Source: Halapricum desulfuricans (lineage in GTDB: Archaea; Halobacteriota; Halobacteria; Halobacteriales; Haloarculaceae). Taken from it: DNA of 64,000 nt. Positions 1 to 64,000 of this stretch are shown here, one piece after another. The notes beneath the pieces were generated by a model. It was not told where the DNA came from. It saw only the letters and a program-made list of their open reading frames with translations, and ran no database searches. The stretch is taken from positions 1-64,000 of the forward strand of contig NZ_CP064788.1 of NCBI RefSeq assembly GCF_017094525.1, read 5' to 3'. The position numbers and the translations under genes were made by a program. Position 1 is the first letter of the stretch, and each line of letters begins with the position of its first letter.

Positions 1-276
1 CACATCCATCAAATACCATATGTTATACTGAATCTTATTGTATTCACAGCAGTCGTTCGGTGGGGATCTCGGACGGATACGCCCGTTTCCACCGACAACC
101 CGTCTGCGGACGACATCGCACCGTAATATTTAATATGCTATCAACCACGGGTTCCTTTTGGTTCAACTGGACGCGGCCTGGCTCGGGAAATGGCGTAAAT
201 ACGCCTCTCTACCCTCTTTCGCGCCATATCTCTCTGCGCGCCGTGTCATTTCCACCTGAAAGGAAGGGGTCATCTC
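1..276. other. Probable replication origin region (oriC), truncated by the window edge
   Basis: This gene-free stretch directly precedes orc1. It has two AT-rich patches, about 1-50 and 121-142, which could serve as unwinding or promoter DNA. At 249-270 lies TTTCCACCTGAAAGGAAGGG followed by GT, which resembles the haloarchaeal origin recognition box including its G-run; a weaker TTTCCACC match is at 86-93. Haloarchaeal origins usually adjoin an orc1/cdc6 gene. The far side of the origin is outside the window, so opposing boxes cannot be checked. Confidence 0.55.
249..270 (+). promoter_or_regulatory. ORB-like origin recognition box
   Basis: The box reads TTTCCACCTGAAA then a purine stretch ending GGGGT, matching from memory the core and G-string of haloarchaeal ORB elements. 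It ends 6 bp before the orc1 start codon, so Orc1 binding here could also repress its own gene. Only one strong copy is visible; the TTTCCACC sequence at 86-93 is a weaker partner. Confidence 0.45.
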
Positions 277-1878
277 ATGACAGAACAGGACGACGATACC
301 GATTCAGCGATCGATTCCAGTACGGGAACTGATTCCGGGAGCGACCTCATTGATTCGGCGTTCGCTTCCGAGCAGGCTGACGACGAGAGTCGAGATCGGA
401 CTGATACCGACAGTCAGCACGGATCTATCGGCGCGTCGTCGCTAGACGACATCGTACTCGACGACGTGGAAGACACTGACGACGCCGGCGAAGCGTCGCG
501 CGGCCTGTTCGACGACCTGCTGAGCGGCGAACCGATCTTCGAGAAGAAAGAAGTACTCCGTCCGTCGTACACGCCTCGCAAACTCCCGCACCGCGAGGAC
601 CAGATCAACAACATGGCGACGATTCTCGTCAGTGCGCTCCGCGGTGACACCCCCTCGAATATCCTCATCTACGGCAAGACGGGGACCGGCAAGACTGCCA
701 GTGCCAAGTTCGTCAGCGAGGAACTCGAGTCGACCTCCGAGAAGTACTCCGTCGCCTGCGAAGTCGAGTACATCAACTGTGAGGTCACCGACACTCAGTA
801 TCGCGTCCTCGCGCAACTCGCGAACAAGTTCATCGAGAAGAACCGCGATCATATCACCGACCGAATCGACGAACTGGAATCGCTCCGCGAACGCGTGCGT
901 GAGGACGAGTCGTCGCTCACTGAAACCGATTTCGAGTCGATCGGGGACATCGAATCTACGCTCGAATCGCTCCGCGAGGAGCGCGAAGGCTTCGAAGAGG
1001 TCCCCATGACCGGCTGGCCGACCGACCGCGTCTACAGCACGTTCTTCGAGGCGGTCGATTACACCGAGCGCGTCGTCGTCATCATGCTCGACGAAATCGA
1101 CAAACTCGTCGAGAAAAGCGGTGACGATACCCTGTACAACCTCTCGCGGATGAACTCCGAACTGGAGAACTCGAAGGTTTCGATCATCGGCATCTCCAAC
1201 GACCTGAAATTCACCGACTTTCTCGATCCCCGCGTCAAGTCAAGCCTCGGCGAGGAAGAGATCGTCTTCCCCCCATACGACGCTAACCAGCTCCGGGACA
1301 TCCTGCAGGCGCGCGCCGAGGTCGCGTTCGAAGACGGTTCGCTTTCCGACGACGTCATCCCGCTGTGTGCGGCCTTTGCGGCGCAGGAACACGGCGACGC
1401 TCGGCGTGCACTCGATTTACTCCGGACGGCCGGTGAACTCGCCGAACGGGACAAAACCGACCGCGTCGAGGAAGACCACGTCCGGCAGGCACAGGAAAAG
1501 ATCGAACTCGATCGCGTCGTTGAGGTCGTCCGCACCCTCCCCACCCAGTCGAAACTCGTCCTCTTTGCGATCATCTTGCTCGAAAAGAACGGCGTCCACA
1601 ACATCAACACCGGAGAAGTCTACAATATCTACAAGAGCCTCTGCGAGGAGATCGACGCCGACGTGCTCACCCAGCGCCGGGTCACTGACCTCATCTCCGA
1701 ACTCGACATGCTCGGCATCGTCAACGCCGTCGTCGTCTCGAAGGGCCGATACGGCCGCACGAAGGAGATCTCGCTGTCGGTCCCGATCGACGAGACGGAA
1801 GCCGTTCTCCTGAGCGACTCCCGACTGGGCGACATCGAGGACGTCCAGCCGTTCGTTCAGGCCCGGTTCGACCAGTAG
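277..1878 (+). CDS. orc1: Orc1/Cdc6 replication initiator
   Basis: This 533-residue AAA+ ATPase binds origin DNA and starts chromosome replication. A Walker A motif GKTGTGKT lies near residues 133-140, Walker B (VVVIMLDEID) near 267-276, and a sensor-1 segment (IIGISND) follows. The GDARRALDLL segment belongs to the AAA+ lid, and the last ~120 residues form the winged-helix DNA-binding domain. A roughly 80-residue acidic, low-complexity N-terminal extension precedes the core, which is common in haloarchaeal paralogs. The ATG start is directly downstream of an ORB-like box. Family assignment is secure; which of several Orc paralogs this is cannot be told. Confidence 0.95.
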   Translation: MTEQDDDTDSAIDSSTGTDSGSDLIDSAFASEQADDESRDRTDTDSQHGSIGASSLDDIVLDDVEDTDDAGEASRGLFDDLLSGEPIFEKKEVLRPSYTPRKLPHREDQINNMATILVSALRGDTPSNILIYGKTGTGKTASAKFVSEELESTSEKYSVACEVEYINCEVTDTQYRVLAQLANKFIEKNRDHITDRIDELESLRERVREDESSLTETDFESIGDIESTLESLREEREGFEEVPMTGWPTDRVYSTFFEAVDYTERVVVIMLDEIDKLVEKSGDDTLYNLSRMNSELENSKVSIIGISNDLKFTDFLDPRVKSSLGEEEIVFPPYDANQLRDILQARAEVAFEDGSLSDDVIPLCAAFAAQEHGDARRALDLLRTAGELAERDKTDRVEEDHVRQAQEKIELDRVVEVVRTLPTQSKLVLFAIILLEKNGVHNINTGEVYNIYKSLCEEIDADVLTQRRVTDLISELDMLGIVNAVVVSKGRYGRTKEISLSVPIDETEAVLLSDSRLGDIEDVQPFVQARFDQ

Positions 1879-1891
1879 CCCAGCGGTTCGA

Positions 1892-2743
1892 TCAGCTGCT
1901 CGGTGCCACCTCTATCGTCCGATTCCCCGTCGCGTCCGTCGTGTCCGATGTCGGGTTCGTCACGTTCAACGCCGTCTTCACCGCGCCCGCCTCTGCCCCC
2001 AGTCGGATGTTGCCGAGATACGGCACCGAGTACTCGGCGGTCCCGACGATCCACTCTGGTCTGACCGGTCCGCTGGCGATCCCGTTCACCTGGTCGTATG
2101 CGCTGTTTGCGTCTCCTTTGGTGATGAATCCCGAGTGGGGTGCAGGACAGCCACGGACGTCCGTTCCACCGGATGTCGACTCCTCACAGACTGCGTCCTC
2201 GGGCAGGTACTCTGGGTTGGCCTTGTCGATCCAGTTTTCACCCTCTTCGACCCAGAACATCGCCCGGTGGATGACTGGGGTTCGGCGGTCGCTCCCGTCC
2301 GGCTCGTAGACGATCACGTCCCCGTACGCGCCGAACTTCTCGTAGCCGGTTGCCCGTCCCGCTCTCGCGCTGACGACGCCGCTTTCGTGTGCCCCGTCCC
2401 CGGGGAACCGATCGGCTTCCATGACGAACACCAGATCACCGCGCTCCATCACCGGCTCCATGCTCCCGCTCTCGATGGCGACCATCGGCGGCCAGACTCC
2501 GCTGGCGGTAAAGAGCAACGCGCCGATCAGGACGACGATTCCGACACTGCTGAGCAAATCGTAGAGGTATAGTACCCAGTTCGACTCGTCTCCGTCCGAC
2601 TCCGTTCCCCGGTGTGTCTTTGGACCCCGATCTGTCGGCTTCGTGTCGGTCGGTTTCTCTCTCACCGACCGCGTGGCGTCGTCTCCCTCGGACCGGGGGA
2701 CGTCCACGGTCTCCGGTCCCGACTCCGGGCCGTCGTCTTCCAT
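1892..2743 (-). CDS. Type I signal peptidase (archaeal S26B)
   Basis: This 283-residue membrane protease removes signal peptides from secreted proteins. A hydrophilic, acidic N-terminus is followed by one transmembrane helix near residues 57-80. The catalytic serine lies in the ESGSMEP motif (about Ser94), the archaeal-type histidine in PVIHRA (about 159), and a conserved Gly-Asp in ITKGDANS (about 210). A Ser/His/Asp set rather than Ser/Lys is characteristic of the archaeal/ER subfamily. The ATG at 2743 is preferred because upstream in-frame codons run through the divergent DP1 region with no homology. Confidence 0.9.
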   Translation of the reverse strand: MEDDGPESGPETVDVPRSEGDDATRSVREKPTDTKPTDRGPKTHRGTESDGDESNWVLYLYDLLSSVGIVVLIGALLFTASGVWPPMVAIESGSMEPVMERGDLVFVMEADRFPGDGAHESGVVSARAGRATGYEKFGAYGDVIVYEPDGSDRRTPVIHRAMFWVEEGENWIDKANPEYLPEDAVCEESTSGGTDVRGCPAPHSGFITKGDANSAYDQVNGIASGPVRPEWIVGTAEYSVPYLGNIRLGAEAGAVKTALNVTNPTSDTTDATGNRTIEVAPSS

Positions 2744-2839
2744 CGTCCGTTCCAACCCGACGGACAGCCACCAATCTTTCGCTTGGTCGTCGCCTCGCTT
2801 ACCGTCACCCTTTTGCTCGGCGGCGCGAATCCTCGCGGT

Positions 2840-4507
2840 GTGCCTCTCGAGACGCCCGCCCGGATCGTCAGTGAACTCGCGTCCCGCGGCTACAACGCCG
2901 AACGCGATGCCGTGACGCTGCTGGCCGACGCGCCGGACACTGACGCCGCTCTCGATCGGGCCCTCGAAACGCTCCCCGACGACGCACTCAAACTGCGATC
3001 CGAGCACGTCCGGGACGCACTCGAAACGGACGACTCGAAACGCTCGCTCGGCGATCGGTCGCTCTCCGACCCGTCCCGATCCGAAGCGACCGCGTCCCCG
3101 GACTCCGACGCGACTGTCGATCGTGATTCGCCGTCTACTCCCGAGCGCTCGGCTGGGCCAACGACGGACAACACATCTGTTTCGACTGGAGAGGAACAGC
3201 CCCAAAATCAAAATACAGCTACAACTTCTCCAGTTGAAACAAGAGGGGTCAGAAGTTCCGATTCTGACCGACAGACGAGGGGCCGTGAAATCGATCCCGA
3301 CCGGCTTTCGGTCGAGATCGACGGCGACATGACCGGCCAGTCGACCGGGACGGGCGAGTACAGCGATTTCGTCGCCGTCTTTCGAGATCGATACGAACGC
3401 CTCTCGAAGCAGCTTCGCGGCCGGGTCAACCACCGCCCGACCGACGCGCTGGAATCGCTGCCCGGCAACGAGGACGCCGCAGTCGTCGGGATGGTCTCGG
3501 ACATCCGATCGACCGCCAGCGGCCACTGGCTGATCGAACTCGAGGACACCAACGGAACCTTTCCGACGCTGGTGATGAAAGACCGGCCGATCGCCGACCT
3601 CGTGTCCGAGCTGTTGCTCGACGAGGTGATCGCCGTCGAGGGGACGCTTGCCGACGACGGTGGCATCCTCTTCGTCGACTCGCTGCACTTCCCGGACATT
3701 CCCCGCACCCACGAACCTTCGACCGCGGATCGACCGGTAAAGGCCGCCCTCATCAGTGACGTCCACGTCGGGAGCCAGGAGTTCAAAGCCGACGCCTGGC
3801 ATCGCTTCGCCGACTGGCTCCACACCGACGACGCCGAGGGCGTCGAGTATCTGCTGATCGCGGGCGACATGGTCGAGGGCGTCGGCGTCTATCCCGATCA
3901 GGACGAGGAACTGGACGTCATCGACGTCTACGACCAGTACGAGCGCTTCTCGGAGTACCTCAAGGAAGTGCCAGGCGACATGGAAATCGTCATGATTCCG
4001 GGCAACCACGACGCCGTCCGCCTGGCCGAACCCCAGCCCGCCTTCGATTCGGAACTCCGACAGACGATGTCCGCCCACGACGCCCGTTTCACCTCCAATC
4101 CTTCGCTGGTCACGATCGAGGGCGTTTCGGTGCTGATGTATCACGGGGTCAGCCTCGACGAAGTGATCGCCGAACTGCCCGACGAGAAGGCCTCCTACGA
4201 CGAGCCGCACAAGGCGATGTATCAGCTCCTCAAGAAGCGCCACGTCGCCCCCCAGTACGGCGGGCACACGCGACTTGCACCCGAAACGAGGGACTACCTC
4301 ATCATCGACGAGGTCCCGGACGTCTTCCACGCCGGCCACGTCCACAAACTGGGCTATGGCAAGTACCACAACGTGTTGACGATCAACTCGGGCTGCTGGC
4401 AGGCCCAGACGGACTTCCAGAAGAGCGTCAACATCGACCCGGACGCCGGGTTCGCGCCGATCGTCGATCTGGAGACGCTGGAGCTTACCGTTCGGAGTTT
4501 CGGGTAA
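2840..4507 (+). CDS. polB: DNA polymerase D small subunit DP1 (exonuclease)
   Basis: This ~555-residue protein is the proofreading 3'-5' exonuclease subunit of archaeal polymerase D. The C-terminal calcineurin-like phosphoesterase domain shows ISDVHVGS (about 305), AGDMVEG (about 341), PGNHDA (about 388) and GHVHKLGYG (about 500), the metal-binding set. The middle carries an OB-fold, and residues ~60-160 are a disordered Ser/Thr/Asp linker. A GTG start at 2840 gives MPLETPARIV, the expected N-terminal helix. It is divergent from the signal peptidase gene. The large subunit is not in the window. Presence beside orc1 and PCNA elsewhere in the window marks this as core replication territory. Confidence 0.92.
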   Translation: MPLETPARIVSELASRGYNAERDAVTLLADAPDTDAALDRALETLPDDALKLRSEHVRDALETDDSKRSLGDRSLSDPSRSEATASPDSDATVDRDSPSTPERSAGPTTDNTSVSTGEEQPQNQNTATTSPVETRGVRSSDSDRQTRGREIDPDRLSVEIDGDMTGQSTGTGEYSDFVAVFRDRYERLSKQLRGRVNHRPTDALESLPGNEDAAVVGMVSDIRSTASGHWLIELEDTNGTFPTLVMKDRPIADLVSELLLDEVIAVEGTLADDGGILFVDSLHFPDIPRTHEPSTADRPVKAALISDVHVGSQEFKADAWHRFADWLHTDDAEGVEYLLIAGDMVEGVGVYPDQDEELDVIDVYDQYERFSEYLKEVPGDMEIVMIPGNHDAVRLAEPQPAFDSELRQTMSAHDARFTSNPSLVTIEGVSVLMYHGVSLDEVIAELPDEKASYDEPHKAMYQLLKKRHVAPQYGGHTRLAPETRDYLIIDEVPDVFHAGHVHKLGYGKYHNVLTINSGCWQAQTDFQKSVNIDPDAGFAPIVDLETLELTVRSFG

Positions 4508-4565
4508 ATCTTATAACACCGGTCTCAATCGTCGTCAGCGGTGTACAGGCGGTACAAGGCGACTG

Positions 4566-4640
4566 CCCCGGGGTCGTCCGGAAATCGGAGATTTCCGTGA
4601 TCATGAGAATCAAAGATTCTCGGACGACTTGACCCCGGGG
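4566..4640 (+). repeat. Left 75-nt structured repeat of TnpB element 1
   Basis: The outer stem pairs CCCCGGGGTC (4566-4575) with GACCCCGGGG (4631-4640). Inside are two hairpins: CGGAAATC-GGA-GATTTCCG and GAGAATC-AAA-GATTCTC. The right copy at 6076-6150 has the same length and architecture, with different but still pairing stem bases. It could be an end structure bound by a transposase or an omega-RNA-like scaffold. Confidence 0.85.
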
Positions 4641-4658
4641 TTGAAGCCGACAGCATTA

Positions 4659-4844
4659 ATGCACAAAATACGCTCCAAAACACTTTTTGAGTTTCAGAAC
4701 GTATCAAAACGTGTGTCAAAACGATATACAGTGACAGTCCCAGATGAAGATGGGGAGTGGCTTGATGACCAGCCTCATCTCTCACCGAGTGGACTGCTAC
4801 AAAAAGCAATCCAAGAACAGCGAGAAAAAGAAGAATCTGACTAA
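4659..4844 (+). CDS. Small hypothetical protein upstream of tnpB
   Basis: This 61-residue frame (MHKIRSKTLFEF...) starts just after the left structured repeat and ends 5 bp before tnpB, so the two are probably co-transcribed. The sequence is basic at the N-terminus and acidic at the C-terminus, with a predicted strand-helix pattern (KRYTVTVP then SGLLQKAIQEQ) that loosely recalls small DNA-binding accessory proteins found beside haloarchaeal tnpB genes. I do not recognise a named family. The ATG at 4659 is chosen because it follows the repeat boundary. Confidence 0.5.
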   Translation: MHKIRSKTLFEFQNVSKRVSKRYTVTVPDEDGEWLDDQPHLSPSGLLQKAIQEQREKEESD

Positions 4845-4849
4845 CCACG

Positions 4850-6142
4850 ATGAAACACACGCTTCGCTTCCGTGCGTACCTTTCCGACGGCGTGGCGAGC
4901 GAAGCGTGGCGGCAAATCGACATTCTTCGACAGATTCGCAATCACGCTGTCCGAGACTACTATAGTAGTGACTACAACAACCGGCCATCCGACTACGACC
5001 AACACGACAAACTCACCGAGTGGACAGACCGTTGGCTGACGTTTGCCGAACCCTCGCAACACGCCGCTCAACAGGCCATAAGCCAAATCCACGACGATAT
5101 TAAGACACTCCAAGAGCGGCGAGACGAAGGCTACGATGTTGGGCGGTTGCGGTGGCAAGGCAAAGGTGAATTTCGGTCAGTGTCGTACAATCAGTCCAGT
5201 CGCTTCAACGTGGATAACAACACGGGCAACGATCGATTCGTGCGACTTCGACTCGAAAAGATTGGCTGGTTCAAGATTCGAGCAGAACGTGACGTACCAC
5301 CAGCAGACGACATTGATGAGGTTATCCTCAAGAAAGAGACAACTGGTGAATGGTATGTCTCACTCGTGACCACTGTGGAAGACACGCCCGAGAAACCGCC
5401 GCTCAGAGACATTGACCCCGAGGACTGCGTAGGTGTTGACCTTGGCATTACCAGCTACATCCACACCTCGGAGAATCTGTCTGTGGACACGCTTGACCTG
5501 TCCGATGAGTACGACCGCTATGCACGCGAACAGCGGAGACTCGCCCGGAAAGAACATGGCTCTGCCAACTGGGAGAACCAACGTCGGAAGGTCGCACAAG
5601 CAAAACGGACAATCAAGCGGAAGGTGCGAGACTACCAGCATAAGTTGACGACGTGGCTCGTCACAGAATACGACGTTGTGGCCGTTGAAGACTTGAATGT
5701 GAAGCCGATGCTGGAAACCAGTCAGAACGCCAAAAACAAGCAAGACGCCGCGTGGTCGCAGTTTCTTGAATTGTTGGAATACAAAGCTGACCTGCACGGC
5801 ACACACGTTGTGGAAGTGGAGCCAGCAGGCACGACGAAAGAGTGCGCTGTGTGTGGTGTCGAAACAGCCAAGCCACTCTGGGTACGCGAACATTCCTGTC
5901 CGGCGTGCGGCCACTCGCAAGACCGCGACCTGAACGCGGCGAAGAATATTCTCTCTCGTGGTTTGAAGCAGATAGGGGCGGGACGCTCCGAATCAACGCC
6001 TGTGCAGACTGCGCTCCCTACGTTCACACCTCAGCGAGAGGTTGTGGATGCAAAGCGCGTCGTTGAAGCAGGAAGCCCCGGGGTCGTACGGAAGACATCG
6101 TCTTCCGTGATGACGAGAGACGGAGTCTCTCGAACCACTTGA
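4850..6142 (+). CDS. tnpB: TnpB family RNA-guided nuclease (element 1)
   Basis: This 430-residue protein is a TnpB (OrfB) nuclease, the family that cuts DNA guided by an omega-RNA from the element's 3' end. All three RuvC acidic positions are present: Asp in GVDLGIT (about 194), Glu in AVEDLNV (about 277) and Asp in QDRDLNAAKN (about 357). A four-cysteine zinc ribbon (CAVCG ... CPACG) sits between the last two. The last ~20 codons are read through the right 75-nt repeat, as expected where the guide RNA overlaps the 3' end of tnpB. It looks intact and potentially active. Confidence 0.9.
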   Translation: MKHTLRFRAYLSDGVASEAWRQIDILRQIRNHAVRDYYSSDYNNRPSDYDQHDKLTEWTDRWLTFAEPSQHAAQQAISQIHDDIKTLQERRDEGYDVGRLRWQGKGEFRSVSYNQSSRFNVDNNTGNDRFVRLRLEKIGWFKIRAERDVPPADDIDEVILKKETTGEWYVSLVTTVEDTPEKPPLRDIDPEDCVGVDLGITSYIHTSENLSVDTLDLSDEYDRYAREQRRLARKEHGSANWENQRRKVAQAKRTIKRKVRDYQHKLTTWLVTEYDVVAVEDLNVKPMLETSQNAKNKQDAAWSQFLELLEYKADLHGTHVVEVEPAGTTKECAVCGVETAKPLWVREHSCPACGHSQDRDLNAAKNILSRGLKQIGAGRSESTPVQTALPTFTPQREVVDAKRVVEAGSPGVVRKTSSSVMTRDGVSRTT

Positions 6143-6150
6143 CCCCGGGG
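6076..6150 (+). repeat. Right 75-nt structured repeat / candidate omega-RNA scaffold end
   Basis: The outer CCCCGGGGTC/GACCCCGGGG stem is identical to the left copy. The inner hairpins are CGGAAGAC-ATC-GTCTTCCG and GAGAGAC-GGA-GTCTCTC. Compared with the left copy, several stem positions are changed on both sides so that pairing is kept. The tnpB stop codon lies inside it. By analogy with known TnpB elements, sequence starting at 6151 would be the guide. Confidence 0.75.
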
Positions 6151-6155
6151 TGGGT

Positions 6156-6422
6156 TCACGCACCGCCGCGGCGTTTGACTCGCGCTACGACCATCCGCTG
6201 TTCGTCCGACTTGAACGCCACTGAAAGTCTGAACCCACCGACGCGGACCTTCTTGTAGGGGCTGTTTTGGAGCGGCTCCCCGTAGTCCGGTGGATCTCGC
6301 CACGGAGAATCGACGATTTCGTCGAGTTTGTCGAGTATCCGGTCCTGTTCTTCGGGGGTGAACGTAGCGAGATCCTCCTCTGCGTCCGTCGCCAGTTCCC
6401 ACTCCCAGCCGTCGTCACTCAT
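6156..6422 (-). CDS. RelE/ParE-type toxin
   Basis: This 88-residue protein has the short RelE/ParE-fold layout: a helical N-terminal half (EEDLATFTPEEQDRILDKLDEI), then strands with KKVRVGGFRLSVAF and a basic end (VARVKRRGG). Family members act as ribosome-dependent mRNA interferases or gyrase inhibitors. Its ATG overlaps the end of the upstream antitoxin gene by 8 bp, the usual translationally coupled antitoxin-first arrangement. The stop lies 6 bp beyond the right repeat of TnpB element 1, so the mobile element landed immediately downstream of the pair without breaking it. Confidence 0.8.
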   Translation of the reverse strand: MSDDGWEWELATDAEEDLATFTPEEQDRILDKLDEIVDSPWRDPPDYGEPLQNSPYKKVRVGGFRLSVAFKSDEQRMVVARVKRRGGA

Positions 6423-6696
6423 CGTCCGTTCCGAACCGCTCGCGGGCTTCGTCTGCAGTCAGTGTCCGACCCTCACGTATGTCTTCTTCAGCGGCGAGAA
6501 GCGCGACGAGTTCGTCCCGATCGAACGTCGGAAACTCGACCGCGTCTCGAAGCGTATAGCGGATAAACTCGCTCCGGCTGTTGAACCCCCGTCCTTGCCA
6601 CGTGTCGTCGATCTCTTCGAGAAATGATTCCGTGACTTTAAAATTCACTGTCAATATCTCGTCGTCGCCGTCACCGCTCGTAATTGCTCCAGACAT
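6415..6696 (-). CDS. CopG/RHH-type antitoxin
   Basis: This 93-residue protein begins with an unstructured stretch and then shows a ribbon-helix-helix pattern: strand ILTVNFKVTESFLEEID followed by a second helix FNSRSEFIRYTLRDA. The acidic C-terminal half (LLAAEEDIREGRTLTADEARERF) would bind the toxin. It probably represses the pair through the RHH domain. The ATG at 6696 was chosen because it precedes the domain; further upstream codons have no similarity. Confidence 0.8.
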   Translation of the reverse strand: MSGAITSGDGDDEILTVNFKVTESFLEEIDDTWQGRGFNSRSEFIRYTLRDAVEFPTFDRDELVALLAAEEDIREGRTLTADEARERFGTDDE

Positions 6697-6844
6697 ATTT
6701 TGCACATACGAGCGTCTTACGCATAGTCGTTTTGTATCTTCCTGTGCCGATGGCGTCAACACTTGCCGTCTGTCACTCCTCACGGCGATACCGGACGCGA
6801 GGGGATGGTTATACGGGCACGACGCGCCAACGACCGGACGAACG

Positions 6845-8140
6845 ATGACTGACGACGACCGCGGATTCGAGACGAACGCCCTCCACGTCGGGCAGGAAGA
6901 ACCCGACCCTGCCACGGGCGCACGCGCACCGCCGATCTATCAGACGACCAGCTACGTCTTCGAGGACGCCGAAGACGCCGCCCAGCAGTTCGCCCTCGAG
7001 AAGCCGGGCCACATCTACTCTCGGCTCATGAACCCGACCACGGGACTGCTCCAGGAACGACTCGCCGCGCTCGAAGGCGGCGTCGGTGCCGTCGCGACCG
7101 CCTCGGGGATGAGCGCGCTGAATCTCACGACCTTCCTGCTGGCGGACGTCGGCGATAACGTCGTCACCGCCTCGGCGCTGTACGGCGGGACCTATACCTA
7201 CTTCAGCCATACCGCGCCGCGCAACGGCGTCGAGGCGCGCTTCGTCGACACGCTGGATTACGACGCCTACGACGAGGCGATCGACGAGGACACCGCCTAC
7301 GTCCACCTCGAAACGATCGGTAACCCCGCGCTGGTGACGCCCGACATCGAGCGCGTCGCCGACATCGCCCACGACCACGGCGTCCCGCTGTTCGTCGACA
7401 ACACCTTTGCGACGCCGTATCTGTCGAACCCGATCGAACACGGTGCAGACCTGGTCTGGGAGTCGACGACCAAGTGGATCCACGGCTCGGGCACGACCGT
7501 CGGCGGCGTCGTCGTCGACGGCGGCACGTTCCCCTGGGAAGAGTACGCCGAAGACTACCCCGAGATCGCCGGCGACAACCCCGCCTATCACGGCGTCAAC
7601 TTCGCCGATCGGTTCGGCGAGGCGGCGTTCACCTATGCCGCGATCGCTCGCGGACTGCGCGATCTGGGCAACCAGCAGTCGCCGTTCGACGCCTGGCAGA
7701 CGATCCAGGGGCTGGAGTCGCTGCCGATGCGGATGGAACGCCACTCCGAGAACGCCCAGCTGGTGGCCGAGTATCTCGACGACCACGACGAGGTCGCCTG
7801 GGTCAACTACCCCGGGCTGGAGAGCCACGAAACGCACGACAACGCTTCGGAGTATCTCGAGGGTGGCTACGGCGGCATGATCACCTTCGGCCTCGAGGCC
7901 GGCTACGAGGCCGCCCGCGAGACCGTCGAGTCGGCCGAACTGGCCAGTCTCCTGGCGAACGTCGGCGACGCCAAGACGCTTGTCATCCACCCGGCTTCGA
8001 CGACCCACCAGCAACTCACCGCCGAGGAGAAGGCAGCTGCCGGCGTCAGAGACGATATGGTCCGGCTCTCCGTCGGCGTCGAAGACCCGACAGACATCAT
8101 TGGCGATCTGGATCAGGCGATCGCGCAAGCGACGCAGTGA
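6845..8140 (+). CDS. metY: O-acetylhomoserine sulfhydrylase (Cys/Met metabolism PLP enzyme)
   Basis: This 431-residue protein belongs to the Cys/Met-metabolism PLP family. The PLP lysine lies in WESTTKWIHGSGT (about 213), and GVGAVATASGMSAL, DNTFATPYL and the C-terminal VIHPASTTHQQ are family signatures. The insert around WEEYAEDYPEIAGDNPAYHG and the overall length fit O-acetylhomoserine sulfhydrylase better than cystathionine gamma-synthase. The product would be homocysteine made from sulfide and O-acetylhomoserine, feeding methionine synthesis. No metX is adjacent. The ATG at 6845 is preferred to upstream codons that run into the divergent antitoxin promoter. Confidence 0.88.
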   Translation: MTDDDRGFETNALHVGQEEPDPATGARAPPIYQTTSYVFEDAEDAAQQFALEKPGHIYSRLMNPTTGLLQERLAALEGGVGAVATASGMSALNLTTFLLADVGDNVVTASALYGGTYTYFSHTAPRNGVEARFVDTLDYDAYDEAIDEDTAYVHLETIGNPALVTPDIERVADIAHDHGVPLFVDNTFATPYLSNPIEHGADLVWESTTKWIHGSGTTVGGVVVDGGTFPWEEYAEDYPEIAGDNPAYHGVNFADRFGEAAFTYAAIARGLRDLGNQQSPFDAWQTIQGLESLPMRMERHSENAQLVAEYLDDHDEVAWVNYPGLESHETHDNASEYLEGGYGGMITFGLEAGYEAARETVESAELASLLANVGDAKTLVIHPASTTHQQLTAEEKAAAGVRDDMVRLSVGVEDPTDIIGDLDQAIAQATQ

Positions 8141-8184
8141 GGCTTCGTTGTTTCGTCTTGGCTGTCGCCCTCCAACAGTCGCGA

Positions 8185-8658
8185 TCAGTCCTCAGCGCCG
8201 TCCCGAACGGCAACCGCCATCCCGGTCTCGAAATCCAGCATGTCCCCGGCCGGCAGTTCTGCGCGACCGACGGCCAGCAGATCGCCCCTGTGATGGGTCA
8301 CGAGGACCTCGTCGCCGGGCCGCACGTTCGGATCGACCTCGCGGACGAACTTCGCGAAGACGTTCTTGCCGTCGCGAACGAACGGTTCGCTCTCGTCGCC
8401 GACGACGATCCGGTAGTCGGGATGCGGGAGCGATTCGTGCAGTCGACGCCCGCCGGCCAGTCCGAGCGTGAACCGGCCCGTCGTGCTGTAGGTCACGAGC
8501 CGACCGTCCGGCGCGATGATCTGTCGAGGCCGACCGGACGTCGAGCGCGTAATCTCCAGATCGGGGTCGTCGAACAGCGCCGCACCGTCCGGCCCGAACT
8601 GGTAGGTCACGACCCGCGCTAGCGTGTCGAGATCCATTTCGGAGGCGGCCTCTGTCAT
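8185..8658 (-). CDS. PUA domain protein
   Basis: This 157-residue protein ends in a PUA RNA-binding domain: NVFAKFVREVDPNVRPGDEVLVTHHRGDLLAVGRAEL contains the characteristic RPGDEVLV turn. The N-terminal ~70 residues (LARVVTYQFGPDGAALF) match the pre-PUA domain found beside tRNA-modifying transglycosylase domains. Standing alone, it could assist archaeosine formation or another tRNA modification; that role is an inference. The start at 8658 gives MTEAASEMDLDTL. It is convergent with metY. Confidence 0.8.
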   Translation of the reverse strand: MTEAASEMDLDTLARVVTYQFGPDGAALFDDPDLEITRSTSGRPRQIIAPDGRLVTYSTTGRFTLGLAGGRRLHESLPHPDYRIVVGDESEPFVRDGKNVFAKFVREVDPNVRPGDEVLVTHHRGDLLAVGRAELPAGDMLDFETGMAVAVRDGAED

Positions 8659-8765
8659 GCCTCGTGGTCGGACACGGGCGGGCAAACGCCTTTCGACACG
8701 GGGTCGTCCCTGCGGGAATCGCCGCTACGGTTGCGTTTATCTGTCGACTGCCCGAAGCGGGTCGT

Positions 8766-8942
8766 ATGGCAACGGACACCCGAAAACTCGCTGTCGGCGG
8801 TGGCCTGCTTTCCGTCTCCAGCGTCGTGATCATCGCGCTGGGCGTGGCCGACCTCCCGGTCGTCGTCGGGGCCGTCGCCGCGCTCGGCCTGGCGGCAGGT
8901 GCCCTGCTGGTCGGCACGTCCGAGGGCGGTCGTCCAGTCTGA
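8766..8942 (+). CDS. Small two-helix membrane protein
   Basis: This 58-residue frame encodes two hydrophobic helices (about 9-27 and 30-49) separated by a short turn, with a positively charged N-terminus (ATDTRK). It has good haloarchaeal codon bias and a clear ATG. I do not recognise a named function. It lies divergently from the PUA gene and convergently with the NYN gene. Confidence 0.6.
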   Translation: MATDTRKLAVGGGLLSVSSVVIIALGVADLPVVVGAVAALGLAAGALLVGTSEGGRPV

Positions 8943-8954
8943 GAACGACCAACA

Positions 8955-9458
8955 CTAGAGCAGAAACCGGTCGGGATCGGACCCGAGGTCGATGAAGCCG
9001 TCAGCCGCCGCGATGAGATCTTCGGCCGTCGATTCCTCGAACGCGATCACGTCGACTCTGACGCCCTCGTGCTGGAGGTGTCTGCAGAGTCGCGTGAAGT
9101 CGCCGTCGCCGGTACACAGCGCGACGGCGTCGATGTGTTCGGCCAGCGAGACGGCGTCGAGACTCATTCCGACGTCCCAGTCGGCCTTCTTCGAGCCGTC
9201 GCCGAAGGTCCGGATCTCCTTGATCCGGGTCTCGAAGCCGATGTCGACCAAGGCGTCGAAAAACGACTCTTCCTCGGGCGCGTTGGCCTTGATCACGTAG
9301 GCGATCGCCCGCGTGAGCGACCGCCCGTCGACTGCCGCGTCGAGCAACTCCGCGTAGTCGATGTTGCGTTCGTGGAGGCTCCTGGCGGTGTGATAGAGGT
9401 TCTGTGAATCCGCGAGGACCGCGACCCGCTGTGTCCCGTGCGTCTCGCTTCTGGTCAT
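8955..9458 (-). CDS. NYN domain (LabA/DUF88-type) putative ribonuclease
   Basis: This 167-residue protein carries the PIN-like NYN fold. Acidic positions expected for the metal site occur in VLADSQNLYH (about 16), KADWDVGMSLDAV (about 90) and CTGDGDFTRLCRHL (about 116-118). NYN proteins are predicted or shown to cut RNA. The start is taken at 9458, giving MTRSETHG shortly before the first strand. Nothing nearby identifies the substrate. Confidence 0.8.
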   Translation of the reverse strand: MTRSETHGTQRVAVLADSQNLYHTARSLHERNIDYAELLDAAVDGRSLTRAIAYVIKANAPEEESFFDALVDIGFETRIKEIRTFGDGSKKADWDVGMSLDAVSLAEHIDAVALCTGDGDFTRLCRHLQHEGVRVDVIAFEESTAEDLIAAADGFIDLGSDPDRFLL

Positions 9459-9647
9459 CGGGTAGCGTTCCTCGGCCCTCCCTGAAAGCGCTTGTGACTC
9501 CCCCGCGTGACTTGTATCGGCCGTCCACTCACGCACGGCTGTCGAAACACGGGAAACAGAATATGAAAGAATATTTAATAAAAGTCGTTACGAATACGCG
9601 AGTCCATCTCAGGACGAATATCGGACTATGAAGCGCTGAAAATCTAC

Positions 9648-9707
9648 AACTACGGCAGTTGTTGCGGATCTTTGGACTGGATCTGAACTACAACAACGAC
9701 GGTAGTT
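9648..9707. promoter_or_regulatory. Imperfect inverted repeat, candidate operator
   Basis: AACTACGGCAGTTGTTG at 9648-9664 is mirrored by CAACAACGACGGTAGTT at 9691-9707 with one mismatch and one shift. The outer AACTAC/GTAGTT cores recur. The pair lies just upstream of a TATA-like sequence at about 9716-9730 and ahead of a TrmB-type regulator gene, so it is a plausible regulator-binding site, possibly autoregulatory. Confidence 0.5.
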
Positions 9708-9714
9708 AAGAAAA

Positions 9715-9730
9715 TTGATAAGTCTTATAC
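9715..9730 (+). promoter_or_regulatory. TATA-like promoter element
   Basis: TTGATAAGTCTTATAC lies about 26-35 nt before the ATG at 9756, the spacing of a haloarchaeal leaderless promoter. It abuts the inverted repeat at 9648-9707. Confidence 0.45.
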
Positions 9731-9755
9731 GTGGTCGCAGCCAACGTAGAAGTGT

Positions 9756-9857
9756 ATGATAGCCCAAAAGACAACCGTTGCTGACGAGGAACAGTCCACC
9801 CGGAACGACGCCCCTTCTATCGAAGTGTGGCTGATGGCGGTCACCACCGGCGTGTGA
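9756..9857 (+). CDS. Short frame upstream of the TrmB gene (possible gene fragment)
   Basis: A 33-codon frame (MIAQKTTVADEEQ... ending VWLMAVTTGV) starts one TATA-spacing after the promoter. Its hydrophobic end resembles the start of a membrane protein cut short, for example a transporter permease of the kind TrmB proteins control. It could also be a genuine small protein. There is no shadowing gene on the other strand. Confidence 0.35.
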   Translation: MIAQKTTVADEEQSTRNDAPSIEVWLMAVTTGV

Positions 9858-9896
9858 CGACCAAACTGTTTTGCTGACGGACGTTTTCGGCCCTGT

Positions 9897-10967
9897 ATGG
9901 ACAGCGAGCGACTGGTTTCGGTCCTCAAGAGCGGCGGGCTCTCGCGCTATCAGGCCCAGGCGTACGTCGCGTTGCTCGAACTCGGGACCGCCTCGGCCGG
10001 CGACCTGGCGGACGCCAGCGGCGTTCCCCAGCCCCGGATCTACGACGTCTTGCGGGATCTCGAGGCCGACGGGTACGTCGAGACGTACGAGGGCGAGACC
10101 CTTCAGGCTCGGATCCACGATCCGGCGGCGCTCGTCTCGGATCTGAGCACCCGGATCGCCCAGTTCCAGTCGGCCACCGACGAGATCGAACACCGCTGGA
10201 CGGAGCCGGAACCGACCGGCCAGGAGGCGGCGATCGTCGCGCAGTTCGAGACGGTGCTCACGCGAACGATCGAGTTCATCGAGGACGCCAACAACTACGT
10301 CCAGCTGTCGGTTACACCGGGGCAGATCGAACAGCTCGAGCCGACGCTGCGAGCGGCTCACGAGGACGGCATCTACGTCCAGCTCGCGATCCACTCGTTC
10401 GGCGAGGACGAGTTGCCCGACGAGGAATACCTCGCCGGGATCTGTACCGAGGCACGCGTCCGTGAGCGACCGGCGGCGTTTCTGGCACTGATCGACCAGC
10501 AACAGGTCGGGTATGCGCTCCACGTCGATTCCCCCAGCGAGTACGGCATGCTCATCGACGATCGGGGGCTCGCCTACGTCTTCTCGTGGTTCTTCTCGAC
10601 GATGCTGTGGGAGCTGTGGGACACCCACTACGACGGCCGCTCGAGCGACCCTCCGATACGCTACTTCGAGATCAGGCGAGCGATCCCCGAGATCGAAGCG
10701 TTGCTCGAGGAGGGCGCGACCGTCCACGTCCGGATTACTGGCCAGTGGGTCGACAGCCGCCGTCCCTGCCAGCTCGTCGGCACTGTCACCGAGGTCTCCT
10801 ACGAGGGGGAGCACCTCGACGAGGGACCGACCACACTCAGGGACCTCGTCGGCCGGGCCAGCCTCGTCGTCGAGACCGACGGTGGCACGTTCTCCGTCGG
10901 TGGCATCGGCACGCATCTGGAGGACGTCGAGACCGACCAGATTGTCGTCGAGGAGATCGAACCCTAG
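9897..10967 (+). CDS. TrmB-family sugar-responsive transcriptional regulator
   Basis: This 356-residue protein has an N-terminal winged helix (LSRYQAQAYVALLELGTASAGDLADASG, recognition helix VPQPRIYDVLRDLEADGYV) followed by a long linker helix and a C-terminal TrmB effector domain with PLD-like fold (ATVHVRITGQWV, GGTFSVGGIGTHLEDVE). TrmB proteins bind sugars and control transport and central carbon genes. The candidate operator at 9648-9707 lies upstream. The stop codon overlaps the convergent aminopeptidase gene by 4 bp. Sugar specificity cannot be read from the sequence. Confidence 0.88.
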   Translation: MDSERLVSVLKSGGLSRYQAQAYVALLELGTASAGDLADASGVPQPRIYDVLRDLEADGYVETYEGETLQARIHDPAALVSDLSTRIAQFQSATDEIEHRWTEPEPTGQEAAIVAQFETVLTRTIEFIEDANNYVQLSVTPGQIEQLEPTLRAAHEDGIYVQLAIHSFGEDELPDEEYLAGICTEARVRERPAAFLALIDQQQVGYALHVDSPSEYGMLIDDRGLAYVFSWFFSTMLWELWDTHYDGRSSDPPIRYFEIRRAIPEIEALLEEGATVHVRITGQWVDSRRPCQLVGTVTEVSYEGEHLDEGPTTLRDLVGRASLVVETDGGTFSVGGIGTHLEDVETDQIVVEEIEP

Positions 10968-11914
10968 GGGGTCGGCAGCGACACGTCCTCGCCGTCGGCG
11001 TAGACCGTCGGTTCGCGGACGATCCCGTCGAGATGCAGCGGCGCTTCGGTGTCGCCGCCGATCGAGGCGTCGTCGCCGATCGCGAAGTGGACCGTCCCGC
11101 CCGCCTTCTCGTCGAGCAGGACCGACCCGACCAGCTGCTCGACGGCGACGTTCGTCCCGATCCCCAGCTCGGCGAGGTTGTAGGCCGCGTCGCCGACCTC
11201 CTCGGCCCCTTCCTCGACCTGCTCGCGGATCGCGTCGTCCTCGATGGCGGTGACCTGCCCGTCTTCGACCTCGAAGGCGACCGTCTGTCCGCCTTCGAGT
11301 AGCCCGTGGGGTCGCATCGTCCCGTCGACGACGACTCGACCGTTCGCGGTCGCGGGACTGACGAACACTTCGCCGGCGGGTAGGTTCGAGAACGAACCCG
11401 GCTCGTGGACGATCCCGGTGTCCTCCTGCCACTCTCGGTCACCGGGCTCGAGCGTGATGTCCGTCCCCGACGGCGCGGTCACCCGGATCTCCGTCGCGTT
11501 TCCGACCGCCGCGAGGACGCGATTGCAGTGTTCTCGGATCGATTCGTAATCGGCGTCGAGCCCGCGCGTGAACACGTCCTCGGTGATTCCCGGGAGCGTC
11601 GCCGCACGCGCACCGCCGTCGGTGGCAGCCGAGCGCGCCCGGGTGTGGCTGAGGCTCTTTGTCGTCGGTGCGAGCAGTACGTCCGGTTCGCGCATGGCCG
11701 CTGCGACCGTCGCCGGGGGCTCCTCGCCGTGCTGGTCGCCCGGCGGATACCGGACGATCGTCGTGTCACCGGTAATCTCGCTCGCGACGTCGTACAGCAC
11801 TTTGCCGATCTTCCAGCGCTTGTCGTCGGTAATGATCGCACAGGACTCGCCCGATTGCAGTCCCATGCACTGGTTCAGCGCCGTCTCGGCCGCGACGCGC
11901 AAGTCGTCAGTCAT
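10964..11914 (-). CDS. M29-like aminopeptidase
   Basis: This 316-residue protein resembles the thermophilic-aminopeptidase (M29) family: an N-terminal substrate domain (PDVLLAPTTKSLSHTRAR) followed by EIRVTAPSGTDITLEP, LPAGEVFVSP and a C-terminal metal-site half with ELGIGTN, GTVHFAIGD and PLHLDGIV. These proteins are metal-dependent aminopeptidases, though substrates of haloarchaeal members are unproven. The ATG at 11914 is followed by MTDDLRVAAETALNQCMGL, the usual start. It is convergent with the TrmB gene. Confidence 0.8.
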   Translation of the reverse strand: MTDDLRVAAETALNQCMGLQSGESCAIITDDKRWKIGKVLYDVASEITGDTTIVRYPPGDQHGEEPPATVAAAMREPDVLLAPTTKSLSHTRARSAATDGGARAATLPGITEDVFTRGLDADYESIREHCNRVLAAVGNATEIRVTAPSGTDITLEPGDREWQEDTGIVHEPGSFSNLPAGEVFVSPATANGRVVVDGTMRPHGLLEGGQTVAFEVEDGQVTAIEDDAIREQVEEGAEEVGDAAYNLAELGIGTNVAVEQLVGSVLLDEKAGGTVHFAIGDDASIGGDTEAPLHLDGIVREPTVYADGEDVSLPTP

Positions 11915-12018
11915 GCACCGGCCTGCGGGCGGGACGGGGTTAGGCGTTTCTCTTACTGTACGTCCGTTCCGACTCGACCGTGCGACAGCGTGGTCATACT
12001 GGCAACTCGGTACAACGG

Positions 12019-12510
12019 TCACTCGAGGTCGTGGAACTCGACGTCACCGGTCTCGGTGTCGAGGACGACCGCCGCCGGCGCTCCGGGCGCGTCGGGGATC
12101 GGGATCCCGCCGGGATTGAGATGGACCGTCTCTCCGCGTCGTTCGTGGACCCGTTCGTGGGTGTGACCCCGGCAGACGTAGTCGTAGTTGTCGCTCTCGA
12201 GCAAGGCGTCGACGATCGGCTCGCTCGTGCCGTGATAGACGGCGAACTCCGCCCCATCAAGTGTCAGTTCTCCGAACTCTCGAAAGTAGGTGCCGAACCC
12301 TTCGACAGCGTTCTCGAGCCCCCACTCGCCGTCGTTGTTCCCTCGCACGGCGTAGAACTCGAAGTCCGACTCGAAGGCCGACGCCGAGAACGGGGCGACG
12401 ATGTCGCCGCAGTGGATCACCGCGTCGACGCCCTCCCGGTTGAACGTATCGACCGCCTGCTCGACGATGCTCCCGTTGTCGTGGGTATCCGAGACGATTC
12501 CGATCTCCAT
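12019..12510 (-). CDS. YfcE-type metallophosphoesterase
   Basis: This 163-residue calcineurin-like phosphoesterase shows SDTHDN (about 7-12), HCGDIV (about 34), RGNNDG (about 56), YHGTSE (about 93) and RGHTHE (about 114), a complete binuclear metal site. Members of the MJ0936/YfcE group hydrolyse phosphodiesters; the physiological substrate is unknown. It sits at full family length with the ATG at 12510 and just upstream of TnpB element 2. Confidence 0.9.
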   Translation of the reverse strand: MEIGIVSDTHDNGSIVEQAVDTFNREGVDAVIHCGDIVAPFSASAFESDFEFYAVRGNNDGEWGLENAVEGFGTYFREFGELTLDGAEFAVYHGTSEPIVDALLESDNYDYVCRGHTHERVHERRGETVHLNPGGIPIPDAPGAPAAVVLDTETGDVEFHDLE

Positions 12511-12623
12511 GCCGGGGCGGTTTGATCCCCAGCAGGAAAAAGACGCGTTTCGTTCTCAGGGGGTTATGTAACAGTTACAAAATCCGGCAGCAAACAGCAG
12601 CACTCAGCAGCAAATCGAGAAGC

Positions 12624-12665
12624 TACCCCAAACCTTTAAATGTATATTTAATCTACATTGGGGTA
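12624..12665. promoter_or_regulatory. Inverted-repeat promoter of element 2
   Basis: TACCCCAA (12624-12631) and TTGGGGTA (12658-12665) form an exact inverted repeat around an AT-rich TATA region (CTTTAAATGTATATTTAAT). The right arm touches the ATG of the small gene. This looks like a promoter with an operator that a small element-encoded protein could use for self-repression. Confidence 0.5.
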
Positions 12666-12802
12666 TGGCCGAGTTCACATTCCAAGGCGAGGAAGCAATC
12701 ACGAAGGATGTAACCAAAACAGGAACGGGCGCACACGTCTTTGTTCCGAAAGAATGGCTTGGTGAAGAAGTCGCCGTCATCCGACTATCCCAAGACGACT
12801 GA
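12665..12802 (+). CDS. DUF2080-like transposon-associated protein
   Basis: This 45-residue protein (MAEFTFQGEEAITKDVTK..., VFVPKEWLGEEVAVIRL) has the SpoVT/AbrB-like strand pattern and length of the DUF2080 proteins that regularly precede tnpB in haloarchaeal elements. It is probably a DNA-binding regulator of the element. It ends 10 bp before the likely tnpB start. Confidence 0.75.
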   Translation: MAEFTFQGEEAITKDVTKTGTGAHVFVPKEWLGEEVAVIRLSQDD

Positions 12803-12812
12803 TACTACATAC

Positions 12813-14540
12813 ATGTCCTCTACACACCTCTCCCTCCCAGTCCGCCTGCCAGACGAGGAGCGAGAGCGATACAACCGACTCGCCACGCTCACCACGCAAA
12901 CAGCAAACACGCTGATCGAGCAGTACTGGACGCCAGACCATCTCACCGAGATTACTGAATCCTCGTATCAAGCGTGGAAATACTTTGACGAGCAAGAAGC
13001 GTTCGCAGCGTTTGACATCTATCTCCCCAGTCGATACAAACGCTGTCTGTTACAGAAAGTCGGAGAAACACTCCGCAGTCACGCTGACAAACGAGAAGCC
13101 TTTCAAACAGTCAAACCGCTGCTTCCCGACCACAAGATTCGACGCATCCACACGCGACGAATCAAAGAGCGGCTCTGGGAGTCGGACGAATACCTGTCTT
13201 CGGGCTACGTGGATGCACTAATCAACCAGTTGAACGCTTACTACGACGTTCATGGCGAATATCCAGACACGTACTTTGCCTTCCAAGACTGCCCAGAATA
13301 CTCCTCTGGCGTGTTACCGTATTCAGCAGATGACGGCCCGACCAGCGGACAAGCAGTCAAATACCAGTACGACGAATCCACGCAACAACTCACTGTCGAA
13401 CTCAAAACCCCTGATACACTTGAAGCCGACACATGGGGCGACTGGACATGGACAGAATACACCTTAGATGGCTACGACGCCTTTCACGAACTCGTCGACA
13501 ACGGCAGTCTCTCCGCTCCATCATTCCAACCTAACACGTCGAAGAGAGGAGATGACTACTACGAGTTATCCTTTCCTGTCGAAGTCGAACATAGAGACAC
13601 TCCTGACGATGTTGAAACCGTATTGGCGATTGATGGCGGTCTTCGGAAAGATGCAACCGCTGTCGTCGTAGACAACGAAGGAGAACAACTCTCCACCCCG
13701 TATTTCATCCAGAATACGGAACGAGAGAGGATGCGGAATCTGAATCGGGAGCGCAATCAACTCAACTCGAAACTCGCTCATCTACGCCGACAGGGACGCG
13801 ACCATACAGACACGTTCAAACACGTGCAATCGGAGTACGAGCGAGTGAACAACAAGCTTCGGCACAAGCGCGAGCAACTTGTCCACGACGTATCCAACCA
13901 AATTCTCGCACTCGCCGTAGTGTACGACGTGGACGCTATCGTCCACGAAGACCTGCGTTCACTCTCACCACCACGGGGTGAAGGACAGCTCTCATGGGAA
14001 CTGTCATCATGGGCACGTCGAGAGATTATCGAGAGCATCAAATACCGCGCCGATATTGCGGGTATTCACGTTGAGAGAGTGTCTGCAGGAAACACGAGTC
14101 GGTCGTGTCCTCGCTGTGGCTCGACAGGACATACAACGAAATCGCCTGACCACGACTACGAGGTCTGGCACGGCGGTCACTTCCGTTGCGACAACTCGCG
14201 GTGTGGCTTTCAGGCTGACCGTGACTACGTTGGCGCTGTCAACGTGGCCCGCGTGTTTTACGCGGAGTCGGACTCGCTAGACTCGAATTTCACGTCTTCC
14301 TATACGGGAGATTCTGAAATCGAGCTAGCTGGCCGTTCCGCTGGCTCGCGTCCCGCGTTCGGCAACGCCCCCGTAGCGTATACTGGACAGTCGAGAGTGA
14401 CTGCTGGTGGCGGGTCGGCGTTTATCGCGCCCGCTGTCACTCCGATAGGGACGAAAAACAATGGCAGCAAAAGTTCTGTGTCAAGCCCAGCGACACACAG
14501 TTACTCTCGCTTCGTGCGAGATACTGCTGTTTGCTGCTGA
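12813..14540 (+). CDS. tnpB: TnpB family RNA-guided nuclease (element 2)
   Basis: This 575-residue TnpB is longer than usual through an extended N-terminal half. RuvC residues are intact: Asp in LAIDGGLRK (about 271), Glu in IVHEDLRSL (about 379) and Asp in QADRDYVGAVN (about 471). The zinc ribbon reads CPRCGSTGH ... CDNSRCGF. The ATG at 12813 follows the DUF2080-like gene. The reading frame ends inside the right inverted repeat, so the extreme C-terminus is probably shaped by the element end and not by protein function. Confidence 0.88.
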   Translation: MSSTHLSLPVRLPDEERERYNRLATLTTQTANTLIEQYWTPDHLTEITESSYQAWKYFDEQEAFAAFDIYLPSRYKRCLLQKVGETLRSHADKREAFQTVKPLLPDHKIRRIHTRRIKERLWESDEYLSSGYVDALINQLNAYYDVHGEYPDTYFAFQDCPEYSSGVLPYSADDGPTSGQAVKYQYDESTQQLTVELKTPDTLEADTWGDWTWTEYTLDGYDAFHELVDNGSLSAPSFQPNTSKRGDDYYELSFPVEVEHRDTPDDVETVLAIDGGLRKDATAVVVDNEGEQLSTPYFIQNTERERMRNLNRERNQLNSKLAHLRRQGRDHTDTFKHVQSEYERVNNKLRHKREQLVHDVSNQILALAVVYDVDAIVHEDLRSLSPPRGEGQLSWELSSWARREIIESIKYRADIAGIHVERVSAGNTSRSCPRCGSTGHTTKSPDHDYEVWHGGHFRCDNSRCGFQADRDYVGAVNVARVFYAESDSLDSNFTSSYTGDSEIELAGRSAGSRPAFGNAPVAYTGQSRVTAGGGSAFIAPAVTPIGTKNNGSKSSVSSPATHSYSRFVRDTAVCC

Positions 14541-14675
14541 AAATTGGAACGGTATGTTCTCACACGGGTTTTGCGATGAAACCGACTGAGGATCGGCTCT
14601 GTGAACTATAACGGTGTATGCAGTGCTGGATCGGGCATCGGAGGGGCTAAACGACCGCTCCGTGAACGTCAGCGT

Positions 14676-16376
14676 ATGACGACGCTGCAACCCGATGGGA
14701 CGATCGCGTACTTCAGCATGGAGTACGGGCTGGAGAACGGCATGAACACCTACAACGGCGGGCTCGGCATCCTCGCGGGCGACGTGGTCCGCGGTTTCGC
14801 CGATCTGGACGTCGATGCGGTCGGGCTCACGCTGCTCAACGACCGCGGGCTGGGACACCAGTACATCGACGAGTACGGCACCCAGCACATCGAACCGGCA
14901 CCGTGGCCGGTCGAGGAGTTCTGCGAGCCGCTCGATGCGACTGTCGAGATGACGATCGGCGACGAAACGGTCACGATCGGTGCGTGGCGTTACGACGTCG
15001 AGTCCGAACACGGCGGGACCGTTCCGGTCATCATGCTGGATACCGACCGCGAGGAGAATCCCCACTGGATCCGGGAACTGACACGCCGCGTCTACGCCCC
15101 CGGGAAAGACGATCGCTTCAAACTCGCCGTCTATCTCGTCCTGGGCATCGGCGGCGTCCGCATGCTCGACGAACTGGGCTACGATGTCTCGACGTACCAC
15201 ATGAACGAGGGCCACGCGAGCTTCCTCACGCTGGAGCTGCTCTCCCGCAACGACCTCGACGCCGACGCGGTCCGCGAGCAGTGTGTGTTCACGACCCACA
15301 CGCCCGTCGCGGCCGCCCACGACGAGTACCCCATCGAGCTGCTCAACGAGTTGCTCGATGACGAGCTGATCTCGATGTACACTGTCCGCCAGTACAGTCC
15401 ACGCGGCAAGATCCACACGACGCGGCTCGCTCTCAATCTCTCGCGGTACGTCAACGGGGTTGCCAAGCGTCATCAGGAAGTCTCCCGGGAGATGTTCCCC
15501 GAGCACGCCGAGAAGATCGACGCCATCACCAACGGCGCACACGTCCCGACGTGGGTCGGCGACGAGATGGCCGAGGTCTTCGACGAGCACATGCGCAACT
15601 GGCGGCGTTTCCCGACGAAACTCCAGCACGCCACGCTCATCGACGATCAGCCCCTCTGGGAGGCCCATCAGGCCCAGAAGCGCGACCTCATCGACTACGT
15701 CGAGGACCGACAGGGCGTCGAACTCGACGAGGACGTGCTGACGCTCGGGTTCGCCCGCCGCGCAGTGCCCTACAAGCGCGCACCGCTGCTGTTCGAGGAC
15801 GTCGATCGCCTTCGCGAGGTCATCGCCCGCTCGGGCGACGTGCAGGTCGTCTACGCCGGCAAGGCCTTCCCCGGAGACCCGCGCGGCCGGGAGATCATCG
15901 AGCAGATCTACGGCTACGCCGACGAACTCGAGGACGAAATCACGATCACGTACCTCGAGAACTACGACATGGAGATGGGGCTGGCGCTTACCTCCGGGGT
16001 CGACGTCTGGCTGAACAACCCCCGGCGACCGCGAGAGGCCTCGGGCACCTCGGGCATGAAGGCCGCGTTCAACGGCGTCCCGCAGTTCTCGACCATCGAC
16101 GGCTGGTGGGTCGAAGGCCACATCGAGGGCGAGACCGGCTGGTCGATCGGCCCCGAACCTCACAGTCCGCGCGAGGAGCGCATGACCGACGCCAAGGAGA
16201 CGCTCGTCGACTCGACCGCGCTGTACGACACACTCGAAAACGACGTGTTGCCGACCTACTACGACGACCGCGAGAAGTGGGTCGACATCATGCGAAACGC
16301 AATCGCGTTCAACGGCTCGCGCTACCACGCTCGCCGGATGATGGAAGAGTATCTGGCCGACGCCTACGACGCCTGA
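14676..16376 (+). CDS. glgP: Alpha-glucan (glycogen/maltodextrin) phosphorylase, GT35
   Basis: This 566-residue enzyme would release glucose 1-phosphate from alpha-1,4-glucans. The PLP-lysine motif EASGTSGMKAAFNG lies near residues 452-465, and YHMNEGHASF, FTTHTPVAAAH, ITNGAHVPTW and RRAVPYKRA are typical of the short archaeal/bacterial GT35 branch (N-terminally shorter than the ~850-residue animal type). A TATA-like AACTATAACGG lies about 65 nt upstream of the ATG. It implies a storage or scavenged glucan. Confidence 0.9.
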   Translation: MTTLQPDGTIAYFSMEYGLENGMNTYNGGLGILAGDVVRGFADLDVDAVGLTLLNDRGLGHQYIDEYGTQHIEPAPWPVEEFCEPLDATVEMTIGDETVTIGAWRYDVESEHGGTVPVIMLDTDREENPHWIRELTRRVYAPGKDDRFKLAVYLVLGIGGVRMLDELGYDVSTYHMNEGHASFLTLELLSRNDLDADAVREQCVFTTHTPVAAAHDEYPIELLNELLDDELISMYTVRQYSPRGKIHTTRLALNLSRYVNGVAKRHQEVSREMFPEHAEKIDAITNGAHVPTWVGDEMAEVFDEHMRNWRRFPTKLQHATLIDDQPLWEAHQAQKRDLIDYVEDRQGVELDEDVLTLGFARRAVPYKRAPLLFEDVDRLREVIARSGDVQVVYAGKAFPGDPRGREIIEQIYGYADELEDEITITYLENYDMEMGLALTSGVDVWLNNPRRPREASGTSGMKAAFNGVPQFSTIDGWWVEGHIEGETGWSIGPEPHSPREERMTDAKETLVDSTALYDTLENDVLPTYYDDREKWVDIMRNAIAFNGSRYHARRMMEEYLADAYDA

Positions 16377-16383
16377 TATCGAT

Positions 16384-16713
16384 TCACCCGCTGTAAGTGC
16401 GGATACGATCGATACGTCCGTCGTCGAACCGCAACACGTCGACGAACGCCGTGATCTGCTCCCCATCGGCGGCGAGCAGTCGCCCATCCACGGCCAGCCC
16501 CGCGTCCCTCTCGTAGATCGCGTCGATCGGGTGGGCCGTGTCGGTCCGGGGCCGCTCGTCTCGCATGAACGTGATGAACCGGTCGCGCCCGTCGAGCGTC
16601 ATGTCGGGCCGTCGATGGACGAACGTCGACGTCAACACCGATCGTAACGTCTCGTAGTCGTGGTCATCCAGCGACTGATAGTACGTCCGGGCCGTCACGA
16701 CGCGGTCGTCCAT
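16384..16713 (-). CDS. SnoaL-like (NTF2-fold) protein
   Basis: This 109-residue protein has the NTF2/SnoaL pattern: helical start (TARTYYQSLDDHDYETLRSVL), then strands FVHRRPDMTLDGRDRFITFM and a C-terminal sheet ending FVDVLRFDDGRIDRIRTYSG. Such proteins are small-molecule isomerases, hydrolases or polyketide accessory enzymes; no specific role is inferable. The ATG at 16713 gives the canonical family length. It is convergent with glgP, 7 bp apart. Confidence 0.75.
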   Translation of the reverse strand: MDDRVVTARTYYQSLDDHDYETLRSVLTSTFVHRRPDMTLDGRDRFITFMRDERPRTDTAHPIDAIYERDAGLAVDGRLLAADGEQITAFVDVLRFDDGRIDRIRTYSG

Positions 16714-16787
16714 ACTGGTGGTGGGAACCCGAGCCACTAGAAGCCGTCGCCGTTCGCTCCCGGGGCGATCCGTCCGCGAAGCCCTCA

Positions 16788-16947
16788 TACGGTCGGTTGT
16801 AATACTGCCGGCTGTAACAAACTGAAGGAATTCGCCACCCCGGGGTGGCGAATATCTTTACGAACTTACAGCCGGCAGTATAAGTCTGTTCCGGATCGAT
16901 CGCATCCGTTATGCGATCGCACCGGTAAATCGTTACAACCGACCGTA
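16788..16947. mobile_element. MITE A (79 bp) interrupted by MITE B
   Basis: Terminal inverted repeats TACGGTCGGTTGTAA (16788-16802) and TTACAACCGACCGTA (16933-16947) bound a 79-bp element identical in layout to 28348-28426, split by an 81-bp insertion (B plus a TAA duplication). The flanks are TCA at 16785-16787 and 16948-16950. The right TCA is the TGA stop codon of the peroxiredoxin gene. The core holds the palindrome GATCGCAT-CCGTT-ATGCGATC. The TNA duplication is what IS5-family ISL2-like elements produce; no transposase is in the window. Confidence 0.85.
16803..16880. mobile_element. MITE B (78 bp) nested in MITE A
   Basis: The ends TACTGCCGGCTGTAA and TTACAGCCGGCAGTA are exact inverted repeats, and the centre is the palindrome TTCGCCACCCCGGGGTGGCGAA. 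It is flanked by TAA at 16800-16802 and 16881-16883, while the uninterrupted A copy has a single TAA there, so this is a clean insertion with 3-bp duplication. An identical 78-bp copy in inverse orientation lies at 58423-58500. Confidence 0.88.
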
Positions 16948-18216
16948 TCATTCGTCGTCTTCGAGTTCGGCGGCGATCTCGGCGACTTCCTCGTCGGTAA
17001 CGTCCGAACTGTCGGCGACGTTCGAACCGTCGTCGTCCGAATCGTCGACATCGTCCGACTGCCCGGCGTCCGGGTCGGCTCGTTCCTCCACCGGACCGAC
17101 ATCGCCGACCGCCTCGGCGATCTGGTCCGCCGCGGCCCCGTCGGCCTCCCCCATTTCGACGCCCTTCCCGCCGTACTCGCGGGCCCGGCGCTGGGCGTCG
17201 GTCTCCAGTCCCCGCGTTTCGACCGCCTCGTCCCCGTCGTCGATTTCGACTTCCTCGAGCAGGTCGATCCCGCCGGCGGACTCGTCGTCGCCCTCGCGGA
17301 TCTCGTCCATTATCGACGTCTCCTCGTCCGGTTCGAGGACAATCTCGCCGTCGTCGGTGATGTCGTCGGGATCGATCGGCTCGTCGAGATCACGTGCGGT
17401 TTCCAGTGGCGCTTGCGCGTCCTCCCGATAGGCTTCGCCTTCCTGTCCGTTGCCGCTCGAGAACTCGTCGGCGGCGGTCGCGAGCCAGTCGGCCGCCTGC
17501 CACAGCGCGTTCGACTTGCTCCGGGCGCGGTCGAACGGCTCGTCGAGCACCCCGGTCTCGCTGAACCGATAGGCCGTGTCGAACTCCTCGGCGGCCTCCT
17601 CGAACTCCTTTCGGGCCCGCTCGAAGTCGCTTCTGGCGAGCATCCACTCGTGGTCGCCAAAGGCGTTCATCGCGCTGGTGAACGCGCGCCGCCCCTCGAT
17701 ATAGCGGGCGTGGCCGACGCGATACCGCGAGAGCGCCGTCGAGTCGCCCCCGATGGCCTCGATCGTCACGCGGATCGGTTCGACCTCCGGGCGTTCGTAG
17801 GGGTCGCTGGTCGCCCAGCGATACTGGATCCGGCCGTTGAGATCGATAACGAACACGGCTCGCTGGACCAGCCGTCCCTCCTCGCGATCGTCGACGACGC
17901 CGTATCGCCCGGCGACCGCCCGGCGCGTGTCGCTCAACAGCGGCACCTTCAGGTCGTAGCGCTCGGCGAAAGCCCGGTGGCTGTAGACGCTGTCCGGCGA
18001 CACCGCCAGGACCGTCACGTCCTTCTGCATCGTGAACACGTCGAGCTCGCCGACGTCCGAACTCTGCCCGTCACAGGCCGGGTTGAAATCCGCCGGATAG
18101 AACATGAGAACGATCACGTCTTCGCCCAGCAACTCACCGAGGCTTCGGCTGTCGATGTCCCCGCCCACGACTGCCGGCAACTCGAACGATGGTGCCCGTT
18201 CCCCCAGTTCGACCAT
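16948..18216 (-). CDS. Peroxiredoxin (AhpC/TSA) with long acidic C-terminal extension
   Basis: Residues 1-160 are a thioredoxin-fold peroxiredoxin that reduces peroxides; the single peroxidatic cysteine lies in FYPADFNPACDGQ (about 48), followed by VLAVSPDSVYSHRAFAE. A helical segment (about 165-265) with YRVGHARYIEGRRAF and RSDFERARKEFEEAAEEFDTA resembles TPR-like repeats, and the last ~120 residues are Asp/Glu-rich and probably disordered. Typical peroxiredoxins are 150-220 residues, so the ~200-residue extra part is unusual. The stop codon TGA is supplied at the boundary of MITE A. Start ATG 18216 (a GTG at 18222 is possible). Confidence 0.85.
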   Translation of the reverse strand: MVELGERAPSFELPAVVGGDIDSRSLGELLGEDVIVLMFYPADFNPACDGQSSDVGELDVFTMQKDVTVLAVSPDSVYSHRAFAERYDLKVPLLSDTRRAVAGRYGVVDDREEGRLVQRAVFVIDLNGRIQYRWATSDPYERPEVEPIRVTIEAIGGDSTALSRYRVGHARYIEGRRAFTSAMNAFGDHEWMLARSDFERARKEFEEAAEEFDTAYRFSETGVLDEPFDRARSKSNALWQAADWLATAADEFSSGNGQEGEAYREDAQAPLETARDLDEPIDPDDITDDGEIVLEPDEETSIMDEIREGDDESAGGIDLLEEVEIDDGDEAVETRGLETDAQRRAREYGGKGVEMGEADGAAADQIAEAVGDVGPVEERADPDAGQSDDVDDSDDDGSNVADSSDVTDEEVAEIAAELEDDE

Positions 18217-18323
18217 ATCCACGAAAGGTTGACGTATCGAGTTAAGACTGCCGGGCGTTTTCTCGGAGGTTAACTACCGTCGTCCGTGGATCGGACCAGC
18301 GACGCCACCCGTCCCAGGCCTGC

Positions 18324-18476
18324 CTACCACCGGACCGACTCGTGGACATCCAGCCCCGCCGATTCGAGGATCAGGCCGTCGACGTCGGTGGCACCGCCCT
18401 TGCGCTCGATCACTTCCTCGCTTCGCTGTGGCACCACTCGCGGCAAAAACGCAGGGAAACAGACCTGCTGGCTCAC
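18324..18476 (-). other. Short open frame or gene remnant
   Basis: A 50-codon GTG-started frame reads to RKGGATDVDGLILESAGLDVHESVRW, which looks like a genuine protein C-terminus. Its first half overlaps a sequence (GAACGCAGTGAGC, then GCGTTTTTGCC) of the type common between haloarchaeal genes. It may be the tail of a lost gene or a spurious frame. Nothing else was seen in 18217-18507. Confidence 0.25.
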
Positions 18477-18507
18477 TGCGTTCGCCGGTCTCCGATCAGC
18501 CGTCGCG

Positions 18508-19548
18508 CTACAGATCGATCTCGCCGGCGTCTAGCTCGGCTTCGACCTCGCGGGCCGCCTCGACCATGTTGGCCATCTTCTGGTAGGCGACCTCGCGGGG
18601 GAGCAGCTTCAGGCCACAGTCCGGCGAGACGGTCAGCTGTTCGGGCGGAACGACCTCCAGTCCGCGCTTGATGTTGTCCTTGATCTGGTCGACGGACTCG
18701 ACCTCGGCGTCGTGGACGTCGACGACGCCCATCGCGAAGTCCTTGGTGAACTCGTGTTCTTTGAAGACCTCGACCTGCTCGAAGTCGCCGTTGGCCAGCT
18801 CGAGGTCGAGTTCCTCGACCGGGAACTCGAGGATCTCGGGGTAGATCCGCGAGTAGTCGCCGTAACAGACGTGCAGTCCCAGACGGACATCCGCAGGCAC
18901 GTCTTCGACGATCCGTTCGAGGGCCTCCCCGACGATGGCGTGGTCGTCGGGCGTCGTCGCCAGCGCGGGCTCGTCGATCTGGATGTAGCGTGCGCCGGCC
19001 TCGACCAGCGCCTCGATCTCCTGGTTGACCAGATCCGCCAGCGCGTAGGTCAACTGCTCCTCGTCGTCGTAAACCTCGTTGAAACTCCAGGACGCAAGCG
19101 TGTACGGCCCGGTGATCGGCACCTTCACGGGAGCGTCGGCGACCTCGTCGGTGAACTCGAACTCCTCGACGAGCCACTGCTCGTCGTATGCGACCTGATC
19201 GACCACGGAGGGCTTGTCGAAGTAGTTGTGTCCCCAGACCTTCACCCGGCCGTTGAACTCGTAGCCGTCGATCCGGTGGGCGAAGTACTCGACCATCTCG
19301 TTGCGCCGCATCTCACCGTCCGTGACGGCGTCGATGCCCGCTCGCTCGTGCTCGTCGGTGATCAGCCGGGCGGCGTCGTCCTTGGACTCCTCCCAGTCCT
19401 CGACGTCGAAGTCAGAGTCGGGATCCTCGAAGAGTTCCCGGGCCGTGTCGTGCCACTCGGGCTTTGGGTAGGAGCCGACGACGGTCGTCAGCAGGAAGTG
19501 ATCGTTGGGGTGGTCCTCGGGTCGGAACTGCTCGCGCGTGTCCGTCAT
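18508..19548 (-). CDS. metE: Methionine synthase, catalytic MetE-type C-terminal protein
   Basis: This 346-residue protein corresponds to the catalytic half of cobalamin-independent methionine synthase. Zinc and homocysteine ligands are present: His and Cys in LGLHVCYGDYS (about 225-227) and Cys in SPDCGLK (about 315); QIDEPALA is the family signature near 185. It transfers a methyl group to homocysteine, completing the route that metY begins. The start overlaps the upstream paralog by 4 bp (stop TGA in ATGA), implying coupled translation and a two-subunit enzyme. Confidence 0.85.
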   Translation of the reverse strand: MTDTREQFRPEDHPNDHFLLTTVVGSYPKPEWHDTARELFEDPDSDFDVEDWEESKDDAARLITDEHERAGIDAVTDGEMRRNEMVEYFAHRIDGYEFNGRVKVWGHNYFDKPSVVDQVAYDEQWLVEEFEFTDEVADAPVKVPITGPYTLASWSFNEVYDDEEQLTYALADLVNQEIEALVEAGARYIQIDEPALATTPDDHAIVGEALERIVEDVPADVRLGLHVCYGDYSRIYPEILEFPVEELDLELANGDFEQVEVFKEHEFTKDFAMGVVDVHDAEVESVDQIKDNIKRGLEVVPPEQLTVSPDCGLKLLPREVAYQKMANMVEAAREVEAELDAGEIDL

Positions 19549-20540
19549 GCTGTCACCTCCTCGGCGTCGGCCGCGCCGGCGAGCGCCCGGAGCTTCTCCT
19601 CGAACTTGTTGACCGGCAGGTAGAACAGCTCGGTATTGGCGGTCGCGTAGATCGTCTCGAAGTCGGCGGTCGTCCGGTCGTCGACCCACTCGATGCGCTC
19701 GCGGATCTCGCCGGGCGTCTCGACCAGCGTGTTCTGCCCGTCGACGACGCCCAGCCCGATCGAGTCTTTCGTGCCGTACTCGTTGATGTTGTAGAGGTTC
19801 TGCTCGTGGTCGGTCACGAAGTCGTAGCCGACGGCGTCGACGTCGGCATCGAGCAGGTGGGCGTGGACCTTCTCCTCGAGCGCGCCCCAGTAAGTCTGGA
19901 CGACCACGTCGGTATCGAGCGCCGACGCGACGGTGTCGATCGCGTCGCTGGCGCGTTCGTCCTCGCCGTCGTCGGGCGCGTCGGTGACGAGCGAGGGTTC
20001 GAGCAACAGAAGCGTCTCCACGTCGGGGAACTGCTCGGCCTCGCCGGCCAGGAAGTCCGCGACGGCGTCCAGAAACGCGGCGTCGTCGCCGTAGTACTCG
20101 TCGGTTGCCAGTTCGGCCAGCGAATACGGGCCCGGGAGCACTGCCTGCAGACCGGCCCCGACCTGGTCGTCCGCCGCCGTCAGTTCCGCCGCGACGTCGC
20201 CGTCGGCCGTCAACTCGCCGGTGACGACGGGCTCTCGATAGAAGTTGTTGTTGTCGTAATACCGGACGATGCCGCGGGTTTCGACGCTGTCGTGGACTGC
20301 CAGCGGATGTGCGAGCATGTCGTCCCAGCGCAGCTGTCCCTCGACGATCCGATCGAGGCCGGCCGACTGCTGGCTCTCGATGACCTCGGATCGCGCCTCC
20401 TCGTAGACGGCGACGACCGCATCGCTCTCGTCACCGCCGATCAGATCGCTCCGCTGGTGTCCTTTCAACTTCGACAGTTCGTCTTTCGCCCAGTCCGGTA
20501 ACGGATACAGTCCCGGTGTCGTCGATACGATCTCTGCCAT
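19545..20540 (-). CDS. MetE N-terminal-like partner of methionine synthase
   Basis: This 331-residue protein shares the MetE-type TIM-barrel outline (TTPGLYPLPDWAKDELSK, LPGPYSLAELA, DVVVQTYWG, GLGVVDGQNTLVETPGEIRERIEW) but has no His-x-Cys or Cys zinc ligands. It is probably a non-catalytic or substrate-binding half that works with the overlapping downstream MetE. A TATA-like sequence at 20565-20575 lies about 25-35 nt upstream, so this is the first gene of a short-leader operon. Confidence 0.8.
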   Translation of the reverse strand: MAEIVSTTPGLYPLPDWAKDELSKLKGHQRSDLIGGDESDAVVAVYEEARSEVIESQQSAGLDRIVEGQLRWDDMLAHPLAVHDSVETRGIVRYYDNNNFYREPVVTGELTADGDVAAELTAADDQVGAGLQAVLPGPYSLAELATDEYYGDDAAFLDAVADFLAGEAEQFPDVETLLLLEPSLVTDAPDDGEDERASDAIDTVASALDTDVVVQTYWGALEEKVHAHLLDADVDAVGYDFVTDHEQNLYNINEYGTKDSIGLGVVDGQNTLVETPGEIRERIEWVDDRTTADFETIYATANTELFYLPVNKFEEKLRALAGAADAEEVTA

Positions 20541-20564
20541 TGTCCCTGCCTATGGAATGACGGT

Positions 20565-20575
20565 CTTTAATATTT
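20565..20575 (-). promoter_or_regulatory. TATA box for the metE operon
   Basis: Read on the minus strand, AAATATTAAAG lies about 25-35 nt before the ATG at 20540, the usual haloarchaeal distance for a near-leaderless transcript. Confidence 0.5.
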
Positions 20576-20595
20576 ACTACTTCGAAGAATGCTTA

Positions 20596-22518
20596 TCAGT
20601 TATTTTTATCGAGCGCGAGATCGGCCAGTCCTTCCGTATCGACGAGGTCGAGCAGGTCCGCGAAGTCCAGCAGTTTGATGTCGTGTCTGTCCGCACGCTC
20701 TCGCACCGGATCGGGGACGGTCGCCGTCGTGACGATGGCGGCGGCGTCGGCCCGCTGGACGTTGTCGCGGTCGGTCACACACCGGTCGACCACCGACGGA
20801 TCGAGGTCGCCGCCGGGGTCGTGGACCGTCCAGATGACCACCCGGAGATCGACCAGCTGCCTGCGGATCGCCATCACGTCGTACTGGCCCCGCGACTGGG
20901 CGAAAATCGTCGTCTCCCAGCCGAGTTCGTTCCAGCACGCCGCGACGAACCTCGTGAAGGCCGCCTCGTCCATCGCCCGGATCTCCGCCTCGATCGTGAC
21001 GCGATCGCGCTCGGCGCCGGGGAACTCGAACTCGTCGGACGACTGTTCGCGGACGGCGTCACCGTCGTGGCCGTGGTCTCGCTCTGACCGCGCCGGGTCG
21101 GCTGCCTTCGTCGTTACGCCCGCGACGGTCTCGGTCGCCGAGGCACTGGAGTCGGGACCCGCAGACGGCGGTTCATCCGACTCGGCCCGATCGTCCGGCC
21201 CGGACACGTCCTCGGCCCGGCCGGCCTCGCGTTCGATCAGGGCGCGCTCGTGATCGATCTCGACGCGCACTGCCCGGAGCGCGTCGTCACGATCGGGAGC
21301 CAGTTCGGAGACGACATCCTGGGTCGCTTCGAGTTGTTCGTCGGCTCGATCACACGCCGACAGCGCCTGTCCGGTCCGGCCGCCCTCCCGGAGTCGCTCG
21401 GCTGCCGCGAGCAGTCGGTCGATAACGGCCGTCCGCACGTCGACGGTCTCGTCGACGATCTCCAGAATCGCCGCCCGGATCTCGTCGGGATCGCCGGCGA
21501 ACGGCGAACTCGGCCCCCAGCAGTGGCCGAGCCAGTCCCGATGCGCCGCGAGCGCGTCGGTCAGCCGCCGGGCACGCCGTTCGGGGCCGTCGATCGACCG
21601 GGCGTCCTCGAGCGCTGTCTTCGCACGCTCGCGGGGCCGTGTTTCGAGCCGGTCGCGGTCGCGCTCGACGGTCTCGATCCGCTCTCGAAGTCGCTCGTCG
21701 GGAGGCTCGTCGGCGTCGATCGAGAGGGCCCGTTCGGCGGCGTCCCGTGCGGCTTCGAGCGCGTCGTGAGCCGCCCGGAGCCGCCCGTCTCTCTCGGCGC
21801 GCTCGCCGCGTTCGACGTGTTCGTCGGCTGTGTCCGCGAGCGCGCGTCGCTGGATCGCCCTGACGTCCGCGCGGTACGCGTCGAACTCGGCGTGATCGAG
21901 CACGCGATCGCCGAGATCGAGCGCCCGGACCTCCTCGCGTCCGCTGGCGATCGCCGAGAGCGCCGCGTCGGCCGCGTCGCGCGCACCGTCCGGGTCGCCG
22001 GCGTCGAGACGGTCCCGGGCGGTCGTGAGGTGGTCTTCGACGCGGACCGCGAACCGGTTCGCCCGCGACCACGTCTCCCGTGCCGTCTCCAGGTACGCCA
22101 CGACCGGATCGAGGTCGCTCCCGGCCGGTATCGACCACCGCTCGCCGACCTCGGTCCGGACGACCAGCCGCTCCCGCAACAGTCCGCTGTCGGTCTCGAC
22201 CCGCGTGACGGTCGAGAGCGGAATCGGGACCACTCGATCGCCGCCCCCGTCCGCGCCACCGATCGCGATCACGACGCGCAGATCGGTGATCGCGACGACG
22301 GTCCTGTACCCCCGACTCGGCTTGTAGGTCTCCGTTCCTCCGTCGCGTTCGACGGTCACACCCCCACGTTTCGCGTGCAGGACGAACGCGACTGTTTCCG
22401 CGTTTCCCAGATACGACGACAGCGGCCCATCCGCGAGATACCCCCCGCCGAGGCGCTCGTCGACCCGCTCGTTCGAGCGCGAGCGCTCCTCCCGCGGTAA
22501 CTCGATGATCTCGGCCAT
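20596..22518 (-). CDS. PH-like / coiled-coil / degenerate Mrr-type restriction-endonuclease-fold protein
   Basis: This 640-residue protein has three parts. Residues ~25-150 (GGYLADGPLSSYLGNAETVAFVLHAK, YRTVVAITDLRVVIAIG) look like a bacterial PH-like domain. Residues ~150-430 are helical, Arg/Glu/Asp-rich and probably coiled coil. Residues ~510-640 (MDEAAFTRFVAACWNELGWE, RGQYDVMA, AAAIVTTATVPDPVRERA, IKLLDFADLL) follow the Mrr-like restriction-endonuclease fold, but the usual Q-x-K catalytic site is replaced by IWTVHD. It may bind DNA without cutting. No methyltransferase or other defence gene is beside it. Confidence 0.7.
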   Translation of the reverse strand: MAEIIELPREERSRSNERVDERLGGGYLADGPLSSYLGNAETVAFVLHAKRGGVTVERDGGTETYKPSRGYRTVVAITDLRVVIAIGGADGGGDRVVPIPLSTVTRVETDSGLLRERLVVRTEVGERWSIPAGSDLDPVVAYLETARETWSRANRFAVRVEDHLTTARDRLDAGDPDGARDAADAALSAIASGREEVRALDLGDRVLDHAEFDAYRADVRAIQRRALADTADEHVERGERAERDGRLRAAHDALEAARDAAERALSIDADEPPDERLRERIETVERDRDRLETRPRERAKTALEDARSIDGPERRARRLTDALAAHRDWLGHCWGPSSPFAGDPDEIRAAILEIVDETVDVRTAVIDRLLAAAERLREGGRTGQALSACDRADEQLEATQDVVSELAPDRDDALRAVRVEIDHERALIEREAGRAEDVSGPDDRAESDEPPSAGPDSSASATETVAGVTTKAADPARSERDHGHDGDAVREQSSDEFEFPGAERDRVTIEAEIRAMDEAAFTRFVAACWNELGWETTIFAQSRGQYDVMAIRRQLVDLRVVIWTVHDPGGDLDPSVVDRCVTDRDNVQRADAAAIVTTATVPDPVRERADRHDIKLLDFADLLDLVDTEGLADLALDKNN

Positions 22519-22606
22519 CGCCGGTCCTGTCTGTAGTATCTGTGCGACGGGTCATCTAATGATTGTAAAATATCTCACCGAAACGGAAGGGAAATATATC
22601 CAGCGT

Positions 22607-23197
22607 TCACCGCCTGTCCGGCCGGAGTTCGAGCACGACGAGTCGTTCGAAGGGGTGCGATTCGTCGGCGACTTCCCGGGCGTCGAGCCCGCCGGCCGCC
22701 GCGCGCTCGCGCACGGCCTCGACGTCCGTAAGCGAACTCACGAGCAGGAGGACGACGCCGTCCTCGGCGAGGACGCGACGGACGGTATCGAGAAACGGAT
22801 CGACCACGGCGCGACCGTCCTCGCCGCCGGAGAGCGCGCGTTCCATCCAGTCGTCGAACTCCTGTTCGGGCGGGGTCGGCAGGTACGGCGGGTTGAACGC
22901 CACGACGTCGAAGACGCCGTCCCGGAACGGCTCGACGAGGTTCGCCCGGACGACCGCGAGGCCGGCGTCGCGGGCCTCGCGACAGGCCATCGGGTTGATA
23001 TCCGTCGCGACGACAGCGGCCCCCGTGTCCGCCAGCGCGGTCGCGACGTACCCCGAGCCGGTTCCCACTTCGAGGACGCGGTCGTCGGCAGTGACGTACT
23101 CGCGCGCCGTCTCGGCCAGTAGATGCGAGTCCTCGGCCGGTTCGTACACCTGATCGAGATCGCGCTGCCTGGCGAGTTCGGGCCGGTCGTCGTTCAT
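22607..23197 (-). CDS. HemK/PrmC-like class I methyltransferase
   Basis: This 196-residue SAM-dependent methyltransferase has motif I VLEVGTGSGYVATAL (about 41-55), an acidic motif II (VVATDIN) and the NPPY catalytic tetrapeptide (FNPPYLP, about 105), which marks N-methylation of Gln/Asn or bases. Its short length matches archaeal/eukaryotic Mtq2-type enzymes that methylate the GGQ glutamine of release factor aRF1. It overlaps mscS by 4 bp. Confidence 0.85.
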   Translation of the reverse strand: MNDDRPELARQRDLDQVYEPAEDSHLLAETAREYVTADDRVLEVGTGSGYVATALADTGAAVVATDINPMACREARDAGLAVVRANLVEPFRDGVFDVVAFNPPYLPTPPEQEFDDWMERALSGGEDGRAVVDPFLDTVRRVLAEDGVVLLLVSSLTDVEAVRERAAAGGLDAREVADESHPFERLVVLELRPDRR

Positions 23198-24369
23198 CGG
23201 TCCGGGTCTTCGTCGGGAGTCGGCCTCGGCGTTTCGCTTTGGATCTGCAATCCCTCGCGGCCGCCGAGCGTCCGCTGTGGGAAGGGGATCGTGATCCCCT
23301 CGCGTTCGAAGGCGTCCTTGACCGCGGCGACGACGGCCGTCTGGGCCGCCCAGCGCCGCCGGGCCGTCGGGTCGTCGATCCAGAACCGCACCTCCAGCAC
23401 GACCGCCGAGTCGCCGAACCCGGTCAGGACCGTCCGTGGCTGTGGACGCGTGCGGATCTCCTCCCGATCGAGCTCACGAACCGTCCCGGTCGCCAGTTCG
23501 CGGGCGCGCTCGACGTCGTCGTCGTAGTCGACGCCGATCTCGACGTCGACGCGCAGTCGGCCGCGCCGCGAGCGGTTGATCAGCCCCGTCGAAGTCACCA
23601 CGTCGTTGGGGATCGTGACGTACTCGTCGCTGAACGTACGGATCTCCGTGTTGAACACCGACACGTCGGTCACGACGCCCTCCCGGTCGTCGATCGACAC
23701 CCAGTCGCCGATGTCGAACGGCCGGCCGAAAAGCAGGACGAACCCCGCCAGGACAGACGACAGGGTCTGGCGGGCGGCCAGCCCGAGCACGACGCTCAGA
23801 AAGCCCGCCCCGAGCAGGATGTCCGAGGCGTCGATCCCCCAGACGGCCAGCCCGACGAGGATCGCCAGCAGGTACAGCACCACCTGGAAGACGTGGTAGG
23901 TCACCTCCTGCTGGTGGCGCGAGAAGGCGTCGTGTTCCTCGAAGACCAGGCCGATCACGCGCTTGGCGAACACCGTCGCGCCCCAGGCCCCCACGAACAG
24001 GAACAGCGACACCAGTCCCCGGACGACCGTCGTCGAGTCCGGGTCGAGCACCTCGGTGATGGCCGTCGCCTCCGCGCTCGCCCCCCAGATCACGAGCACG
24101 GCGACGATTGCCCCGGCCGAGAGCGCGACGATCAGCGCCGCCTGAACGGCTTCGAGCAGGCTCCCCCGAGGGTCGTACTGGGACCGGAGCCAGCGACCGA
24201 CCTGCCGGATCGCCCAGCTCCCCGCTAGCACGCCCACGAGCAGGGCCAGCGTCCCCAGCCACCGCTCGAACGGCGTCGCGAACAGCTGGCCGACGATCGG
24301 GACCTCGATCGCCAGTGCAGTTCGGCTCGCGAAAGTCGCGGCCGGGGCCGCCGCGCTCGCGCCGATCAC
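23194..24369 (-). CDS. Small-conductance mechanosensitive channel (MscS family)
   Basis: This 391-residue protein has five or so transmembrane helices in its first ~200 residues, then the MscS core: the pore-lining segment GAGFLSVVLGLAARQTLSSVLAGFVLL is cut by the beta domain FDIGDWVSIDDREGVVTDVSVFNTEIRTFSDEYVTIPNDVV. A cytoplasmic alpha/beta domain follows. It would release solutes on osmotic downshift. It overlaps ksgA upstream and the methyltransferase downstream by 4 bp each, so this is a tight operon. Confidence 0.9.
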   Translation of the reverse strand: MIGASAAAPAATFASRTALAIEVPIVGQLFATPFERWLGTLALLVGVLAGSWAIRQVGRWLRSQYDPRGSLLEAVQAALIVALSAGAIVAVLVIWGASAEATAITEVLDPDSTTVVRGLVSLFLFVGAWGATVFAKRVIGLVFEEHDAFSRHQQEVTYHVFQVVLYLLAILVGLAVWGIDASDILLGAGFLSVVLGLAARQTLSSVLAGFVLLFGRPFDIGDWVSIDDREGVVTDVSVFNTEIRTFSDEYVTIPNDVVTSTGLINRSRRGRLRVDVEIGVDYDDDVERARELATGTVRELDREEIRTRPQPRTVLTGFGDSAVVLEVRFWIDDPTARRRWAAQTAVVAAVKDAFEREGITIPFPQRTLGGREGLQIQSETPRPTPDEDPDR

Positions 24370-25211
24370 GGATCGCCCACCTCGGCCGCGAGCCGCGCCA
24401 GCTTTGCGAATTCCTCGGGAGTCACGTCCCCGGCTCGCTTGCGCATGAGGTCCTCGCCGGCGGCGTCGACGACCGCCTCCGGATCGCTCAGCCCGGAGAT
24501 GTGTGCCGTGTTCCGGATCGCGTTGCGAATCGTCTTGCGGCGCTGGGTGAAGATCGCCCGCACGAGGTCCATGAACGCCTCGTCGTCCGGCACCGCGTAG
24601 TCCGGCTCGCGCGGCGTCGTCCGGACGATCGCGCTCTCGACGGCCGGCGGCGGCCTGAACGCCTCCTTGGGAACGGGCTCGACCACCTCGACGTCGGCGT
24701 AGTGACCCGCCGTCACCGACAGCCGACCGTAGTCGTCGGATCCGGGGTCGGCTGCCATCCGGTCGGCGAACTCCCGCTGGAACATCAACACGAGGGGGAC
24801 ACCGCGGGGGAGGAGCCGGAAGACGATCTCGCTGGAGATCCCGTAGGGGAGATTCGAGATCGACGCGGTGAACTCGGGCAACTCGACCTCAAGGGCGTCG
24901 CCTTCCAGCACGGTCAGCCGCCCGGCGTCGATCTCGGCGGCGAACTCCTCGCGGAGGAAGGCCGCCAGTTCGGGGTCGCGCTCGATGGCCGTGACACGAT
25001 CGGCGACCGCGAGCAGCCGATCGGTGAGCGCGCCGGTCCCGGCACCGACCTCGAGGACGTGGCGCAGATCGGCGTCGATCTCGGTCGCGTAGGTCGGCAC
25101 GCGGTCGAGCACGCGGTCGTCGATCAGGAAGTGCTGGTCGCGGTCAGGGTTGCCCCCGACGCCGGCACGGGCTAACAATGCGTCGGGGTCGCGATAGTCC
25201 GTATCAGTCAT
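24366..25211 (-). CDS. ksgA: 16S rRNA dimethyladenosine transferase
   Basis: This 281-residue enzyme dimethylates two adjacent adenosines in the 3' helix of 16S rRNA. Signatures: DQHFLID (about 25), VLEVGAGTGALTDRL (about 52), NLPYGISSEI (about 122) and the KsgA-type FRPPPAVESAIVRT, RRKTIRNAI. It follows the DUF655 gene by 1 bp, an arrangement widely conserved in archaea. Confidence 0.95.
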   Translation of the reverse strand: MTDTDYRDPDALLARAGVGGNPDRDQHFLIDDRVLDRVPTYATEIDADLRHVLEVGAGTGALTDRLLAVADRVTAIERDPELAAFLREEFAAEIDAGRLTVLEGDALEVELPEFTASISNLPYGISSEIVFRLLPRGVPLVLMFQREFADRMAADPGSDDYGRLSVTAGHYADVEVVEPVPKEAFRPPPAVESAIVRTTPREPDYAVPDDEAFMDLVRAIFTQRRKTIRNAIRNTAHISGLSDPEAVVDAAGEDLMRKRAGDVTPEEFAKLARLAAEVGDP

Positions 25212-25212
25212 C

Positions 25213-25785
25213 TTACTCGCGTCGGGCGAAGATCCGGTATTTGAGGTCGGTCTCTTCGATCTCCTCGAGGATGCGCTCGACGAGGACGTCTTTCGGGTCG
25301 TGGAGGCCGTTGACTCGCGCATCGATGTCCTCGAAGTTCTCGAAGGGGCGACGCTTGCGCGCCTCGAGGACGTTGTTGCGCAGTTTCTTGCCGATCCCCG
25401 GCAGGAGGTTCAGCGCGTGCAGCCGCGTCGTGATCGGCTGGGCGTCGTTGTAGAACTCGACGAACCGATCCTGGTCCTCGTCGACGATGTCCTCGATCGC
25501 GTACTCCAGCTCGGACCGCGCGCCGCTCGGGAGGTCCTCGTACTCGATTTCGCGGGCGCGCTCGACGCCGTCGCCGCGCTCGACGGGCAGGCGATCGCCG
25601 ATCGAGATGTCGGCGTCCTCGGAGAGTGCGAGTTCGAACAGCCGGAACTCCCCGAATGAGACGGCGTACGCCAGCGGCTCTTTCTCGTACTGGGGCCGCT
25701 CGTCGTCCGAGCGCCCGTGAGGAAGGAAATCGAGAACGACTGCGATAGGGGCGCTCGACTCGTCGTCGCGGTTGCCGGTGGTCAT
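25213..25785 (-). CDS. DUF655 family RNA-associated protein
   Basis: This 190-residue protein has an OB-like N-terminal half (VLDFLPHGR...YAVSFGEFRLFELAL) and a helix-hairpin-helix half (LHALNLLPGIGKKLRNNVLEARKRRPFENFEDIDARVNGL). DUF655 proteins are consistently encoded beside L21e, RpoF and KsgA and probably bind RNA in ribosome biogenesis; this is inference from context. The MTTGNRDDESS start is set by ATG 25785. Confidence 0.88.
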   Translation of the reverse strand: MTTGNRDDESSAPIAVVLDFLPHGRSDDERPQYEKEPLAYAVSFGEFRLFELALSEDADISIGDRLPVERGDGVERAREIEYEDLPSGARSELEYAIEDIVDEDQDRFVEFYNDAQPITTRLHALNLLPGIGKKLRNNVLEARKRRPFENFEDIDARVNGLHDPKDVLVERILEEIEETDLKYRIFARRE

Positions 25786-25826
25786 GTCCGGTCTGTACGA
25801 CGACAGTGTACTTAAAATCCAGCAGG

Positions 25827-26831
25827 TCACCGCTCGTGGGACTCGATGGCTGTCCTGGTTCGTTCGTCGACTCGCACGATGTGACACAGCGGGTTGCCGG
25901 GGTAGACGACCGGGTTCTCCAGCACGCCGACCAGCACCCCGTCGAACGGTGCCTCGACAGCGGTAGTAGACGTCTTGAAGGGGTTTGCGATCGTCGCGAT
26001 CCGCTCGCCCGCCTCGACGAACGCCCCTCGCTCGACGCGGACGTCCACCAGCCCGCCCGCGTCGGCCCGCAACCAGGTCTTCTCGCCGGCGTCCTCGACC
26101 ACTGTCCGCCAGCCCGGCCAGTGGACGTGGGCGCTCTCCAGGAGGCCGAACTCCGCGAAGACCGAGCGGACGCCGTCGAGCGCCCGGTCGATGAGCGACC
26201 GCTGGAAGCGGTGAGCCTCGCCCATCTCGACGGTGATCGTCGACGTTCCGGCGGCCGTCGCCTCGCGCCGGAGCGTCCCCTCGGCCCCCTCGCTGTCGAT
26301 GATGACGTTCGAGGCGAAGGCCCTGGCGACCCGCTCGACGGTGTCGTCGCCCATGTCCGCCCGGACGTGCAGCATGTTCGACCGCCCGCGAGTCGAGGTG
26401 TGCAGGTCGATCCCCAGGTCGGCGGGCGCGACGAAGTTCTCGAAGATCCGGGCGGCCATCCGCTGTGCGCCGGTCCCGGTTCTGTCGCCGGGAAACGCCC
26501 GGTTGAGGTCGCGGTCGTATATCGGCAGGTATCGCTGCTGGGCGATGAACCCCGGGACGTTGAGGATCGGCAGGCAAACGAGCCGACCGCGAAGTTCCGA
26601 GAGATCCCACTCGTGGGCGACCTCACGAACGACCTCGATGCCGTTGAGTTCGTCGCCGTGCGTCGCCGCGGTGATGACGACCGTCGGACCGGCCCGCTCG
26701 CCGACCACGATCGTCACGGGCATTTTGACTGGATCGCCCAGATACGTCTCGCTGACGGTGTACCGGATGTTCTGGGTCTCTCCTGGATCGACCCGCCCAC
26801 CGTCGTAGGTGAACGGCGCTGGCTGCTCCAT
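25827..26831 (-). CDS. AstE/AspA-like M14 zinc deacylase
   Basis: This 334-residue protein is a succinylglutamate desuccinylase/aspartoacylase-type metalloenzyme. Zinc ligands are in THGDELNG (about 58-61) and DLHT (about 141), and the catalytic glutamate probably in TITVEMGE (about 196). The C-terminal ~90 residues form a small beta domain (GAFVEAGERIATIANPF, PFDGVLVGVL). The gene is divergent from a RimK-retropepsin gene. Such pairs may add and remove amino acids on peptides or proteins; the substrate is unknown. Confidence 0.82.
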   Translation of the reverse strand: MEQPAPFTYDGGRVDPGETQNIRYTVSETYLGDPVKMPVTIVVGERAGPTVVITAATHGDELNGIEVVREVAHEWDLSELRGRLVCLPILNVPGFIAQQRYLPIYDRDLNRAFPGDRTGTGAQRMAARIFENFVAPADLGIDLHTSTRGRSNMLHVRADMGDDTVERVARAFASNVIIDSEGAEGTLRREATAAGTSTITVEMGEAHRFQRSLIDRALDGVRSVFAEFGLLESAHVHWPGWRTVVEDAGEKTWLRADAGGLVDVRVERGAFVEAGERIATIANPFKTSTTAVEAPFDGVLVGVLENPVVYPGNPLCHIVRVDERTRTAIESHER

Positions 26832-26925
26832 ACCCCCTCAGACGTGTGGAATGGTAAAACGTGTGGCGGGCAGTGGCAATTGGGTCGCCCAAGCGTTCTT
26901 GACTGTCGGACTCGCATCTCCGTCC

Positions 26926-28287
26926 ATGACCACGTCGACTCCCGTCACCGTCGGTGTTCTCAGCCTTCACAACAGCAAGGAGACCAAGGCAATCTGCAAC
27001 GCCGTCGAGGCGCTGGGCCACGACCCGGCGTGGCTCCGCCGAGAGAACACGGAAATCGACATCACGGACAGCGAGGTGACGATCCAGCCGGACGTCGATA
27101 TCGTCGTCAATCGGCTGCTGCTCTCGAAGTCGACCGAACCCTGCGAGGAACTCGGCCTGGCTCGCACGCTCGCACACCTGCGCCCGACGCTGAACGGCCC
27201 CGCCGCGACGCTGACCGCGGTGCACAAGGTCGCGACGGCCGTGACGCTGGCGGAGGCGGACGTGCCCGTCCCGGACGCACTGATGGCGCTGGAATCGGAG
27301 CGGCTCAACGACTGGCTGACCGCCGGCGACACCGAGGCCGTCTACAAGACCGCCATCGGGACGAACGGCGGCGGCACCTGGAAAGTCGGGCCCGATGAAC
27401 GTGTCAACGCCCGCGTCGGCAACCGCTACGCGTTCCTCCAGTCGCTGATCGAGCGCGAGGGCGAGCCGACCCGTGATCTGCGGGTGTACGTCGTCGACGA
27501 CCGGGTCGTCGGTTCGATGTTCCGGTACGCGCCCGACAACGACTGGCGGACCAACGTCGCGCTCGGCGGCGACGTCGCCGATGCCAGCGACGAGGTCCCG
27601 GAGCCAGCCCTCGACATCGCGCGCCGGGCGACTGACGCCGTCGGGCTGGATTACGCCGGCGTCGACCTCGTCGAGAGCGACGACGGCTGGCTGGTGCTGG
27701 AAGTCAACCCCACTGCGGGATTCAAGGGCCTCTACGAGGCGACCGGGCGCAGTCCCGCGCCGTACATCGCCGCCCACGCCATCGAGGAGGCCGGCGGCAC
27801 CGTCGACGCCGACCGCGTCGCCGATCTGGCGGCGGTCCTCGACGACTCGGTGCCGACGTGTCGGCCCAGCACTGCCCCGGCCAGTACCCTCGAACGGCAG
27901 ACTGTCGGCTACATCGAGGAGGTCATCGTCAGCGGGACCAGCGGCTCGACGACCGCCCTCGCCAAGTCCGACACCGGTGCCACCCGGACCAGCATCGACA
28001 CCGGTCTCGCCGCAGATATTGGAGCCGGCCCGATCAAGTCCATCACGAAGGTCAAGTCCGGTAGCCAGAAGGTATCGAAGAGCCGGCCGGTCGTCGACCT
28101 CGTCGTCGCCGTCGGCGGGAGTCGCCACACCGTCACCGCCAGCGTCGAAGACCGCAGCCACATGCAGTACCCCGTGTTGCTCGGCCGCGACATCCTCCAG
28201 CACTACCGCGTCGACGTCTCTCGACGAGCCGACACGGACGGCGAAGACGAGGACAACGAAGAGGAAGAGGCGAGCGCCGAAGAGTGA
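26926..28287 (+). CDS. RimK-type ATP-grasp ligase fused to a retropepsin-like domain
   Basis: Residues ~1-290 are a RimK-family ATP-grasp ligase (VYKTAIGTNGGGTWKV, RDLRVYVVDDRVVGSMFR, GLDYAGVDLVESDDGWLVLEVNPTAGFKG with the metal-binding E-x-N). Residues ~325-435 are a PF05618-type retropepsin-like domain (TALAKSDTGATRTSIDT with the catalytic D-T-G, then QYPVLLGRDIL). The last ~20 residues are very acidic. The fusion couples a predicted amino-acid ligase with a predicted aspartic peptidase. The target is unknown. Confidence 0.82.
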   Translation: MTTSTPVTVGVLSLHNSKETKAICNAVEALGHDPAWLRRENTEIDITDSEVTIQPDVDIVVNRLLLSKSTEPCEELGLARTLAHLRPTLNGPAATLTAVHKVATAVTLAEADVPVPDALMALESERLNDWLTAGDTEAVYKTAIGTNGGGTWKVGPDERVNARVGNRYAFLQSLIEREGEPTRDLRVYVVDDRVVGSMFRYAPDNDWRTNVALGGDVADASDEVPEPALDIARRATDAVGLDYAGVDLVESDDGWLVLEVNPTAGFKGLYEATGRSPAPYIAAHAIEEAGGTVDADRVADLAAVLDDSVPTCRPSTAPASTLERQTVGYIEEVIVSGTSGSTTALAKSDTGATRTSIDTGLAADIGAGPIKSITKVKSGSQKVSKSRPVVDLVVAVGGSRHTVTASVEDRSHMQYPVLLGRDILQHYRVDVSRRADTDGEDEDNEEEEASAEE

Positions 28288-28347
28288 CGATACGGATGTT
28301 GGACGCCAGTCCCCTACCGACCACCAGAAGGTGAAGAGTCCGGTTCA

Positions 28348-28426
28348 TACGGTCGGTTGTAAGTCTGTTCCAGATCGATCGCATCCGTTATGCGATCGTA
28401 CCGGTAAATCGTTACAACCGACCGTA
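28348..28426. mobile_element. MITE A (79 bp), intact copy
   Basis: Ends TACGGTCGGTTGTAA and TTACAACCGACCGTA are perfect inverted repeats, with the inner palindrome GATCGCAT-CCGTT-ATGCGATC. TCA flanks both sides (28345-28347 and 28427-28429), a 3-bp target duplication. The right TCA is the TGA stop codon of rpoF. The element lies between the convergent RimK-type gene and rpoF. Confidence 0.88.
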
Positions 28427-28783
28427 TCAGGCGTATTTCGCGACGACGTTGAGGATGTCGTCGAGTTCGTCGCCCGACAGCGAATAGCGTTCCTGAGCGA
28501 ACACGGCCCGCAGTTCGTCCCGGTCCTGGGGCTGTAGGTTGGCGATCTTGTACGCGGTGGCCTCGTCGACTTTCTCCAGATCCTGCAGTTCGTCGACGAA
28601 CTCCCGGGACTCCTCGACGTCGAGCGTCGCAAAGCGATTGACGTGTTCGATGGCCCGCGTGAGTTCGTAGCGCATCTCCCGGTCCTCGTCGAGCGCGCGC
28701 TCGCGTTCGATGTCCTCGAGGACGTCCTTGGCCTCGGCGAGGGTCAGGTACTCCTCCTCGAGTTTCTCCTTGAATATGGTCAT
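28427..28783 (-). CDS. rpoF: RNA polymerase subunit Rpb4/RpoF
   Basis: This 118-residue protein is the archaeal Rpb4 homolog, which pairs with RpoE/Rpb7 to form the polymerase stalk. The pattern EYLTLAEAKDVLEDIERERALD, AIEHVNRFATLD and the C-terminal HRDC-like IANLQPQDRDELRAVFAQER fit. It starts 3 bp after the L21e stop. Its own stop codon is the target site of a MITE, yet the protein end (NVVAKYA) seems complete. Confidence 0.93.
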   Translation of the reverse strand: MTIFKEKLEEEYLTLAEAKDVLEDIERERALDEDREMRYELTRAIEHVNRFATLDVEESREFVDELQDLEKVDEATAYKIANLQPQDRDELRAVFAQERYSLSGDELDDILNVVAKYA

Positions 28784-28786
28784 CGC

Positions 28787-29077
28787 TTACTCCTGTCGAC
28801 GGAGGTGCGCGGCCTTGACGATCAGCGTCTTCTCGACGCCGTCGTCTTTGATCTGGACCTTGTAGGCTTTCCCCTGCGTGCCGACGACCGTTCCAGTGTG
28901 GCCGTTGAACCGCGGATGAAACCGGCCCTCGGCGACGCTAGGATCGATCGCCAGATGGACGGAATCGCCCGCTTCGAACTGCTGGACGGCGCGCTGTGGC
29001 GGCGACGTTCCTCGATCGCGTGGGTCGTTTTTGAGTTTGTTCCGCGTTCCCTCGAGCGGACCGTTCGAACTGGGCAT
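28787..29077 (-). CDS. rpl21e: 50S ribosomal protein L21e
   Basis: This 96-residue protein shows the L21e signature [30 protein letters not shown] and [20 protein letters not shown]. It belongs to the large ribosomal subunit. A TATA box at 29103-29113 lies about 30 nt upstream, so the L21e-rpoF transcript starts here, apart from the EF-1 beta gene. Confidence 0.96.
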
Positions 29078-29102
29078 TCTTGCCGTTCGGTAGTCCGGTC
29101 GG

Positions 29103-29113
29103 GCATATAAAAC
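29103..29113 (-). promoter_or_regulatory. TATA box for rpl21e-rpoF
   Basis: TTTTATATGCC on the minus strand lies about 26-36 nt before the L21e ATG, fitting a leaderless haloarchaeal promoter. Confidence 0.6.
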
Positions 29114-29158
29114 GTGCGTTCCGCCACCGTCGTGGCTCGGCGTGACACGCGGGCCGGG

Positions 29159-29425
29159 CTAGACGCGACCGACGTTCTCGACCGAGACGCTTTCGACGCC
29201 TTCGACCTCGCCGAAGGCCTCTTCGACGGCCTCGGTGCCGCCGGCTTCGTCGGGAACGATGACGGTCGGCAGCAGCGCGACCAGCCCGAACGCGACCTCG
29301 TCGCGCTCGAAGCCGTTGATTTTCGCCCCCTCGGGAAGGGACTGCTCGAGACGCTCCTGGAGCGCGTCCAGGTCGACGTCCGGACTCTGCGGCATGACCT
29401 TGATCTTGGCAGCGACTTTTCCCAT
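29159..29425 (-). CDS. ef1b: Translation elongation factor EF-1 beta (aEF1B)
   Basis: This 88-residue protein is the archaeal guanine-nucleotide exchange factor for aEF1A. The sequence [40 protein letters not shown] and [14 protein letters not shown] is typical. It starts 2 bp after the zinc-finger gene, so the two form one transcript. Confidence 0.95.
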
Positions 29426-29427
29426 GG

Positions 29428-29607
29428 TTATGGACCCGTGAACCCGCATTCGGGGCACTCATAGAGGTTGCTCTGCTTGCGGCACTTCGCGCAGCGGTAG
29501 ATCTGGTGTCCGCACTCGGGACACTTGAACGCGGCGGCGTTCGTGCCGGAGACGTTGATCCCACACGAGATGCACTTTTGCCGGCGCTTTTGCTGGCTCT
29601 CGCTCAT
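29428..29607 (-). CDS. 59-aa four-motif zinc-finger protein (HVO_2753-like)
   Basis: A 59-residue protein with four cysteine pairs, CISCG, CPDCG, CAKC and CPECG, forming two predicted zinc sites. Its length and its position directly ahead of EF-1 beta match the conserved archaeal family represented by Haloferax HVO_2753. Family members bind zinc; their precise role is unresolved, though linkage to translation genes suggests a ribosome- or RNA-related job. A TATA-like TTAAAAG lies about 29 nt upstream. Confidence 0.9.
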
Positions 29608-29631
29608 CCGTACACGTTCTTTCGCATCGCG

Positions 29632-29640
29632 GCTTTTAAG
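29632..29640 (-). promoter_or_regulatory. TATA box for the zinc-finger/EF-1 beta operon
   Basis: CTTAAAAGC read on the minus strand lies 25-33 nt before the ATG at 29607. Confidence 0.5.
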
Positions 29641-29737
29641 CTAAGCGATACTCTCTGCGGCCCGACGGACGCGCGGCGACCGAGGTCCTGGCGGCGTCGG
29701 CGCTAGGCTTTTGCTTGCCGGGCGGCGAGAGTCGATA

Positions 29738-30178
29738 ATGAGCCACAGTCGAAACGAACCGGTCAGCGAGAGCGTCCAGATGTACCTCAAGGAGATCTAC
29801 CTGCTCTCCCGTGACGGCGAGTACGCCAAGACGGGTGAGCTGGCCGACCGGCTCGACGTCTCGCCGCCCAGCGTTACCGAGATGTTCGGTCGCCTGGAGG
29901 AGAACGGTCTCCTGGAATACGAGAAACGGCGTGGCGCGGTCCTGACCGACGAGGGCGAGTCGCGTGCGCGGCGACTCCTGCGCAAGCACTGCCGGATCGA
30001 GCGGTTTCTCGTCGAGCATCTCGGGGTGGAAGAGGGGTTTCACGAGGAAGCGTGCCGGCTCGAACACGTCATGAGCGACGACGTGGCCGACCGGCTCGAC
30101 CGCTACGTCGAACTCGAAGCCGACTGTCCGGACTGCTACGATCCCGACCGACAGCACTGCTCGAAGCTGGACGTGTGA
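29738..30178 (+). CDS. DtxR/IdeR/MntR-type metal-dependent regulator
   Basis: This 146-residue protein has the DtxR winged helix (SVQMYLKEIYLLSRDGEYAKTGELADRLDVSPPSVTEMFGRLEENGLLEYEKRRGAVLT) and dimerisation/metal domain (HCRIERFLVEHLGVEEGFHEEACRLEHVMSDDVADRL). A C-terminal cluster CPDCYDPDRQHCSKLDV resembles the haloarchaeal SirR/Idr proteins. It would repress iron or manganese uptake genes when metal is bound. No SH3-like third domain is present, as in MntR and archaeal forms. Confidence 0.88.
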   Translation: MSHSRNEPVSESVQMYLKEIYLLSRDGEYAKTGELADRLDVSPPSVTEMFGRLEENGLLEYEKRRGAVLTDEGESRARRLLRKHCRIERFLVEHLGVEEGFHEEACRLEHVMSDDVADRLDRYVELEADCPDCYDPDRQHCSKLDV

Positions 30179-30188
30179 TACGGTATAT

Positions 30189-31022
30189 TTATCCTGTTTC
30201 GGACAGCCAATCCGGTCGCGAAACAGTCGTTTGCCCGATATTGGTTATCTCGTTGGTGCCTGCCTGTAGCGATGTCGTGTCACTTTCGAACTGTGGTGTA
30301 TACTCGAATTCGAGAATCCCGCCGGATTCAGTGACGAGGAGGCTTCCGTCGGCACCGGTGTACGCAACTTCGCTCATTTCCTCTTTCCGATCGTCGCTGA
30401 CGCCGGTAACTGCGAACTCGATGGTGGTTTCTCCCTCGACTGTCCGGGTGCTGGTCGGCTCAACCCGAACAATTGAGAGCAGCGCCGGGAGGAGAGTGTT
30501 GACTGCCCAGAGCGAGAGTGGCCGGTACGCTTTTTCGACATCCGTGAACAGGCGTGGGGACCTACCCTCGTAGACAGTTTGACCAGTAACGTCGTATTCG
30601 TAGTAAGTTCCGTCGTAAAACGCCTCGATATGGTTCGCATGGTCGTGGTACCGCAGTCGCAACCGTCTGTCAGCGGGGACGGCTCGAACCGTGAATTCTG
30701 TCGGCTGTCCGCCCGTTGTCTCGCCGGTGGCGTCGATCGTTTCCAGCACCCACTGCTCGGTATAACTAGAGCGAGCAAGCAGGTACTCTCGTTGGGCAGT
30801 GACGACCGCGTCGGTGTCCGCCATGCCGCTCTCGGAAAACCCGTTGGGATAGGACAGCCCCGATACGGTAGCGGTCCCTGGGTCTCCAGTTGTACTCCGA
30901 GGCGTATCTGTCCCCGTCTGCGTCGAAGGCGACGTGTCTTCCGATGGGTTCAGGCACCCGGCAGCGCCGAACGTGCCAGCTGCTCCGAGGACAGTGAGAA
31001 AGCGACGGCGCGTCCGTGGCAT
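30189..31022 (-). CDS. Tat-exported lipoprotein of unknown function
   Basis: This 277-residue protein starts with a twin-arginine signal and lipobox (RTRRRFLTVLGAAGTFGAAGC, cleavage before Cys22), then a Thr/Ser-rich linker. The body (VTAQREYLLARSSYTEQWVLETIDA, LRLRYHDHANHIEAFYDGTYYEYDV) resembles haloarchaeal lipoproteins that track sugar or redox enzymes, but no named domain is recognised. It is anchored to the outer face of the membrane. It converges with the DtxR gene. Confidence 0.7.
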   Translation of the reverse strand: MPRTRRRFLTVLGAAGTFGAAGCLNPSEDTSPSTQTGTDTPRSTTGDPGTATVSGLSYPNGFSESGMADTDAVVTAQREYLLARSSYTEQWVLETIDATGETTGGQPTEFTVRAVPADRRLRLRYHDHANHIEAFYDGTYYEYDVTGQTVYEGRSPRLFTDVEKAYRPLSLWAVNTLLPALLSIVRVEPTSTRTVEGETTIEFAVTGVSDDRKEEMSEVAYTGADGSLLVTESGGILEFEYTPQFESDTTSLQAGTNEITNIGQTTVSRPDWLSETG

Positions 31023-31090
31023 ATCCGCATCATGATATTCAGAATATAAAAGTATTACCCCCTTAGACGCCCGATTATCGTATCTGGAGA

Positions 31091-32137
31091 CTACTCCTCC
31101 GCTAGTTCAAGCACGTCGTCGAAAAAGCCGAGCGAATCGTGCGGCCCGGGATTGGCCTCGGGGTGATACTGCCGGGTGATGATCCCCAACTCCTCGTTCT
31201 CCAGACCCTCGGGCGTGTCGTCGTTGACGTTGATCTGCGTGACGTCGAGGTTGTCGCCGGGCTCGGCGACCGTATAGCCGTGGTTCTGGGTCGTCATCAC
31301 GACCTGATCCGTGCGAAGGTCACGCACGGGCTGGTTGACGCCGCGGTGGCCGAACTCCATCTTCTCGGTCTCGCCGCCCAGCGCGTTGGCGACGACCTGC
31401 TGTCCCAGACAGATCCCCGCGATCGGCACCTCGCCGACGTAGGTGTCGACGACCTCGCCGGCCCGCTCGAAGTTCTCCGGATCGCCCGGCCCGTTCGAGA
31501 TGAAAAGCAGGTCGGGATCGACCGCCTCGATGTCGTCCTCGGTGGCGTCGTACGGCAGGACGTGCACCTCGGCGTCGCGCTCGACCAGCGAGTCGATGAT
31601 CGACCCCTTCGCGCCGCAGTCGACCAGCGCGACCCGCGCGCCGTCGCCGCCCTCGTTGTAGACGACCTCCTCGGCGACGCTGACCTGCGCGCCGATGTCG
31701 CGGTGCTCGGACATGTGCTTGCACTGCTGAAGCTGTTCGATCGCGTCGTCCTCGGTCGCGTCCGGGCCGGCGGCGATCCCGCACTTCATCGCCCCCTCGT
31801 CGCGGATCTCGGTCACGATGTCCCGCGTGTCGAGGTGATCGACCGCCGGGACGCCCTCGCCCTCGAGCCACTCGGCGACGTCGTCGGTCAACTCGCGGGC
31901 GACGACGGCGTTGGGCTGGACGCGGTCGGACTCGAACCGCTCCTCCCGGACCCCGTAGTTGCCGATCAGCGGGTACGAGAACGTCAGGATCTGCTCCTCG
32001 TAGGAGGGATCGGTCAGGCTCTCCTCGTATCCGGTGTAGGCGGTCGTGAACACCAGCTCCCCGTTGGCTGTCCCGGGAGCGCGTGCACGAGCCTCGACGA
32101 TGCGTTCTCCTTCGAGCGCCACGTAGGCGTCAGTCAT
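31091..32137 (-). CDS. carA: Carbamoyl-phosphate synthase small subunit
   Basis: This 348-residue glutamine amidotransferase supplies ammonia to CarB for arginine and pyrimidine synthesis. The N-terminal CPSase_sm domain includes TSYEEQILTFSYPLIGNYGV-like sequence; the class I GATase has ISNGPGDP, the nucleophile in GICLGQQ (about 242) and HPEANPGPHD (about 325) with the catalytic histidine and glutamate. carB is not adjacent. It is divergent from an Lrp regulator, and the shared ~100-bp gap holds palindromes. Confidence 0.94.
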   Translation of the reverse strand: MTDAYVALEGERIVEARARAPGTANGELVFTTAYTGYEESLTDPSYEEQILTFSYPLIGNYGVREERFESDRVQPNAVVARELTDDVAEWLEGEGVPAVDHLDTRDIVTEIRDEGAMKCGIAAGPDATEDDAIEQLQQCKHMSEHRDIGAQVSVAEEVVYNEGGDGARVALVDCGAKGSIIDSLVERDAEVHVLPYDATEDDIEAVDPDLLFISNGPGDPENFERAGEVVDTYVGEVPIAGICLGQQVVANALGGETEKMEFGHRGVNQPVRDLRTDQVVMTTQNHGYTVAEPGDNLDVTQINVNDDTPEGLENEELGIITRQYHPEANPGPHDSLGFFDDVLELAEE

Positions 32138-32188
32138 TACGAGATACGTACGAATGACCGGCAGATAAGCGTTGCTTTCGAAGCACGG

Positions 32189-32203
32189 TTACGAAATTCG
32201 TAA
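32189..32203. promoter_or_regulatory. Perfect 15-bp palindrome in the carA-lrp gap
   Basis: TTACGAAATTCGTAA is symmetric about its central A/T. A second near-palindrome TGCTTTCGAAGCA lies at 32173-32185. Both lie between divergent carA and lrp starts, the position of an Lrp-type operator, so lrp may control itself and carA. Confidence 0.55.
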
Positions 32204-32239
32204 TCCTCAAGTGACGACCCCGGGAAGATACACACCTCG

Positions 32240-32653
32240 ATGGACGAACTGGACCGGGAGATCCTCGGGATACTCCGCGAGGACGCCCGGACACCCTACA
32301 CGGAGATCGCGGACGACGTGGGAACCTCGGAGGGGACCGTCCGCAATCGGGTCGAACAGCTGGTCGAGGACGGCGTGATCGAGCGCTTTACTGTCGCGAC
32401 CCGGACGGGCAACATCAAGGCGATGATCGAGTTGCGCGTGGACGTCAACGTCGACACTACGAGGGTCAGCGAGCGCCTCGCGGAGTGGCACGAGATCGAC
32501 TTCGTCTGGCAGGTCGGCGGCGAGGAGGACATCGTGCTCGTCGTCGACTGCGCCGACACCGCCGGCGTGAACGATCTCATCAGACGGGCCCGGGAGTTAG
32601 ATGAAGTCGTGAATACGAAGACGAGGTTGATCCTCGACGAGCGCGTGGGCTGA
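32240..32653 (+). CDS. lrp: Lrp/AsnC-family transcriptional regulator
   Basis: This 137-residue protein has an N-terminal HTH (LDREILGILREDARTPYTEIADDVGTSEGTVRNRVEQLVEDGVI) and a C-terminal RAM domain (KAMIELRVDVNVDTTRVSERLAEW, VWQVGGEEDIVLVVDC). It likely senses an amino acid and controls the divergent carA. Its last ten codons (RLILDERVG) are the seed of a 71-bp tandem repeat that continues past the stop. Confidence 0.92.
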   Translation: MDELDREILGILREDARTPYTEIADDVGTSEGTVRNRVEQLVEDGVIERFTVATRTGNIKAMIELRVDVNVDTTRVSERLAEWHEIDFVWQVGGEEDIVLVVDCADTAGVNDLIRRARELDEVVNTKTRLILDERVG

Positions 32654-32801
32654 TGGACGAAAGCCCACGCAAAGATTCGGGGATGCGCCGAGTGAGGTTG
32701 ATCCTCGACGAGCGCGTGGGCTGATGAACGGAAGCCAACGCGAAGATCCGGGGATTCGCCGAGTGAGGCTGATCCTCGACGAGCGCGTGGGCTGATGAAC
32801 G
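32623..32801. repeat. 71-bp tandem repeat, about 2.5 copies, from the lrp 3' end
   Basis: Units start GAGG(T/C)TGATCCTCGACGAG at 32623, 32694 and 32765, exactly 71 bp apart, with small differences. Each carries the lrp tail RLILDERVG followed by TGATG, in which the stop TGA overlaps a new ATG, so successive short frames are linked stop-to-start. In unit 1 GCGTGGGCT and AGCCCACGC form a 9-bp hairpin. Confidence 0.9.
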
Positions 32802-32944
32802 GTCACTGTAGTTTACAGTGGCACGCATTCACAAAGAGCAAAGACGACGAGCACGTATGGCGTTCGATGTCGGACGCCTTCCCCGAAATCGCCGGCGACA
32901 GGCTCGAAGAGGGAGACTGGGAACAGCGAGCGCGCACGGATTGA
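32795..32944 (+). CDS. 49-codon frame beginning in the third repeat (possible gene fragment)
   Basis: The frame starts at the ATG of the last TGATG junction and ends at the edge of TnpB element 3, reading ...DDEHVWRSMSDAFPEIAGD RLEEGDWEQRARTD. The acidic composition is protein-like. The stop codon overlaps the element end (32942), so this could be a gene cut short by the insertion. No family is recognised. Confidence 0.3.
   Translation: MNGHCSLQWHAFTKSKDDEHVWRSMSDAFPEIAGDRLEEGDWEQRARTD
32804..32820. terminator. Small hairpin after the tandem repeat
   Basis: CACTGTA and TACAGTG form a 7-bp stem with a 3-nt loop. There is no T-run after it, so a terminator role is uncertain. Confidence 0.3.
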
Positions 32945-32985
32945 CATCCTCCCACGGCTGAAGGCCATGGGATTCCTCGGTGGGT
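32942..32985 (-). ncRNA. Candidate omega-RNA 3' end of TnpB element 3
   Basis: On the minus strand an imperfect hairpin (CCCATGGC / GCCGTGGG around TTCA) is followed by AGGATGTCAA and then the element boundary. In characterised TnpB systems the omega-RNA ends this way and the next ~16-20 nt are the guide, here TCCGTGCGCGCTCGCTGTTC (32921-32940, minus strand). Transcription is not shown by the sequence. Confidence 0.5.
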
Positions 32986-32988
32986 GAT

Positions 32989-34410
32989 TCAGGCCGTGCC
33001 TGACTCTGAGGCAAGATTCCCCTCGCGGGTACTCCGGTTTGTGGGCCCCTCTTTGGTCGCGTGACCACGCTGTCGCCAGCAATGGTCGTCCCACTCAAGG
33101 CGAGGCACCTTGCGATGTCCCCTCTCAGGCCCATTCTGACCTGAGTCCACAGGCCGTGCCATCGGCCTTTCTCCGGTGAAATCAATATCGCCATCCACCA
33201 CACTTTGCAGGAAATTCTCGCTTCCCACCACATCGCTGTGGCCTTCAAAGCCACATCCACCACACTGGAACACGTCACCGGTGCGCGAGACGTGCGTCCC
33301 TTCATCGCAGCGTGGGCATTGACTGGATGTGCCTGCCTCTGACTTTTCTTCAACACTGACGCCACACTCCCCCTCTAGAACGGTCTGCATCCTGCGACGG
33401 AAGCGACCGTGCGCCCAGAACAGATCCGTCTTCTCATTGACCGTCGCTGACCAGTGCCTCTCACGAACATCATCTAACTTCCCGATATACACTGCTTCTA
33501 CACCCCACCCTGAGAAGAGACCTGCAAGGTGGCGAACGAGAGCGTCTTGAGCGTGATTGCGCTGTCTCGTGCGCTTCGCATACAGCTTCTCTACCAATCG
33601 ACTGCGATCCGTCTGTTCGGGAAGCTGGGACTGCAACTCACTGATTCGTTCGGTGTAGTGGTGGAAGCAGTCGAACAATGGACGGGCGTGGAACACGCGC
33701 TGGTGGCCTTGTGTAGTGGTGACGGCGACGAAATTGTTAGCACCGACATCCACGGCGGCCACGCATCCCTCGTCGCTGGAATCCGTGGCCCGTGTTGTGT
33801 CGTGCAAAAATGTGACTGGCTGCCGTGCCGTGAATGATTCGGTGGATCGGTCGTACACCAGCTCTAGGCGGCCACCGTGGCCGTCGTATTGCGGATCGCC
33901 TTTGATCGGAACGCGGATGCGTTTGTTGAGTGGAATGCCGTACTTCTCTTTCAACTCGCTGCCGAGTGCGAGTTCGATCCGGCTGTGTTCGCCCCACTCG
34001 ACAGTGTAGGCGTCGTTGCGAATGCACGCTTTCAGGACTCGCTTGCCGTCGTCTTTCCAGTAGCCGGGCACACCGGGTTTGTCCTCGCGTTCACCGTCGT
34101 AGTAGTCATCGAGTTGCTCGAAAAACGCATCCCACTGCTCATCACACTTGTCGAGCATCTTGTCGGTGATTGCTCGACCGAGAACTGGCTGGAAGCGGTT
34201 TCGTATCTCTGTTTTCGTTTTGGCATTCCACACATCGCTTCGCGTCTGGTCGTCGTCGAAGTAGGCTTGTCGGCGGTGGTAGGTGACGATGTTGACGAGG
34301 GCGGCTGCCGAGTCCAGCAACTCGATGAGGCACACCTTCTTCCACTCCGCCTTCGGAGCGAGTGCGAAGGTGTTCGTTCGCGTTCTCTTTTCCTCGTTTG
34401 TAGCCGCCAT
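32989..34410 (-). CDS. tnpB: TnpB family protein with altered RuvC-II site (element 3)
   Basis: This 473-residue TnpB has the first RuvC aspartate in AAVDVGANN (Asp221), a zinc ribbon CPRCDEGTH ... CGGCGF and the last aspartate in GHSDVVGSENF (Asp393). The central Glu of the usual V-E-D-L motif is replaced: the strand reads AVYIGKLDDV with Gly310. A glutamate at 358 (KSEAGTSSQCP) could be a relocated catalytic residue. The C-terminal ~75 residues run through the element end. Whether it cuts DNA is open. Confidence 0.85.
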   Translation of the reverse strand: MAATNEEKRTRTNTFALAPKAEWKKVCLIELLDSAAALVNIVTYHRRQAYFDDDQTRSDVWNAKTKTEIRNRFQPVLGRAITDKMLDKCDEQWDAFFEQLDDYYDGEREDKPGVPGYWKDDGKRVLKACIRNDAYTVEWGEHSRIELALGSELKEKYGIPLNKRIRVPIKGDPQYDGHGGRLELVYDRSTESFTARQPVTFLHDTTRATDSSDEGCVAAVDVGANNFVAVTTTQGHQRVFHARPLFDCFHHYTERISELQSQLPEQTDRSRLVEKLYAKRTRQRNHAQDALVRHLAGLFSGWGVEAVYIGKLDDVRERHWSATVNEKTDLFWAHGRFRRRMQTVLEGECGVSVEEKSEAGTSSQCPRCDEGTHVSRTGDVFQCGGCGFEGHSDVVGSENFLQSVVDGDIDFTGERPMARPVDSGQNGPERGHRKVPRLEWDDHCWRQRGHATKEGPTNRSTREGNLASESGTA

Positions 34411-34494
34411 CGTCGTGTTTAGTTATTCGTGTTCCAGAAGTATAAATCCTGTGGGACACTGGTGTTTTTGTTCGAGGGATGGATACAGTCCGAT

Positions 34495-34725
34495 ATGGCA
34501 AAGGACGGGATCGGACGACCGAGAGATGTGACGTGTGAGGACGTGTTGACAGCGTTTGACGATGTTGACAAACCAGTGGCGACTGGCACACTATTGGCTG
34601 AAATGCTGGATGTATCGAAACAGTCTGTACTCCGACGATTACAGGAGTTAGAAAGAGAGGGGCGGGTTGAGCGATGGAAAGTTGGCAGTCGCGCTGTCGT
34701 CTGGTGGCCGACCGAAGAATCGTAA
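34495..34725 (+). CDS. Winged-helix DNA-binding protein beside tnpB
   Basis: This 76-residue protein is a single winged helix (CEDVLTAFDDVDKPVATGTLLAEMLDVSKQSVLRRLQELEREGRVERWKVGSRAVVWW). It is divergent from tnpB, with a TATA-like AGTATAAATCC at about 34438-34448 in between. It probably represses the element. It differs from the small partners of the other two TnpB elements. Small wHTH genes of this kind often accompany haloarchaeal tnpB genes. Confidence 0.75.
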   Translation: MAKDGIGRPRDVTCEDVLTAFDDVDKPVATGTLLAEMLDVSKQSVLRRLQELEREGRVERWKVGSRAVVWWPTEES

Positions 34726-34819
34726 CGTGGGAATCACGGCTAGAGTGTCGCCTGTGGACTGATTCTCTATGCCTATTGCTTGCACCCACCCCTGAAGGGG
34801 ATGGGCTTCCGCTCGCTGC

Positions 34820-35407
34820 GTGTCAACGGTGTTCCGGACGCCGACGGCCTCGGTCGTCGGCCACACAGTCCTGTATGACGACGCCGCGCTCCGGAAAGCG
34901 CTCGGGGACGCAAACAGCTATCTCCCGAACGGGGACGCAAAGGGAAATCTGATGATCGATATCGACGACGGGATCGGATCCTGGCGGTTTTTCTTCGCGA
35001 CGGCGCTATCGTTTCGGCCGCCAGTTGCGCCCGGGATCGGCACGGCGTCGATGCGGCCGATGGTAGTCAGCGAGGCGAGACGCTCGTTCGAGGACGACAT
35101 GCGTGCACGCGGATTCAAAGACATCGACCGCGGCCGAAGCCAGCGCGCCCGAACACGCGGGGGCAAGCGCATGAGCCTGAACAAACTGACCACGCGCTAT
35201 CCGATCGAGGACGGGCCGATCGACGCGCTCGATATCGAGGGATGGCTCGGCGTGTGGTCGACCGGAGGCTCCTTCCGGATCGCCGGTGGTTGCTACCCGA
35301 CCGGAGGGCTCGAGACGCTGCTCGACGCTGCCGACGGCGATCGCCCCGAGGGAGACCCGGGCGGGTACCGGGACGAACTCCTCGAGTTGATCCGGTCAGT
35401 GCAGTGA
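34820..35407 (+). CDS. Hypothetical haloarchaeal protein
   Basis: A 195-residue protein with GTG start (MSTVFRTPTASVVGHTVLYDDAALRKAL...). Features are GNLMIDIDDGIGSWRFFF, a conserved-looking APGIGTASMRPMV and a basic RGRSQRARTRGGKRMSL stretch. It looks soluble, with no signal peptide or transmembrane helix. No named family is recognised. The start abuts the end of TnpB element 3, so its native promoter may have been displaced. Confidence 0.65.
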   Translation: MSTVFRTPTASVVGHTVLYDDAALRKALGDANSYLPNGDAKGNLMIDIDDGIGSWRFFFATALSFRPPVAPGIGTASMRPMVVSEARRSFEDDMRARGFKDIDRGRSQRARTRGGKRMSLNKLTTRYPIEDGPIDALDIEGWLGVWSTGGSFRIAGGCYPTGGLETLLDAADGDRPEGDPGGYRDELLELIRSVQ

Positions 35408-35803
35408 TCCGTATCCCCGAGAGCGAATCCAGGAGACGACGGCCACGAAAGCAGCAACGAGGAGAGCGACACCGACGAGTGTTGCGAGGTTGATCCGTGC
35501 TCCCAGCCCGGCGAAATCGACGTACAGGACGCCCAGCAGAAGGACGACCGCGTATCCGAATCCACCGGTCCCGTCGAGGAGACTCTGGGCGGTCGGTTCG
35601 AGACGCGCGTAGCGACCCGCGACCAGCAGGACAGTCACGGTGCCGATCAGGAGACCGACAGGCAGGCCGACGATCGCCGAGAACTCGTAGGGGAGCGCCT
35701 CGATGAGGACGACTGCGACCAGCAGCGCGACCGTAAACCCCGTACCGAGTGCGACTGATACCGTTCGAATGTCCATCCTCCGCAGTTCGTCCGCCAGGAT
35801 CAT
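35396..35803 (-). CDS. Four-helix membrane protein
   Basis: A 135-residue protein with four predicted transmembrane helices (VALGTGFTVALLVAVVLIE, FSAIVGLPVGLLIGTVTVLLVA, FGYAVVLLLGVLYVDF, LATLVGVALLVAAFVAVV), of a type often annotated only as hypothetical in haloarchaea. The ATG at 35803 lies near the expected start of a transcript from a TATA-like TAATAAAAC at about 35828-35838; a shorter start is at 35776. It overlaps the preceding convergent gene by 12 bp. Confidence 0.65.
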   Translation of the reverse strand: MILADELRRMDIRTVSVALGTGFTVALLVAVVLIEALPYEFSAIVGLPVGLLIGTVTVLLVAGRYARLEPTAQSLLDGTGGFGYAVVLLLGVLYVDFAGLGARINLATLVGVALLVAAFVAVVSWIRSRGYGSLH

Positions 35804-35857
35804 ATCATTACGGAATAGCAATCCGTTTTATTACACTTGCGAGAGAAGAGTAACAGT

Positions 35858-36964
35858 ATGAAGCGTCAGCAAGCGGTCAGCGGGGGACTCGTGCTGCTGG
35901 TGGCGATCGCGGTCGTCGCGGGGGCGTTCACCGGCGTCGCGGCAGCCGAAACCAGAACGGGTGGGACAGTCGTCGTCGAAGAAGGTGAGACAATCGACGG
36001 GTTGTCGACGTTCAGCGGGACGGTCATCGTCCGCGGGACGGTCGACGGGAACCTCGACGGGGTCGCCGGAACAGTCGTCATCGAGGAGTCGGGCGTCGTC
36101 ACTGGCAACCTCGCCGTGACCGCCGGGAGCATCACCGTCGCCGGCGAGGTGAACGGCAACGTCGACGTGGCGGGGGGTTCGCTGACGCTGGCGCCGACCG
36201 GCGTGGTCGACGGAGATCTGAACGCCGGCGTCGGCTCGATACGGCTCGCGGGGACGGTCGGCGGTGACGCGATGCTCGGCGGGGATTCGATCACGCTGGC
36301 GGAGACGGCCAGCGTCGGTGGCGACGTCAGATACGCCGAGAACGCCGACTTCACTGACGAGGGGGCGACAGTCGACGGCTCGGTCAGCGCCGATCCCGAT
36401 ATCGGATCGGGCGGGTTCGACCTCCCGGACGTGCCGGGGTGGCTGTTCACCGGGTACGCGATTCTCGTCAACCTCGTGCTCGGTGCGGCGCTGCTCGTTG
36501 CGATGCCCGGCTTCTCCCGGCGCGTCGACGAGACGGTGAGCACCGAGGCAGCAAAATCAGCGGGCGTCGGCGTGCTCGCGGCGCTCGGAATCCCGATCGG
36601 ACTCGTGGTGCTCGCGGTCACGATCGTCGGCATCCCGCTGACGCTGGCTGGCTTCGTCGCGTTCGCGCTGCTCGCGTGGGTCGCGCTGCTGTACGGCCGG
36701 ATCGCGGTCGCCGCGTGGGCGCTCCGGCAGGCCGATATCGACAACCGGTGGCTCGCGCTCGTGGCCGGTATCGTCGGGTTCGGGGTGCTCGGCCGGATCC
36801 CGATCCTGGGCGGGTTGCTCAGCCTCGCGACGTTCCTGCTGGGGCTCGGCGCGATCGCGCTCGTGCTGGTCGAACTCCGACGCGGGGACGGCGACAGCGA
36901 CGAGTCCGAGCCGGCGGCCGAGCCGCCGATCGAACCCGACGACAGCGACGCTGGCGCGATCTGA
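35858..36964 (+). CDS. Secreted bactofilin-like / multi-TM membrane protein
   Basis: This 368-residue protein starts with a signal peptide (SGGLVLLVAIAVVAGAFTGVAAA). Residues ~30-185 form repeated short beta turns (GTVIVRGTVDGNLDGVAGTV, GSITVAGEVNGNVDVAGGS, GDAMLGGDSI), the bactofilin (DUF583) beta-helix pattern. Residues ~195-345 hold four hydrophobic helices, and an acidic tail follows. The beta-helix would face the cell exterior. Bacterial bactofilins are cytoplasmic polymers, so an exported membrane-linked version is distinctive, though similar archaeal proteins exist. Confidence 0.78.
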   Translation: MKRQQAVSGGLVLLVAIAVVAGAFTGVAAAETRTGGTVVVEEGETIDGLSTFSGTVIVRGTVDGNLDGVAGTVVIEESGVVTGNLAVTAGSITVAGEVNGNVDVAGGSLTLAPTGVVDGDLNAGVGSIRLAGTVGGDAMLGGDSITLAETASVGGDVRYAENADFTDEGATVDGSVSADPDIGSGGFDLPDVPGWLFTGYAILVNLVLGAALLVAMPGFSRRVDETVSTEAAKSAGVGVLAALGIPIGLVVLAVTIVGIPLTLAGFVAFALLAWVALLYGRIAVAAWALRQADIDNRWLALVAGIVGFGVLGRIPILGGLLSLATFLLGLGAIALVLVELRRGDGDSDESEPAAEPPIEPDDSDAGAI

Positions 36965-36992
36965 TTGCCGGCAGGACCGGCGAGCGTGTTGA

Positions 36993-37262
36993 CATGCGAC
37001 GACACTGGGCGTGACGGGCGGACACGACGTGGCGGCGTTCGACGCCGTGCTGGTCGGGTCGTCGATCCACGTCGGCAAACACCAGCCGGCCGTCGCCGAG
37101 TTCGTCACGGACCACGAAGCGGCGCTGTCGGAGTGACCGACCGGGTTCTTCCAGGTGTCGTTGTCCTCGGCGACCGACGACGAGGAACGGCGAGCCGAGG
37201 CCGCGGCGTATGCCGACACGTTCGTCGAGGGACGGATCGGCGCGACCGCACCCGAGGAGTGA
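36993..37262 (+). pseudogene. hemG-like flavodoxin (protoporphyrinogen oxidase) remnant
   Basis: In one frame the sequence reads FDAVLVGSSIHVGKHQPAVAEF, then a TGA at 37134-37136, then PTGFFQVSLSSATDDEERR, ending at a second TGA (37260-37262). This matches the middle of menaquinone-dependent protoporphyrinogen dehydrogenase HemG, with the expected Arg codon turned into the stop. The FMN-binding N-terminus and the C-terminal third are missing. It is a decaying gene copy, co-oriented with the upstream gene. Confidence 0.8.
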
Positions 37263-37323
37263 CGGTATCACGTCAGAGCGTGACCGAGAGCCTTCGTACG
37301 CTGGACTGTGGCCAGGGACCGTC

Positions 37324-38349
37324 TCACGCCGGATGGTAACCCGGCGACGTGAGAAGCACGGTCTCGTCGCCCGAGTCGATCGAGACGTCGTAGCCGAACT
37401 CCGACAGCACCGATCGATGGGTCCGGACGTGGTCGGTGCGTTCCGGAACGACGACGCGGCCGCCGGCTATCGCGAGAAAGACCAGCAACTGATCGGCCAT
37501 GTGTCGATCGACGGCCGCGTCGGTCTCGCGGAACTGCTCGAAGTCCTCGACGGCCAGGTCGGCGACAGCCTCGGAGGGACGGCCGGGCTCGCCGAGCGCG
37601 TCGAAACCGGCAAGCGTCCGGTCGTAGCGTGCCCGGACGACGAGCGACGAGCCCGTCGAGCGCGTCTCAGCGTACCTGACTGTCCGCTCTCCAGGCGGGA
37701 CACCAGTCTCGCCGAGTCGTTCGAAGACGCGATCGGCCTGCCGATCCGCCACGTCGCTGGCTTCGAGATCCGCCGAAGCGGTGGAGTAGACATCGACCGC
37801 CCGCAGCGAACCCCGGGCACCGAGGTCGATCGGCGATAGCGACGACAGCGACAGCCGAAGTGTCACTTCCCCGCCGCCTTTCGGGTAGAACCCGACCCGA
37901 TCGACCTCGAGTTCGGCGTCCAGTCCGAACCGGGCGAGCAACGGGAGTTTGACGTGCCGGAGATACGCCACGGGCGGCGACCACTTGACGTCAGTCCCGC
38001 CGGTCGCAGTCACCGTGAGCGGGTCGTCGAGCACGGTCGCCAGTGGCAGGACGGTATCGAGCAGCAGCGTCACGCTTCCGGCGGTTTCGATGTCGGCCGA
38101 GAGCGTGTGCCGGCGCATGTCACCGGGCTCGAAGACGAGCGCTTCCGAGCCGAGAGCCGCTCCCTCGAGGTCGGCGTCACAGTACTCGGCGAGCAACTCG
38201 ACCGCCGCGAGGTGCTGGGGCTTGAGTCCGGGTTCCGGCCGCGAGCCACGGATCGACTCGATCCGGACCGACGTGTCGGTGATCACCGCGAGCGAGAGGC
38301 TCGTCCGCAGGAGTTGTCCCCCGCCGTCTGCACCGTCGACTGTGAGCAT
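37324..38349 (-). CDS. rtcA: RNA 3'-terminal phosphate cyclase
   Basis: This 341-residue enzyme turns RNA 3'-phosphates into 2',3'-cyclic phosphates. Signatures: DGADGGGQLLRTSLSLA (about 5-21), SRPEPGLKPQHLAAVEL, GFYPKGGGEV and the AMP-accepting histidine in DRHMADQLLVFLAIA (about 287). The ATG at 38349 gives MLTVDGADGGGQ, the normal start; upstream in-frame codons are rejected. No rtcB is adjacent. Confidence 0.92.
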   Translation of the reverse strand: MLTVDGADGGGQLLRTSLSLAVITDTSVRIESIRGSRPEPGLKPQHLAAVELLAEYCDADLEGAALGSEALVFEPGDMRRHTLSADIETAGSVTLLLDTVLPLATVLDDPLTVTATGGTDVKWSPPVAYLRHVKLPLLARFGLDAELEVDRVGFYPKGGGEVTLRLSLSSLSPIDLGARGSLRAVDVYSTASADLEASDVADRQADRVFERLGETGVPPGERTVRYAETRSTGSSLVVRARYDRTLAGFDALGEPGRPSEAVADLAVEDFEQFRETDAAVDRHMADQLLVFLAIAGGRVVVPERTDHVRTHRSVLSEFGYDVSIDSGDETVLLTSPGYHPA

Positions 38350-38474
38350 ACGAGGGCCATCGACACCCAGCGATGAAAGCGTTCGCCGGACTGTCGTGCC
38401 GAACGCTTTCGAAACGGCAGTATCACTATCAATCACCACCTATATTGTTTGTGAGATACTAACAGGGAAGATAG

Positions 38475-39731
38475 ATGCAAACTAGACACACGGATGGTAA
38501 GACGTTGGCGGCCTACGAATCGCACATCGACGAGCAGCAGCGCCGGGAGATCCACGCGGTCGCCGAGGAACACGCGGACACTCGGATGGGGCACATCAAT
38601 TCAACAGCGAGCGGCGGTGGTGTCGCCGAGATCCTCGTCTCGGTGGTCCCGCTATTGAACGACGTCGGCGTCGACACGGACTGGCAGGTCATGGACGCCG
38701 ACGACGAGTTCTTCGAGGTGACAAAGACTATCCACAACGGCCTTCAGGGCGGCCAGACCGAGCTCACCGAGGATATGCGCGAGACGTATCGTTCCGTCAC
38801 GATTGAGAACGCTGAGGCGCTCGACGAGCGGTACGACGTCCTCGTGTTGCACGACCCCCAGACACTCGGAATGGCACCGACGCTTGCCGAGCGGTTCCCC
38901 GAGACAGCGCTCGTCTGGCGCTGTCACATCGACCTCACGGATGCGACTCCGGCGTATCTTGAGTTCGTGCAGTCGTATCTCGATCCGATCGATCGGGCCG
39001 TCTTTACGCTCCCGGAGTACGGCGAGGCGATCACGGGCGTCGAGATAGATACCATCTACCCCTCGATCGATCCGTTGACCGAGAAGAACCGACCGATTGA
39101 GGAACTCTCGGGCGACGCGGCGGAGGCAGCCGACCTCGAACGGTTCCCGTTCGACACGGACAGGCCGCTGATCGTGCAGGTCTCTCGGTTCGATCCCTGG
39201 AAGGATCCGCTGGGTGTGATTGAGGCCTACCGAGACGTCTCGGCGTCGATCCCTGACGCGCAACTCGCGCTCGTCGGCGCGATGCCCGATGACGATCCCG
39301 AGGGAGTCGAGGTGTATCGCGAAGTGGAGGCTGAAGCGGGCGACGACCCCGATATCCACCTGCTTACGAACCTCCCGGACGCCGGGATCAACGGTCTCCA
39401 GTGGGGCGCGGACCTCGTCCTCCAGAAGTCGTTGCGCGAGGGGTTTGCGCTGACTGTCTCGGAGGCGCTCTGGAAGGAGACGCCCGTCGTCGGGGCAAAC
39501 GTCGGCGGCATCCCGCTGCAGATCGAGGACGGGGAGAACGGCTACCTCATCGAACCGCGAGACATCGAGTCGACCGCCGACCGCGTCGTCCGATTGCTCG
39601 AGGACGACCAGTTGCGACGCCGGCTCGGCGAGAACGGCCGTGAAACGGTTCGCGAGCAGTTCCTCACCCCGCGGCAGGTCCTGGACTATCTCACACTACT
39701 TTCGGCTGCGGAGGGCGATAGAGCGGAGTGA
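38475..39731 (+). CDS. treT: Trehalose glycosyltransferring synthase (GT4)
   Basis: This 418-residue GT-B enzyme matches TreT, which makes trehalose from a nucleotide-glucose and glucose. Family features are GHINSTASGGGVAEIL (about 38-53), VLVLHDPQTLGM, VWRCHIDLTDA, IVQVSRFDPWKDPLGVIEAY and the donor-site LQKSLREGFALTVSEALWKETPVVGANVGGIPLQI. It opens a sugar-metabolism cluster with gfcR, FBPase, a HAD phosphatase and PfkB. Trehalose is a compatible solute or carbon store in some haloarchaea. Confidence 0.88.
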   Translation: MQTRHTDGKTLAAYESHIDEQQRREIHAVAEEHADTRMGHINSTASGGGVAEILVSVVPLLNDVGVDTDWQVMDADDEFFEVTKTIHNGLQGGQTELTEDMRETYRSVTIENAEALDERYDVLVLHDPQTLGMAPTLAERFPETALVWRCHIDLTDATPAYLEFVQSYLDPIDRAVFTLPEYGEAITGVEIDTIYPSIDPLTEKNRPIEELSGDAAEAADLERFPFDTDRPLIVQVSRFDPWKDPLGVIEAYRDVSASIPDAQLALVGAMPDDDPEGVEVYREVEAEAGDDPDIHLLTNLPDAGINGLQWGADLVLQKSLREGFALTVSEALWKETPVVGANVGGIPLQIEDGENGYLIEPRDIESTADRVVRLLEDDQLRRRLGENGRETVREQFLTPRQVLDYLTLLSAAEGDRAE

Positions 39732-39767
39732 ATTCCCCCCTCCGACAGCCCCATACCGGAGAACGTA

Positions 39768-40391
39768 TCAGCCGTCGCTCATCTGGACGATCTCGATGAG
39801 CGAATAGATCGGAACGCCGTTGATCTCGTCCTGACCGAGCTTGTCCGTCAGCACGACACCTGCCTGGGGGCTTCCGCCGTTGTCGCGCACCTGTTTGATG
39901 GTTTCTGTCATCGTCTGCCCGGTGTCGATGTTGTCGTCGACGATGTAACAGTCTTTGTCGTTGATCCCCGAGAAGTTCCGGGAGAACGAACCCGATGTCT
40001 CCGTCTGGTCGTCGTCCCACTGGTACTTGCTAGGCATGTAGACGCTGAGGTCGGTGTCCAACTCCCTCCCGATGACGGTCGCCAGCGGCGCGCCGGACTT
40101 GCCGATCCCGATCGTGAGGTCGACGTCTTCTCCCTCGTGAGCGAGTAGATCGGCCATTATAGCGCCGAGGTGACCCAGCCGGTGGCTGTCCCGACCGATG
40201 GCGCTCCAGTCGACGTGGACGTCGACCGGGCTCGCCCCGATCTCTTCCTCGATCGACTCCCTGCCGGTCTGTGCAACGAGCCAGCTTGCTGTCTCCCGGG
40301 AGACGTTCAGTTCGTCCGCGATCTCCCCTTTCGAGAGGCCGTTGTCTGTCAGTTCTGCCGCGCTCTCGACGAGCGTATCGATGGACTTCAT
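39768..40391 (-). CDS. gfcR: GfcR-like HTH/phosphoribosyltransferase regulator
   Basis: This 207-residue protein has a short N-terminal HTH (LTDNGLSKGEIADELNVSRETASWLV) and a PRTase domain (DLTIGIGKSGAPLATVIG, CYIVDDNIDTGQTMTETI with the PRPP loop). It matches GfcR of Haloferax, formerly annotated PyrE-like, a regulator of sugar degradation genes. Placement between treT and FBPase suggests it controls this cluster. An AT-rich TAGAAAAATATATGTG (40441-40456, minus) is its probable promoter. Confidence 0.88.
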   Translation of the reverse strand: MKSIDTLVESAAELTDNGLSKGEIADELNVSRETASWLVAQTGRESIEEEIGASPVDVHVDWSAIGRDSHRLGHLGAIMADLLAHEGEDVDLTIGIGKSGAPLATVIGRELDTDLSVYMPSKYQWDDDQTETSGSFSRNFSGINDKDCYIVDDNIDTGQTMTETIKQVRDNGGSPQAGVVLTDKLGQDEINGVPIYSLIEIVQMSDG

Positions 40392-40645
40392 TCGATCGTA
40401 GCTTTGGGGATCCGCCGAGATAACTGTCCGTGGTCGATCCCACATATATTTTTCTATCTATTAACCCATGGAATGTTGTTGGTTCTTCGTTGTTTCGGCC
40501 ACCAGGGGATTGGCATGTCCGTTTCCGCCGCCCTCTTTGTCGCGCAGTTTCTGTTACCGTCAACGAGAACATTCATTGTTATTGATGTCATTTGATGACG
40601 TGCAGCGATGGACAAATACGATAGCCGTTTCGTCGGGACCAACAC

Positions 40646-41494
40646 ATGAACACGATAGACACGATCGTCCGTGAGGTGCGGGATACAGCCCACTACATGA
40701 GTGATAACGTCGCCAACTACGCGGACGATACCACCAGGACGAATCCGAGCGGCGAGGAACAGATCGGTGCCGACATCTGGTCGGATTCGCTGTTTTTCGA
40801 CGCGCTCTGTCCACTGCAGGGCGTTGGCGGGTACGCGAGCGAGGAGCGCAAGGACGTGACCGACTGCGGTGAGGGGTACACTATCGCGATCGATCCACTG
40901 GACGGGTCATCAAACCTCGCTTCGAACAACTCCGTCGGGACCATCGTCGGCGTCTACGACGCGGAACTCCCGGCTCCCGGTCGGGATCTGGTCGCGGCGA
41001 TGATGGTGCTGTACGGACCCTATACGACGATGACCGTGGCCCGAGAGGACAGCGATGTCGTCCAGCAATACCTGCTACGGGATGGTCACAGCGAACGCTG
41101 GGGACAGTTCCGCGTCCCTGAGGAGACTACCGTCGTGGGACTGGCCGGGATACCGAATAACCGAAGTGACACGTTCAACCAGTTCGCGAACGAACTGGAA
41201 GGCGAGATGAAGCTCCGATACGGCGGGGCCACTGTCGCCGACCTCGCACAGGTACTGGAATACGGCGGTCTGTTCGGGTATCCGAAGACGGAACAGTACC
41301 CCGACGGGAAACTCCGGGTCCACTTCGAGGCCGCACCACTCGCGTATCTCGTCGAGGCGGCCGGCGGCGCATCGACGGACGGCGACAAGTCGATCCTGGA
41401 CGTTGAGCCGGACAGCATCCACGCCCGGACCCCGATCCTCCTGGGGAACAACCCACTCGTCTCCCGGGCGGAGGCAGCACTCAGTGAGTTATAA
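40646..41494 (+). CDS. Class I fructose-1,6-bisphosphatase-like enzyme
   Basis: This 282-residue sugar phosphatase has the metal-binding DPLDGSSN motif (about 83-90) with [11 protein letters not shown] upstream, and substrate residues in [13 protein letters not shown]. The order matches class I FBPase, acting in gluconeogenesis, though a related sugar-1,7-bisphosphatase activity is possible. A TATA-like CAAATACGATA lies about 25-33 nt before the ATG. The 254-bp gap to gfcR holds both promoters. Confidence 0.85.
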
Positions 41495-41704
41495 CGATCA
41501 CCGTCCGTTGGATCGACCGTGCCCAGCGTGCTTCGAACGGTTCGCCGGCGGGCTGGACCGATCTGGATGGGGGCCGGTCGTCCATGCTGGCTGGTCCGTC
41601 CGGGGTCGTCTTTCCGGGCTGGCCGTCCAGCCGACAACCGGGACCGCGAACTCCCGGCCCGGTATTGATGTTCACGCGCAACCGAAACCCGATACAATCA
41701 CAGT

Positions 41705-42964
41705 ATGGAACGATACGATCGACTTTACCGGCTGTACAGCGACCACGATACCGACACCCTCCGTGCGCTACAGAACCTTGTCGATCTCTTCCCGCTGGTC
41801 GAATCGCCCGTCGCGCTCGATCGCTGGCAAGAGATCAACGAAGAGCTCGCAGCGGGCAAAGCAGGAATCGACGACGATTTCTCTGAGGTCGGTGAGACGT
41901 TCGCTGATCTCGCGACCCGGGCGACACAGGAACAGGCGTTTACCGGCCTCGACCTCTACAACAAGTACGGCCGTTCGGTGAACGTGCTCATCCTCGATGT
42001 CGACGAGACGCTGCGGTCGACGGGGAGCACCGACAACGAGATCCCCCGCGACACACTCAACATGCTGACGGAGTTCCACGACGATGGGATTCCGATCATC
42101 ATCTGCACCGGTCAGACCCTCGAGAGCGTCAAGGGGTTCGCGATCCAGGGCCTCGGCAGTGAGCTGATTCACTCCGGAAACCTCAGTATCGTCTACGAGA
42201 CCGGTATCGGTGTCTTCACGCCTGGTCACGGCGCCCGGACGAAGCAACTGCTCTACGAGGACCTCGACGAGGACGTCCAGGCCGTCTTCGAGGATATCCG
42301 GGGCCGCATCCTCTCGGAGGCGCCCGAGAACCTCCGACGGGGCTGTCACCTCCAGGGTAACGAGTTCAACATCACGATGAAGCCCAACTTCGACACGGCC
42401 TCGACGGCAGCGAAGGACGTCATCGACGAGGCGCTCGTCTACGAACTCGACCTCCTGGGTGACGCGATCTCCGGGCTCGGTCAGGTGGACCTCGAAAGCG
42501 AGACCGTCTCCGAGTGGACGCGCGCCTACTACGCCGAGCAAGATCCCGAGATCCGTTCGGTCCTCGAAAGCGAAGGGGCCCTCCCAGATCGTGACGCCAC
42601 GGACGTTTCATCTGACCTGGAGGACATCCTCGAACGGCTCGATATCGGCTATTACGAGGGAGATGCGGCCGAGATAGGGAGCCTCGAATTGAGCAAGGTA
42701 GTCGGGGTCGAAGCGGCACTGGACGTACTCGATATCGAGGACCCATTTAGCATCGTGATGGGCGACTCCAAGAGTGACCTGCGAGTCATGCGCTGGGCCG
42801 GCGAGAACGACGCCGGGATCGCAGCAGCCCCGGAACACGCCTCCCAGAGCGTACTGGAGTACGTCGAAGCGACCGACGAACTCGTGTTCGATCAGGGACG
42901 GGCCGGGGAGATCCTCCGGATGGTGTACGCACTGAACCGATTTGCCGAGAGTGCCGATTCGTGA
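41705..42964 (+). CDS. HAD-superfamily hydrolase in the sugar cluster
   Basis: A 419-residue HAD protein. The nucleophile motif is LILDVDETLRSTG (about 97-109; DxDET rather than DxDGT), motif II is ICTGQT (about 136) and motif IV is VMGDSKSDLRVM (about 352). The ~95-residue N-terminal helical domain is unusual. A sugar phosphatase role, such as sugar-phosphate dephosphorylation beside FBPase and PfkB, is an inference. The 210-bp region before it shows no other gene. Confidence 0.75.
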   Translation: MERYDRLYRLYSDHDTDTLRALQNLVDLFPLVESPVALDRWQEINEELAAGKAGIDDDFSEVGETFADLATRATQEQAFTGLDLYNKYGRSVNVLILDVDETLRSTGSTDNEIPRDTLNMLTEFHDDGIPIIICTGQTLESVKGFAIQGLGSELIHSGNLSIVYETGIGVFTPGHGARTKQLLYEDLDEDVQAVFEDIRGRILSEAPENLRRGCHLQGNEFNITMKPNFDTASTAAKDVIDEALVYELDLLGDAISGLGQVDLESETVSEWTRAYYAEQDPEIRSVLESEGALPDRDATDVSSDLEDILERLDIGYYEGDAAEIGSLELSKVVGVEAALDVLDIEDPFSIVMGDSKSDLRVMRWAGENDAGIAAAPEHASQSVLEYVEATDELVFDQGRAGEILRMVYALNRFAESADS

Positions 42965-42976
42965 TACGGACTGGTA

Positions 42977-43939
42977 CTAGCTCATCTCCCACACGTGGAC
43001 CTTGTCCATCCGATCCTGCGGGCTGAGATCGGTCACGGTTGAGCCTTTCACTGTGACGAGTTTCCAGGCGGTCGCAACGCCGGCACGGAGGGCCTTCGTG
43101 TCGTCCCAGCCCTGTTCGTATGCCCACAGGATGGCACCGAACAGGGCGTCCCCAGCTCCCTTCGTGTCGACGACGTCGACGTCGACGGCCGGGGAGTAGA
43201 GGGTTTGCTCAGGGGTGATCATTACTGCGCCCTCGCTGCCCATCGACGCGACGACGCGCTCGAATCCCATCGCCTGTATCTCCAGGGCCGCCTGCTCGCA
43301 GTCGGTGATGCTGTCGATCGTCCGGCCAGTCGCCATCTCAGTCGCCGCCTGGTTGGTCCGGCAGTACTCGTAGGTTTCTTCGAGCTCGAGCAGCACATCG
43401 CCGTGGACGTTGACCGCTGTCTCCCAGTCGCCGGCAGTCGCCAGTCGATCGACCGCCTCGGGCTCCATGCCTGGTGGGAGGCTGCCAGCGATAACGAGAA
43501 TCTCCGGTTCGTGTTCCCGGACCGTCTCCACCAGCTGGTCGATGACGGCGTCGGTCACCGCCGGGCCGGCCTGTCGGATCTGGTACTCGACCGTCTCGCT
43601 CGACTCGCTGCCGGTCACGCGGCTCGTTCGCGGACGGTCCCGTTCGGGAACGAGGATCGTCGAGTTGATTCGCGTCGGTGCCGATTCAATCGTACAGAAG
43701 TCCGTCGGGATGCCGAACTCTTTCAGATCCTGCTCGATGAAATAGCCGGTGAACCCGCCGGTGATCCCGGACGCGACCGTCTCGCCCCCAAGCGCGTGCA
43801 CGAACTGCGAGAGATTGATACCGCCCCCACCCGAGTCGAACTGTGCGTTGGCTGACTTCTGGACGGTGTCGGGTTCTAGCGGCTCGTCCATCTCGATCGT
43901 CTGGTCGACCGCCGGGTTCGGCGTCAATGTGAGTAGCAT
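42977..43939 (-). CDS. PfkB-family sugar kinase (1-phosphofructokinase-like)
   Basis: This 320-residue ribokinase-fold enzyme begins with the 1-PFK-like MLLTLTPNPAVDQTIE, contains GGGGINLSQFVHALGGE, LVIAGSLPPGM and the catalytic DTKGAGDALFGAI (about 258-270). It resembles haloarchaeal 1-phosphofructokinases, which phosphorylate fructose 1-phosphate; tagatose 6-phosphate kinase is an alternative. It converges with the HAD gene 12 bp away. Confidence 0.85.
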   Translation of the reverse strand: MLLTLTPNPAVDQTIEMDEPLEPDTVQKSANAQFDSGGGGINLSQFVHALGGETVASGITGGFTGYFIEQDLKEFGIPTDFCTIESAPTRINSTILVPERDRPRTSRVTGSESSETVEYQIRQAGPAVTDAVIDQLVETVREHEPEILVIAGSLPPGMEPEAVDRLATAGDWETAVNVHGDVLLELEETYEYCRTNQAATEMATGRTIDSITDCEQAALEIQAMGFERVVASMGSEGAVMITPEQTLYSPAVDVDVVDTKGAGDALFGAILWAYEQGWDDTKALRAGVATAWKLVTVKGSTVTDLSPQDRMDKVHVWEMS

Positions 43940-43963
43940 ACCCCAAATAGAACTCCTGCGGAC

Positions 43964-44797
43964 TTATAGGTCGGCACGGTCGTAGCGCAGGTAGCCGACG
44001 ACGAGGGGAACGATCCCCCAGATCCCGAGGACGACAAGACTGGCCCACTGCGAGAGGTACCACGGACCGGCACCGCTCATCGAGCCCGTGAGGACGCCAC
44101 CGACGGCGTTCAGGTAGGCCGAGCTGGGCGGCATGCTCGCGAGGAACGCGACCCAGTCGGGCATCGGCGCGCCGCTGAACAGTCCCGGGGGGACCTGAAA
44201 GCCGTTGGCGACGAACCAGGCGCCGAGCGGAACGATGTCCCAGGCGAACTCCAGAAACACCAGCGCGAGCACGCTGAGCGTGGCCGCCCTGGCGGTCGAG
44301 GTGGTACTGGCCGAGATGCCGACGTAGAAGGCCACGTAGACCAGCACGAACAGCATCGTCACCAGGCCGAACAGGACGTAGTCGACGGCAGAGAAGGTCA
44401 CGTCGCCCACGAAGACGACCGCGAGCATCGCGACCAGCCCGACCAGAACCGGAATCGTCAGCACGAGCGAGCGTCCGACGACCTTCCCGAGGATGACATC
44501 AGCGCGGGTGTGGGGCAGGCTCAACAGGAGCTTGCCCGAGCCGGACTCGGCTTCACCGGCGATCGACTTGTACGCGACGACGAGCGCCGCGACGGCGACG
44601 AACAGCGCCACGGGAGCCGACAGGAACGTCATCAGCCCCATCGTCGAGACTTCCTCGTCTGCCGTGACCTCGGGGACGAACGCGTAGAGGCCGGCGAACA
44701 GCAACGCCAGCAGGAGGAACGTCGCCGAGAGCGCCCACAGCGAGCGCGACCGGCGAGCGTCGTTGAAGTCCTTGTGCGCGACGACGGCCCAGCTCAT
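43964..44797 (-). CDS. ABC-2 type transporter permease
   Basis: A 277-residue integral membrane protein with about six helices (LWALSATFLLLALLFAGLY, VALFVAVAALVVAYKSIAG, VLTIPVLVGLVAMLAVVFVG, YVLFGLVTMLFVLVYVAFYVG). The SGSGKLLLSLPHTRADVILGK segment is the NosY/ABC-2 signature. Its start overlaps the ATPase gene by 4 bp, forming an exporter pair. The cargo is unknown. Confidence 0.88.
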   Translation of the reverse strand: MSWAVVAHKDFNDARRSRSLWALSATFLLLALLFAGLYAFVPEVTADEEVSTMGLMTFLSAPVALFVAVAALVVAYKSIAGEAESGSGKLLLSLPHTRADVILGKVVGRSLVLTIPVLVGLVAMLAVVFVGDVTFSAVDYVLFGLVTMLFVLVYVAFYVGISASTTSTARAATLSVLALVFLEFAWDIVPLGAWFVANGFQVPPGLFSGAPMPDWVAFLASMPPSSAYLNAVGGVLTGSMSGAGPWYLSQWASLVVLGIWGIVPLVVGYLRYDRADL

Positions 44798-45780
44798 CGG
44801 GCCACCTCCGCGGAGCCGTCCTCGGTGTCCGGTTGGACTGCAGCATCCTGTATAGCGTCGGTCGCCTCACGCCGGGGTTCCGTGGTGAACTGCGCGAACA
44901 GTTCCTCCAGGGACGTCTCGGCGGTCGAGAAGTCAAGCACCTCCGCGCCTGCGGATTCGAGCACGTCGAGGATCGCGGTCTTGCTCCCGTCCTCGATCCG
45001 GACGGTGACGGTCGTCCCGGTGGCGGTCACGCTGTGGACGCCTTCGAGCACCTCGATAGCTTCGATCGAATCCTCGGGCACGGCGTCGACACGGATCGTC
45101 AGTTGTGTGGCCGTCCCGGCGGTGTCGCGCAGTCCTGCGATGGTGTCGACGGTGACGATCCGGCCCTCGTTGAGGATCGCGACGCGATCACAGATCGCTT
45201 CGACCTGTTCGAGGATGTGCGAGGAGAAGAACACCGTCGCACCGCGTTCGTTCTCCTCGCGGATGAGCTGGCGCATCTCGCGGGCCCCGTTGGGGTCCAG
45301 CCCGGTCGAGGGCTCGTCGAGAATCAGGATCTCGGGTTCGCCGACCAGCGCCATCGCGAGGACGAGCCGCTGGCGCATCCCCTTGGAGTAGCCGCCGGCG
45401 GGCCGGTCGGCCGCGTCGGCGATACCGACCCGGTCCAGCAGGGCCAGCGGCTCGTCGTCTGTCCCCTTGGAGTCGATCGCGAACTGGACGTGCTGGCGAC
45501 CGGTCAGGCGGCCGTAGACCTGGTAAGCGTCCGGCAGGACGCCGGTCCGTCGCCGGATCTCGAGGGTGTCTTCCTGAGCGTCCATCCCGAGGACGCGCGC
45601 CGAGCCGGCCGTCGGGCGGACGAAGTCCAGCAAGGTGTCGATCGTCGTCGACTTGCCGGCCCCGTTGGGCCCGAGGAACCCGAAAATCTCGCCCGTCTCG
45701 ACGGTGAGATCGACGCCGTCGAGCGCGATTACGTCACCGAAGTGCTTGGTCAATCCTGTGAGTTCAATATCAGGTCCCAT
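44794..45780 (-). CDS. ABC transporter ATP-binding protein
   Basis: A 328-residue ATPase with Walker A GPNGAGKSTT (about 37-46), signature GYSKGMRQRL (about 128), Walker B ILILDEPSTGLDP (about 150) and switch histidine in FFSSHIL. The C-terminal ~100-residue extension is typical of drug/lipid/Cu-type exporters (CcmA/NatA class). It energises the overlapping permease. Confidence 0.92.
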   Translation of the reverse strand: MGPDIELTGLTKHFGDVIALDGVDLTVETGEIFGFLGPNGAGKSTTIDTLLDFVRPTAGSARVLGMDAQEDTLEIRRRTGVLPDAYQVYGRLTGRQHVQFAIDSKGTDDEPLALLDRVGIADAADRPAGGYSKGMRQRLVLAMALVGEPEILILDEPSTGLDPNGAREMRQLIREENERGATVFFSSHILEQVEAICDRVAILNEGRIVTVDTIAGLRDTAGTATQLTIRVDAVPEDSIEAIEVLEGVHSVTATGTTVTVRIEDGSKTAILDVLESAGAEVLDFSTAETSLEELFAQFTTEPRREATDAIQDAAVQPDTEDGSAEVAR

Positions 45781-45919
45781 ACCATACAGACTACTTGTTA
45801 GTACATAAATACGTACTGAGTGAGGGTAGCACGGGGGTTTCGGCGTTCCGGCGCGCCGTCAGCGTCGGTCGTCTCCCAGTCTGGCGGTAGCAGTGCTAAT
45901 CCCGGCCGAGAAGCCGCCT

Positions 45920-47107
45920 CTAGTTCGTCGTCGTGATCTCGATCACGTCTCGGTGGTCGAGTTCCGCGTCGGCACCGACCTGGCGCCCGGAGCGGACGTC
46001 GTGGGCGTGGAGAAAGCCGTCGCCGATGTCGGAGTGGAGGAAGTACGCGAAGTCCTCGGCGGTCGAGCCGTCCGGGAGGACGAAACAGTCCTGCAGGAAC
46101 GTGCCGTCGTCCTGCGGGCTGCTCGCGCCCGGGAAGACGGCGATCGCGCCGAGTTCCTCGAACAGCGCCGTTTCCAGCACCTCCTGGACGCCCGTGCCGC
46201 CGTAGGCGTCGACGAACGCCCGGATCCGTTCGAGCCCGGCGGCTTTCTTTTCGGGGAGGTCCGCGGTCACCTCGAAGTCCCTATCCCCGGGCCGATACTC
46301 GAGCACGCCCCGCTCGTCGCCCTGCTTCAGTGCCTTCTCGGCGTGCGCCGAGACGGGGACGAAGGTGAGGTGGTCGTAGTCGGGATCGGCCGTGACTCGC
46401 TCCCAGTTGTCCTGTGCGGCCCCGGTGTCCATCTTGTTGGCCGCAACTACCATCGGTTTGGTCCGGATCCTGATCTCGCGGGCCAGCGCCTCCCGGTCGG
46501 CCGCGTCCCAGGTGTCGGGATCGAGCGCCAGATCCAGCGCGAGGATGACCTGCTTGATCTCGTCTTCGGTGATCCCGAACGCCGACAGTTGCTCGGCCAG
46601 ATCGGTCTCGATGTCCCGCTCCGCGCCGTGATAGCCCGTGTGATAGCGATCGATCCCCTTCTCCAGGACGTCGAGATACCACATGTCGAGTTCGTTCTCC
46701 AGGAAATCGATATCCTCGCGGGGATCGTGATCGTCAGTCGGTTCGCCCTCGAGGTCGGTCTCGCCGGTGAAATCGACCACGTGGACGAGCACGTCAGTCT
46801 CGTTCAGGTCCGAGAGGAACTGGTTGCCCAGCCCCTTCCCCTCGTGGGCACCGGGGACGAGTCCGGCCACGTCGACCAGTTTCGTCGGGACGAACCGGAC
46901 GCCGTCGGCGCAGTAGCCGTGGTTGGGCGTGCAGGTGTGGCCGAACTCCGGGGCGGCACACTCGACGCGGACGTACGCCTCGCCCACCGAGGGGTCGATC
47001 GTCGTGAAGGGGTAGGCCCCTTCGGGGACGTCGTTCATCGTCGCCGCATTGAAGAACGTGGACTTGCCCACCGAGGGCTTGCCCACGAGACCGATCCGAT
47101 AGCTCAT
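45920..47107 (-). CDS. ychF: YchF/Obg-family NTPase
   Basis: This 395-residue translation-associated P-loop NTPase has G1 GKPSVGKSTFFNA (about 8-20), G3 DVAGLVPGAHEGKGLGNQFL, a G4 AANKMDTG (about 222) and a C-terminal TGS domain (IAVFPGASSPQDDGTFLQDCFVLPDGSTAEDFAYFLHSDIG). The full-length archaeal form includes an insert around EDIDFLENELDMWY. YchF proteins hydrolyse ATP and interact with ribosomes. Confidence 0.93.
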   Translation of the reverse strand: MSYRIGLVGKPSVGKSTFFNAATMNDVPEGAYPFTTIDPSVGEAYVRVECAAPEFGHTCTPNHGYCADGVRFVPTKLVDVAGLVPGAHEGKGLGNQFLSDLNETDVLVHVVDFTGETDLEGEPTDDHDPREDIDFLENELDMWYLDVLEKGIDRYHTGYHGAERDIETDLAEQLSAFGITEDEIKQVILALDLALDPDTWDAADREALAREIRIRTKPMVVAANKMDTGAAQDNWERVTADPDYDHLTFVPVSAHAEKALKQGDERGVLEYRPGDRDFEVTADLPEKKAAGLERIRAFVDAYGGTGVQEVLETALFEELGAIAVFPGASSPQDDGTFLQDCFVLPDGSTAEDFAYFLHSDIGDGFLHAHDVRSGRQVGADAELDHRDVIEITTTN

Positions 47108-47244
47108 TGGCGAATCGGAGTCGAATCACGGTCTAAAACGTTCGGAAACGATCGCTCAGAGCGTGTAAGTCTCACACAAGATGTCGTATGCGGTGCTCGA
47201 AAACAGGTGCTGGAGGACCGGGATCAGAGCGCGGCAACCGGGCG

Positions 47245-49080
47245 CTATTCGTACGTCTCTCTTTCGGCGACGGTCACGCTCGTCCCGTCGGAGGCGACTA
47301 CGACGGCGGTCGATCCGTCGTCGGCTTCGGTCCGGACCGTCAGCGGGCCGACCGTCGCGGTCTCGTTGGTTTCGGGGATTGCTGCCGTGCCGACTGTCGC
47401 GTCGTCCCGGGTGACACGCACTTCGAACCCGTCGTCAGTGGGGACGACCCCGATCCGGTGGCCGTCGATCGTCACGTCCGCCTGCACCGGATCGGTCGCG
47501 AACGAGCGTGTCGTCTCACCGTCGACGGTCAGATCGACCGCGTAGGCCGACTCGTTGCCGGTGACGTCCCAGCCCGTCCGGTCGGCGCGGACGGTCTCGC
47601 GCCAGCCGAGCCCGCCGACGTTGACGCTCGCTTCCCCGTCGAAGGCCAGCGATTCCGCCCGCTCGGTGACCGTCCAGATGCTTCGGGACTCGCTGGCGAC
47701 GATCAGCCCGTCCTGGGTCGTCTCCGTGGCGTTCTCGACGTCCAGCAGGAGCAGCGTCTGTCCGGGGGTGGCGTCTTCCTCGTAGGTCACCAGGTAGTCG
47801 CCGACCCTCACCTCGCCCGTGTCGGTCACCGAGTCGGCGTCGACGGTGATCGGGCCGTAGAGCAGGCCCGGAACGACCAACAGGAGTCCGACCGTCCCGA
47901 GGCCGAGCAGCGCGACGTTCCGGTGGCTCGACCACCGGGTGTCCTGCCCCCGGAGCGCGGTCGGGACCGCGGGGACGGCGAGCACGACGACCGCGAGCAC
48001 GAGCAGTGCCATGAAGGGCGCGATACCGCCGACTTCCGGCACGAGTCCGGAGACCGAAACCACCAGCGAGAACGCGAGCACGCCGGCCAGAAGCGCGAAC
48101 GGGAGCGCCAGGACGACTAGCCAGCCGACCGCGAGCAGCCGCGGGATCGACCGATCGCTACCCGAGACCGCGACCGTCACCAGCCCGGCCAGCACGGCGA
48201 CGACGATCACGCCGACGGCGCGATAGAGGTAGAAGACGTCCTCGCCAGGGAAGACGAGCAGCCACAGCGACAGCGCGAGTCCGAAGCCCGCGGTACCGAG
48301 AAACAGCCGGGCGGGCGGGAGCCACTGTCGGCGCGACCGGAGGAGCGCGATCGCCGCCACCGCGCCGACGGCGAACCCGAGCATGTGTGCCTGAAACGCG
48401 ATCGACGCCCACGACGGCGGTGACGGCCCGCCGGCCGAAATCGACCCGGTGACGACCGGGTTCACGACCGCCTGATAGAGGACGTCCAGCGCGCTCGAGC
48501 CCACGACGGCCCCGATCGCGGCTCGCGGCTTGGCTACGACCGCAAAGCCCGCGACCGCGAAGACCGCGCCCGAAAAGCCCAGCCCCGGCCCCATCGAGAA
48601 GACGCCCGTCAGCAGCGCGACGCCGAACATCGCGGCGGGGACGAGCGCGATCCGCACGCGGGGCCGAGACCGCCAGCCGCCGTCGCCGGCCAGAAGCGAG
48701 TCGCGGTCGCGTCTGGCCGGCGGGTAGTGCCCCCAGGCGTACTCCGCGACGAGTCCGAACGCCAGCGTCCCGGTCATGTTGCTGACGAGATGGGCCGGCG
48801 AACCGTGGGCGAACCCCGAGGTCAGCACGCCGAGCGGGTAGAAGTACGACCACGAGACGAAGGGCAGCGTCAGGGGATCGCCCCAGTCGGTGAGACCGTT
48901 CTGTGCCAGCAGGTAAAACGCCGTGACCAGCGCGACGGCGATCAGGGTTCCCCACGGGAGCCCGTAGACGAGTCGATCCGCCGTGAGCGCGCGCCACCGC
49001 TCCCACCCACCGTAGTAGAGGACCGCGCCCGCAGCGACGCTCAGCGTCACGAGAAGGGCGGCGACAGCCAGCGAGACCAT
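47245..49080 (-). CDS. Rhomboid-family intramembrane protease with C-terminal extension
   Basis: This 611-residue membrane protein has a rhomboid core: HLVSNMTGTLAFG (helix 2), the catalytic serine in GPGLGFSGAVFAVAG (about 168) and the histidine in AFQAHMLGFAVG (about 228). Further helices extend to about residue 400, and the last ~200 residues form a predicted beta-rich domain outside the membrane (DYLVTYEEDATPGQTLLLLDV, TIDGHRIGVV). It would cleave membrane proteins in or near the bilayer. The ATG at 49080 is chosen at the first helix. Confidence 0.85.
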   Translation of the reverse strand: MVSLAVAALLVTLSVAAGAVLYYGGWERWRALTADRLVYGLPWGTLIAVALVTAFYLLAQNGLTDWGDPLTLPFVSWSYFYPLGVLTSGFAHGSPAHLVSNMTGTLAFGLVAEYAWGHYPPARRDRDSLLAGDGGWRSRPRVRIALVPAAMFGVALLTGVFSMGPGLGFSGAVFAVAGFAVVAKPRAAIGAVVGSSALDVLYQAVVNPVVTGSISAGGPSPPSWASIAFQAHMLGFAVGAVAAIALLRSRRQWLPPARLFLGTAGFGLALSLWLLVFPGEDVFYLYRAVGVIVVAVLAGLVTVAVSGSDRSIPRLLAVGWLVVLALPFALLAGVLAFSLVVSVSGLVPEVGGIAPFMALLVLAVVVLAVPAVPTALRGQDTRWSSHRNVALLGLGTVGLLLVVPGLLYGPITVDADSVTDTGEVRVGDYLVTYEEDATPGQTLLLLDVENATETTQDGLIVASESRSIWTVTERAESLAFDGEASVNVGGLGWRETVRADRTGWDVTGNESAYAVDLTVDGETTRSFATDPVQADVTIDGHRIGVVPTDDGFEVRVTRDDATVGTAAIPETNETATVGPLTVRTEADDGSTAVVVASDGTSVTVAERETYE

Positions 49081-49106
49081 ACCGTACCTGATGGTCAGGA
49101 ATCGTA

Positions 49107-49201
49107 TAACGGTTCGGTCCCGTGATTGCCGTACGTCCCTTCCGGGTCGACTACACGAGGGCGTGTGGTCGCACCGGTAAATCGGTCCAACAGTCACGAT
49201 A
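49107..49201. repeat. Degenerate copy of MITE A
   Basis: TTCCGGGTCGA (49140-49150) and TCGCACCGGTAAATCG (about 49169-49184) match the core of MITE A, and decayed ends (TAACGGTTCGG ... CAGTCACGATA) mark the inverted repeats. It lies between the rhomboid and PIN genes. It is older than the copies at 16788 and 28348. Nothing else is seen in 49081-49298. Confidence 0.55.
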
Positions 49202-49298
49202 GTGTCGCCGTCGGTGCTCATACTGGTGGCCATACCATTTCGAAACGATCTGACACGCTGTCGTGACAGATATCGTTACGAACGTATAGCCGCAAGCA

Positions 49299-49787
49299 TC
49301 ACTCATCAAACAGGGTCTGTGCTCGTCTGTATATTGGTGCGCCGAGCCAGTCCCGCTGTTGTGCAAGTTCCTCGAGTTTGTGCAGGGCCTGCTGTTTTTC
49401 CAGGACGTCTCTGTTGACGAGAGCTTTCAACACGATAGGTGAGATCGCCACCTGTGCGTCTGCGAGTGTCTGGAGCTCGGGGAGTGCCCGGAGGTCGTCC
49501 GTGATCAGGAACGTTGCGTCTCGCTCGTTGGCAAGGCGTACGCAGCTCCCTTCGCCTTGATCGATGCGAGACGAGGTGAATTCTCCCTGAGCCTGGGCGG
49601 TGTGTATTCGTTCGATGGTGTCGAGGACGGTGTCGGCTGCTTTGCCGTGTCGGTCGTTGTACTCCGCAGTCGCTTCTAGCTCTGCAACGACGGTGTCCGT
49701 CGTGTGGACATCGAATTCCGTCAGGAAGGTGTCGAGGAGGTCGATCGTGGCGATCGAGATGAGGGCGCTTGTATCCGCGACGATCAT
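49299..49787 (-). CDS. PIN-domain (VapC-like) toxin
   Basis: A 162-residue PIN protein with acidic residues in IVADTSALISI (Asp4), VVAELEAT (Glu38), DQGEGSCVRLA (about 76-80) and LITDDLRAL (about 96-97), the RNase site. It is the likely mRNA/tRNA-cleaving toxin of a VapBC-type pair, following the RHH gene by 9 bp. Confidence 0.85.
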   Translation of the reverse strand: MIVADTSALISIATIDLLDTFLTEFDVHTTDTVVAELEATAEYNDRHGKAADTVLDTIERIHTAQAQGEFTSSRIDQGEGSCVRLANERDATFLITDDLRALPELQTLADAQVAISPIVLKALVNRDVLEKQQALHKLEELAQQRDWLGAPIYRRAQTLFDE

Positions 49788-49796
49788 ATGAAAAGG

Positions 49797-50102
49797 TCAC
49801 GACAGTTCTGCGAGGTCGTCGGCCACGTCTTCGCCTTCGTCCAGAAGGGTTTTCGATGCACGGACGGATGCGGCGTCCTGCCGTCCAATGAACTCCTTGA
49901 GGACGTCAAACCCAATTTCGTCGTCGAGATAGAGTTCCACGACCGCTTCCTTGAATTTCTCGTTATCCTCGACAGTCTCCAAATAGTCCTGGAGTGCTTC
50001 GACGACGATTTCGGTCCGGTTCTTGTGCGTGACTTCCGCCGCCACGTCCGCCTTCTCGATCAGGCTCTCCGGCAGTCGGAAGTTGACCCTGGTACTGCCC
50101 AT
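49797..50102 (-). CDS. RHH-type antitoxin for the PIN protein
   Basis: A 101-residue protein with a ribbon-helix-helix N-terminus (STRVNFRLPESLIEKADVAAEVTHKNRTEIVVEALQDYLETV) and acidic C-terminus. It should bind DNA and neutralise the downstream PIN toxin. Being first in the pair is the standard antitoxin-toxin order. Confidence 0.82.
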   Translation of the reverse strand: MGSTRVNFRLPESLIEKADVAAEVTHKNRTEIVVEALQDYLETVEDNEKFKEAVVELYLDDEIGFDVLKEFIGRQDAASVRASKTLLDEGEDVADDLAELS

Positions 50103-50230
50103 TCTCGAACCACCTGTTGTCTGTACGTTGTGGTCACAGATTCAAATCAGTTCGGTGTCTCCCAAGCCCATCACAGTTACTATCGAGATCACAACGCTTA
50201 TTGAGGCGGTCTGACAAGGAACGAGCGAGT

Positions 50231-50311
50231 ATGACGGCCGAACCCGAAAGCAGGCGTCGCGTCCGCCAGCCGACCGTGTTCGACGGGTTCGGCTTCTTTT
50301 TCGAACGTTGA
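50231..50311 (+). CDS. Phe-rich 26-aa leader peptide upstream of pheST
   Basis: An ATG-started frame with basic middle (SRRRVRQ) ends VFDGFGFFFER, five phenylalanines in the last eleven residues, then TGA. It follows a TATA-like CGCTTATTG at about 50186-50194. It lies 157 bp ahead of pheS, encoding the enzyme that charges tRNA-Phe. Two hairpins (50332-50345 and 50382-50417) follow before pheS. This mirrors bacterial attenuation leaders such as pheM, but no U-tract terminator is seen, so the mechanism is unknown. Confidence 0.6.
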   Translation: MTAEPESRRRVRQPTVFDGFGFFFER

Positions 50312-50331
50312 GAGCGGCGGACTGCGGGGCC

Positions 50332-50345
50332 GACGCTAGCGCGTC
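50332..50345 (+). promoter_or_regulatory. Hairpin after the leader peptide
   Basis: GACGC-TAGC-GCGTC forms a 5-bp stem with a 4-nt loop, 20 nt after the leader stop codon. Confidence 0.4.
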
Positions 50346-50381
50346 ATCCCACACGAAACCGCTCTGTTGTCGACCGTCCCA

Positions 50382-50417
50382 GCGCGTGGCCTGCCGATCG
50401 GTAGTGTGGCCGCGTGC
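50382..50417 (+). promoter_or_regulatory. Strong hairpin between the leader peptide and pheS
   Basis: GCGCGTGGCC (50382-50391) pairs with GGCCGCGTGC (50408-50417), ten pairs including two G-U, and the 16-nt loop contains the near-palindrome TGCCGATCGGTA. It ends about 50 nt before the pheS ATG. It could be a control structure or a processing site. Confidence 0.45.
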
Positions 50418-50468
50418 GACCACTATGAGAACCGTTAACTGACGGACCCACGGTTTCCCTACCAAGAA

Positions 50469-51974
50469 ATGAAACTCCCGGAAACGCAGGTCGCGGTCGT
50501 CGAGGCCGCGAGCGCGACCGAAGTGCGGACAGTCGAATCGCTCGCCGACGAACTCGATCACAAGCCGGCATCGATCACCCGTGCGGCCTTCGAACTCGAA
50601 GACGAAGGGCTGCTGGACGTGATCGAATCGACCGACGAATCGGTCTCGTTGACCGACGAGGGGCGGACGTACCTCGAGGACGGGCTCCCCGAGATACGGC
50701 TGTACGAGGCCGCACTCGAGGCCGCGGACGGCGACCCCGTCGAGATGGGGGAGGTCATCGGCGCGTCCGGCCTCGAGGGCGGAGCCGTCGACATCGCGCT
50801 GTCGAACCTCGCCCGGAAGGGCTACGGCGAGATCGACAGCGGCGAGATCTCGCCCGATCCCGACGCCGACCCGGACGCCGACGAGGAGGTCACAGCCCTG
50901 GAAGCGATCGAGAGCGGCGACGCGGACCTCGTGGCCGAAGACACGCTCGACCAGCTCGAGCGACGCGGGCTGATCGAGCGCTCCGAGCGGACGGTTCGAT
51001 CGGTACAACTCACCGACGAGGGCGTGACGGCGCTGATGGAGGGGATCGAAGTCGCCGAGGCAGTCGATCGGCTCACCTCCGAGCTGCTCACCAGCGGCGA
51101 GTGGCGCGACGTGGAGTTCAGCGAGTACAACGTCGCGGCCGACGCCCCGGACATCGACGGGGGCAAGCACCACCCGCTGCGGTCGATGGCCGAGCGCGTC
51201 AAGGACGTGCTGGTCGGGATGGGGTTCGAAGAGATGCAGGGGCCACACGCTGACGCCGAGTTCTGGATCAACGACTGTCTGTTCATGCCCCAGGACCACC
51301 CCGCCCGCACCCACTGGGACCAGTTCGCCCTGGACGTCCCGCCGATGGGAGCGCTCCCCGACGGCGTTCGCGAGCGCGTCGAAGGTGCCCACCGCGAGGG
51401 CGTCGGCGAGGACGGACAGGGCTACCACTCGCCGTGGGGCGAGGAGATGGCCCGACAGATCGACCTGCGCGGGCACACGACCTCGCTGTCGGCCCGGTAC
51501 CTCTCGGGGATCGCCGAGGGCGACCTCGAGCCGCCACAGCGGTACTTCTCTATCGAGAAAGCCTACCGAAACGACGAGATCGACGCCACCCACCTGCTTG
51601 AGTTCTTCCAGATTGAGGGGTGGGTGATGGCCGAGGACCTGTCGGTGCGTGACCTGATGGGGACGTTCACCGAGTTCTACGAGCAGTTCGGGATCACCGA
51701 CCTGCAGTTCAAGCCCACCTACAACCCCTACACGGAGCCGAGCTTCGAGCTGTTCGGCGAACACCCTGTCACGGGCGAGGTCGTCGAGATCGGCAACTCC
51801 GGGATCTTCCGCCCGGAGATGCTCGAGCCGCTGGGCGTCGACTGCGACGTGATGGCCTGGGGGCTGGCCCTGGAGCGGCTGATGATGCTGGTGACCGGCG
51901 CGGAGGACATCCGCGACGTCCACGGGACGCTCGTGGATCTGGACTATCTGCGGACCGAGGAGGTGCGTTACTGA
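50469..51974 (+). CDS. pheS: Phenylalanyl-tRNA synthetase alpha subunit
   Basis: This 501-residue class II synthetase subunit has archaeal N-terminal winged-helix domains (about 1-200) and a catalytic core with motif 1 GKHHPLRSMAERVKDVLVGMGFEEM, motif 2 QRYFSIEKAYRNDEIDATH and motif 3 MAWGLALERLMML. It activates phenylalanine and charges tRNA-Phe. The stop overlaps the pheT start as TGATG, so the two are coupled. The start follows a Phe-rich leader region. Confidence 0.95.
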   Translation: MKLPETQVAVVEAASATEVRTVESLADELDHKPASITRAAFELEDEGLLDVIESTDESVSLTDEGRTYLEDGLPEIRLYEAALEAADGDPVEMGEVIGASGLEGGAVDIALSNLARKGYGEIDSGEISPDPDADPDADEEVTALEAIESGDADLVAEDTLDQLERRGLIERSERTVRSVQLTDEGVTALMEGIEVAEAVDRLTSELLTSGEWRDVEFSEYNVAADAPDIDGGKHHPLRSMAERVKDVLVGMGFEEMQGPHADAEFWINDCLFMPQDHPARTHWDQFALDVPPMGALPDGVRERVEGAHREGVGEDGQGYHSPWGEEMARQIDLRGHTTSLSARYLSGIAEGDLEPPQRYFSIEKAYRNDEIDATHLLEFFQIEGWVMAEDLSVRDLMGTFTEFYEQFGITDLQFKPTYNPYTEPSFELFGEHPVTGEVVEIGNSGIFRPEMLEPLGVDCDVMAWGLALERLMMLVTGAEDIRDVHGTLVDLDYLRTEEVRY

Positions 51975-53704
51975 TGCCCACTGTCGACATCGACACCGAC
52001 GAACTGCGCGAGTTGACCGGCTACGAGGACAAAAGCGACGAGCAGCTCAGAGACGACCTGTTCGAGCTGGGGCTGGAGTACGAGGGCGAGACCGAGGAGG
52101 GCGAGCTGCGCTTCGAGTTCGAGCCCGACCGGCTGGATCGCCTCTCGGTCGAGGGCGTGGCGCGCTCGCTGCAGTATCACTACGGCGACAGCCGCGGGGT
52201 GCACGTCCCGAGCACCAACAGCGCCGAGTGGACGATCGAGGTCGAGGACGTCCCCGAAGAGCGCCCCTACGTGACGGGCGCGGTCGTTCGCGGGCTCGAT
52301 CTCAGCCAGGCGGGCTTCGACTCGCTGATTCAACTGCAGGAGAAACTCCACGCGACGATGGGGCGCAAGCGCGCGAAGGGCGCGATCGGCGTCCACGATC
52401 TGACGATGCTCAAGGGAGAGGCGGCGGTGGAGGGCGGCGGGAAGACAGTCCGCTATACGGGCGTCGATCCCGACGAGGTGCGGTTCGTCCCGCTGGAGAG
52501 CGACGCGGAGATGACCCCCGCCGAGGTCATCGAGAACCACCACATCGGCACGGAGTACGGCCACCTCGTCGAGGACATGGACCGGGTGCCGGCGATCTAC
52601 GACTCGATCGGTCTGTTCTCGTTCCCGCCGGTCGTCAACGGTCGCCGGACCGAGGTGACGACCGACTCGCGGGACCTGTTCATCGAGATGACCGGCACCG
52701 ATCAGTGGACGATCGACCACATGTTGAACATCGTCTGCTACGCGCTGGCGGCCCGCGGCGGGACCATCGAGAACGTCCGCGTCGAGTACGAGACGGCACC
52801 CGAGGAGTATCCGGCCGAACTGGTCCGGCCGGACCTCTCGACGACCGAGAAGACCGTCGCCCACGACGACATCGAGACGACGCTGGGGATCGATCTCTCG
52901 GCAGCCGACGTGATCGACCTGCTGGAACGCTCGGGACTCGACGGGGAGTCGACCGAGACCGAAGACGGCGAGCCGGCCTACGAGGTCACGATTCCGCCCT
53001 ATCGCGTGGACGTGCGCCATCCGGTCGACGTGATCGACGATGTCGGTCGAGCGTACGGGTTCAACGAACTGGAGCCGCGGTATCCGGACGTGGGGACGAT
53101 CGGCGGTCGACACGAGCGGTCGCGACTGGAGCGGGCCGTCCGCGAGACGCTAGTCGGGCTTGGGTTCCAGGGCCTGTTGAACTTCCACATGACCGACGAG
53201 GAGCAGGTCAGCGGCCGGATGAACCTCGGCGACAGCGAAGACGTGCTGGGGGCGGCCGAGCCGGTTCAGATCCGGAACTCCTACAGCGAGGACTACACCA
53301 TCACCCGATCGTGGCTGTTGCCCTCGATCATGCAGGTGCTCGAGAACAACACCCACCGGAGCTATCCCCAGGATCTGGCGGAGGTCGGCTGGGTCGCCCA
53401 CCGCGACGACGAGCAGAATACCGGCGTCGCGGAATCGCGCCACGTCGCGGCCGTGCTCGCACGCCACGAGGTGTCCTTCGAGGACGGCAAGGCCCGCCTG
53501 CAGGCGCTCGTCGAGTCCTTCGGAGCCGACGTCGAGACGCCGCCCACAGACCACCCGACCTTCATTTCGGGTCGAACCGCCGAGATCGTCGTCGACGGCG
53601 ACGCCGTCGGCGTGATCGGAGAGGTCCATCCGAAAGTGCTGGTCGAATACGATCTGGAACTGCCGGTCGTGGCATTCGAGTTCGATATCGAAGCGCTGCG
53701 GTAG
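51974..53704 (+). CDS. pheT: Phenylalanyl-tRNA synthetase beta subunit
   Basis: A 576-residue subunit of archaeal/eukaryotic length (shorter than bacterial PheT). It has the B3/4 editing domain (YVTGAVVRGLDLSQAGFDSLIQLQEKLHATMGRKR), the B5 domain (ETTLGIDLSAADVIDLLERSGL) and the pseudo-catalytic core (YPQDLAEVGWVAH, AVGVIGEVHPKVLVEYDLELPVVAFEFDIEAL). It forms the (alpha-beta)2 enzyme with PheS. Confidence 0.95.
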   Translation: MPTVDIDTDELRELTGYEDKSDEQLRDDLFELGLEYEGETEEGELRFEFEPDRLDRLSVEGVARSLQYHYGDSRGVHVPSTNSAEWTIEVEDVPEERPYVTGAVVRGLDLSQAGFDSLIQLQEKLHATMGRKRAKGAIGVHDLTMLKGEAAVEGGGKTVRYTGVDPDEVRFVPLESDAEMTPAEVIENHHIGTEYGHLVEDMDRVPAIYDSIGLFSFPPVVNGRRTEVTTDSRDLFIEMTGTDQWTIDHMLNIVCYALAARGGTIENVRVEYETAPEEYPAELVRPDLSTTEKTVAHDDIETTLGIDLSAADVIDLLERSGLDGESTETEDGEPAYEVTIPPYRVDVRHPVDVIDDVGRAYGFNELEPRYPDVGTIGGRHERSRLERAVRETLVGLGFQGLLNFHMTDEEQVSGRMNLGDSEDVLGAAEPVQIRNSYSEDYTITRSWLLPSIMQVLENNTHRSYPQDLAEVGWVAHRDDEQNTGVAESRHVAAVLARHEVSFEDGKARLQALVESFGADVETPPTDHPTFISGRTAEIVVDGDAVGVIGEVHPKVLVEYDLELPVVAFEFDIEALR

Positions 53705-53728
53705 GCGCGGTTGACAGCCCGATAGCAA

Positions 53729-53760
53729 CCAGCCCGAACGGAGTGAGGGCTGGCTTTTTG
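53729..53760 (+). terminator. Stem-loop plus T-run after pheT
   Basis: CCAGCCC (53729-53735) pairs with GGGCTGG (53747-53753), followed by CTTTTT. A second CAGCTTTTT lies at about 53763-53771. This is a plausible T-rich archaeal terminator for pheST. The remaining 53772-53966 shows no gene. Confidence 0.6.
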
Positions 53761-53966
53761 GTCCAGCTTTTTCGAGGAGCGGTTCGCGGTCACAGACGAG
53801 CCCTGGAGAACGTTTCACGCCGGTTAGCGATGTCCAGTTCGACGGTGATACGGTCCGGGGCTGGACGGGGAATTCGGAGCAGCAGGGTATATACCTTCGT
53901 GCGAGGGCGGTGAATTGATAGTGATCGATCTGAACGAAGTGAAGGGCGACCGTTTGAGCGGTTTCG

Positions 53967-56342
53967 CTACCGGTCGGGCGCGATCCGAGAGAGCCGCATC
54001 GCGTTGCCGGTCACCCCGAGACTCATCCCCATGTCACCGACGACGACGGCCACGGCGACGCTGACCAGACCCAGGGGCACGCCCAGCGCCAGCAGTGCCT
54101 TCACGCCGAGACTGGTCCAGATGTTCTGCCGGATGACGCCGTTGGCCGCGTGCGACAGCGAGTACAGGTACGGGAGCTTCCCGATGTCGTCGCCCATCAG
54201 CGCGATGTCGGCCGTTTCCAGCGCCGTGTCTGTGCCAGCCGCGCCCATCGCGATCCCGACCTCGGCGGTCGCCAGCGCGGGCGCGTCGTTGATGCCGTCA
54301 CCGACCATCGCCACCTCGCCGTATTCGGCCTGCAAGTTCTCGACTGCGTCGACTTTCTCGTCGGGCAGGAGGCCCGCGCGGTAGTCGTCGACGCCGACCT
54401 GTTCGGCGATCGCCCGCGCGGTTCCCTCGTTGTCGCCGGTCAGCATGACGACGTTCTCGACGCCGAGTTCGTGGAGCCGTTCGACGGCCCGCCGGGCGTC
54501 CGGGCGCACCTCGTCGGCGATAGCGACGATCCCGAGGAGTTCGTCCTCCGTTCCCACCAGGATTACGGTCTTGCCCTCGTTCTGGAGGCGGCTGATGGTT
54601 TCGTCGCGGAGGTCAGTACAGTCCTCACGTTCACAGTGCTCGGGCGGTCGTGTCTCGGACGTCGATGCCGCCGTCGCGCCGCCGTCAGTCTTCACGTGGG
54701 CGTGCGAGAGGTCGAAGCCCAGATCCTCGAACAGGGCCGGCTTGCCGGCGTAGTGGGTCGTCCCGTTCAGGTCGGCGCGGACGCCCTTTCCGGTCAGGCT
54801 CTCGAAGTCGGCGAGGTCATCGAGCGCGTCGCTGTCCACACCGACGTCGTCGGCGTGATCCCGGATCGCCGCCGCGATCGGGTGCTCGCTCCGGCGTTCC
54901 AGGGCGGCGGCGTGCCCGAGCACCTCGTTCTCGGTGATGCTTCCGAGCGAGACGACGTCAGTGACGGCCAGCTCGCCCCGGGTGAGCGTCCCGGTCTTGT
55001 CCAGCGCGACGGCGTCGATATCGCCCATCGCCTCGAGGTGGTTGCCGCCCTTGACGAGGACGCCGTTCTTCGCGGCGCTGGTGATCCCCGAGACGACCGA
55101 GACGGGCGTCGAGATGACGAACGCGCAGGGGCAGGCGATCACCAGCAGGGTGAGCCCGCGGACGAACCACGTCCCCCAGTCGCCGGTGAAAGTGACCGCG
55201 TATCCCCCGACGCTGACCGAGAACGGATCGGCGATCAGCAGGGGTGGAAGCACAGCTGTCAAGATAGCCAGCACGACAACGACCGGCGTGTAATAGCCCG
55301 CGAATCGGTCGACGAACTGCTCCTTTTCGGTCTGTTTCTGCTGGGCGCCCTGGACCATCTCGATGATGCGCGCGAGCGTGGAGTCGCCCGCCGTCGACGT
55401 GACCTCGACTTCCAGATAGCCCTCGGCGTTGATCGACCCCGCGTAGACCTCCTCGCCGACGGTCTTGTCAACGGGGACGCTCTCGCCGGTGATCGGCGAC
55501 TCGTCGACCGCGCTCTCGCCCTCGATCACGGTGCCGTCGAGCGGGATCTTCTCGCCGGGACGGGCGATCACGGTCTCTCCGCCAGCGACGTCGTCGGCGG
55601 GGACGGTCACCTCCGCGCCGTCTCTGCGGACCGTCGCCTCGTCGGGGGACAGTTCCATCAGCTCCCGAAGGGAGTCCCGCGCCCGATCCATGGCGTAGTC
55701 CTCAAGCAGTTCGGCGATGCTGAACAGGACCGCCAGCGTGGCGGCCTCGACGAAGTAGCCGATGGCGGCTGCAGCGACGATCGCAAAGCCCATCAGCAGG
55801 TCGATGTCCAGGCTCAGGTTCTTCGCCGAGTAGTAGCCGCTCCGTACGACCGGCACGCCGGCGGCGACGATCGCTCCGAGAAAGAGCGTGTCGGCCAGCG
55901 TCAGCGGCTGTTCCAGGACGGTCGCCACGACGGGGTTCCAGGCGAAGACGAACTCGAAGGCGAGTCCGAGGGTGAGCAAGACCGCACCGATCCAGGTCTT
56001 GATCGCCCGCGAACTCGTCCAGACCTCCGAAGGGGGCGCGACGTCGACCCCGCCACTCGCTTCGCTGTCGTCAGCGTCACCGCCGTCGACGACCTCGTAG
56101 CCGGCGTTCTCGATCGCCGCGACCACGTCGGCCTCGCCGGTGCGTCCGGGGTCGTAGACGACCTCGACGCGGCCGGTCGTCGGCTGGAGCGTGGCGTCGA
56201 CGACGCCGTCGACGCGTGTGAGGCTCTTGTCGACTTTCTTCGCACACGACGGACAGTCCATCTCGGGCACGGCGAGCTCGGCGGTCAGCTCTCGCCGCCC
56301 GTCCGAAGCGCGTTCCGGCGATCCCTCGTCGTCGGTCATCAC
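53967..56342 (-). CDS. zntA: Zn/Cd/Pb-type P1B-ATPase
   Basis: A 791-residue heavy-metal efflux ATPase. An N-terminal heavy-metal domain has MDCPSCAKK (about 28-36); the actuator domain has ITGES; the metal-site helix reads CPCAFVIST (about 377-385); the phosphorylation motif is DKTGTLT (about 424); the hinge is VGDGINDAPAL; and the last helix carries GDMGMSLGVTGNAMRL with the P1B-2 aspartate. An unusual His/Cys insert (HAHVKTDGG ... EHCEREDC) lies in the nucleotide domain. It is preceded in the same direction by an HTH-10 gene 30 bp upstream. Confidence 0.9.
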   Translation of the reverse strand: MMTDDEGSPERASDGRRELTAELAVPEMDCPSCAKKVDKSLTRVDGVVDATLQPTTGRVEVVYDPGRTGEADVVAAIENAGYEVVDGGDADDSEASGGVDVAPPSEVWTSSRAIKTWIGAVLLTLGLAFEFVFAWNPVVATVLEQPLTLADTLFLGAIVAAGVPVVRSGYYSAKNLSLDIDLLMGFAIVAAAAIGYFVEAATLAVLFSIAELLEDYAMDRARDSLRELMELSPDEATVRRDGAEVTVPADDVAGGETVIARPGEKIPLDGTVIEGESAVDESPITGESVPVDKTVGEEVYAGSINAEGYLEVEVTSTAGDSTLARIIEMVQGAQQKQTEKEQFVDRFAGYYTPVVVVLAILTAVLPPLLIADPFSVSVGGYAVTFTGDWGTWFVRGLTLLVIACPCAFVISTPVSVVSGITSAAKNGVLVKGGNHLEAMGDIDAVALDKTGTLTRGELAVTDVVSLGSITENEVLGHAAALERRSEHPIAAAIRDHADDVGVDSDALDDLADFESLTGKGVRADLNGTTHYAGKPALFEDLGFDLSHAHVKTDGGATAASTSETRPPEHCEREDCTDLRDETISRLQNEGKTVILVGTEDELLGIVAIADEVRPDARRAVERLHELGVENVVMLTGDNEGTARAIAEQVGVDDYRAGLLPDEKVDAVENLQAEYGEVAMVGDGINDAPALATAEVGIAMGAAGTDTALETADIALMGDDIGKLPYLYSLSHAANGVIRQNIWTSLGVKALLALGVPLGLVSVAVAVVVGDMGMSLGVTGNAMRLSRIAPDR

Positions 56343-56372
56343 TCCGGTCTAGGGGTCTCGGATCGATAAGGG

Positions 56373-57155
56373 TTAGTTGGAATATTCCAATCTCCCGTCG
56401 GGTCGTGAGCCGGGGAACTGCGATCCGCCCACGTACCGTTTCGCGAGGTACTGTTCGGCTCGCCGGAGACGATAGGTGAGCGTCGATCGGGGCACGTCGA
56501 GGTGGTCGGCGAGTTCACCGACGTCGACCGCCCGTGGGGACTCGTAGTACCCATGTTCGACGGCCGCCCGGAGTGCGGCTTCCTGTTCGGGTGCGAGCCC
56601 GCTCGTGCCGCTCGGCTCACCGGCCGCATCTGGAGCCTCCGCGGTCCGCAGCATCTCCAGCTGTGCACAGTCGCCGACAGCCGCGTCGAGGTCCTCGAAG
56701 AAGGCGGTCACGTCGCCCGATCCGGAGTGGATGATCCGCCACGTGTAGTGGCGGGCCTCGTGGCGGGTCTCGAACAGCAGCCCGTCGCCGAGGTGCGTGC
56801 GAGCGATGTGTGGGACGGAAATGCAGGTCGGGGACCGCTCCCACCGGGAGTAGAGCACGAGCGCGCTGTCGGTGTGTTCGAGCACTTCGGTCGTCTGGGT
56901 CGCTTCGCAGTCTTCGGTCGCCAGGCAGTCGGCGTAGTACTCAGTGTCGAGGAACGCCGCCGAGATCGCATCGAGCGCCTCGCTCGATCCCGTCGCGTGG
57001 TCGACTCGCCAGAGACGGTCGTCAGTGGCGTGTAGCGACAGCGACCGGATCCGGGCATCCGAGTGCTCGGCGAGGGCGTCGGCAACCCTGTTGCACCCCG
57101 GCTCGTACGCGAGGGCGAAGGCGAGTTCGCGCATGTGGCGTTTACGGCGTGACAT
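56373..57155 (-). CDS. HTH-10 (Bat-type) transcriptional regulator
   Basis: A 260-residue haloarchaeal regulator ending in an HTH-10 domain ([48 protein letters not shown]). The N-terminal half has cysteines and histidines ([24 protein letters not shown]) that could sense metal, consistent with its place directly upstream of zntA. The start at 57155 is preferred; 57134 is an alternative. Confidence 0.78.
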
Positions 57156-57205
57156 CGGATAGGGGCCACGGCCGACGGGTCGCGGACGCGCGTACAATGA
57201 GGGAC

Positions 57206-57214
57206 TTTTTAATG
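57206..57214 (+). promoter_or_regulatory. TATA box for pcn
   Basis: TTTTTAATG lies about 25-33 nt before the PCNA ATG at 57239, fitting a near-leaderless transcript. Confidence 0.55.
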
Positions 57215-57238
57215 AATGGGGGCGTAGCGGAGGCCAAG

Positions 57239-57982
57239 ATGTTCAACGCGATCGTCAGCGCCGACACGCTGCAGGATACGCTGGACTCCGTCAGCGTGCT
57301 GGTCGAGGAGTGCAAGATCCACCTCGAAGAGGGCGGGCTCGAGATCCGGGCGGTCGATCCCGCCAACGTCGGGATGGTCGATCTCTCACTGAGCGCCGCG
57401 GCGTTCGAATCCTACGAGACCGACGGCGGACTCATCGGCGTCAACCTCTCGCGGCTCGAGGACATCGCGGGGATGGCCGACTCCGACCAGTTGATTCACC
57501 TCGAACTCGACGAAGAGACTCGCAAGCTCCACATCGCCATCGACGGACTGGAATACACGCTCGCGCTGATCAACCCCGACTCGATCCGCCAGGAGCCCGA
57601 CTTGCCGGATCTCGACCTTCCCGCTGAGATCGTGCTCGAAGGACGAGACATCGACCGCGCAGTCAAGGCCTCCGATATGGTCTCCGATCACATCGAACTC
57701 GGCGTCGACGACACTGACGAACTGTTCTACGTCGACGCGGAGGGCGACACCGACGACGTGCATCTCGAACTCACCGCCGAGGACCTGATCGATCTCACGG
57801 CCGGGCCGGCCAGTTCGCTGTTCTCGCTGGACTATCTCAAGGACATGAACAAGGCGATTCCCTCCGATGCCGAGGTCACGGTCGATCTGGGCGAGGAGTT
57901 CCCCGTGAAGCTGCACTTCGAGATCGCCGAAGGGCAGGGCCAGGTCACCTATATGCTCGCCCCGCGAGTCCAGAGCGACTAG
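57239..57982 (+). CDS. pcn: DNA polymerase sliding clamp PCNA
   Basis: A 247-residue clamp protein of standard length. It begins [22 protein letters not shown] and contains [21 protein letters not shown], the interdomain region [13 protein letters not shown], and a C-terminal [10 protein letters not shown]. It forms a trimeric ring that tethers polymerase D and B, ligase and FEN1. Acidic surface residues suit a haloarchaeon. Confidence 0.96.
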
Positions 57983-57998
57983 GTCCGCACGAAACAGC

Positions 57999-58231
57999 CG
58001 TCAGTACTGTCGCGCCAAAGCTCCAGCGTCTACAAGACTCTCTCCCGACTTCACGAGAGAGGTCTCGTTCGGAAGGTCGATTCCTACTGGGCGGTCGCTG
58101 AAGATGTCGCGGCCTCGGAGATCGCGAACGTGGTGAGCCTCCAGCAGATCGAAGCTGAGTACGGCGAGGACGCCTACGGTACCGATGACGAGTGGGCTGA
58201 CGACGCGCCGAATCTGGGAGCGAACGCGTAG
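57999..58231 (+). pseudogene. Winged-helix antitoxin remnant
   Basis: The frame reads SSSVYKTLSRLHERGLVRKVDSYWAV, then DVAASEIANVVSLQQIEAEYGEDAYG and ends at TAG 58229-58231. It is the recognition helix and tail of a small winged-helix antitoxin whose N-terminus is missing; the frame runs straight on from the PCNA stop with no start codon. It directly precedes the toxin remnant, as in haloarchaeal MazF-type pairs. Confidence 0.65.
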
Positions 58232-58232
58232 G

Positions 58233-58569
58233 ATGGCCTACGCACAGGGCAGTCTCATCCTCGCGCCAGCGACGTTCAAAAGCGGGGTACGGCCGTATCT
58301 CGTCGTTTCCAATCGGACTCGACCGTTTTTCTGAGACCGGTATACGGTTGCGGTCATCACGTCGACCGAACGGGAAGCGGCAGTCGAACTGACGGCGGAT
58401 TCCCTCATCGAGGGAGAACTGATACTGCCGGCTGTAAGTTCGTAAAGATATTCGCCACCCCGGGGTGGCGAATTCCTTCAGTTTGTTACAGCCGGCAGTA
58501 TTACAACCGACCGTATCAACCATGACTGCGGTCGCAGACAGGATTCACGAACTGACCCGGGTTGTGTGA
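58233..58569 (+). pseudogene. PemK/MazF-like toxin gene, broken by an A/B hybrid MITE
   Basis: It starts MAYAQGSLILAPATFKSGVRPYLVVSN, has an in-frame TGA at 58332-58334, continues YTVAVITSTEREAAVELTADS to EGEL, and is then cut by the repeat at 58423-58515. After the repeat, MTAVADRIHELTRVV (58522-58569) looks like the toxin C-terminus. About 35-40 central codons seem lost. The family is inferred from the RPYLVVSN and VAVITSTE segments. Confidence 0.65.
58423..58515. mobile_element. Hybrid MITE: B (58423-58500) joined to one A terminal repeat
   Basis: Bases 58423-58500 are the exact reverse complement of B at 16803-16880 (78 of 78). They are followed directly by TTACAACCGACCGTA, the A terminal repeat, just as in the nested copy read backwards. 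The unit thus has one B end and one A end. Flanks are TGA (58420-58422) and TCA (58516-58518), which are similar but not identical. Confidence 0.85.
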
Positions 58570-58637
58570 TAAAAGGCATTTATCTATTTAGTATAAAAAT
58601 CTAATAATTATTTAGGGAGTTCAATAGAGAAGCAGTG

Positions 58638-58835
58638 TCATTCGTATGTCCCGCACGTGACGAGGTCAGTGTACTGCTTGGTGGTCGCGACCACGTCGCT
58701 CAGAGTCCCGTCCGTCAGGTCGACAGTCCGCCACTCGCCGTCACCGGCGTCGTTTTCGTCGATCCTGACGACCGGATAGTCCTGGACGGCCGCCGGCGAG
58801 TTCGCGAAATCGAGCAGAACCAGGACTAGAGACAA
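58638..58835 (-). CDS. Short hypothetical frame (possible remnant)
   Basis: A 65-codon frame ending TDLVTCGTYE, with an acidic middle (VVRIDENDAGDGEWRTVDL). It may be the C-terminal part of a lost gene. The surrounding 58570-58917 is otherwise gene-free; 58570-58620 is very AT-rich (TTATCTATTTAGTATAAAAA). Confidence 0.3.
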   Translation of the reverse strand: MSLVLVLLDFANSPAAVQDYPVVRIDENDAGDGEWRTVDLTDGTLSDVVATTKQYTDLVTCGTYE

Positions 58836-58875
58836 TGATCGTTATGATTTCCACGTCGTTGGAAATACAGCGCAA

Positions 58876-58888
58876 TACTATTATATCC
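58876..58888 (+). promoter_or_regulatory. TATA box for the sulfur operon
   Basis: TACTATTATATCC lies about 30-42 nt ahead of the DsrE-like gene start at 58918. Confidence 0.55.
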
Positions 58889-58917
58889 AGACCACTACAG
58901 ACAAGTGTGACCCAAGG

Positions 58918-59319
58918 ATGACCGGATACGCGATCGTGCTCGCCTCGGCAGAGCTCGAGCGAGTGCAGGCGGTAAGTATGATCGGTTCGATCGCCGCGGC
59001 ATCGGACACGCCGGTGCAGGTGTTCGCGACGATGAACGGCCTGACGGCCTTCGAGAAGGAGACCGTCGAGAGCGGCGACTTCGAGGTCGCCGGACCGGCG
59101 GGCTACGCGATGCTCGAATCGGACGGCGACGAGGTCCCGCTGTTCACCGAACAGCTCGAACGGGCGAAGAACCTCGGCCCGCTCGAAGTCTACGCCTGCG
59201 AGATGGTGATGGACCTGATGGACAACGACCTCGACGACTACGTCGACGTCTTCGACGACGTGCTCGGCGTCTCCGGCTTCCTGCGGGAGGCATCGGACAA
59301 ACAGGTGCTGTTCGTATAA
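58918..59319 (+). CDS. DsrE-family sulfur-relay protein
   Basis: A 133-residue DsrE/DsrF-fold protein: YAIVLASAELERVQAVSMIGSIAAASDTPVQVFATMNGLTAF, then GPLEVYACEMVMDLM with the candidate persulfide-carrying cysteine (about 94). It would pass sulfane sulfur to or from the TusA-like protein encoded next. It is first in a four-gene operon with TusA, SQR and DUF1641. Confidence 0.82.
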   Translation: MTGYAIVLASAELERVQAVSMIGSIAAASDTPVQVFATMNGLTAFEKETVESGDFEVAGPAGYAMLESDGDEVPLFTEQLERAKNLGPLEVYACEMVMDLMDNDLDDYVDVFDDVLGVSGFLREASDKQVLFV

Positions 59320-59329
59320 GGTGATTATC

Positions 59330-59572
59330 ATGAGCGAATCCATTTCCCCCGACGAAACGGTCGACTCGCGCGGTGCAGCCTGTCCCGGCCCGCTGATGGA
59401 CCTGATCGGCAAGATTCAGGACGCCGAGCCAGGGACGGTAATCGAACTCCAGACCAGCGACAGCGGTTCGAAGGGCGACGTGCCCGAGTGGGTCGACGAG
59501 GCTGGCCACGAACTGCTCGACACCGTCGAGCGCGACGACTACTGGAGCATCTACGTCGAGAAGACGGACTGA
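59330..59572 (+). CDS. TusA-like sulfurtransferase
   Basis: An 80-residue SirA/TusA protein with the persulfide cysteine in RGAACPGPLMDLIGKIQ (about 17). It carries sulfane sulfur between partners. The ATG at 59330 begins MSESISPDETVDSRG. It lies 10 bp after the DsrE-like gene. Confidence 0.88.
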   Translation: MSESISPDETVDSRGAACPGPLMDLIGKIQDAEPGTVIELQTSDSGSKGDVPEWVDEAGHELLDTVERDDYWSIYVEKTD

Positions 59573-59608
59573 TAGTGTAATGATTGGACAAGACAACGGT
59601 GATCGCCC

Positions 59609-60751
59609 GTGACAGAACGCATCGTCATCGTCGGTGGCGGAACCGGCGGAACGGTACTGGCGAACAGACTCTCCGAGCGACTCGAACCGGAACTGGACAG
59701 CGGCGAGGTCGAGGTCGTGCTCATCAACGACGGCGAGAAGCAGTATTACAAGCCGGCGTACCTGTACGTGCCCTTCGACAAGAAAGACGTCTCGGACGCG
59801 ACGAAGCCGATTACGGACCTGCTACCCCGTGACGTGCAGTTCCGGGTCGACCGCGTCGAGAGCGTCGACACCGACCGCAAGCAGGTGACGCTCGCCTCCG
59901 GCGGCGGGCTCGCCTACGACCAGCTCGTGCTGGCGACCGGCGCGAACCTCGCGCCCGACAACGTCCCCGGCCTCGCCGAGGGCGGCCACCACTTCTACGG
60001 TCCGGACGGTGCCGAGGCCCTCAAAGAGGAACTCGCGGAGTTCCGCGAGGGGCATCTCGTGTTGAGCGTGATCGGCGTGCCGCACATGTGCCCGGCCGCG
60101 CCCGTCGAGTTCACGCTGATGGCCGACGACTGGCTGCGCAAGCGCGGCCTGCGCGAGGACGTCGAGATCACCTACACGTACCCGATCCAGCGCCCCCACG
60201 GCCTGCAGTCGATCGCCGACTGGGTGACGCCCATCTTCGAGGAACGGGACGTCAACGTGAAGACGTTCTTCAACGTCGAGTCGGTCGACCCCGACGCCCA
60301 GCGACTGGAGACGATGGAAGGCAAAGAACTCGACTACGACCTGCTGGTCGGCATCCCGCCACACGAGGGAAGCGACCTCATCAAGGAGGCCGGTCTCGGC
60401 GACAGCGGCTGGGTCGACGTCGACCAGCACACGATGGAGGCCGAACACGCCGAGGACGTCTACGCGATCGGCGACGCCGCGGACGTGCCGACCTCGAAAG
60501 CGGGCAGTGTCGCCCACTACGAGGCCGGGACGGTCGCTGACCGGATCGCAACCCGGATCCGTGGCGGCGTGCCGACCGCGACCTTCGACGGGAAGACGGT
60601 CTGCTTCATCGAGACCGGGATGGACGAGGCGACGTTCGTCTCCTTCGAGTACGGCTCCGAGCCGACCATGCGTGAGCCCTCGAAGCCGATCCACTGGGCG
60701 AAACTCGGCTACAACGAGTCCTACTGGCTGACCGCCAGGGGGTTGATCTAG
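59609..60751 (+). CDS. Sulfide:quinone oxidoreductase-type flavoprotein
   Basis: A 380-residue FAD protein with dinucleotide motif IVIVGGGTGGTVLANRL (about 5-20), QLVLATGANLAPDNVPG, a cysteine in GVPHMCPAAPVEF and VYAIGDAADVPTSKAGSVAHYEA near the quinone-side end. It resembles sulfide:quinone reductases or related FCSD-type enzymes, which oxidise sulfide to sulfane sulfur and pass electrons to quinone. GTG start. It could feed the bd oxidase encoded nearby. Confidence 0.85.
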   Translation: MTERIVIVGGGTGGTVLANRLSERLEPELDSGEVEVVLINDGEKQYYKPAYLYVPFDKKDVSDATKPITDLLPRDVQFRVDRVESVDTDRKQVTLASGGGLAYDQLVLATGANLAPDNVPGLAEGGHHFYGPDGAEALKEELAEFREGHLVLSVIGVPHMCPAAPVEFTLMADDWLRKRGLREDVEITYTYPIQRPHGLQSIADWVTPIFEERDVNVKTFFNVESVDPDAQRLETMEGKELDYDLLVGIPPHEGSDLIKEAGLGDSGWVDVDQHTMEAEHAEDVYAIGDAADVPTSKAGSVAHYEAGTVADRIATRIRGGVPTATFDGKTVCFIETGMDEATFVSFEYGSEPTMREPSKPIHWAKLGYNESYWLTARGLI

Positions 60752-61351
60752 ATGAGCGAAAGCCAAGCCGCGGAGGCGGACGACTTCGAGACACTGGTCG
60801 AAGAGGACCCCGAGGCCGTCGCGAGCCTGCTCGAACGGCTCGACGCCGACGCGACGACGCCGGACATCGAATCGTTGCTCGAAGGTGACGACCTCTCGAT
60901 TCGAGGGGACGAGTCGCTGGAGCCGTCCGCAGACGCCGCCGAACTCGGGTCGCTCGTCGAGGCCGCCGACGCCAACGCCGACGAACTGGCCGCAGGGCTG
61001 GAATCGCTCGCGCAGATCCAGCGGACCGGCACGCTTGATGACCTGCTAGAACTCGCCCAGATCGCCTCGCTGCTGATGGGGGCGATGGACGACGAGATGG
61101 TGATGAGCCTCTCGAATCTGGGGTCGGAACTCGGCGGCGTAGCCGATACCGCAAGCGAGGAGGACGTCGCTCGCGGGCTGGAGTCGGTGTTGCACGCCGT
61201 CGGCGACGCCACGAGCGAACAGCCCGAGCCGGTCGGCGCGATCGGCTTCGCGAAAGCGCTGCGTGACCCCGAAGTCAAGGCCGGTCTCGGCGTCGCACTG
61301 GCGCTGGTCAGAGGACTCGGCCGAAACGTCGATCCGCCCGCCGAAGACTGA
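60752..61351 (+). CDS. DUF1641 family protein
   Basis: A 199-residue acidic helical protein with a DUF1641-type core (LAQIQRTGTLDDLLELAQIASLLMGAMDDEMVMSLSNLGSELG) and a C-terminal GAIGFAKALRDPEVKAGLGVALALVRGLGR. DUF1641 genes regularly follow SQR-like genes in archaea and bacteria; function unknown, perhaps an SQR partner. It begins one base after the SQR stop. Confidence 0.85.
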   Translation: MSESQAAEADDFETLVEEDPEAVASLLERLDADATTPDIESLLEGDDLSIRGDESLEPSADAAELGSLVEAADANADELAAGLESLAQIQRTGTLDDLLELAQIASLLMGAMDDEMVMSLSNLGSELGGVADTASEEDVARGLESVLHAVGDATSEQPEPVGAIGFAKALRDPEVKAGLGVALALVRGLGRNVDPPAED

Positions 61352-61493
61352 TCGGCGCACGCGAAGCGTTCATCCGGTCACACGAGCTGCCTTTTTCGAA
61401 TTCTCCGGCGGAGTGTTCTCTCGTCCGTGAGCGGTGTTTCCGTCGCCCGCAAGCCGACGGATGACAGCGATCGTTTCCAGTCGCGTGTACGTA

Positions 61494-62495
61494 TCAGGCT
61501 CCGTACCCCTCACCTTCGAGGGGGCCGCTAAACACGCCGTAGAGGAACTTGAAGTACCACAGGACCACGAACAGGACCGGGACGCCGAGGACAGTCGTGA
61601 GGTTCAGCGCGAGCGGCGAGACGACCGCTTCCTGGACAGTCAGGCCAGTCGGCGGGTAGATCGTCGGGTACAACAGCAGGGCAACGAGGAGGCTCAACAG
61701 GACCGGCAGCGCTAACGCGGTGGCCAGCCAGGCGCGATACTCGCCGCGGCCGGCCAGCACGATCCCGCCGAGCCCGGCCCCGGCCGAGAGGACGACGATC
61801 GCCGCGCCGGGGATCGAAAGGACCGTCCCGGCGTGGCCGCCTGCGTCAGTGACGACGACGACCGCCAGCAGGGCGACGACGCCTCCCAGATACGCCAGCG
61901 TCGCGATGATGCCGTAATCGCGCATCTCGCCGGCCAGTGAAGGTCCGGTCTTGGCCGCCAGAAACGCCGCGCCGGTGACGACCGAGACGGCGACCAGACC
62001 GATCCCGGTCAGAAGCGTCGGTAGCGACAGCGTCGCCGCGTCGAACACCCACCGACCGGCGATCATCCCGAACAACAGCGGCGCGAAGAGGCTGCCGCCG
62101 ATGAACGAGTAGTCACAGTAGCGCTGCCAGCGCTCGTCGTCGCGTTGCTCGCGGAGTTCGGGTCCGAGACCCCGGAACAGCAGCGCCAGCACGAACCCGA
62201 GCGCGAGCAGGTAGTGCTCGGACAGCAGTCGGGAGTAGACGTCGGGAAACGCCGCGAGCGTCATCGTCCCGAAGGCGATCACCCACACCTCGTTGGCGTC
62301 CCAGACCGGACCGAACGCCGACAACAGCGTCTCCCGATCGTGGTCGTTGTCCTGAGTCGCGTACAGCATCCCGATCCCGAAGTCGAAGCCGTCGAGAACG
62401 ATGTACATCGTCAGCGCGAACATGACCAGGCCGAACCAGATCTCCGGCAGCGGCTCGACGAGATACGAGTCGACGGGCAACAGCAGTTCAGTCAT
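61494..62495 (-). CDS. cydB: Cytochrome bd oxidase subunit II
   Basis: A 333-residue membrane protein with about nine helices: LPEIWFGLVMFALTMYIVLDGFDFGIGML is the CydB signature, followed by WDANEVWVIAFGTMTLAAFPDVYS. It stabilises the haem b595/d site. Its start overlaps the cydA end by 8 bp. Confidence 0.93.
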   Translation of the reverse strand: MTELLLPVDSYLVEPLPEIWFGLVMFALTMYIVLDGFDFGIGMLYATQDNDHDRETLLSAFGPVWDANEVWVIAFGTMTLAAFPDVYSRLLSEHYLLALGFVLALLFRGLGPELREQRDDERWQRYCDYSFIGGSLFAPLLFGMIAGRWVFDAATLSLPTLLTGIGLVAVSVVTGAAFLAAKTGPSLAGEMRDYGIIATLAYLGGVVALLAVVVVTDAGGHAGTVLSIPGAAIVVLSAGAGLGGIVLAGRGEYRAWLATALALPVLLSLLVALLLYPTIYPPTGLTVQEAVVSPLALNLTTVLGVPVLFVVLWYFKFLYGVFSGPLEGEGYGA

Positions 62496-63966
62496 CGTCG
62501 CTCACTCCCGGGATCGGGCCGTACCAGCGATCCCCGGCGGATTCTTTCACGCCCAGTTCCCGGAGTTCGTCCTGGATGAGCCACCGCAGGATGTACAGAG
62601 CGACCAGAACCAGCGCCCCGTAGATGACGAGGAACCCGACCAGCGTGAGCGTCGCCTCCCCGCCCGACAGCGTCGAGGAGACGGCCTCGCTGGTCGTGAG
62701 TTCGTCCTGAATGACCCACGGCTGGCGGCCGATCTCGGTGACGTACCACCCGGTGAGCAGAGCGGCGTACCCGAGCGGTGACGCCACGATCATCGCCTTC
62801 AGGTAGCGGGTACTATCCGACAGCCGATCCCGGTACATCAGATAGCCGCCCCACAGCGCCAGCCCGATGAACAGGAAGCCGAGTCCGACCATGATCCGGA
62901 ACGACCAGAACACGAGCGCGACCGGCGGGTTCTCCTCGTACTCGTTCAACCCGAGCACTTCGGCGTCGAAATCACCCCCGCTCGCGAGGAACGAGCCGAC
63001 CCTCGGCAGGCTGATCGTGAAGAGGTTCTCCGCCCGCGGATCGGTCAGCGCGTCGGGACTTTTCGGGACTGCAAACAAATGGAGATCAGCTGTACCGGTC
63101 TCGTAGTGGGCCTCCATGGCCGCGAACTTCTGTGGCTGGGTGTCCTCGACGTGGCGGCCGTAGGCGTCACCGTGGATCGCCTGCAGCGGTGCCGAGACCA
63201 GCAGGATCAACACGGCGAACTTCAGCGCGGTGTTCCAGGCCTCGGAGTCGCGTTTCTTCCAGACGATGTACGCGGAGACGCCGGCGACCAGCAGCGCGAC
63301 CGCGATCACCGATGCGTTGATCATGTGGACGTACATCCAGGTCATCCGCGGGTTGAAGAACGCCGCGATGGGATCGGTCAGTTTCGCGACCTCCATCTGT
63401 TGACCCATCACCATTTCCGGCACCATCTCGTAGCCCCGGGGCGTCTGCATCCAGGAGTTGACGACCAGAATCCAGAAGCCCGATAGCCAGGCCCCGAACC
63501 CGACCAGCACCGACGAGAGGACGTACGTCCGGTCGCTGACTCGCTCCCGGCCGAACAGCAACACTCCGAGGAAGACGGCCTCGAGGAAGAAGGCCATCTT
63601 CGCCTCGAAGGCCAGCGGGCCGCCGATCATCTCGCCGGCGACCGAGGAGAACTGCGGGAAGTTCGTCCCGAACTGGAAGCTCATCGGGATCCCGGTGACC
63701 GTCCCCATGACGAACCCGGCGGCGAACACCTTGATCCAGAACGACCGAAGCCGTTCGAACCGTTCGTCGTCGGTCCGGACGCTCTTCCAGGTGAAGTAGA
63801 CAATAAACGGTGCGAGGCCGATCGACAGAGCCGCAAAGAGGATGTGGACGCTGATCGTCCACCCGAACTGCGCCCGGCTCGCGATCTCGGGCGACAGCTG
63901 TAACGGCCCGTCGAGAATCGGCAGGACGATCCCTCCGCCGGCGAGTGATTGGGCAAGTACAGACAT
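62488..63966 (-). CDS. cydA: Cytochrome bd oxidase subunit I
   Basis: A 492-residue quinol oxidase subunit that reduces oxygen. SRAQFGWTISVHILFAALSIGLAPFI contains the haem b595 histidine, LVNSWMQTPRGYEM is the Q-loop-side signature, and ARMTWMYVHMINAS-like sequence carries further haem ligands. The Q-loop is of the short type. High-affinity oxygen use fits micro-oxic brine and could drain electrons from the SQR operon next door. The ATG at 63966 is close to the window end. Confidence 0.93.
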   Translation of the reverse strand: MSVLAQSLAGGGIVLPILDGPLQLSPEIASRAQFGWTISVHILFAALSIGLAPFIVYFTWKSVRTDDERFERLRSFWIKVFAAGFVMGTVTGIPMSFQFGTNFPQFSSVAGEMIGGPLAFEAKMAFFLEAVFLGVLLFGRERVSDRTYVLSSVLVGFGAWLSGFWILVVNSWMQTPRGYEMVPEMVMGQQMEVAKLTDPIAAFFNPRMTWMYVHMINASVIAVALLVAGVSAYIVWKKRDSEAWNTALKFAVLILLVSAPLQAIHGDAYGRHVEDTQPQKFAAMEAHYETGTADLHLFAVPKSPDALTDPRAENLFTISLPRVGSFLASGGDFDAEVLGLNEYEENPPVALVFWSFRIMVGLGFLFIGLALWGGYLMYRDRLSDSTRYLKAMIVASPLGYAALLTGWYVTEIGRQPWVIQDELTTSEAVSSTLSGGEATLTLVGFLVIYGALVLVALYILRWLIQDELRELGVKESAGDRWYGPIPGVSDDD

Positions 63967-64000
63967 CCGTTTTCCTGCGACTCAGACCCTCGAAAGGATA

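What the first reader, a model, noticed from the sequence alone, without database searches (positions are those of the whole stretch)
4566..6150. Two diverged 75-nt repeats at both ends of a TnpB element keep identical folding by compensatory changes
Both copies are exactly 75 nt with the same outer CCCCGGGGTC/GACCCCGGGG stem and two inner hairpins. The hairpin stems differ (GGAAATC/GATTTCC versus GGAAGAC/GTCTTCC; GAGAATC/GATTCTC versus GAGAGAC/GTCTCTC), yet each difference is matched on the opposite strand. That is covariation within one locus and implies selection for structure at the left as well as the right end. Only the right end is expected to be an omega-RNA scaffold, so the left copy may be a second guide-RNA-like scaffold or a paired transposase-binding end.
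Basis: partly seen in the sequence, partly recalled or inferred. Interest (0 to 1): 0.78.

Follow-up and report, generated by a model that had tools for sequence, protein, structure and literature searches.

The report
Tiny mobile hairpins inside transposon ends
Both ends of a gene-scissor (TnpB) jumping element in a salt-loving archaeon carry, in the loop of their terminal hairpin, a 54-base hairpin-pair repeat that is itself mobile and widespread; the matched changes belong to that hitch-hiker, not to a second guide RNA.

Summary
Two 75-nt copies (4566-4640, 6076-6150) share an outer stem and two inner hairpins whose differences are matched. Empty sites place the element at 4547-6159: an IS200/IS605 (IS1341-type) tnpB element with TAM GTGTAC. 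In 35 relatives both ends carry only a short palindrome, CCCCGGGG-CTTGA-CCCCGGGG. In the window, each palindrome loop holds a 54-bp insert at the same G^C step. A sister element with 99% identical TnpB lacks the left insert exactly, with identical DNA on both sides.

The insert looks like an independent small mobile repeat: two hairpins that are imperfect inverted repeats, no target duplication, G^C target in 191 of 202 copies. A model of the insert alone hits 355 of 392 genomes of the order. In this genome, 17 of 19 clear loci lie in IS605-type elements. Closest known kinds: SMR-A repeats of Haloquadratum (same target site, about twice the length) and bacterial REP-dimers/REPINs (same architecture).

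Stems are 97.7% Watson-Crick, with no excess of G-U (18) over A-C (28), so nothing points to RNA-level selection. The left copy is not a second guide scaffold; the outer stems are the paired transposon ends. What moves the insert is unknown.

The parts
4541..4546 (+). GTGTAC: insertion motif (TAM) just outside the left end
   Evidence: Empty sites in relatives read ...GTGTAC|GCACC... where the window has GTGTAC[element]GCACC.
4547..6159 (+). Complete IS200/IS605 (IS1341-type, tnpB-only) element, 1613 bp, no target duplication
   Evidence: Boundaries from empty sites L160-L162 and from the sister element L040 at another site, which matches the window only within 4539-6159.
4547..4565 (+). Left-end tip AGGCGGTACAAGGCGACTG
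   Evidence: Shared with other tnpB elements and, with variation, with solitary PATE-type copies.
4566..4573 (+). Left near-terminal palindrome, 5' arm CCCCGGGG
   Evidence: Short form CCCCGGGG-CTTGA-CCCCGGGG in relatives.
4574..4627 (+). 54-bp small mobile repeat in the loop of the left palindrome (subtype TCGTCC...GTGATCA...GGACGA)
   Evidence: Exactly absent in L040, whose flanks are 100% identical; 53 of 54 bases identical to the copies in the left ends of two other tnpB elements.
4628..4640 (+). Left palindrome, loop CTTGA and 3' arm CCCCGGGG
4659..4844 (+). Small accessory ORF, about 61 aa from ATG, function unknown
   Evidence: Conserved upstream of tnpB in some relatives (L040, L042, L044, L047); no Pfam match.
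4850..6142 (+). tnpB (430 aa), with RuvC motifs GVDLG, VEDLN and DRDLNAAKN and a zinc ribbon
   Evidence: Pfam PF01385 and PF07282; ISDra2 TnpB structure 8bf8 at E=1e-31. The insert adds 18 residues in frame before the TGA in the palindrome loop.
6076..6083 (+). Right near-terminal palindrome, 5' arm CCCCGGGG
6084..6137 (+). 54-bp small mobile repeat in the loop of the right palindrome (subtype TCGTA...GTGATGA...AACCA)
   Evidence: Absent from the right ends of most relatives, which read CCCCGGGGCTTGACCCCGGGG or a variant.
6138..6159 (+). Right palindrome loop CTTGA, 3' arm CCCCGGGG and right tip TGGGTTCAC
6160..6175 (+). Predicted TnpB guide: the first bases of the target site
   Evidence: The same bases directly follow GTGTAC in empty sites; guide role inferred from known TnpB biology; the 16-nt length is a working assumption.

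Best explanation
The two 75-nt copies are the left-end and right-end hairpins of an IS200/IS605 tnpB element. Each carries, in its apical loop, one copy of a 54-bp small mobile repeat, a REPIN-like, SMR-A-like element made of two hairpins. SHOWN: the insert lies at the same G^C step of both palindromes, leaves no target duplication, is present or absent independently at each end in relatives, and recurs with 98-100% identity in otherwise diverged left ends. It is spread through the haloarchaeal order and, in this genome, sits mostly in IS605-type elements (palindromes, PATEs, tnpB genes; tnpA elsewhere). The left and right copies are different subtypes and so were probably acquired separately. 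INFERRED: it is a non-autonomous element moved in trans by an unknown enzyme, perhaps a Y1 transposase acting on single-stranded hairpins. Its hairpins stay complementary because the DNA fold is needed for movement or because palindromes self-correct. In the right end the insert is presumably carried passively as a 54-nt extension of the right-end hairpin of the omega-RNA. The left end is not a guide RNA.
For: Exact presence/absence: L040 (TnpB 99% identical) matches window 4539-4573 at 100% and then resumes at 4628, lacking exactly 54 nt. Among 80 relatives, 35 have short palindromes at both ends; with the window included, inserts are found at the left with a short right end in 2, at the right with a short left end in 4, and at both ends in 3. 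Identical inserts (100% L229/L235, 98% window) sit in left ends whose downstream 70 nt are only 59-68% identical and whose TnpBs are 88% and 55% identical to the window's. Clean insertions occur outside palindromes: tnpB 5' part in L074, tnpB 3' part in L056/L077, tnpA in L331/L360 (gene identity read from the sequence). G^C flanks in 191 of 202 copies. A model of the insert alone hits 355 of 392 genomes of the order; in G000, 17 of 19 clear loci are in IS605-type elements. G-T 18 against A-C 28, so no RNA-strand wobble bias. SMR-A repeats target the same place (PMC3119063).
Against: No transposition event was seen between strains, so mobility is inferred from distribution. Within palindromes the orientation is always the same (the four apparent reversals are the same loci read from the other strand), which could also reflect one old insertion spread by gene conversion and PATE movement. 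Outside the palindromes there is no general preference for hairpin apices (mean rank 0.47 over 18 sites). A few double changes lie away from the loop (8 of 83 cells), so some selection on pairing is likely. The preference for IS605-type elements was measured in one genome.
Confidence: 0.88

Rival explanations
1. The left copy is a second guide-RNA-like scaffold, selected as RNA.
For: It folds like the right copy and pairing is conserved in the family. A PATE in a haloarchaeal virus is transcribed at one end (PMC10544981).
Against: Absent from the sister with 99% identical TnpB and from most relatives. It lacks the right tip and a guide. No G-U excess on the coding strand. The same kind of insert sits in tnpB and tnpA coding DNA.
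Confidence: 0.03
2. The whole 75-nt structure, inner hairpins included, is a paired transposase-binding end required at both termini.
For: Both ends carry it here and in L041 and L073; the outer palindromes are paired ends in the whole family.
Against: Most elements have only the short palindrome at either end; presence is independent at left and right.
Confidence: 0.05
3. The insert is old and not mobile by itself; it spreads among palindromes by recombination (gene conversion, or PATE and tnpB ends exchanging through shared CCCCGGGG and CTTGACCCCGGGG).
For: Uniform orientation in palindromes; PATE copies share the left tip and both arms, so one crossover each side would give the window's left end.
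Against: The same kind of insert sits precisely in unrelated targets: tnpB 5' and 3' parts, tnpA, and a different palindrome GGCTGTG^CCACACAGCC.
Confidence: 0.25
4. The compensatory changes reflect no selection, only DNA-level self-correction of short palindromes or block exchange of hairpin tops between copies (this concerns why the stems match and is compatible with the best explanation).
For: 75 of 83 double-change cells are in the two variable pairs of a 9-nt block; no single-pair intermediates AAGTC or AAAAC among 98 copies; loops occur as reverse-complement pairs such as GAA/TTC.
Against: Some double changes lie 13 nt apart (pair 9-23), and stems stay paired in all contexts.
Confidence: 0.4

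Closest known systems
SMR-A small mobile repeats of Haloquadratum walsbyi (HqIRS42, HqIRS43, HqIRS55; Dyall-Smith et al. 2011, PMC3119063)
   Same: Haloarchaeal, non-coding, inverted terminal repeats, no target duplication, many copies, inserted within the near-terminal palindromes of IS605-type transposons and PATEs; way of moving unknown.
   Different: SMR-A are about 110 bp; this family is mostly 54 bp (also 56-59, and about 108 with a second hairpin pair nested inside). Sequence identity to HqIRS42, 43 or 55 could not be tested (supplement not readable here).
REP dimers / REPINs, including CGTC-tagged REP dimers (PMC3733652, PMC3116915)
   Same: Two unequal short hairpins in inverted order, non-autonomous, heterodimers common, some families inserted within palindromes, one tail ending in CCA.
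   Different: Described in bacteria; tags GTAG or CGTC and stem rules are not met as such; loops mostly 3 nt; no dedicated RAYT gene was found here; nearly all copies in this genome are inside IS605-type elements rather than between genes.
PATEs (palindrome-associated transposable elements; PMC3119063)
   Same: Solitary copies seen here have the left tip, one palindrome and the right tip (TTCAC) and no transposase, like terminal-only PATEs.
   Different: The window element is a full tnpB element, not a PATE; many PATE-type copies seen here carry the 54-bp insert.
Omega-RNA right-end hairpin of haloarchaeal IS1341 elements (PMC12558985)
   Same: The right palindrome lies where that paper describes a right-end hairpin.
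   Different: The 54-nt insert extends this hairpin; most relatives lack it.

Membership tests
IS200/IS605 (IS1341-type) tnpB element | TnpB with RuvC motifs and zinc ribbon | tested here: met
   Pfam PF01385 and PF07282; 8bf8 at E=1e-31.
IS200/IS605 (IS1341-type) tnpB element | No target duplication, fixed motif on the left, palindrome near each end | tested here: met
   Empty sites; palindromes at both ends in 35 relatives.
SMR-A small mobile repeats | Insertion within near-terminal palindromes of IS605-type elements and PATEs | tested here: met
   156 of 202 copies at palindromes, counting the four strand duplicates, though that sample was partly gathered with palindrome-bearing queries; own-genome census with the insert-only model, 17 of 19 in IS605-type elements.
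SMR-A small mobile repeats | No target duplication | tested here: met
   L074, L056/L077 and L040 comparisons.
SMR-A small mobile repeats | Inverted terminal repeats | tested here: met
   TCGTNCG...CGNACNA; hairpin 1 and hairpin 2 are imperfect inverted repeats, and the model often scores on both strands of one copy.
SMR-A small mobile repeats | Length about 110 bp | tested here: not met
   54 bp in 169 of 202 copies of the two-hairpin form; a 108-bp form exists.
SMR-A small mobile repeats | Sequence match to HqIRS42, HqIRS43 or HqIRS55 | not testable with these tools
   The sequences are in a supplement that could not be opened.
REPIN / REP dimer | Two REP hairpins in inverted order acting as one unit | tested here: met
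REPIN / REP dimer | GTAG or CGTC unpaired tag at one end of each hairpin | tested here: inconclusive
   The C-subtype outer ends read GTCGTC.../...GACGAC; the A-subtype reads GTCGTA.../...AACCAC.
REPIN / REP dimer | Linked RAYT transposase | tested here: inconclusive
   Two Y1 transposase genes in the genome; no dedicated link was established.
TnpB omega-RNA at the left end | Conserved scaffold followed by a guide | tested here: not met
   Absent in L040 and most relatives; followed by TTGAAGCCGAC, not TTCAC plus guide.

The most novel reading that the evidence does not exclude
A haloarchaea-wide REPIN-like 54-bp parasite specialises on IS200/IS605 elements: it targets the hairpins of their ends, including the omega-RNA right-end hairpin, so it may be moved by their own Y1 transposase on single-stranded DNA and may tune or silence TnpB guide RNAs.
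Probability: 0.3. Interest if true: 0.62.

Novelty: new variant of a known kind. Interest (0 to 1): 0.42.

Why it matters
It turns an apparent second guide-RNA scaffold into a nested mobile repeat, a trap for anyone annotating omega-RNAs by covariation alone. It also gives exact ends, a G^C target and an order-wide distribution for a half-length form of the SMR-A-type repeats, whose movement was called enigmatic in 2011. That makes the question testable: does a Y1 transposase move them, and does a 54-nt extension of the right-end hairpin change TnpB activity?

Tried and rejected
Rfam search of the locus: no match; of relatives: one sub-threshold match, ignored. Promotion of the left copy to an omega-RNA: rejected because of the sister element and relatives. 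Selection for frame in the right end: the insert is 54 nt (a multiple of 3) in 27 of 29 right ends, but also in 26 of 29 left ends and 76 of 83 PATE-type copies, so coding does not explain the length. General hairpin-apex targeting outside IS605 palindromes: not supported. Reverse-orientation insertions: the four candidates were the same loci read from the other strand. The first tnpB-based and stem-containing searches were biased to IS605 elements; the insert-only model was built to remove that bias. No structure prediction was run; TnpB is well covered by solved relatives.

Full report
OBSERVATION. The window holds two 75-nt copies at 4566-4640 and 6076-6150, 77% identical, each folding as an outer stem CCCCGGGGTC/GACCCCGGGG enclosing two hairpins, far better than shuffled sequence on both strands. 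They amount to the second and third base pairs from the loop in each hairpin, one contiguous 9-nt block per hairpin.

THE HOST ELEMENT. The ORF at 4850-6142 is a TnpB with Pfam matches and a match to the solved ISDra2 TnpB at E=1e-31; the RuvC motifs GVDLG, VEDLN and DRDLNAAKN and the zinc ribbon are intact. Relatives with an uninterrupted toxin gene (RelE/ParE-like) show the empty site...CGGTGTAC|GCACCACCGCGGCGTTTGA (L162). The window reads ...CGGTGTAC[4547-6159]GCACCGCCGCGGCG. So the element is 1613 bp, starts at AGGCGG, ends at GGGTTCAC, makes no target duplication, and its predicted guide (6160 onward) matches the target next to GTGTAC. The sister element L040 in Halapricum hydrolyticum (TnpB 99% identical) sits at another site and matches the window only within these ends. 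The window genome carries two Y1 transposase genes elsewhere.

THE INSERT. Most relatives have a short palindrome, CCCCGGGG-CTTGA-CCCCGGGG or a variant, at both ends. Among 80 relatives, 35 are short at both ends; with the window added, two have an insert at the left with a short right end, four an insert at the right with a short left end, and three inserts at both. In L040 the left end is 100% identical to the window on both sides but lacks exactly the 54 nt 4574-4627. The second copy in the window's own genome (TnpB 90% identical) has the right insert but a collapsed left palindrome without it. The two-hairpin part is therefore an insertion at GGGG^CTTGA, present or absent independently at each end.

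THE INSERT IS A DISPERSED SMALL REPEAT. Three left ends (window, L229, L235) carry the same insert with 98-100% identity, although their downstream flanks are 59-68% identical and the TnpBs of L229 and L235 are 88% and 55% identical to the window's. Precise insertions also occur inside tnpB (L074 at GCGAAG^CGTGG, 58 nt; L056 and L077 at ACCG^CCTGTG, 54 nt), inside what reads as a tnpA gene (L331, L360), and in a different palindrome, GGCTGTG^CCACACAGCC (L351, L352, L358, L359). Over 202 copies the flanking bases are G^C in 191. Ends read TCGTNCG...CGNACNA, and hairpins 1 and 2 are imperfect inverted repeats of each other. Two subtypes exist: one with GTGATGAC in the centre and AACCA at the end (window right copy), one with GTGATCAC and GACGA, an almost complete palindrome (window left copy). 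About 108-nt forms carry a second hairpin pair nested in the linker.

DISTRIBUTION. A covariance model of the insert alone (R2) hits 355 of 392 genomes and 89 of 95 genera of the order. In the window's genome it gives 19 clear loci (E below 1e-5, overlapping hits merged), of which 17 by my reading are in IS605-type elements (tnpB end palindromes, PATE-type copies, tnpB genes). In Haloquadratum J07HQW1 the same 54-bp insert sits at a similar position in several different tnpB genes.

RNA OR DNA? Pairing in the two hairpins is conserved well beyond shuffled and slid controls. But 75 of 83 double-change cells fall in the two variable pairs next to the loop-closing pair; arms jump between whole alleles (AAATC, AAGAC, AACTC; AGAGAC, AGACGC, AGAATC) without single-pair intermediates, and loops occur as reverse-complement pairs. 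Of 3232 pair cells 97.7% are Watson-Crick, 18 G-T and 28 A-C (two-sided p 0.18). An RNA made from the coding strand would tolerate G-U but not A-C. The constraint therefore looks DNA-level, or is partly a by-product of block exchange or palindrome self-correction. I cannot separate these further.

HOW IT MOST LIKELY WORKS. Shown: paired IS605 end palindromes, each carrying a 54-bp repeat of a different subtype at the same G^C step; no target duplication; strong association with IS605-type elements. Inferred: the repeat is non-autonomous and moved in trans, possibly by a Y1 transposase on single-stranded hairpins, as proposed for REPINs (PMC3116915). In the right end it extends the hairpin that haloarchaeal omega-RNAs carry at their right end (PMC12558985) and adds 18 residues to TnpB before the usual TGA; in the left end it has no guide-RNA role. 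A recombination route (PATE ends exchanging with tnpB ends) could account for part of the spread within palindromes, since orientation there is uniform.

COMPARISON WITH WHAT IS KNOWN. Dyall-Smith et al. 2011 (PMC3119063) described PATEs, IS605-type elements with near-terminal palindromes, repeat-mediated core deletion to about 52-bp PATEs, and SMR-A repeats of about 110 bp with inverted terminal repeats and no target duplication that insert within those palindromes; they called the movement enigmatic and suggested that SMR-A inactivates these elements. The present repeat works like an SMR-A but fails the length feature in its common form, and sequence identity to the three SMR-A families could not be tested, so it is filed as a variant. 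In architecture it resembles REP heterodimers, some of which also sit inside palindromes (PMC3733652).

VERDICT. Real observation; the left end is a transposon end with a nested mobile repeat, not a second guide scaffold. Moderate interest.

Noticed in passing
window 4525-4543 (-) and 6156-6422 (-): The element interrupts the last codons of a RelE/ParE-like toxin gene; the remainder (YTADDD) is left beyond the left end, and the right tip supplies a new stop, so the toxin loses only about 6 residues.
   Followed up: partly
window 4659-4844; L043, L046, L048, L053 upstream of tnpB: The small ORF upstream of tnpB comes in two unrelated kinds in elements with 86-89% identical TnpB: a MazE/AbrB-like protein (PF04014, E=4.6e-9) or the unclassified ORF seen in the window, as if the accessory gene were exchangeable.
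   Followed up: partly
L065 near 3212-3300 (right end): The right palindrome holds a different insert of similar length with two hairpins (AAATCAC.../GGGAAATC...), at the same loop position: perhaps a second family of small repeats with the same target.
   Followed up: no
L362-L369 (Haloquadratum J07HQW1): Nearly identical 54-bp inserts at what looks like the same place in seven or more different tnpB genes, near the codons for SESTPVQT, suggesting a second preferred target site in tnpB.
   Followed up: partly
L311 and L312 (G000 416457 and 501142): Two related tnpB genes in the window's genome carry the same diverged insert inside the coding region after ADLTA.
   Followed up: no
L004, L008, L009, L045: About 108-nt inserts in which a second two-hairpin unit is nested in the linker of the first, flanked by repeated GAT or GATG: a nested arrangement of repeats.
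   Followed up: no

Follow-up and report, generated by a model that had tools for sequence, protein, structure and literature searches.

A TNA-flanked element nested within a second one in Halapricum desulfuricans, and the probable MITE-like nature of both

The window, the whole stretch of 64,000 nucleotides from Halapricum desulfuricans that was analysed (contig NZ_CP064788.1, positions 1 to 64,000), contains a 79-bp element, A, at positions 16788-16947, which is interrupted after its base 15, at an inner TAA, by a 78-bp element, B. The TAA is doubled around B (16800-16802 and 16881-16883), and TCA is present on either side of A (16785-16787 and 16948-16950). The features of this locus and the other copies in the window are as follows.

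16785..16787, no strand: left TCA target duplication of the outer A; a single TCA at the empty site of the same-genus genome G001
16788..16947, + strand: element A, 79 bp when uninterrupted, with B within it
16788..16802, + strand: left terminal repeat of A, TACGGTCGGTTGTAA, with the TAA target at its end
16803..16880, + strand: element B, 78 bp long with terminal repeats TACTGCCGGCTGTAA; positions 28-51 of the element form a central 24-bp palindrome
16881..16883, no strand: second TAA, the target duplication of B; single in the intact A at 28348
16884..16947, + strand: remainder of A, with the GTCTG side, the inner palindrome and the right terminal repeat
16933..16947, - strand: right terminal repeat of A, TACGGTCGGTTGTAA
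16948..16950, - strand: right TCA of A, which serves a 424-aa AhpC/TSA gene as its TGA stop codon
16948..18222, - strand: host gene with an AhpC-TSA domain (PF00578, E 1e-27), intact despite the insertion
28348..28426, + strand: uninterrupted A, 79 bp, TCA duplication at 28345-28347 and 28427-28429
28427..28783, - strand: homologue of RNA polymerase Rpb4 (PF03874, E 2e-22), whose TGA stop codon is the duplication of A
49221..49298, + strand: decayed copy of family C (repeat TACTGGTGGCTATAC, here TACTGGTGGCCATAC) with a damaged right end
58423..58500, + strand: second B copy of the window, TGA on its left and TTA on its right
58501..58515, - strand: 15-bp remnant of an A end, the other A sequence lost, followed by TCA

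The initial annotation had read this locus as B nested in A with a 3-bp TAA duplication. The nested insertion was confirmed by the exact coordinates, the doubled TAA and the single TAA in the intact A at 28348-28426, which matches the interrupted A; as a single event it is ordinary. The copy at 28348 had also been put forward as the empty site, but it is a paralogous copy of A. A true orthologous empty site is present in G001. It was found by comparing positions 16400-17600 with five other genomes of the same genus. The G001 alignment was broken into query 1-383 and query 553-1201, separated by 7 bases, and the flanks, ∼89-90% identical, met at a single TCA that is the stop codon of the AhpC/TSA gene. 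The G001 junction reads ...GCGAAGC-TCA-CTACTCG..., and the window reads ...CCC-TCA-[A with B]-TCA-TTCG. G002 likewise has no element at this place, and TCA precedes the matching sequence there. Beyond 18.4 kb, where the window has its sites at 28348 and 58423, the gene order of G001 differs from that of the window. Evidence of mobility from an empty site is present at the one site compared, in G001. Since the empty site holds a single TCA and this TCA is the stop codon, A was gained there with the gene undamaged, and B came later, inside A.

Matches to both repeats were abundant. At up to 3 mismatches the A repeat had 10 matches in the window against 0.93 expected from shuffled sequence, and the B repeat had 14 against 0.34, which is far enough above expectation to exclude chance. 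In the whole genome (G000) the A repeat matched 73 times and the reversed pattern never when up to 2 mismatches were allowed; for TACTGYCGGCTGTAA the numbers were 166 against 12. The genome-wide matches were listed and their surroundings were then fetched; identical TNA stood at both sides in 70 of 74 A/B rows, two artefact rows (113 and 81 bp) having been left out. A family-blind scan of 380,604 bases of G000, in which both ends starting with TA and a TNA duplication were required, returned 92 elements once one 113-bp artefact row had been dropped, and their terminal repeats define at least six families. They comprised 27 A-type elements (three of them nested outer copies), 43 B-type elements including the TACTGTCGG variant, 17 of family C, one of D, three of E and one of F; the scanned stretches had been chosen for A, B, C and D-like matches, and the copy numbers of the other families are incomplete. 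The duplication was TCA in 44 elements, TGA in 39, TAA in five and TTA in four. The elements are multicopy and without coding capacity, with sizes of 62-98 bp and 160 bp for the nested form. Terminal inverted repeats were confirmed in A and B. The repeats have a TA(C/G) tip, mostly T(G/A)TA on the inside, and a family-specific middle block that is identical at both ends.

The insertion sites had a clear preference, with C at -4 in 50/92, G at +4 in 46/92, G at -6 in 43/92 and C at +6 in 47/92, and the favoured target, GAC-TSA-GTC, is palindromic. Element A contains four TNA sites, only one of which is TAAGTC, at the inner edge of the GTCTG-side repeat. All three intact nestings used the TAA of this TAAGTC: B at 16788, and C at 1541262 and 2696224. 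This TAA is the best target match within A; the good half-site TAA-GTC would turn A into a target for its relatives and account for the same TAA having been hit in three A copies, once by B and twice by C. In G021, a genome of the same family, B lies in an A-type end with a TTA duplication (locus L146), at the same A site judging by the flanks. The arrangement of B and A end there is similar to that at 58423-58515 in the window. The unequal TGA and TTA flanks of the window copy look like the result of a deletion from the element end, and 15 bp of A remain there. Five tandem pairs had exactly one TNA between the partners, and a sixth (1395640 and 1395721) was recognized by position, its second element having been missed by the scan. 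Such pairs probably formed when the TNA duplicated by one element was used again by the next.

Direct observation showed that A and B have inverted ends, come with a 3-bp TNA duplication, exist in many copies and lack coding capacity, and it also revealed an orthologous empty site. They are probably non-autonomous, MITE-like mini-transposons, moved in trans by a DDE-type cut-and-paste transposase at GAC-TSA-GTC. Such a transposase would pair both ends of an element, make a 3-bp staggered cut at the palindromic GAC-TSA-GTC, and join the element so that TNA becomes duplicated. A 3-bp TNA duplication at a palindromic site is known from the IS1031 group of the IS5 family and from PIF/Harbinger with its Tourist MITEs, and the elements here share it. 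Their ends start with TAC or TAG, unlike those of IS1031 and PIF/Harbinger, and the corresponding transposases were absent from the genomes searched (PF13586 in 0 of 9 genomes, PF13359 in 0 of 14 above the cut-off). Because domains of the IS5/IS1031/Harbinger type are absent, we infer the enzyme class from the duplication only. The wider set of elements is a MITE variant that has been little described.

It had been proposed from the similarity of the A and B terminal repeats that one transposase may serve both. The similarity held, with the same base at 12 of 15 positions, and A and B are also alike in duplication type, target site, length and design, all of which is compatible with one enzyme. 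No such enzyme was found in the sequences searched. Elements with the less similar repeats TAGTGGTTGCTG, TAGTGACCGTTG and TAGGGATTAGCG, however, have the same duplication and length classes as A and B, so that either a single enzyme or several related ones could be at work. One transposase common to A and B is plausible. A serious competitor, which we stop just short of favouring, is that two or more related but distinct transposases move A and B, one per repeat, and that the common duplication and length reflect the enzyme family. The middle block of the repeats, being the same at both ends and within a family and different between families, argues for this, as do the subterminal motifs, of which a CGATTTACCGGT-like and a GTCTNTTCCGGAT-like one are common to A, D and E, while B and C have another pair. 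Against it, no family differs from the others in target site, duplication or length classes, and some elements have mixed ends: in G000 the element at 694730-694791 has one A end and one intermediate end, and that at 417872-417949 has one B end and one C-like end. The two mixed elements hint at exchange between families.

The elements fell into length classes of 77-80, 98-99 and 107-108 bp. Seven sets totalling 1.36 Mb, including three plasmids chosen for B-like matches, were scanned for TNA-flanked inverted ends with spans from 40 to 400. Lengths among the pairs starting with TA were 78 (13 pairs), 79 (3), 80 (1), 99 (1), 108 (2), 359 (2) and, for the nested copy, 160 (1). The 13 remaining pairs were scattered, every length being different (52 to 382), and no comparable peak was present in the controls of the same scan (other outer trinucleotide classes and direct repeats). 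Helical phasing of the two ends could perhaps underlie the steps of 20 and 30 bp, although 30 bp is no exact multiple of 10.5. Covariation was analyzed in 20 rows hand-picked for variety, which represent 19 distinct 78-bp B/C-type elements. In these, 14 of 26 pairs had changed on both sides, a number that 0 of 500 shuffles reached, and within the central palindrome it was 9 of 12; the score was 0.342, against 0.147 for shuffled and at most 0.100 for slid pairings. Covariation of the terminal repeats is expected from transposition alone. That of the center suggests that the foldable palindrome itself is maintained or that its arms correct each other.

Exact placement on stop codons was frequent. 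Genes were called by their codon usage, with a score derived from 29 long open reading frames of the window; on this basis 27 of the 92 elements, and 24 of the 83 with a TSA duplication (29%), lay exactly at the stop codon of a gene. Among the TSA sites available in the window (non-coding or stops), 40 of 373 (∼11%) were stop codons, which gives an odds ratio of 3.4 (P 7e-5), and a second control, restricted to TSA sites with C before or G after, gave 19 stops in 151 (P 0.003). Both controls rest on simple gene calls on the window, and the flanks of some copies extended for only ∼300 bp. The excess holds in both tests; part of it could be due to survival bias rather than targeting, or to gene-call error. 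The stop codons TGA and TAA fit TNA, and an insertion there would keep the upstream gene and its stop whole, which is why insertions at stops would commonly survive.

Such placement raises the alternative that the elements persist because they have a function as 3'-end hairpins, acting as terminators or in mRNA stability, and are not selfish DNA. The share of insertions on stop codons would fit this, as would the strong predicted folds (z -9.3 for B and -7.6 for A) and the compensatory change that keeps the central palindrome. The majority of copies, however, are away from stop codons, the palindrome has no T-run, and transposition by itself would make the two ends symmetrical; we consider a retained hairpin function improbable. 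Six loci had no match in Rfam. Far less probable still is an origin of the 160-bp structure by recombination, or its movement as one composite, with no sequential insertion. The structures at 1541262 and 2696224 have the same size and layout, but both hold C, each with its own TAA duplication, and thus arose separately from the B case, and the usual A copies in the genome are uninterrupted.

If A and B are moved in trans, as we prefer to read them, a parent transposon might carry their ends. A transposase gene bounded by the A or the B repeat was not found in the G000 repeat pairings, the stretches of relatives or the plasmids scanned. In G000, the B-type repeats of the + strand (up to 1 mismatch) and the A-type repeats (up to 2) yielded only short elements, truncated or lone ends, and copies broken by an IS. 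A search for TNA-repeat-...-repeat-TNA of up to 3.5-4 kb gave no transposon in the scanned G000 stretches, the loci of relatives, and the Halomicrobium, Haloarcula and Natribaculum plasmids. The 1491-bp unit at 2844057-2845547 has intact B ends, a TCA duplication and a 437-aa PF01609 transposase inside, but the chance that it is the parent is negligible, since its transposase part is bounded by ends of another kind, CATYCGTCTTTAGCTAAGA, with a duplication of 10 bp, CTTTACGAAC, inside the B sequence, and four more copies of this IS lie elsewhere with different flanks. The unit is a B copy struck by an IS that we take to be ISH8-like, in view of the 10-bp duplication and 1413-bp length of ISH8 (PMC10264941). 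Around it, at 2843968-2845845 of G000 (L181 919-2796), there is a triple nesting, in which ends CATCCATCTTCGGTTA with a 10-bp duplication CACGTTCAGG enclose the B copy split by the ISH8-like IS.

The other candidates were rejected as well. The PF01609 loci of G000 were ISH8-like with a 10-bp duplication or of other kinds, none with TNA. Four PF13358 elements were aligned and all had different ends. They are near-identical IS of ∼1.11 kb with DDE_3 (PF13358) in G000, at L372 (131 kb), L375 (235 kb), L376 (2231 kb) and L378 (2818 kb); by eye, all four split the middle of a palindrome, which in one case is the hairpin of an E-like mini-element. Ordinary-looking open frames were contained in a TNA-bounded stretch of 1209 bp in Haloquadratum (L400) and in pairs of 1.0-1.1 kb at L077 and L094, and these were read as chance pairings of common TCA flanks. 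In viral contigs the A and B repeats matched one position per contig, which is chance-like, and the A subterminal motif had 0 matches; the B subterminal motif was present in 33 contigs, in 32 of them once and in one twice, 7.8 kb apart.

Short palindromic repeats of several kinds are known in prokaryotes. REP elements are not known to make a target duplication. Palindromes of the REP, ERIC and Correia type are short, intergenic and present in many copies, like the elements here; they differ in organism and in their ends. In Halobacterium, ISH2 is a prokaryotic MITE moved in trans by an IS, ISH8 (PMC10264941), and shares with A and B the short, transposase-free structure, inverted ends, target duplication and many copies. 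The MITEs described for Halobacterium are longer and have longer duplications (PMC10264941): ISH2 has ∼520 bp and a 10-bp duplication, whereas the elements here are near-complete palindromes of ∼78 bp with a 3-bp TNA, and ISH2 has ISH8, whereas A and B had no matching autonomous IS in the sequences searched. Three classes of transposase-free repeats, including SMRs, are described in a study on Haloquadratum walsbyi (PMC3119063). SMR-A has ∼110 bp and SMR-B goes down to 80 bp; they have inverted ends, target duplication is given as absent, their mobilisation was left open by the authors, and they are described as aiming at palindromes of IS605-type elements (PMC3119063). SMRs and the elements here come in the same two size classes and insert into other mobile elements; their ends bear no relation to known transposons (for the elements here judged against the transposons met in this analysis), and each group has several families that are mutually without sequence similarity. 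The comparison is one of descriptions; the elements here have a TNA duplication, and we keep them apart from SMRs because the latter are described without one (PMC3119063). In the open-access literature searched, no 78-bp TNA element of haloarchaea was found.

A broader proposal would unite these repeats in a size-quantised archaeal superfamily (78, 98 and 108 bp), moved by a stand-alone transposase that is absent from same-ended elements and placed preferentially on stop codons as mobile 3' hairpins, with SMRs as the same thing; we regard this as speculative and rather unlikely. Nested MITEs are ordinary. Less ordinary are the many end families with one duplication, the fixed lengths, the coevolving central palindrome and the frequent exact placement on stop codons, in a set that is spread over several haloarchaeal families with no visible parent. 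Should a single enzyme or enzyme family be responsible for moving the whole set, this would help to understand the spread of transposase-free repeats among haloarchaea, the question left by the Haloquadratum authors, and would account for the tolerance of compact genomes to dense insertion.

Related elements were present on plasmids of Haloarcula, Natrinema, Halostella, Natribaculum and Halomicrobium. The Haloquadratum plasmid PL47 had no such element, and in Haloquadratum J07HQW1 the pattern TNATASN7TGTA was not enriched (49 matches versus 98 in the control), which is evidence against A/B-like elements being common there. One 108-bp TNA-flanked element was found in 400 kb of J07HQW1, adjoining the stop of an 83-aa open frame. 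More elements of 107-108 bp, with mostly unrelated interiors, were present in G014, G018, G021 and G034. The J07HQW1 copy (L406 13008-13115) and one of G014 (L114 494-601), both 108 bp long and TNA-flanked, have a recognisably alike, non-palindromic interior in two genera. In G021, a genome of 2.4 Mb that is 71% complete, the degenerate terminal repeat was matched exactly 231 times, the highest number among the 39 genomes searched.

Follow-up and report, generated by a model that had tools for sequence, protein, structure and literature searches.

The window, by which we mean the whole 64,000-nucleotide stretch of Halapricum desulfuricans DNA that was analysed, carries the genes for both subunits of phenylalanine--tRNA ligase, and upstream of them lies a short Phe-rich upstream open frame (uORF) behind a putative promoter. 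The features are as follows.

50195 to 50204, plus strand: TATA-like box CGCTTATTG of the leader promoter, with an equivalent box in relatives (promoter function inferred)
50231 to 50311, plus strand: Phe-rich, apparently leaderless uORF encoding MTAEPESRRRVRQPTVFDGFGFFFER (26 aa), an open frame with counterparts at 124 of the 161 haloarchaeal pheS loci compared
50279 to 50281, plus strand: additional Phe codon of the uORF
50288 to 50302, plus strand: putative regulatory Phe codons, TTC (codon 20) and TTC TTT TTC (codons 22 to 24), kept as Phe with TTC/TTT variation
50469 to 51974, plus strand: pheS, alpha subunit, matching NCBIfam TIGR00468 above the cut-off
51974 to 53704, plus strand: pheT, beta subunit, a 576-aa open frame overlapping pheS by one base

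The name pheT rests on position and on the initial annotation, without a family search. The uORF starts with ATG, stops with TGA and has Phe at codons 17, 20, 22, 23 and 24, its last eleven residues holding all five; it ends 157 nt before pheS. The CGCTTATTG box is about 27-31 nt 5' of the uORF ATG and, given this spacing, the transcript is expected to have no untranslated sequence before the ATG, or almost none. No Shine-Dalgarno sequence is apparent 5' of pheS in the window. The initial annotation, made from sequence alone, had described a 26-codon frame with five Phe in its last eleven residues, 157 nt from pheS and following a TATA-like box, and had seen no U-tract terminator. All of this held; we found no bacterial-type intrinsic U-tract terminator in 50150-50500. 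Beside the leader are two small adjoining frames on the minus strand, 49299-49787 and 49797-50102, which by eye, without a family search, resemble a PIN-domain toxin and a ribbon-helix-helix antitoxin.

Conservation of the uORF was examined in 161 pheS upstream regions, namely, those from 80 named haloarchaeal contigs, from 80 further loci that partly repeat species of the first set, and from the window. A uORF was scored when an ATG-started frame had at least 3 Phe within its last 14 residues. The raw count was 125 and, after the spurious locus L060 was dropped, a Phe-rich uORF preceded pheS in 124 of the 161 haloarchaeal loci, 114 of the uORFs being distinct; this is far more than a chance occurrence. 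Their consensus is MASEPx..GFGFFFAA, their typical length is 24-29 codons with 3-5 Phe codons each, and in nearly all relatives a AACGCTTTTG/AACGTTTTTG box lies 5' of the ATG at a position like that in the window. The last Phe is 0-3 codons from the stop in all distinct uORFs. Between the uORF stop and the pheS ATG there are anywhere from about 80 to 245 nt. Within the genus of the window the uORFs differ by synonymous and other changes (MTAEPESRRRARQPTVFDGFGFFFPS, MTAEPESRCRVRKPTVFGGFGFVFAH and MPAEPHCRRLVGQPTDSAGFGFFFGACGR). Thus, the conservation of the frame and its Phe run on which the initial annotation had made its reading depend held, both in the genus and across the class. Phe codon usage also sets the uORFs apart: TTT accounts for 25% of their Phe codons versus 4.3% in the pheS and pheT genes of those species (p 1.7e-22, odds ratio 7.4), and in the window genome these two genes have 32 Phe codons, none of them TTT. 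About 20 haloarchaeal pheS loci, those of Natronomonas and Halohasta among them, lack a Phe-rich uORF and often have another frame close upstream. Outside the haloarchaea, 20 genomes of the same phylum gave no convincing Phe-rich uORF 5' of pheS; the one weak frame seen there, at L224, lies far upstream. A search for pheS on plasmids gave only distant bacterial matches.

Published transcript data from H. volcanii bear on whether such a frame is transcribed with pheS. A dRNA-seq study (PMC4983044, Table 2) lists 16 small proteins within 5'-UTRs of 150-250 nt, and among them are a 26-residue protein of pI 5.9 upstream of pheS, with no additional transcription start site (TSS) at pheS, and a 23-residue protein upstream of a tryptophan--tRNA ligase gene. 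Only length, pI and mass are given there; richness in Phe or Trp, structure, conservation, regulation and attenuation are not discussed. A Haloferax pheS uORF in our set, MASEPKRGARASEPTTDGFGFFFLTA, not necessarily that of H. volcanii itself, also has 26 residues, a pI of 5.94 and a distance of 212 nt to pheS; its mass is 2792 Da versus 2772 in PMC4983044. The initial annotation would have been refuted if pheS transcripts started only 3' of 50311. From the 5'-end mapping this is not so in H. volcanii, where pheS transcripts do not start solely 3' of the uORF.

Three helices, P0, P1 and P2, were recognised in the leader RNA.

50236 to 50246, plus strand: P0 5' strand, GGCCGAACCCG, uORF codons 2-6 (window fold; covariation, 0 of 500 shuffles)
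50284 to 50294, plus strand: P0 3' strand, CGGGTTCGGCT, around the Gly-Phe-Gly codons (window fold; covariation)
50311 to 50317, plus strand: P1 5' strand, AGAGCGG, from the last base of the stop codon (covariation)
50318 to 50321, plus strand: internal loop, 5' side, CGGA (GG in 94 of 94 segments, A in 85 of 94)
50323 to 50353, plus strand: P2 hairpin (covariation; window fold)
50355 to 50358, plus strand: internal loop, 3' side, GAAA (conserved, and also a segment selection criterion)
50359 to 50365, plus strand: P1 3' strand, CCGCTCT (covariation)

P0 is a helix of 9-11 bp within the uORF and is the most conserved structure of the leader; its consensus pairs codons 3-6 (CCGAAyCCs) with the Gly-Phe-Gly codons (sGGrTTCGG). 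In the aligned leaders the order from the stop codon is P1, the yGGA/GAAA internal loop and the variable hairpin P2. P1 mostly begins 0-6 nt from the stop codon, with up to 4 nt of overlap in a few loci, and, one outlier apart, 16-27 nt (most often 22) separate P0 from P1. The P1/P2 segments were picked by loop letters, that is, by a GG..GG(A/C) motif and GAAA, without using the helices; since the segments were selected on those letters, the invariance of the loop is partly by construction. In 52 sequences, 90.6% of the P1/P2 cells are paired versus 68.9% in shuffled alignments, and the covariation score is 0.561 versus 0.182, none of 500 shuffles being as high as the real alignment; slid controls scored far lower. 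For P0 alone the corresponding figures are 93.2% versus 84.8% and 0.227 versus 0.096, again with 0 of 500, and double changes occur at six of its pairs. Taken jointly, P0, P1 and P2 have 91.6% of cells paired versus 76.8% and a covariation of 0.375 versus 0.135, and no shuffle of 500 was as high on any of the five measures. When 39 complete leaders were given to RNAalifold with no structure supplied, P1 and P2 were predicted together with P0. This covariation supports P0, P1 and P2 as conserved RNA helices. The folding energy of the whole window leader is unremarkable for its composition (z -1.55), and therefore the structural evidence rests on covariation and not on energy.

Both hairpins named in the initial annotation occur in the minimum-energy fold, 50332-50336 with 50341-50345 and, with 10 pairs, 50382-50391 with 50408-50417, but they fared differently as regulatory parts. 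The first (50332-50345) held in part, being the tip of P2 in the covarying element 50311-50365. The second (50382-50417) failed the conservation check because it is absent in species with a short gap between the element and a motif upstream of pheS, motif B, described below; it was rejected as a core part since only 15-19 nt separate the element from motif B in about 15 loci. P0 (50236-50246 with 50284-50294) had been overlooked. A covariation scan of all column pairs gave P0, P1 and P2 as the leading helices and revealed no competing terminator or antiterminator helix, nor any covarying pairing of the leader with the region just 5' of pheS. At E up to 1, no Rfam model, including Phe_leader and T-box, matched 50150-50480.

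The clear matches of a covariance model of P1/P2, R1, lie 5' of pheS in 59 genomes. A second match in the window, at 1425-1464, is weak (21.7 bits) and probably due to chance. The element is absent near pheS in loci without any uORF and is kept in decayed or variant leaders. In L046/L160, L032/L111 and L044 (Halomicrobium katesii, Halorhabdus amylolytica and a metagenome bin) the leader is decayed or frameshifted, with the Phe frame broken or Phe codons lost and the P1/P2 element still present. It could be argued that P1/P2 with its GGA/GAAA loop is a protein operator, for example for PheRS, or a ligand sensor, and that the uORF merely gates its folding; E. coli ThrRS is known to bind its own mRNA. 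The invariant loop letters, the strong covariation and the single-copy element tied to pheS favour this reading, but it leaves unexplained the retention of the distal Phe codons, the TTT enrichment and the joint absence of element and uORF, and we consider it unlikely. A kink-turn of the L7Ae-binding kind was rejected for the GGA/GAAA loop because the internal loop is symmetric and has no three-nucleotide bulge. Consecutive sheared G-A pairs are very stable, and the conservation of the loop may reflect no more than that stability.

The Phe codons do not behave alike with respect to P0. The first, in Gly-Phe-Gly, is TTC in 94 of 94 uORFs. At L129 and L154 it is changed to Ser alongside a change of GAA to GGA, P0 being retained, and at L112 a displaced CCGAACGCCC pairs with GGGCGTTCGG. 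Because pairing is retained through these changes, we conclude that the first Phe codon is constrained by P0. The distal Phe codons are unpaired, stay Phe and vary between TTC and TTT. These observations bear on two readings in which the peptide itself acts. In the first, a GFGFFF nascent chain would arrest the ribosome from within the exit tunnel, possibly sensing free Phe, much as TnaC stalls with Trp. The C-terminal amino acids are indeed well conserved, 85 of 94 anchored uORFs having GFGF, but the Gly-Phe-Gly codons are accounted for by P0 pairing, the peptide varies elsewhere, some leaders have V, A or other residues within the Phe run, and the TTT enrichment suggests decoding. In the second, the uORF product would be a small protein acting in trans. 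The frame is short and conserved, and many small proteins are expressed by H. volcanii (PMC4983044), but the middle of the uORF is hypervariable, its conserved residues fall within the Phe run or the strands of P0, and it is at the nucleotide level that the pairing covaries. Both readings are very unlikely.

Between the element and pheS there is one further conserved sequence.

50428 to 50444, plus strand: motif B, GAACCGTTAACTGACGG, conserved 5' of pheS with and without the uORF

Its core lies about 30-50 nt 5' of pheS in most relatives, and the motif GAACCGYTAACTGAC precedes pheS in nearly all of them, even those without the uORF. Two roles are possible for motif B, that of a 5'-UTR element and that of a second core promoter, which may bypass the leader. 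It was rejected as a common promoter type because the exact form of its core, AACCGTTAACTG, occurs once in the genome; its resemblance to the leader TATA region (AAC.GYT) means that a promoter role is not excluded. The lack of a second TSS in H. volcanii argues against strong promoter use there. Covariation gave no support to competing helices in which P0, P1 or the Phe run would pair with motif A or motif B.

The most likely explanation is that the leader controls pheST in cis by ribosome position, sensing charged tRNA-Phe. The sensor parts, namely, the uORF, its Phe-codon bias, the covarying helices and their spacing, are well supported, while the stalling, the direction of control and the read-out are inferred; sensing of charged tRNA-Phe by ribosome stalling, which the initial annotation had put forward, likewise remains an inference. 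We propose that transcription would start at or just 5' of the uORF ATG and that a ribosome would load on the leaderless 5' end. The TTC TTT TTC run would sit in the linker of about 22 nt between P0 and P1/P2. When Phe-tRNA-Phe is scarce, the ribosome would be parked on the Phe codons and hold P0 open, and its expected footprint would end just before P1 so that P1/P2 folds. When Phe-tRNA-Phe is plentiful, the ribosome would reach the stop codon and cover the P1 5' strand, P0 re-forming behind it. Since P0 and P1/P2 flank the Phe codons about one ribosome apart, position could select the state without helix competition. The A site would hold a codon of the FFF run in the first state and the stop codon in the second. 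The distance from the A site to the front of the ribosome is about 12 nt from bacterial toeprints, and the footprint argument assumes that archaeal distances resemble these. The P1/P2-folded state would be the one in which pheST is expressed, and in the other it would be aborted; this direction is suggested because more PheRS at low charging makes physiological sense.

With no U-tract terminator, the likeliest read-out would be factor-dependent termination or cleavage of untranslated RNA in the stretch before pheS, and a factor of the FttA/aCPSF1 type is the archaeal candidate (PMC8116511). The Phe codons were rejected as a disguised U-tract since no run of more than 3 T occurs in 43 of the 124 uORFs. 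The same sensor could instead be read out on pheS translation, through access or re-initiation, or on RNA stability; control of translation or RNA processing, which the initial annotation had allowed, is still among the candidates. This is favoured by the absence of a terminator-like site from the window, by the lack of an apparent Shine-Dalgarno sequence before pheS and by a stable hairpin just past the uORF stop that could retain post-termination ribosomes, but the varying distance from uORF stop to pheS ATG and the lack of a covarying partner in the region before pheS speak against it. We give it rather less weight than a transcriptional read-out, translational control remaining possible as the main and strong alternative to factor-dependent termination or cleavage. 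The absence of the leader in some haloarchaea and a possible bypass through motif B count against the switch reading itself.

Leader-peptide attenuation is a textbook bacterial mechanism, and the pheST leader probably resembles it minus the terminator and the helix competition, although the mechanism is inferred. Like E. coli pheM (pheST), pheL (pheA) and the Rfam Phe_leader family, it has a Phe-codon-rich uORF; like pheM, it precedes synthetase genes; and in both kinds of leader hairpins surround the regulatory codons, which are partly in a hairpin strand. Unlike the bacterial Phe leaders, it has an apparently leaderless uORF, a stop-adjacent GGA/GAAA-loop element, no terminator, no competing antiterminator helix and no Rfam match. 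Since it lacks both terminator and competing helix, the switch would not be of the classical kind. T-box leaders are also cis-acting and 5' of synthetase genes, the signal presumably being tRNA charging, but the haloarchaeal leader carries its codons in a uORF whose translation is inferred. Among archaeal sequences, the small proteins of long 5'-UTRs in H. volcanii (PMC4983044) are alike in having a 26-aa frame before pheS and a 23-aa frame before a trpS.

A second leader of this kind was found upstream of trpS. A leaderless Trp-containing uORF that overlaps an inverted repeat, GTCCACTTCC...GGAAGTGGAC, lies 5' of haloarchaeal trpS genes, both chromosomal and plasmid-borne. The uORF is MVSTSHANCWRWHAFREVDSIAV on a Hfx. 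mediterranei plasmid, MASTSTDCWRWRRSEVDSLAAVVRRA and MVSTSTDRWRWRWQAPEVDSLAAATRRA in the genus of the window, and MASTSPDVRRWHPREVDSVAVAGRRA in genus g2, the one containing the Halorhabdus pheS matches; some variants have a GTG start and a single Trp (VSTSRETDERRWR). In the window genome, the uORF 84 nt from the chromosomal trpS is MASTSTDWRWRGPGVDSLAAVGRRA, with an imperfect repeat.

About 2345 to 2422 of locus L192 (window genome), reverse strand: Trp uORF

Trp uORFs are also present at L196, L197, L199, L236, L237, L240-L248 and L250. Of 242 haloarchaeal genomes, 11 have the exact repeat; trpS lies directly 3' of it in ten, and the remaining one (L249) yielded no frame downstream. The nearest known case is the attenuator of the auxiliary trpRS1 of Streptomyces, a Trp leader 5' of an indolmycin-resistant TrpRS. 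There too the leader peptide matches its synthetase; that system is bacterial and has a terminator, whereas in haloarchaea the Trp leader is leaderless and its uORF overlaps an inverted repeat.

A Trp uORF 5' of trpS means that the leader amino acid matches the synthetase in two systems, which suggests a class and not a single case. On balance we lean towards a bolder reading, in which haloarchaea would use an amino-acid-matched ribosome-position switch on leaderless leaders as a general device for synthetase genes (pheST and trpS). With similarly guarded preference, this reading includes a hairpin internal to the uORF and, at pheS, a stop-adjacent stable element in place of terminator/antiterminator competition. 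Archaea have eukaryote-like transcription and many leaderless mRNAs, and there is little functional evidence on their coupling of transcription and translation; if the reading is true, it would be a functional use of that coupling. We found no archaeal leader-peptide attenuation in the open-licence full texts searched, subscription papers and preprints being outside that scope, and to our knowledge this would be the first described. A conserved Phe leader in the tractable Haloferax, with covarying helices that can be broken and restored, makes archaeal ribosome-position control directly testable.

Upstream of a different trpS, on a plasmid of Haladaptatus salinisoli (L198), lies a short frame, MFAATTAGGRFWPTTAH, whose ATG follows a AACGTTTTT box. 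This frame may be another Trp leader, unrelated in sequence.
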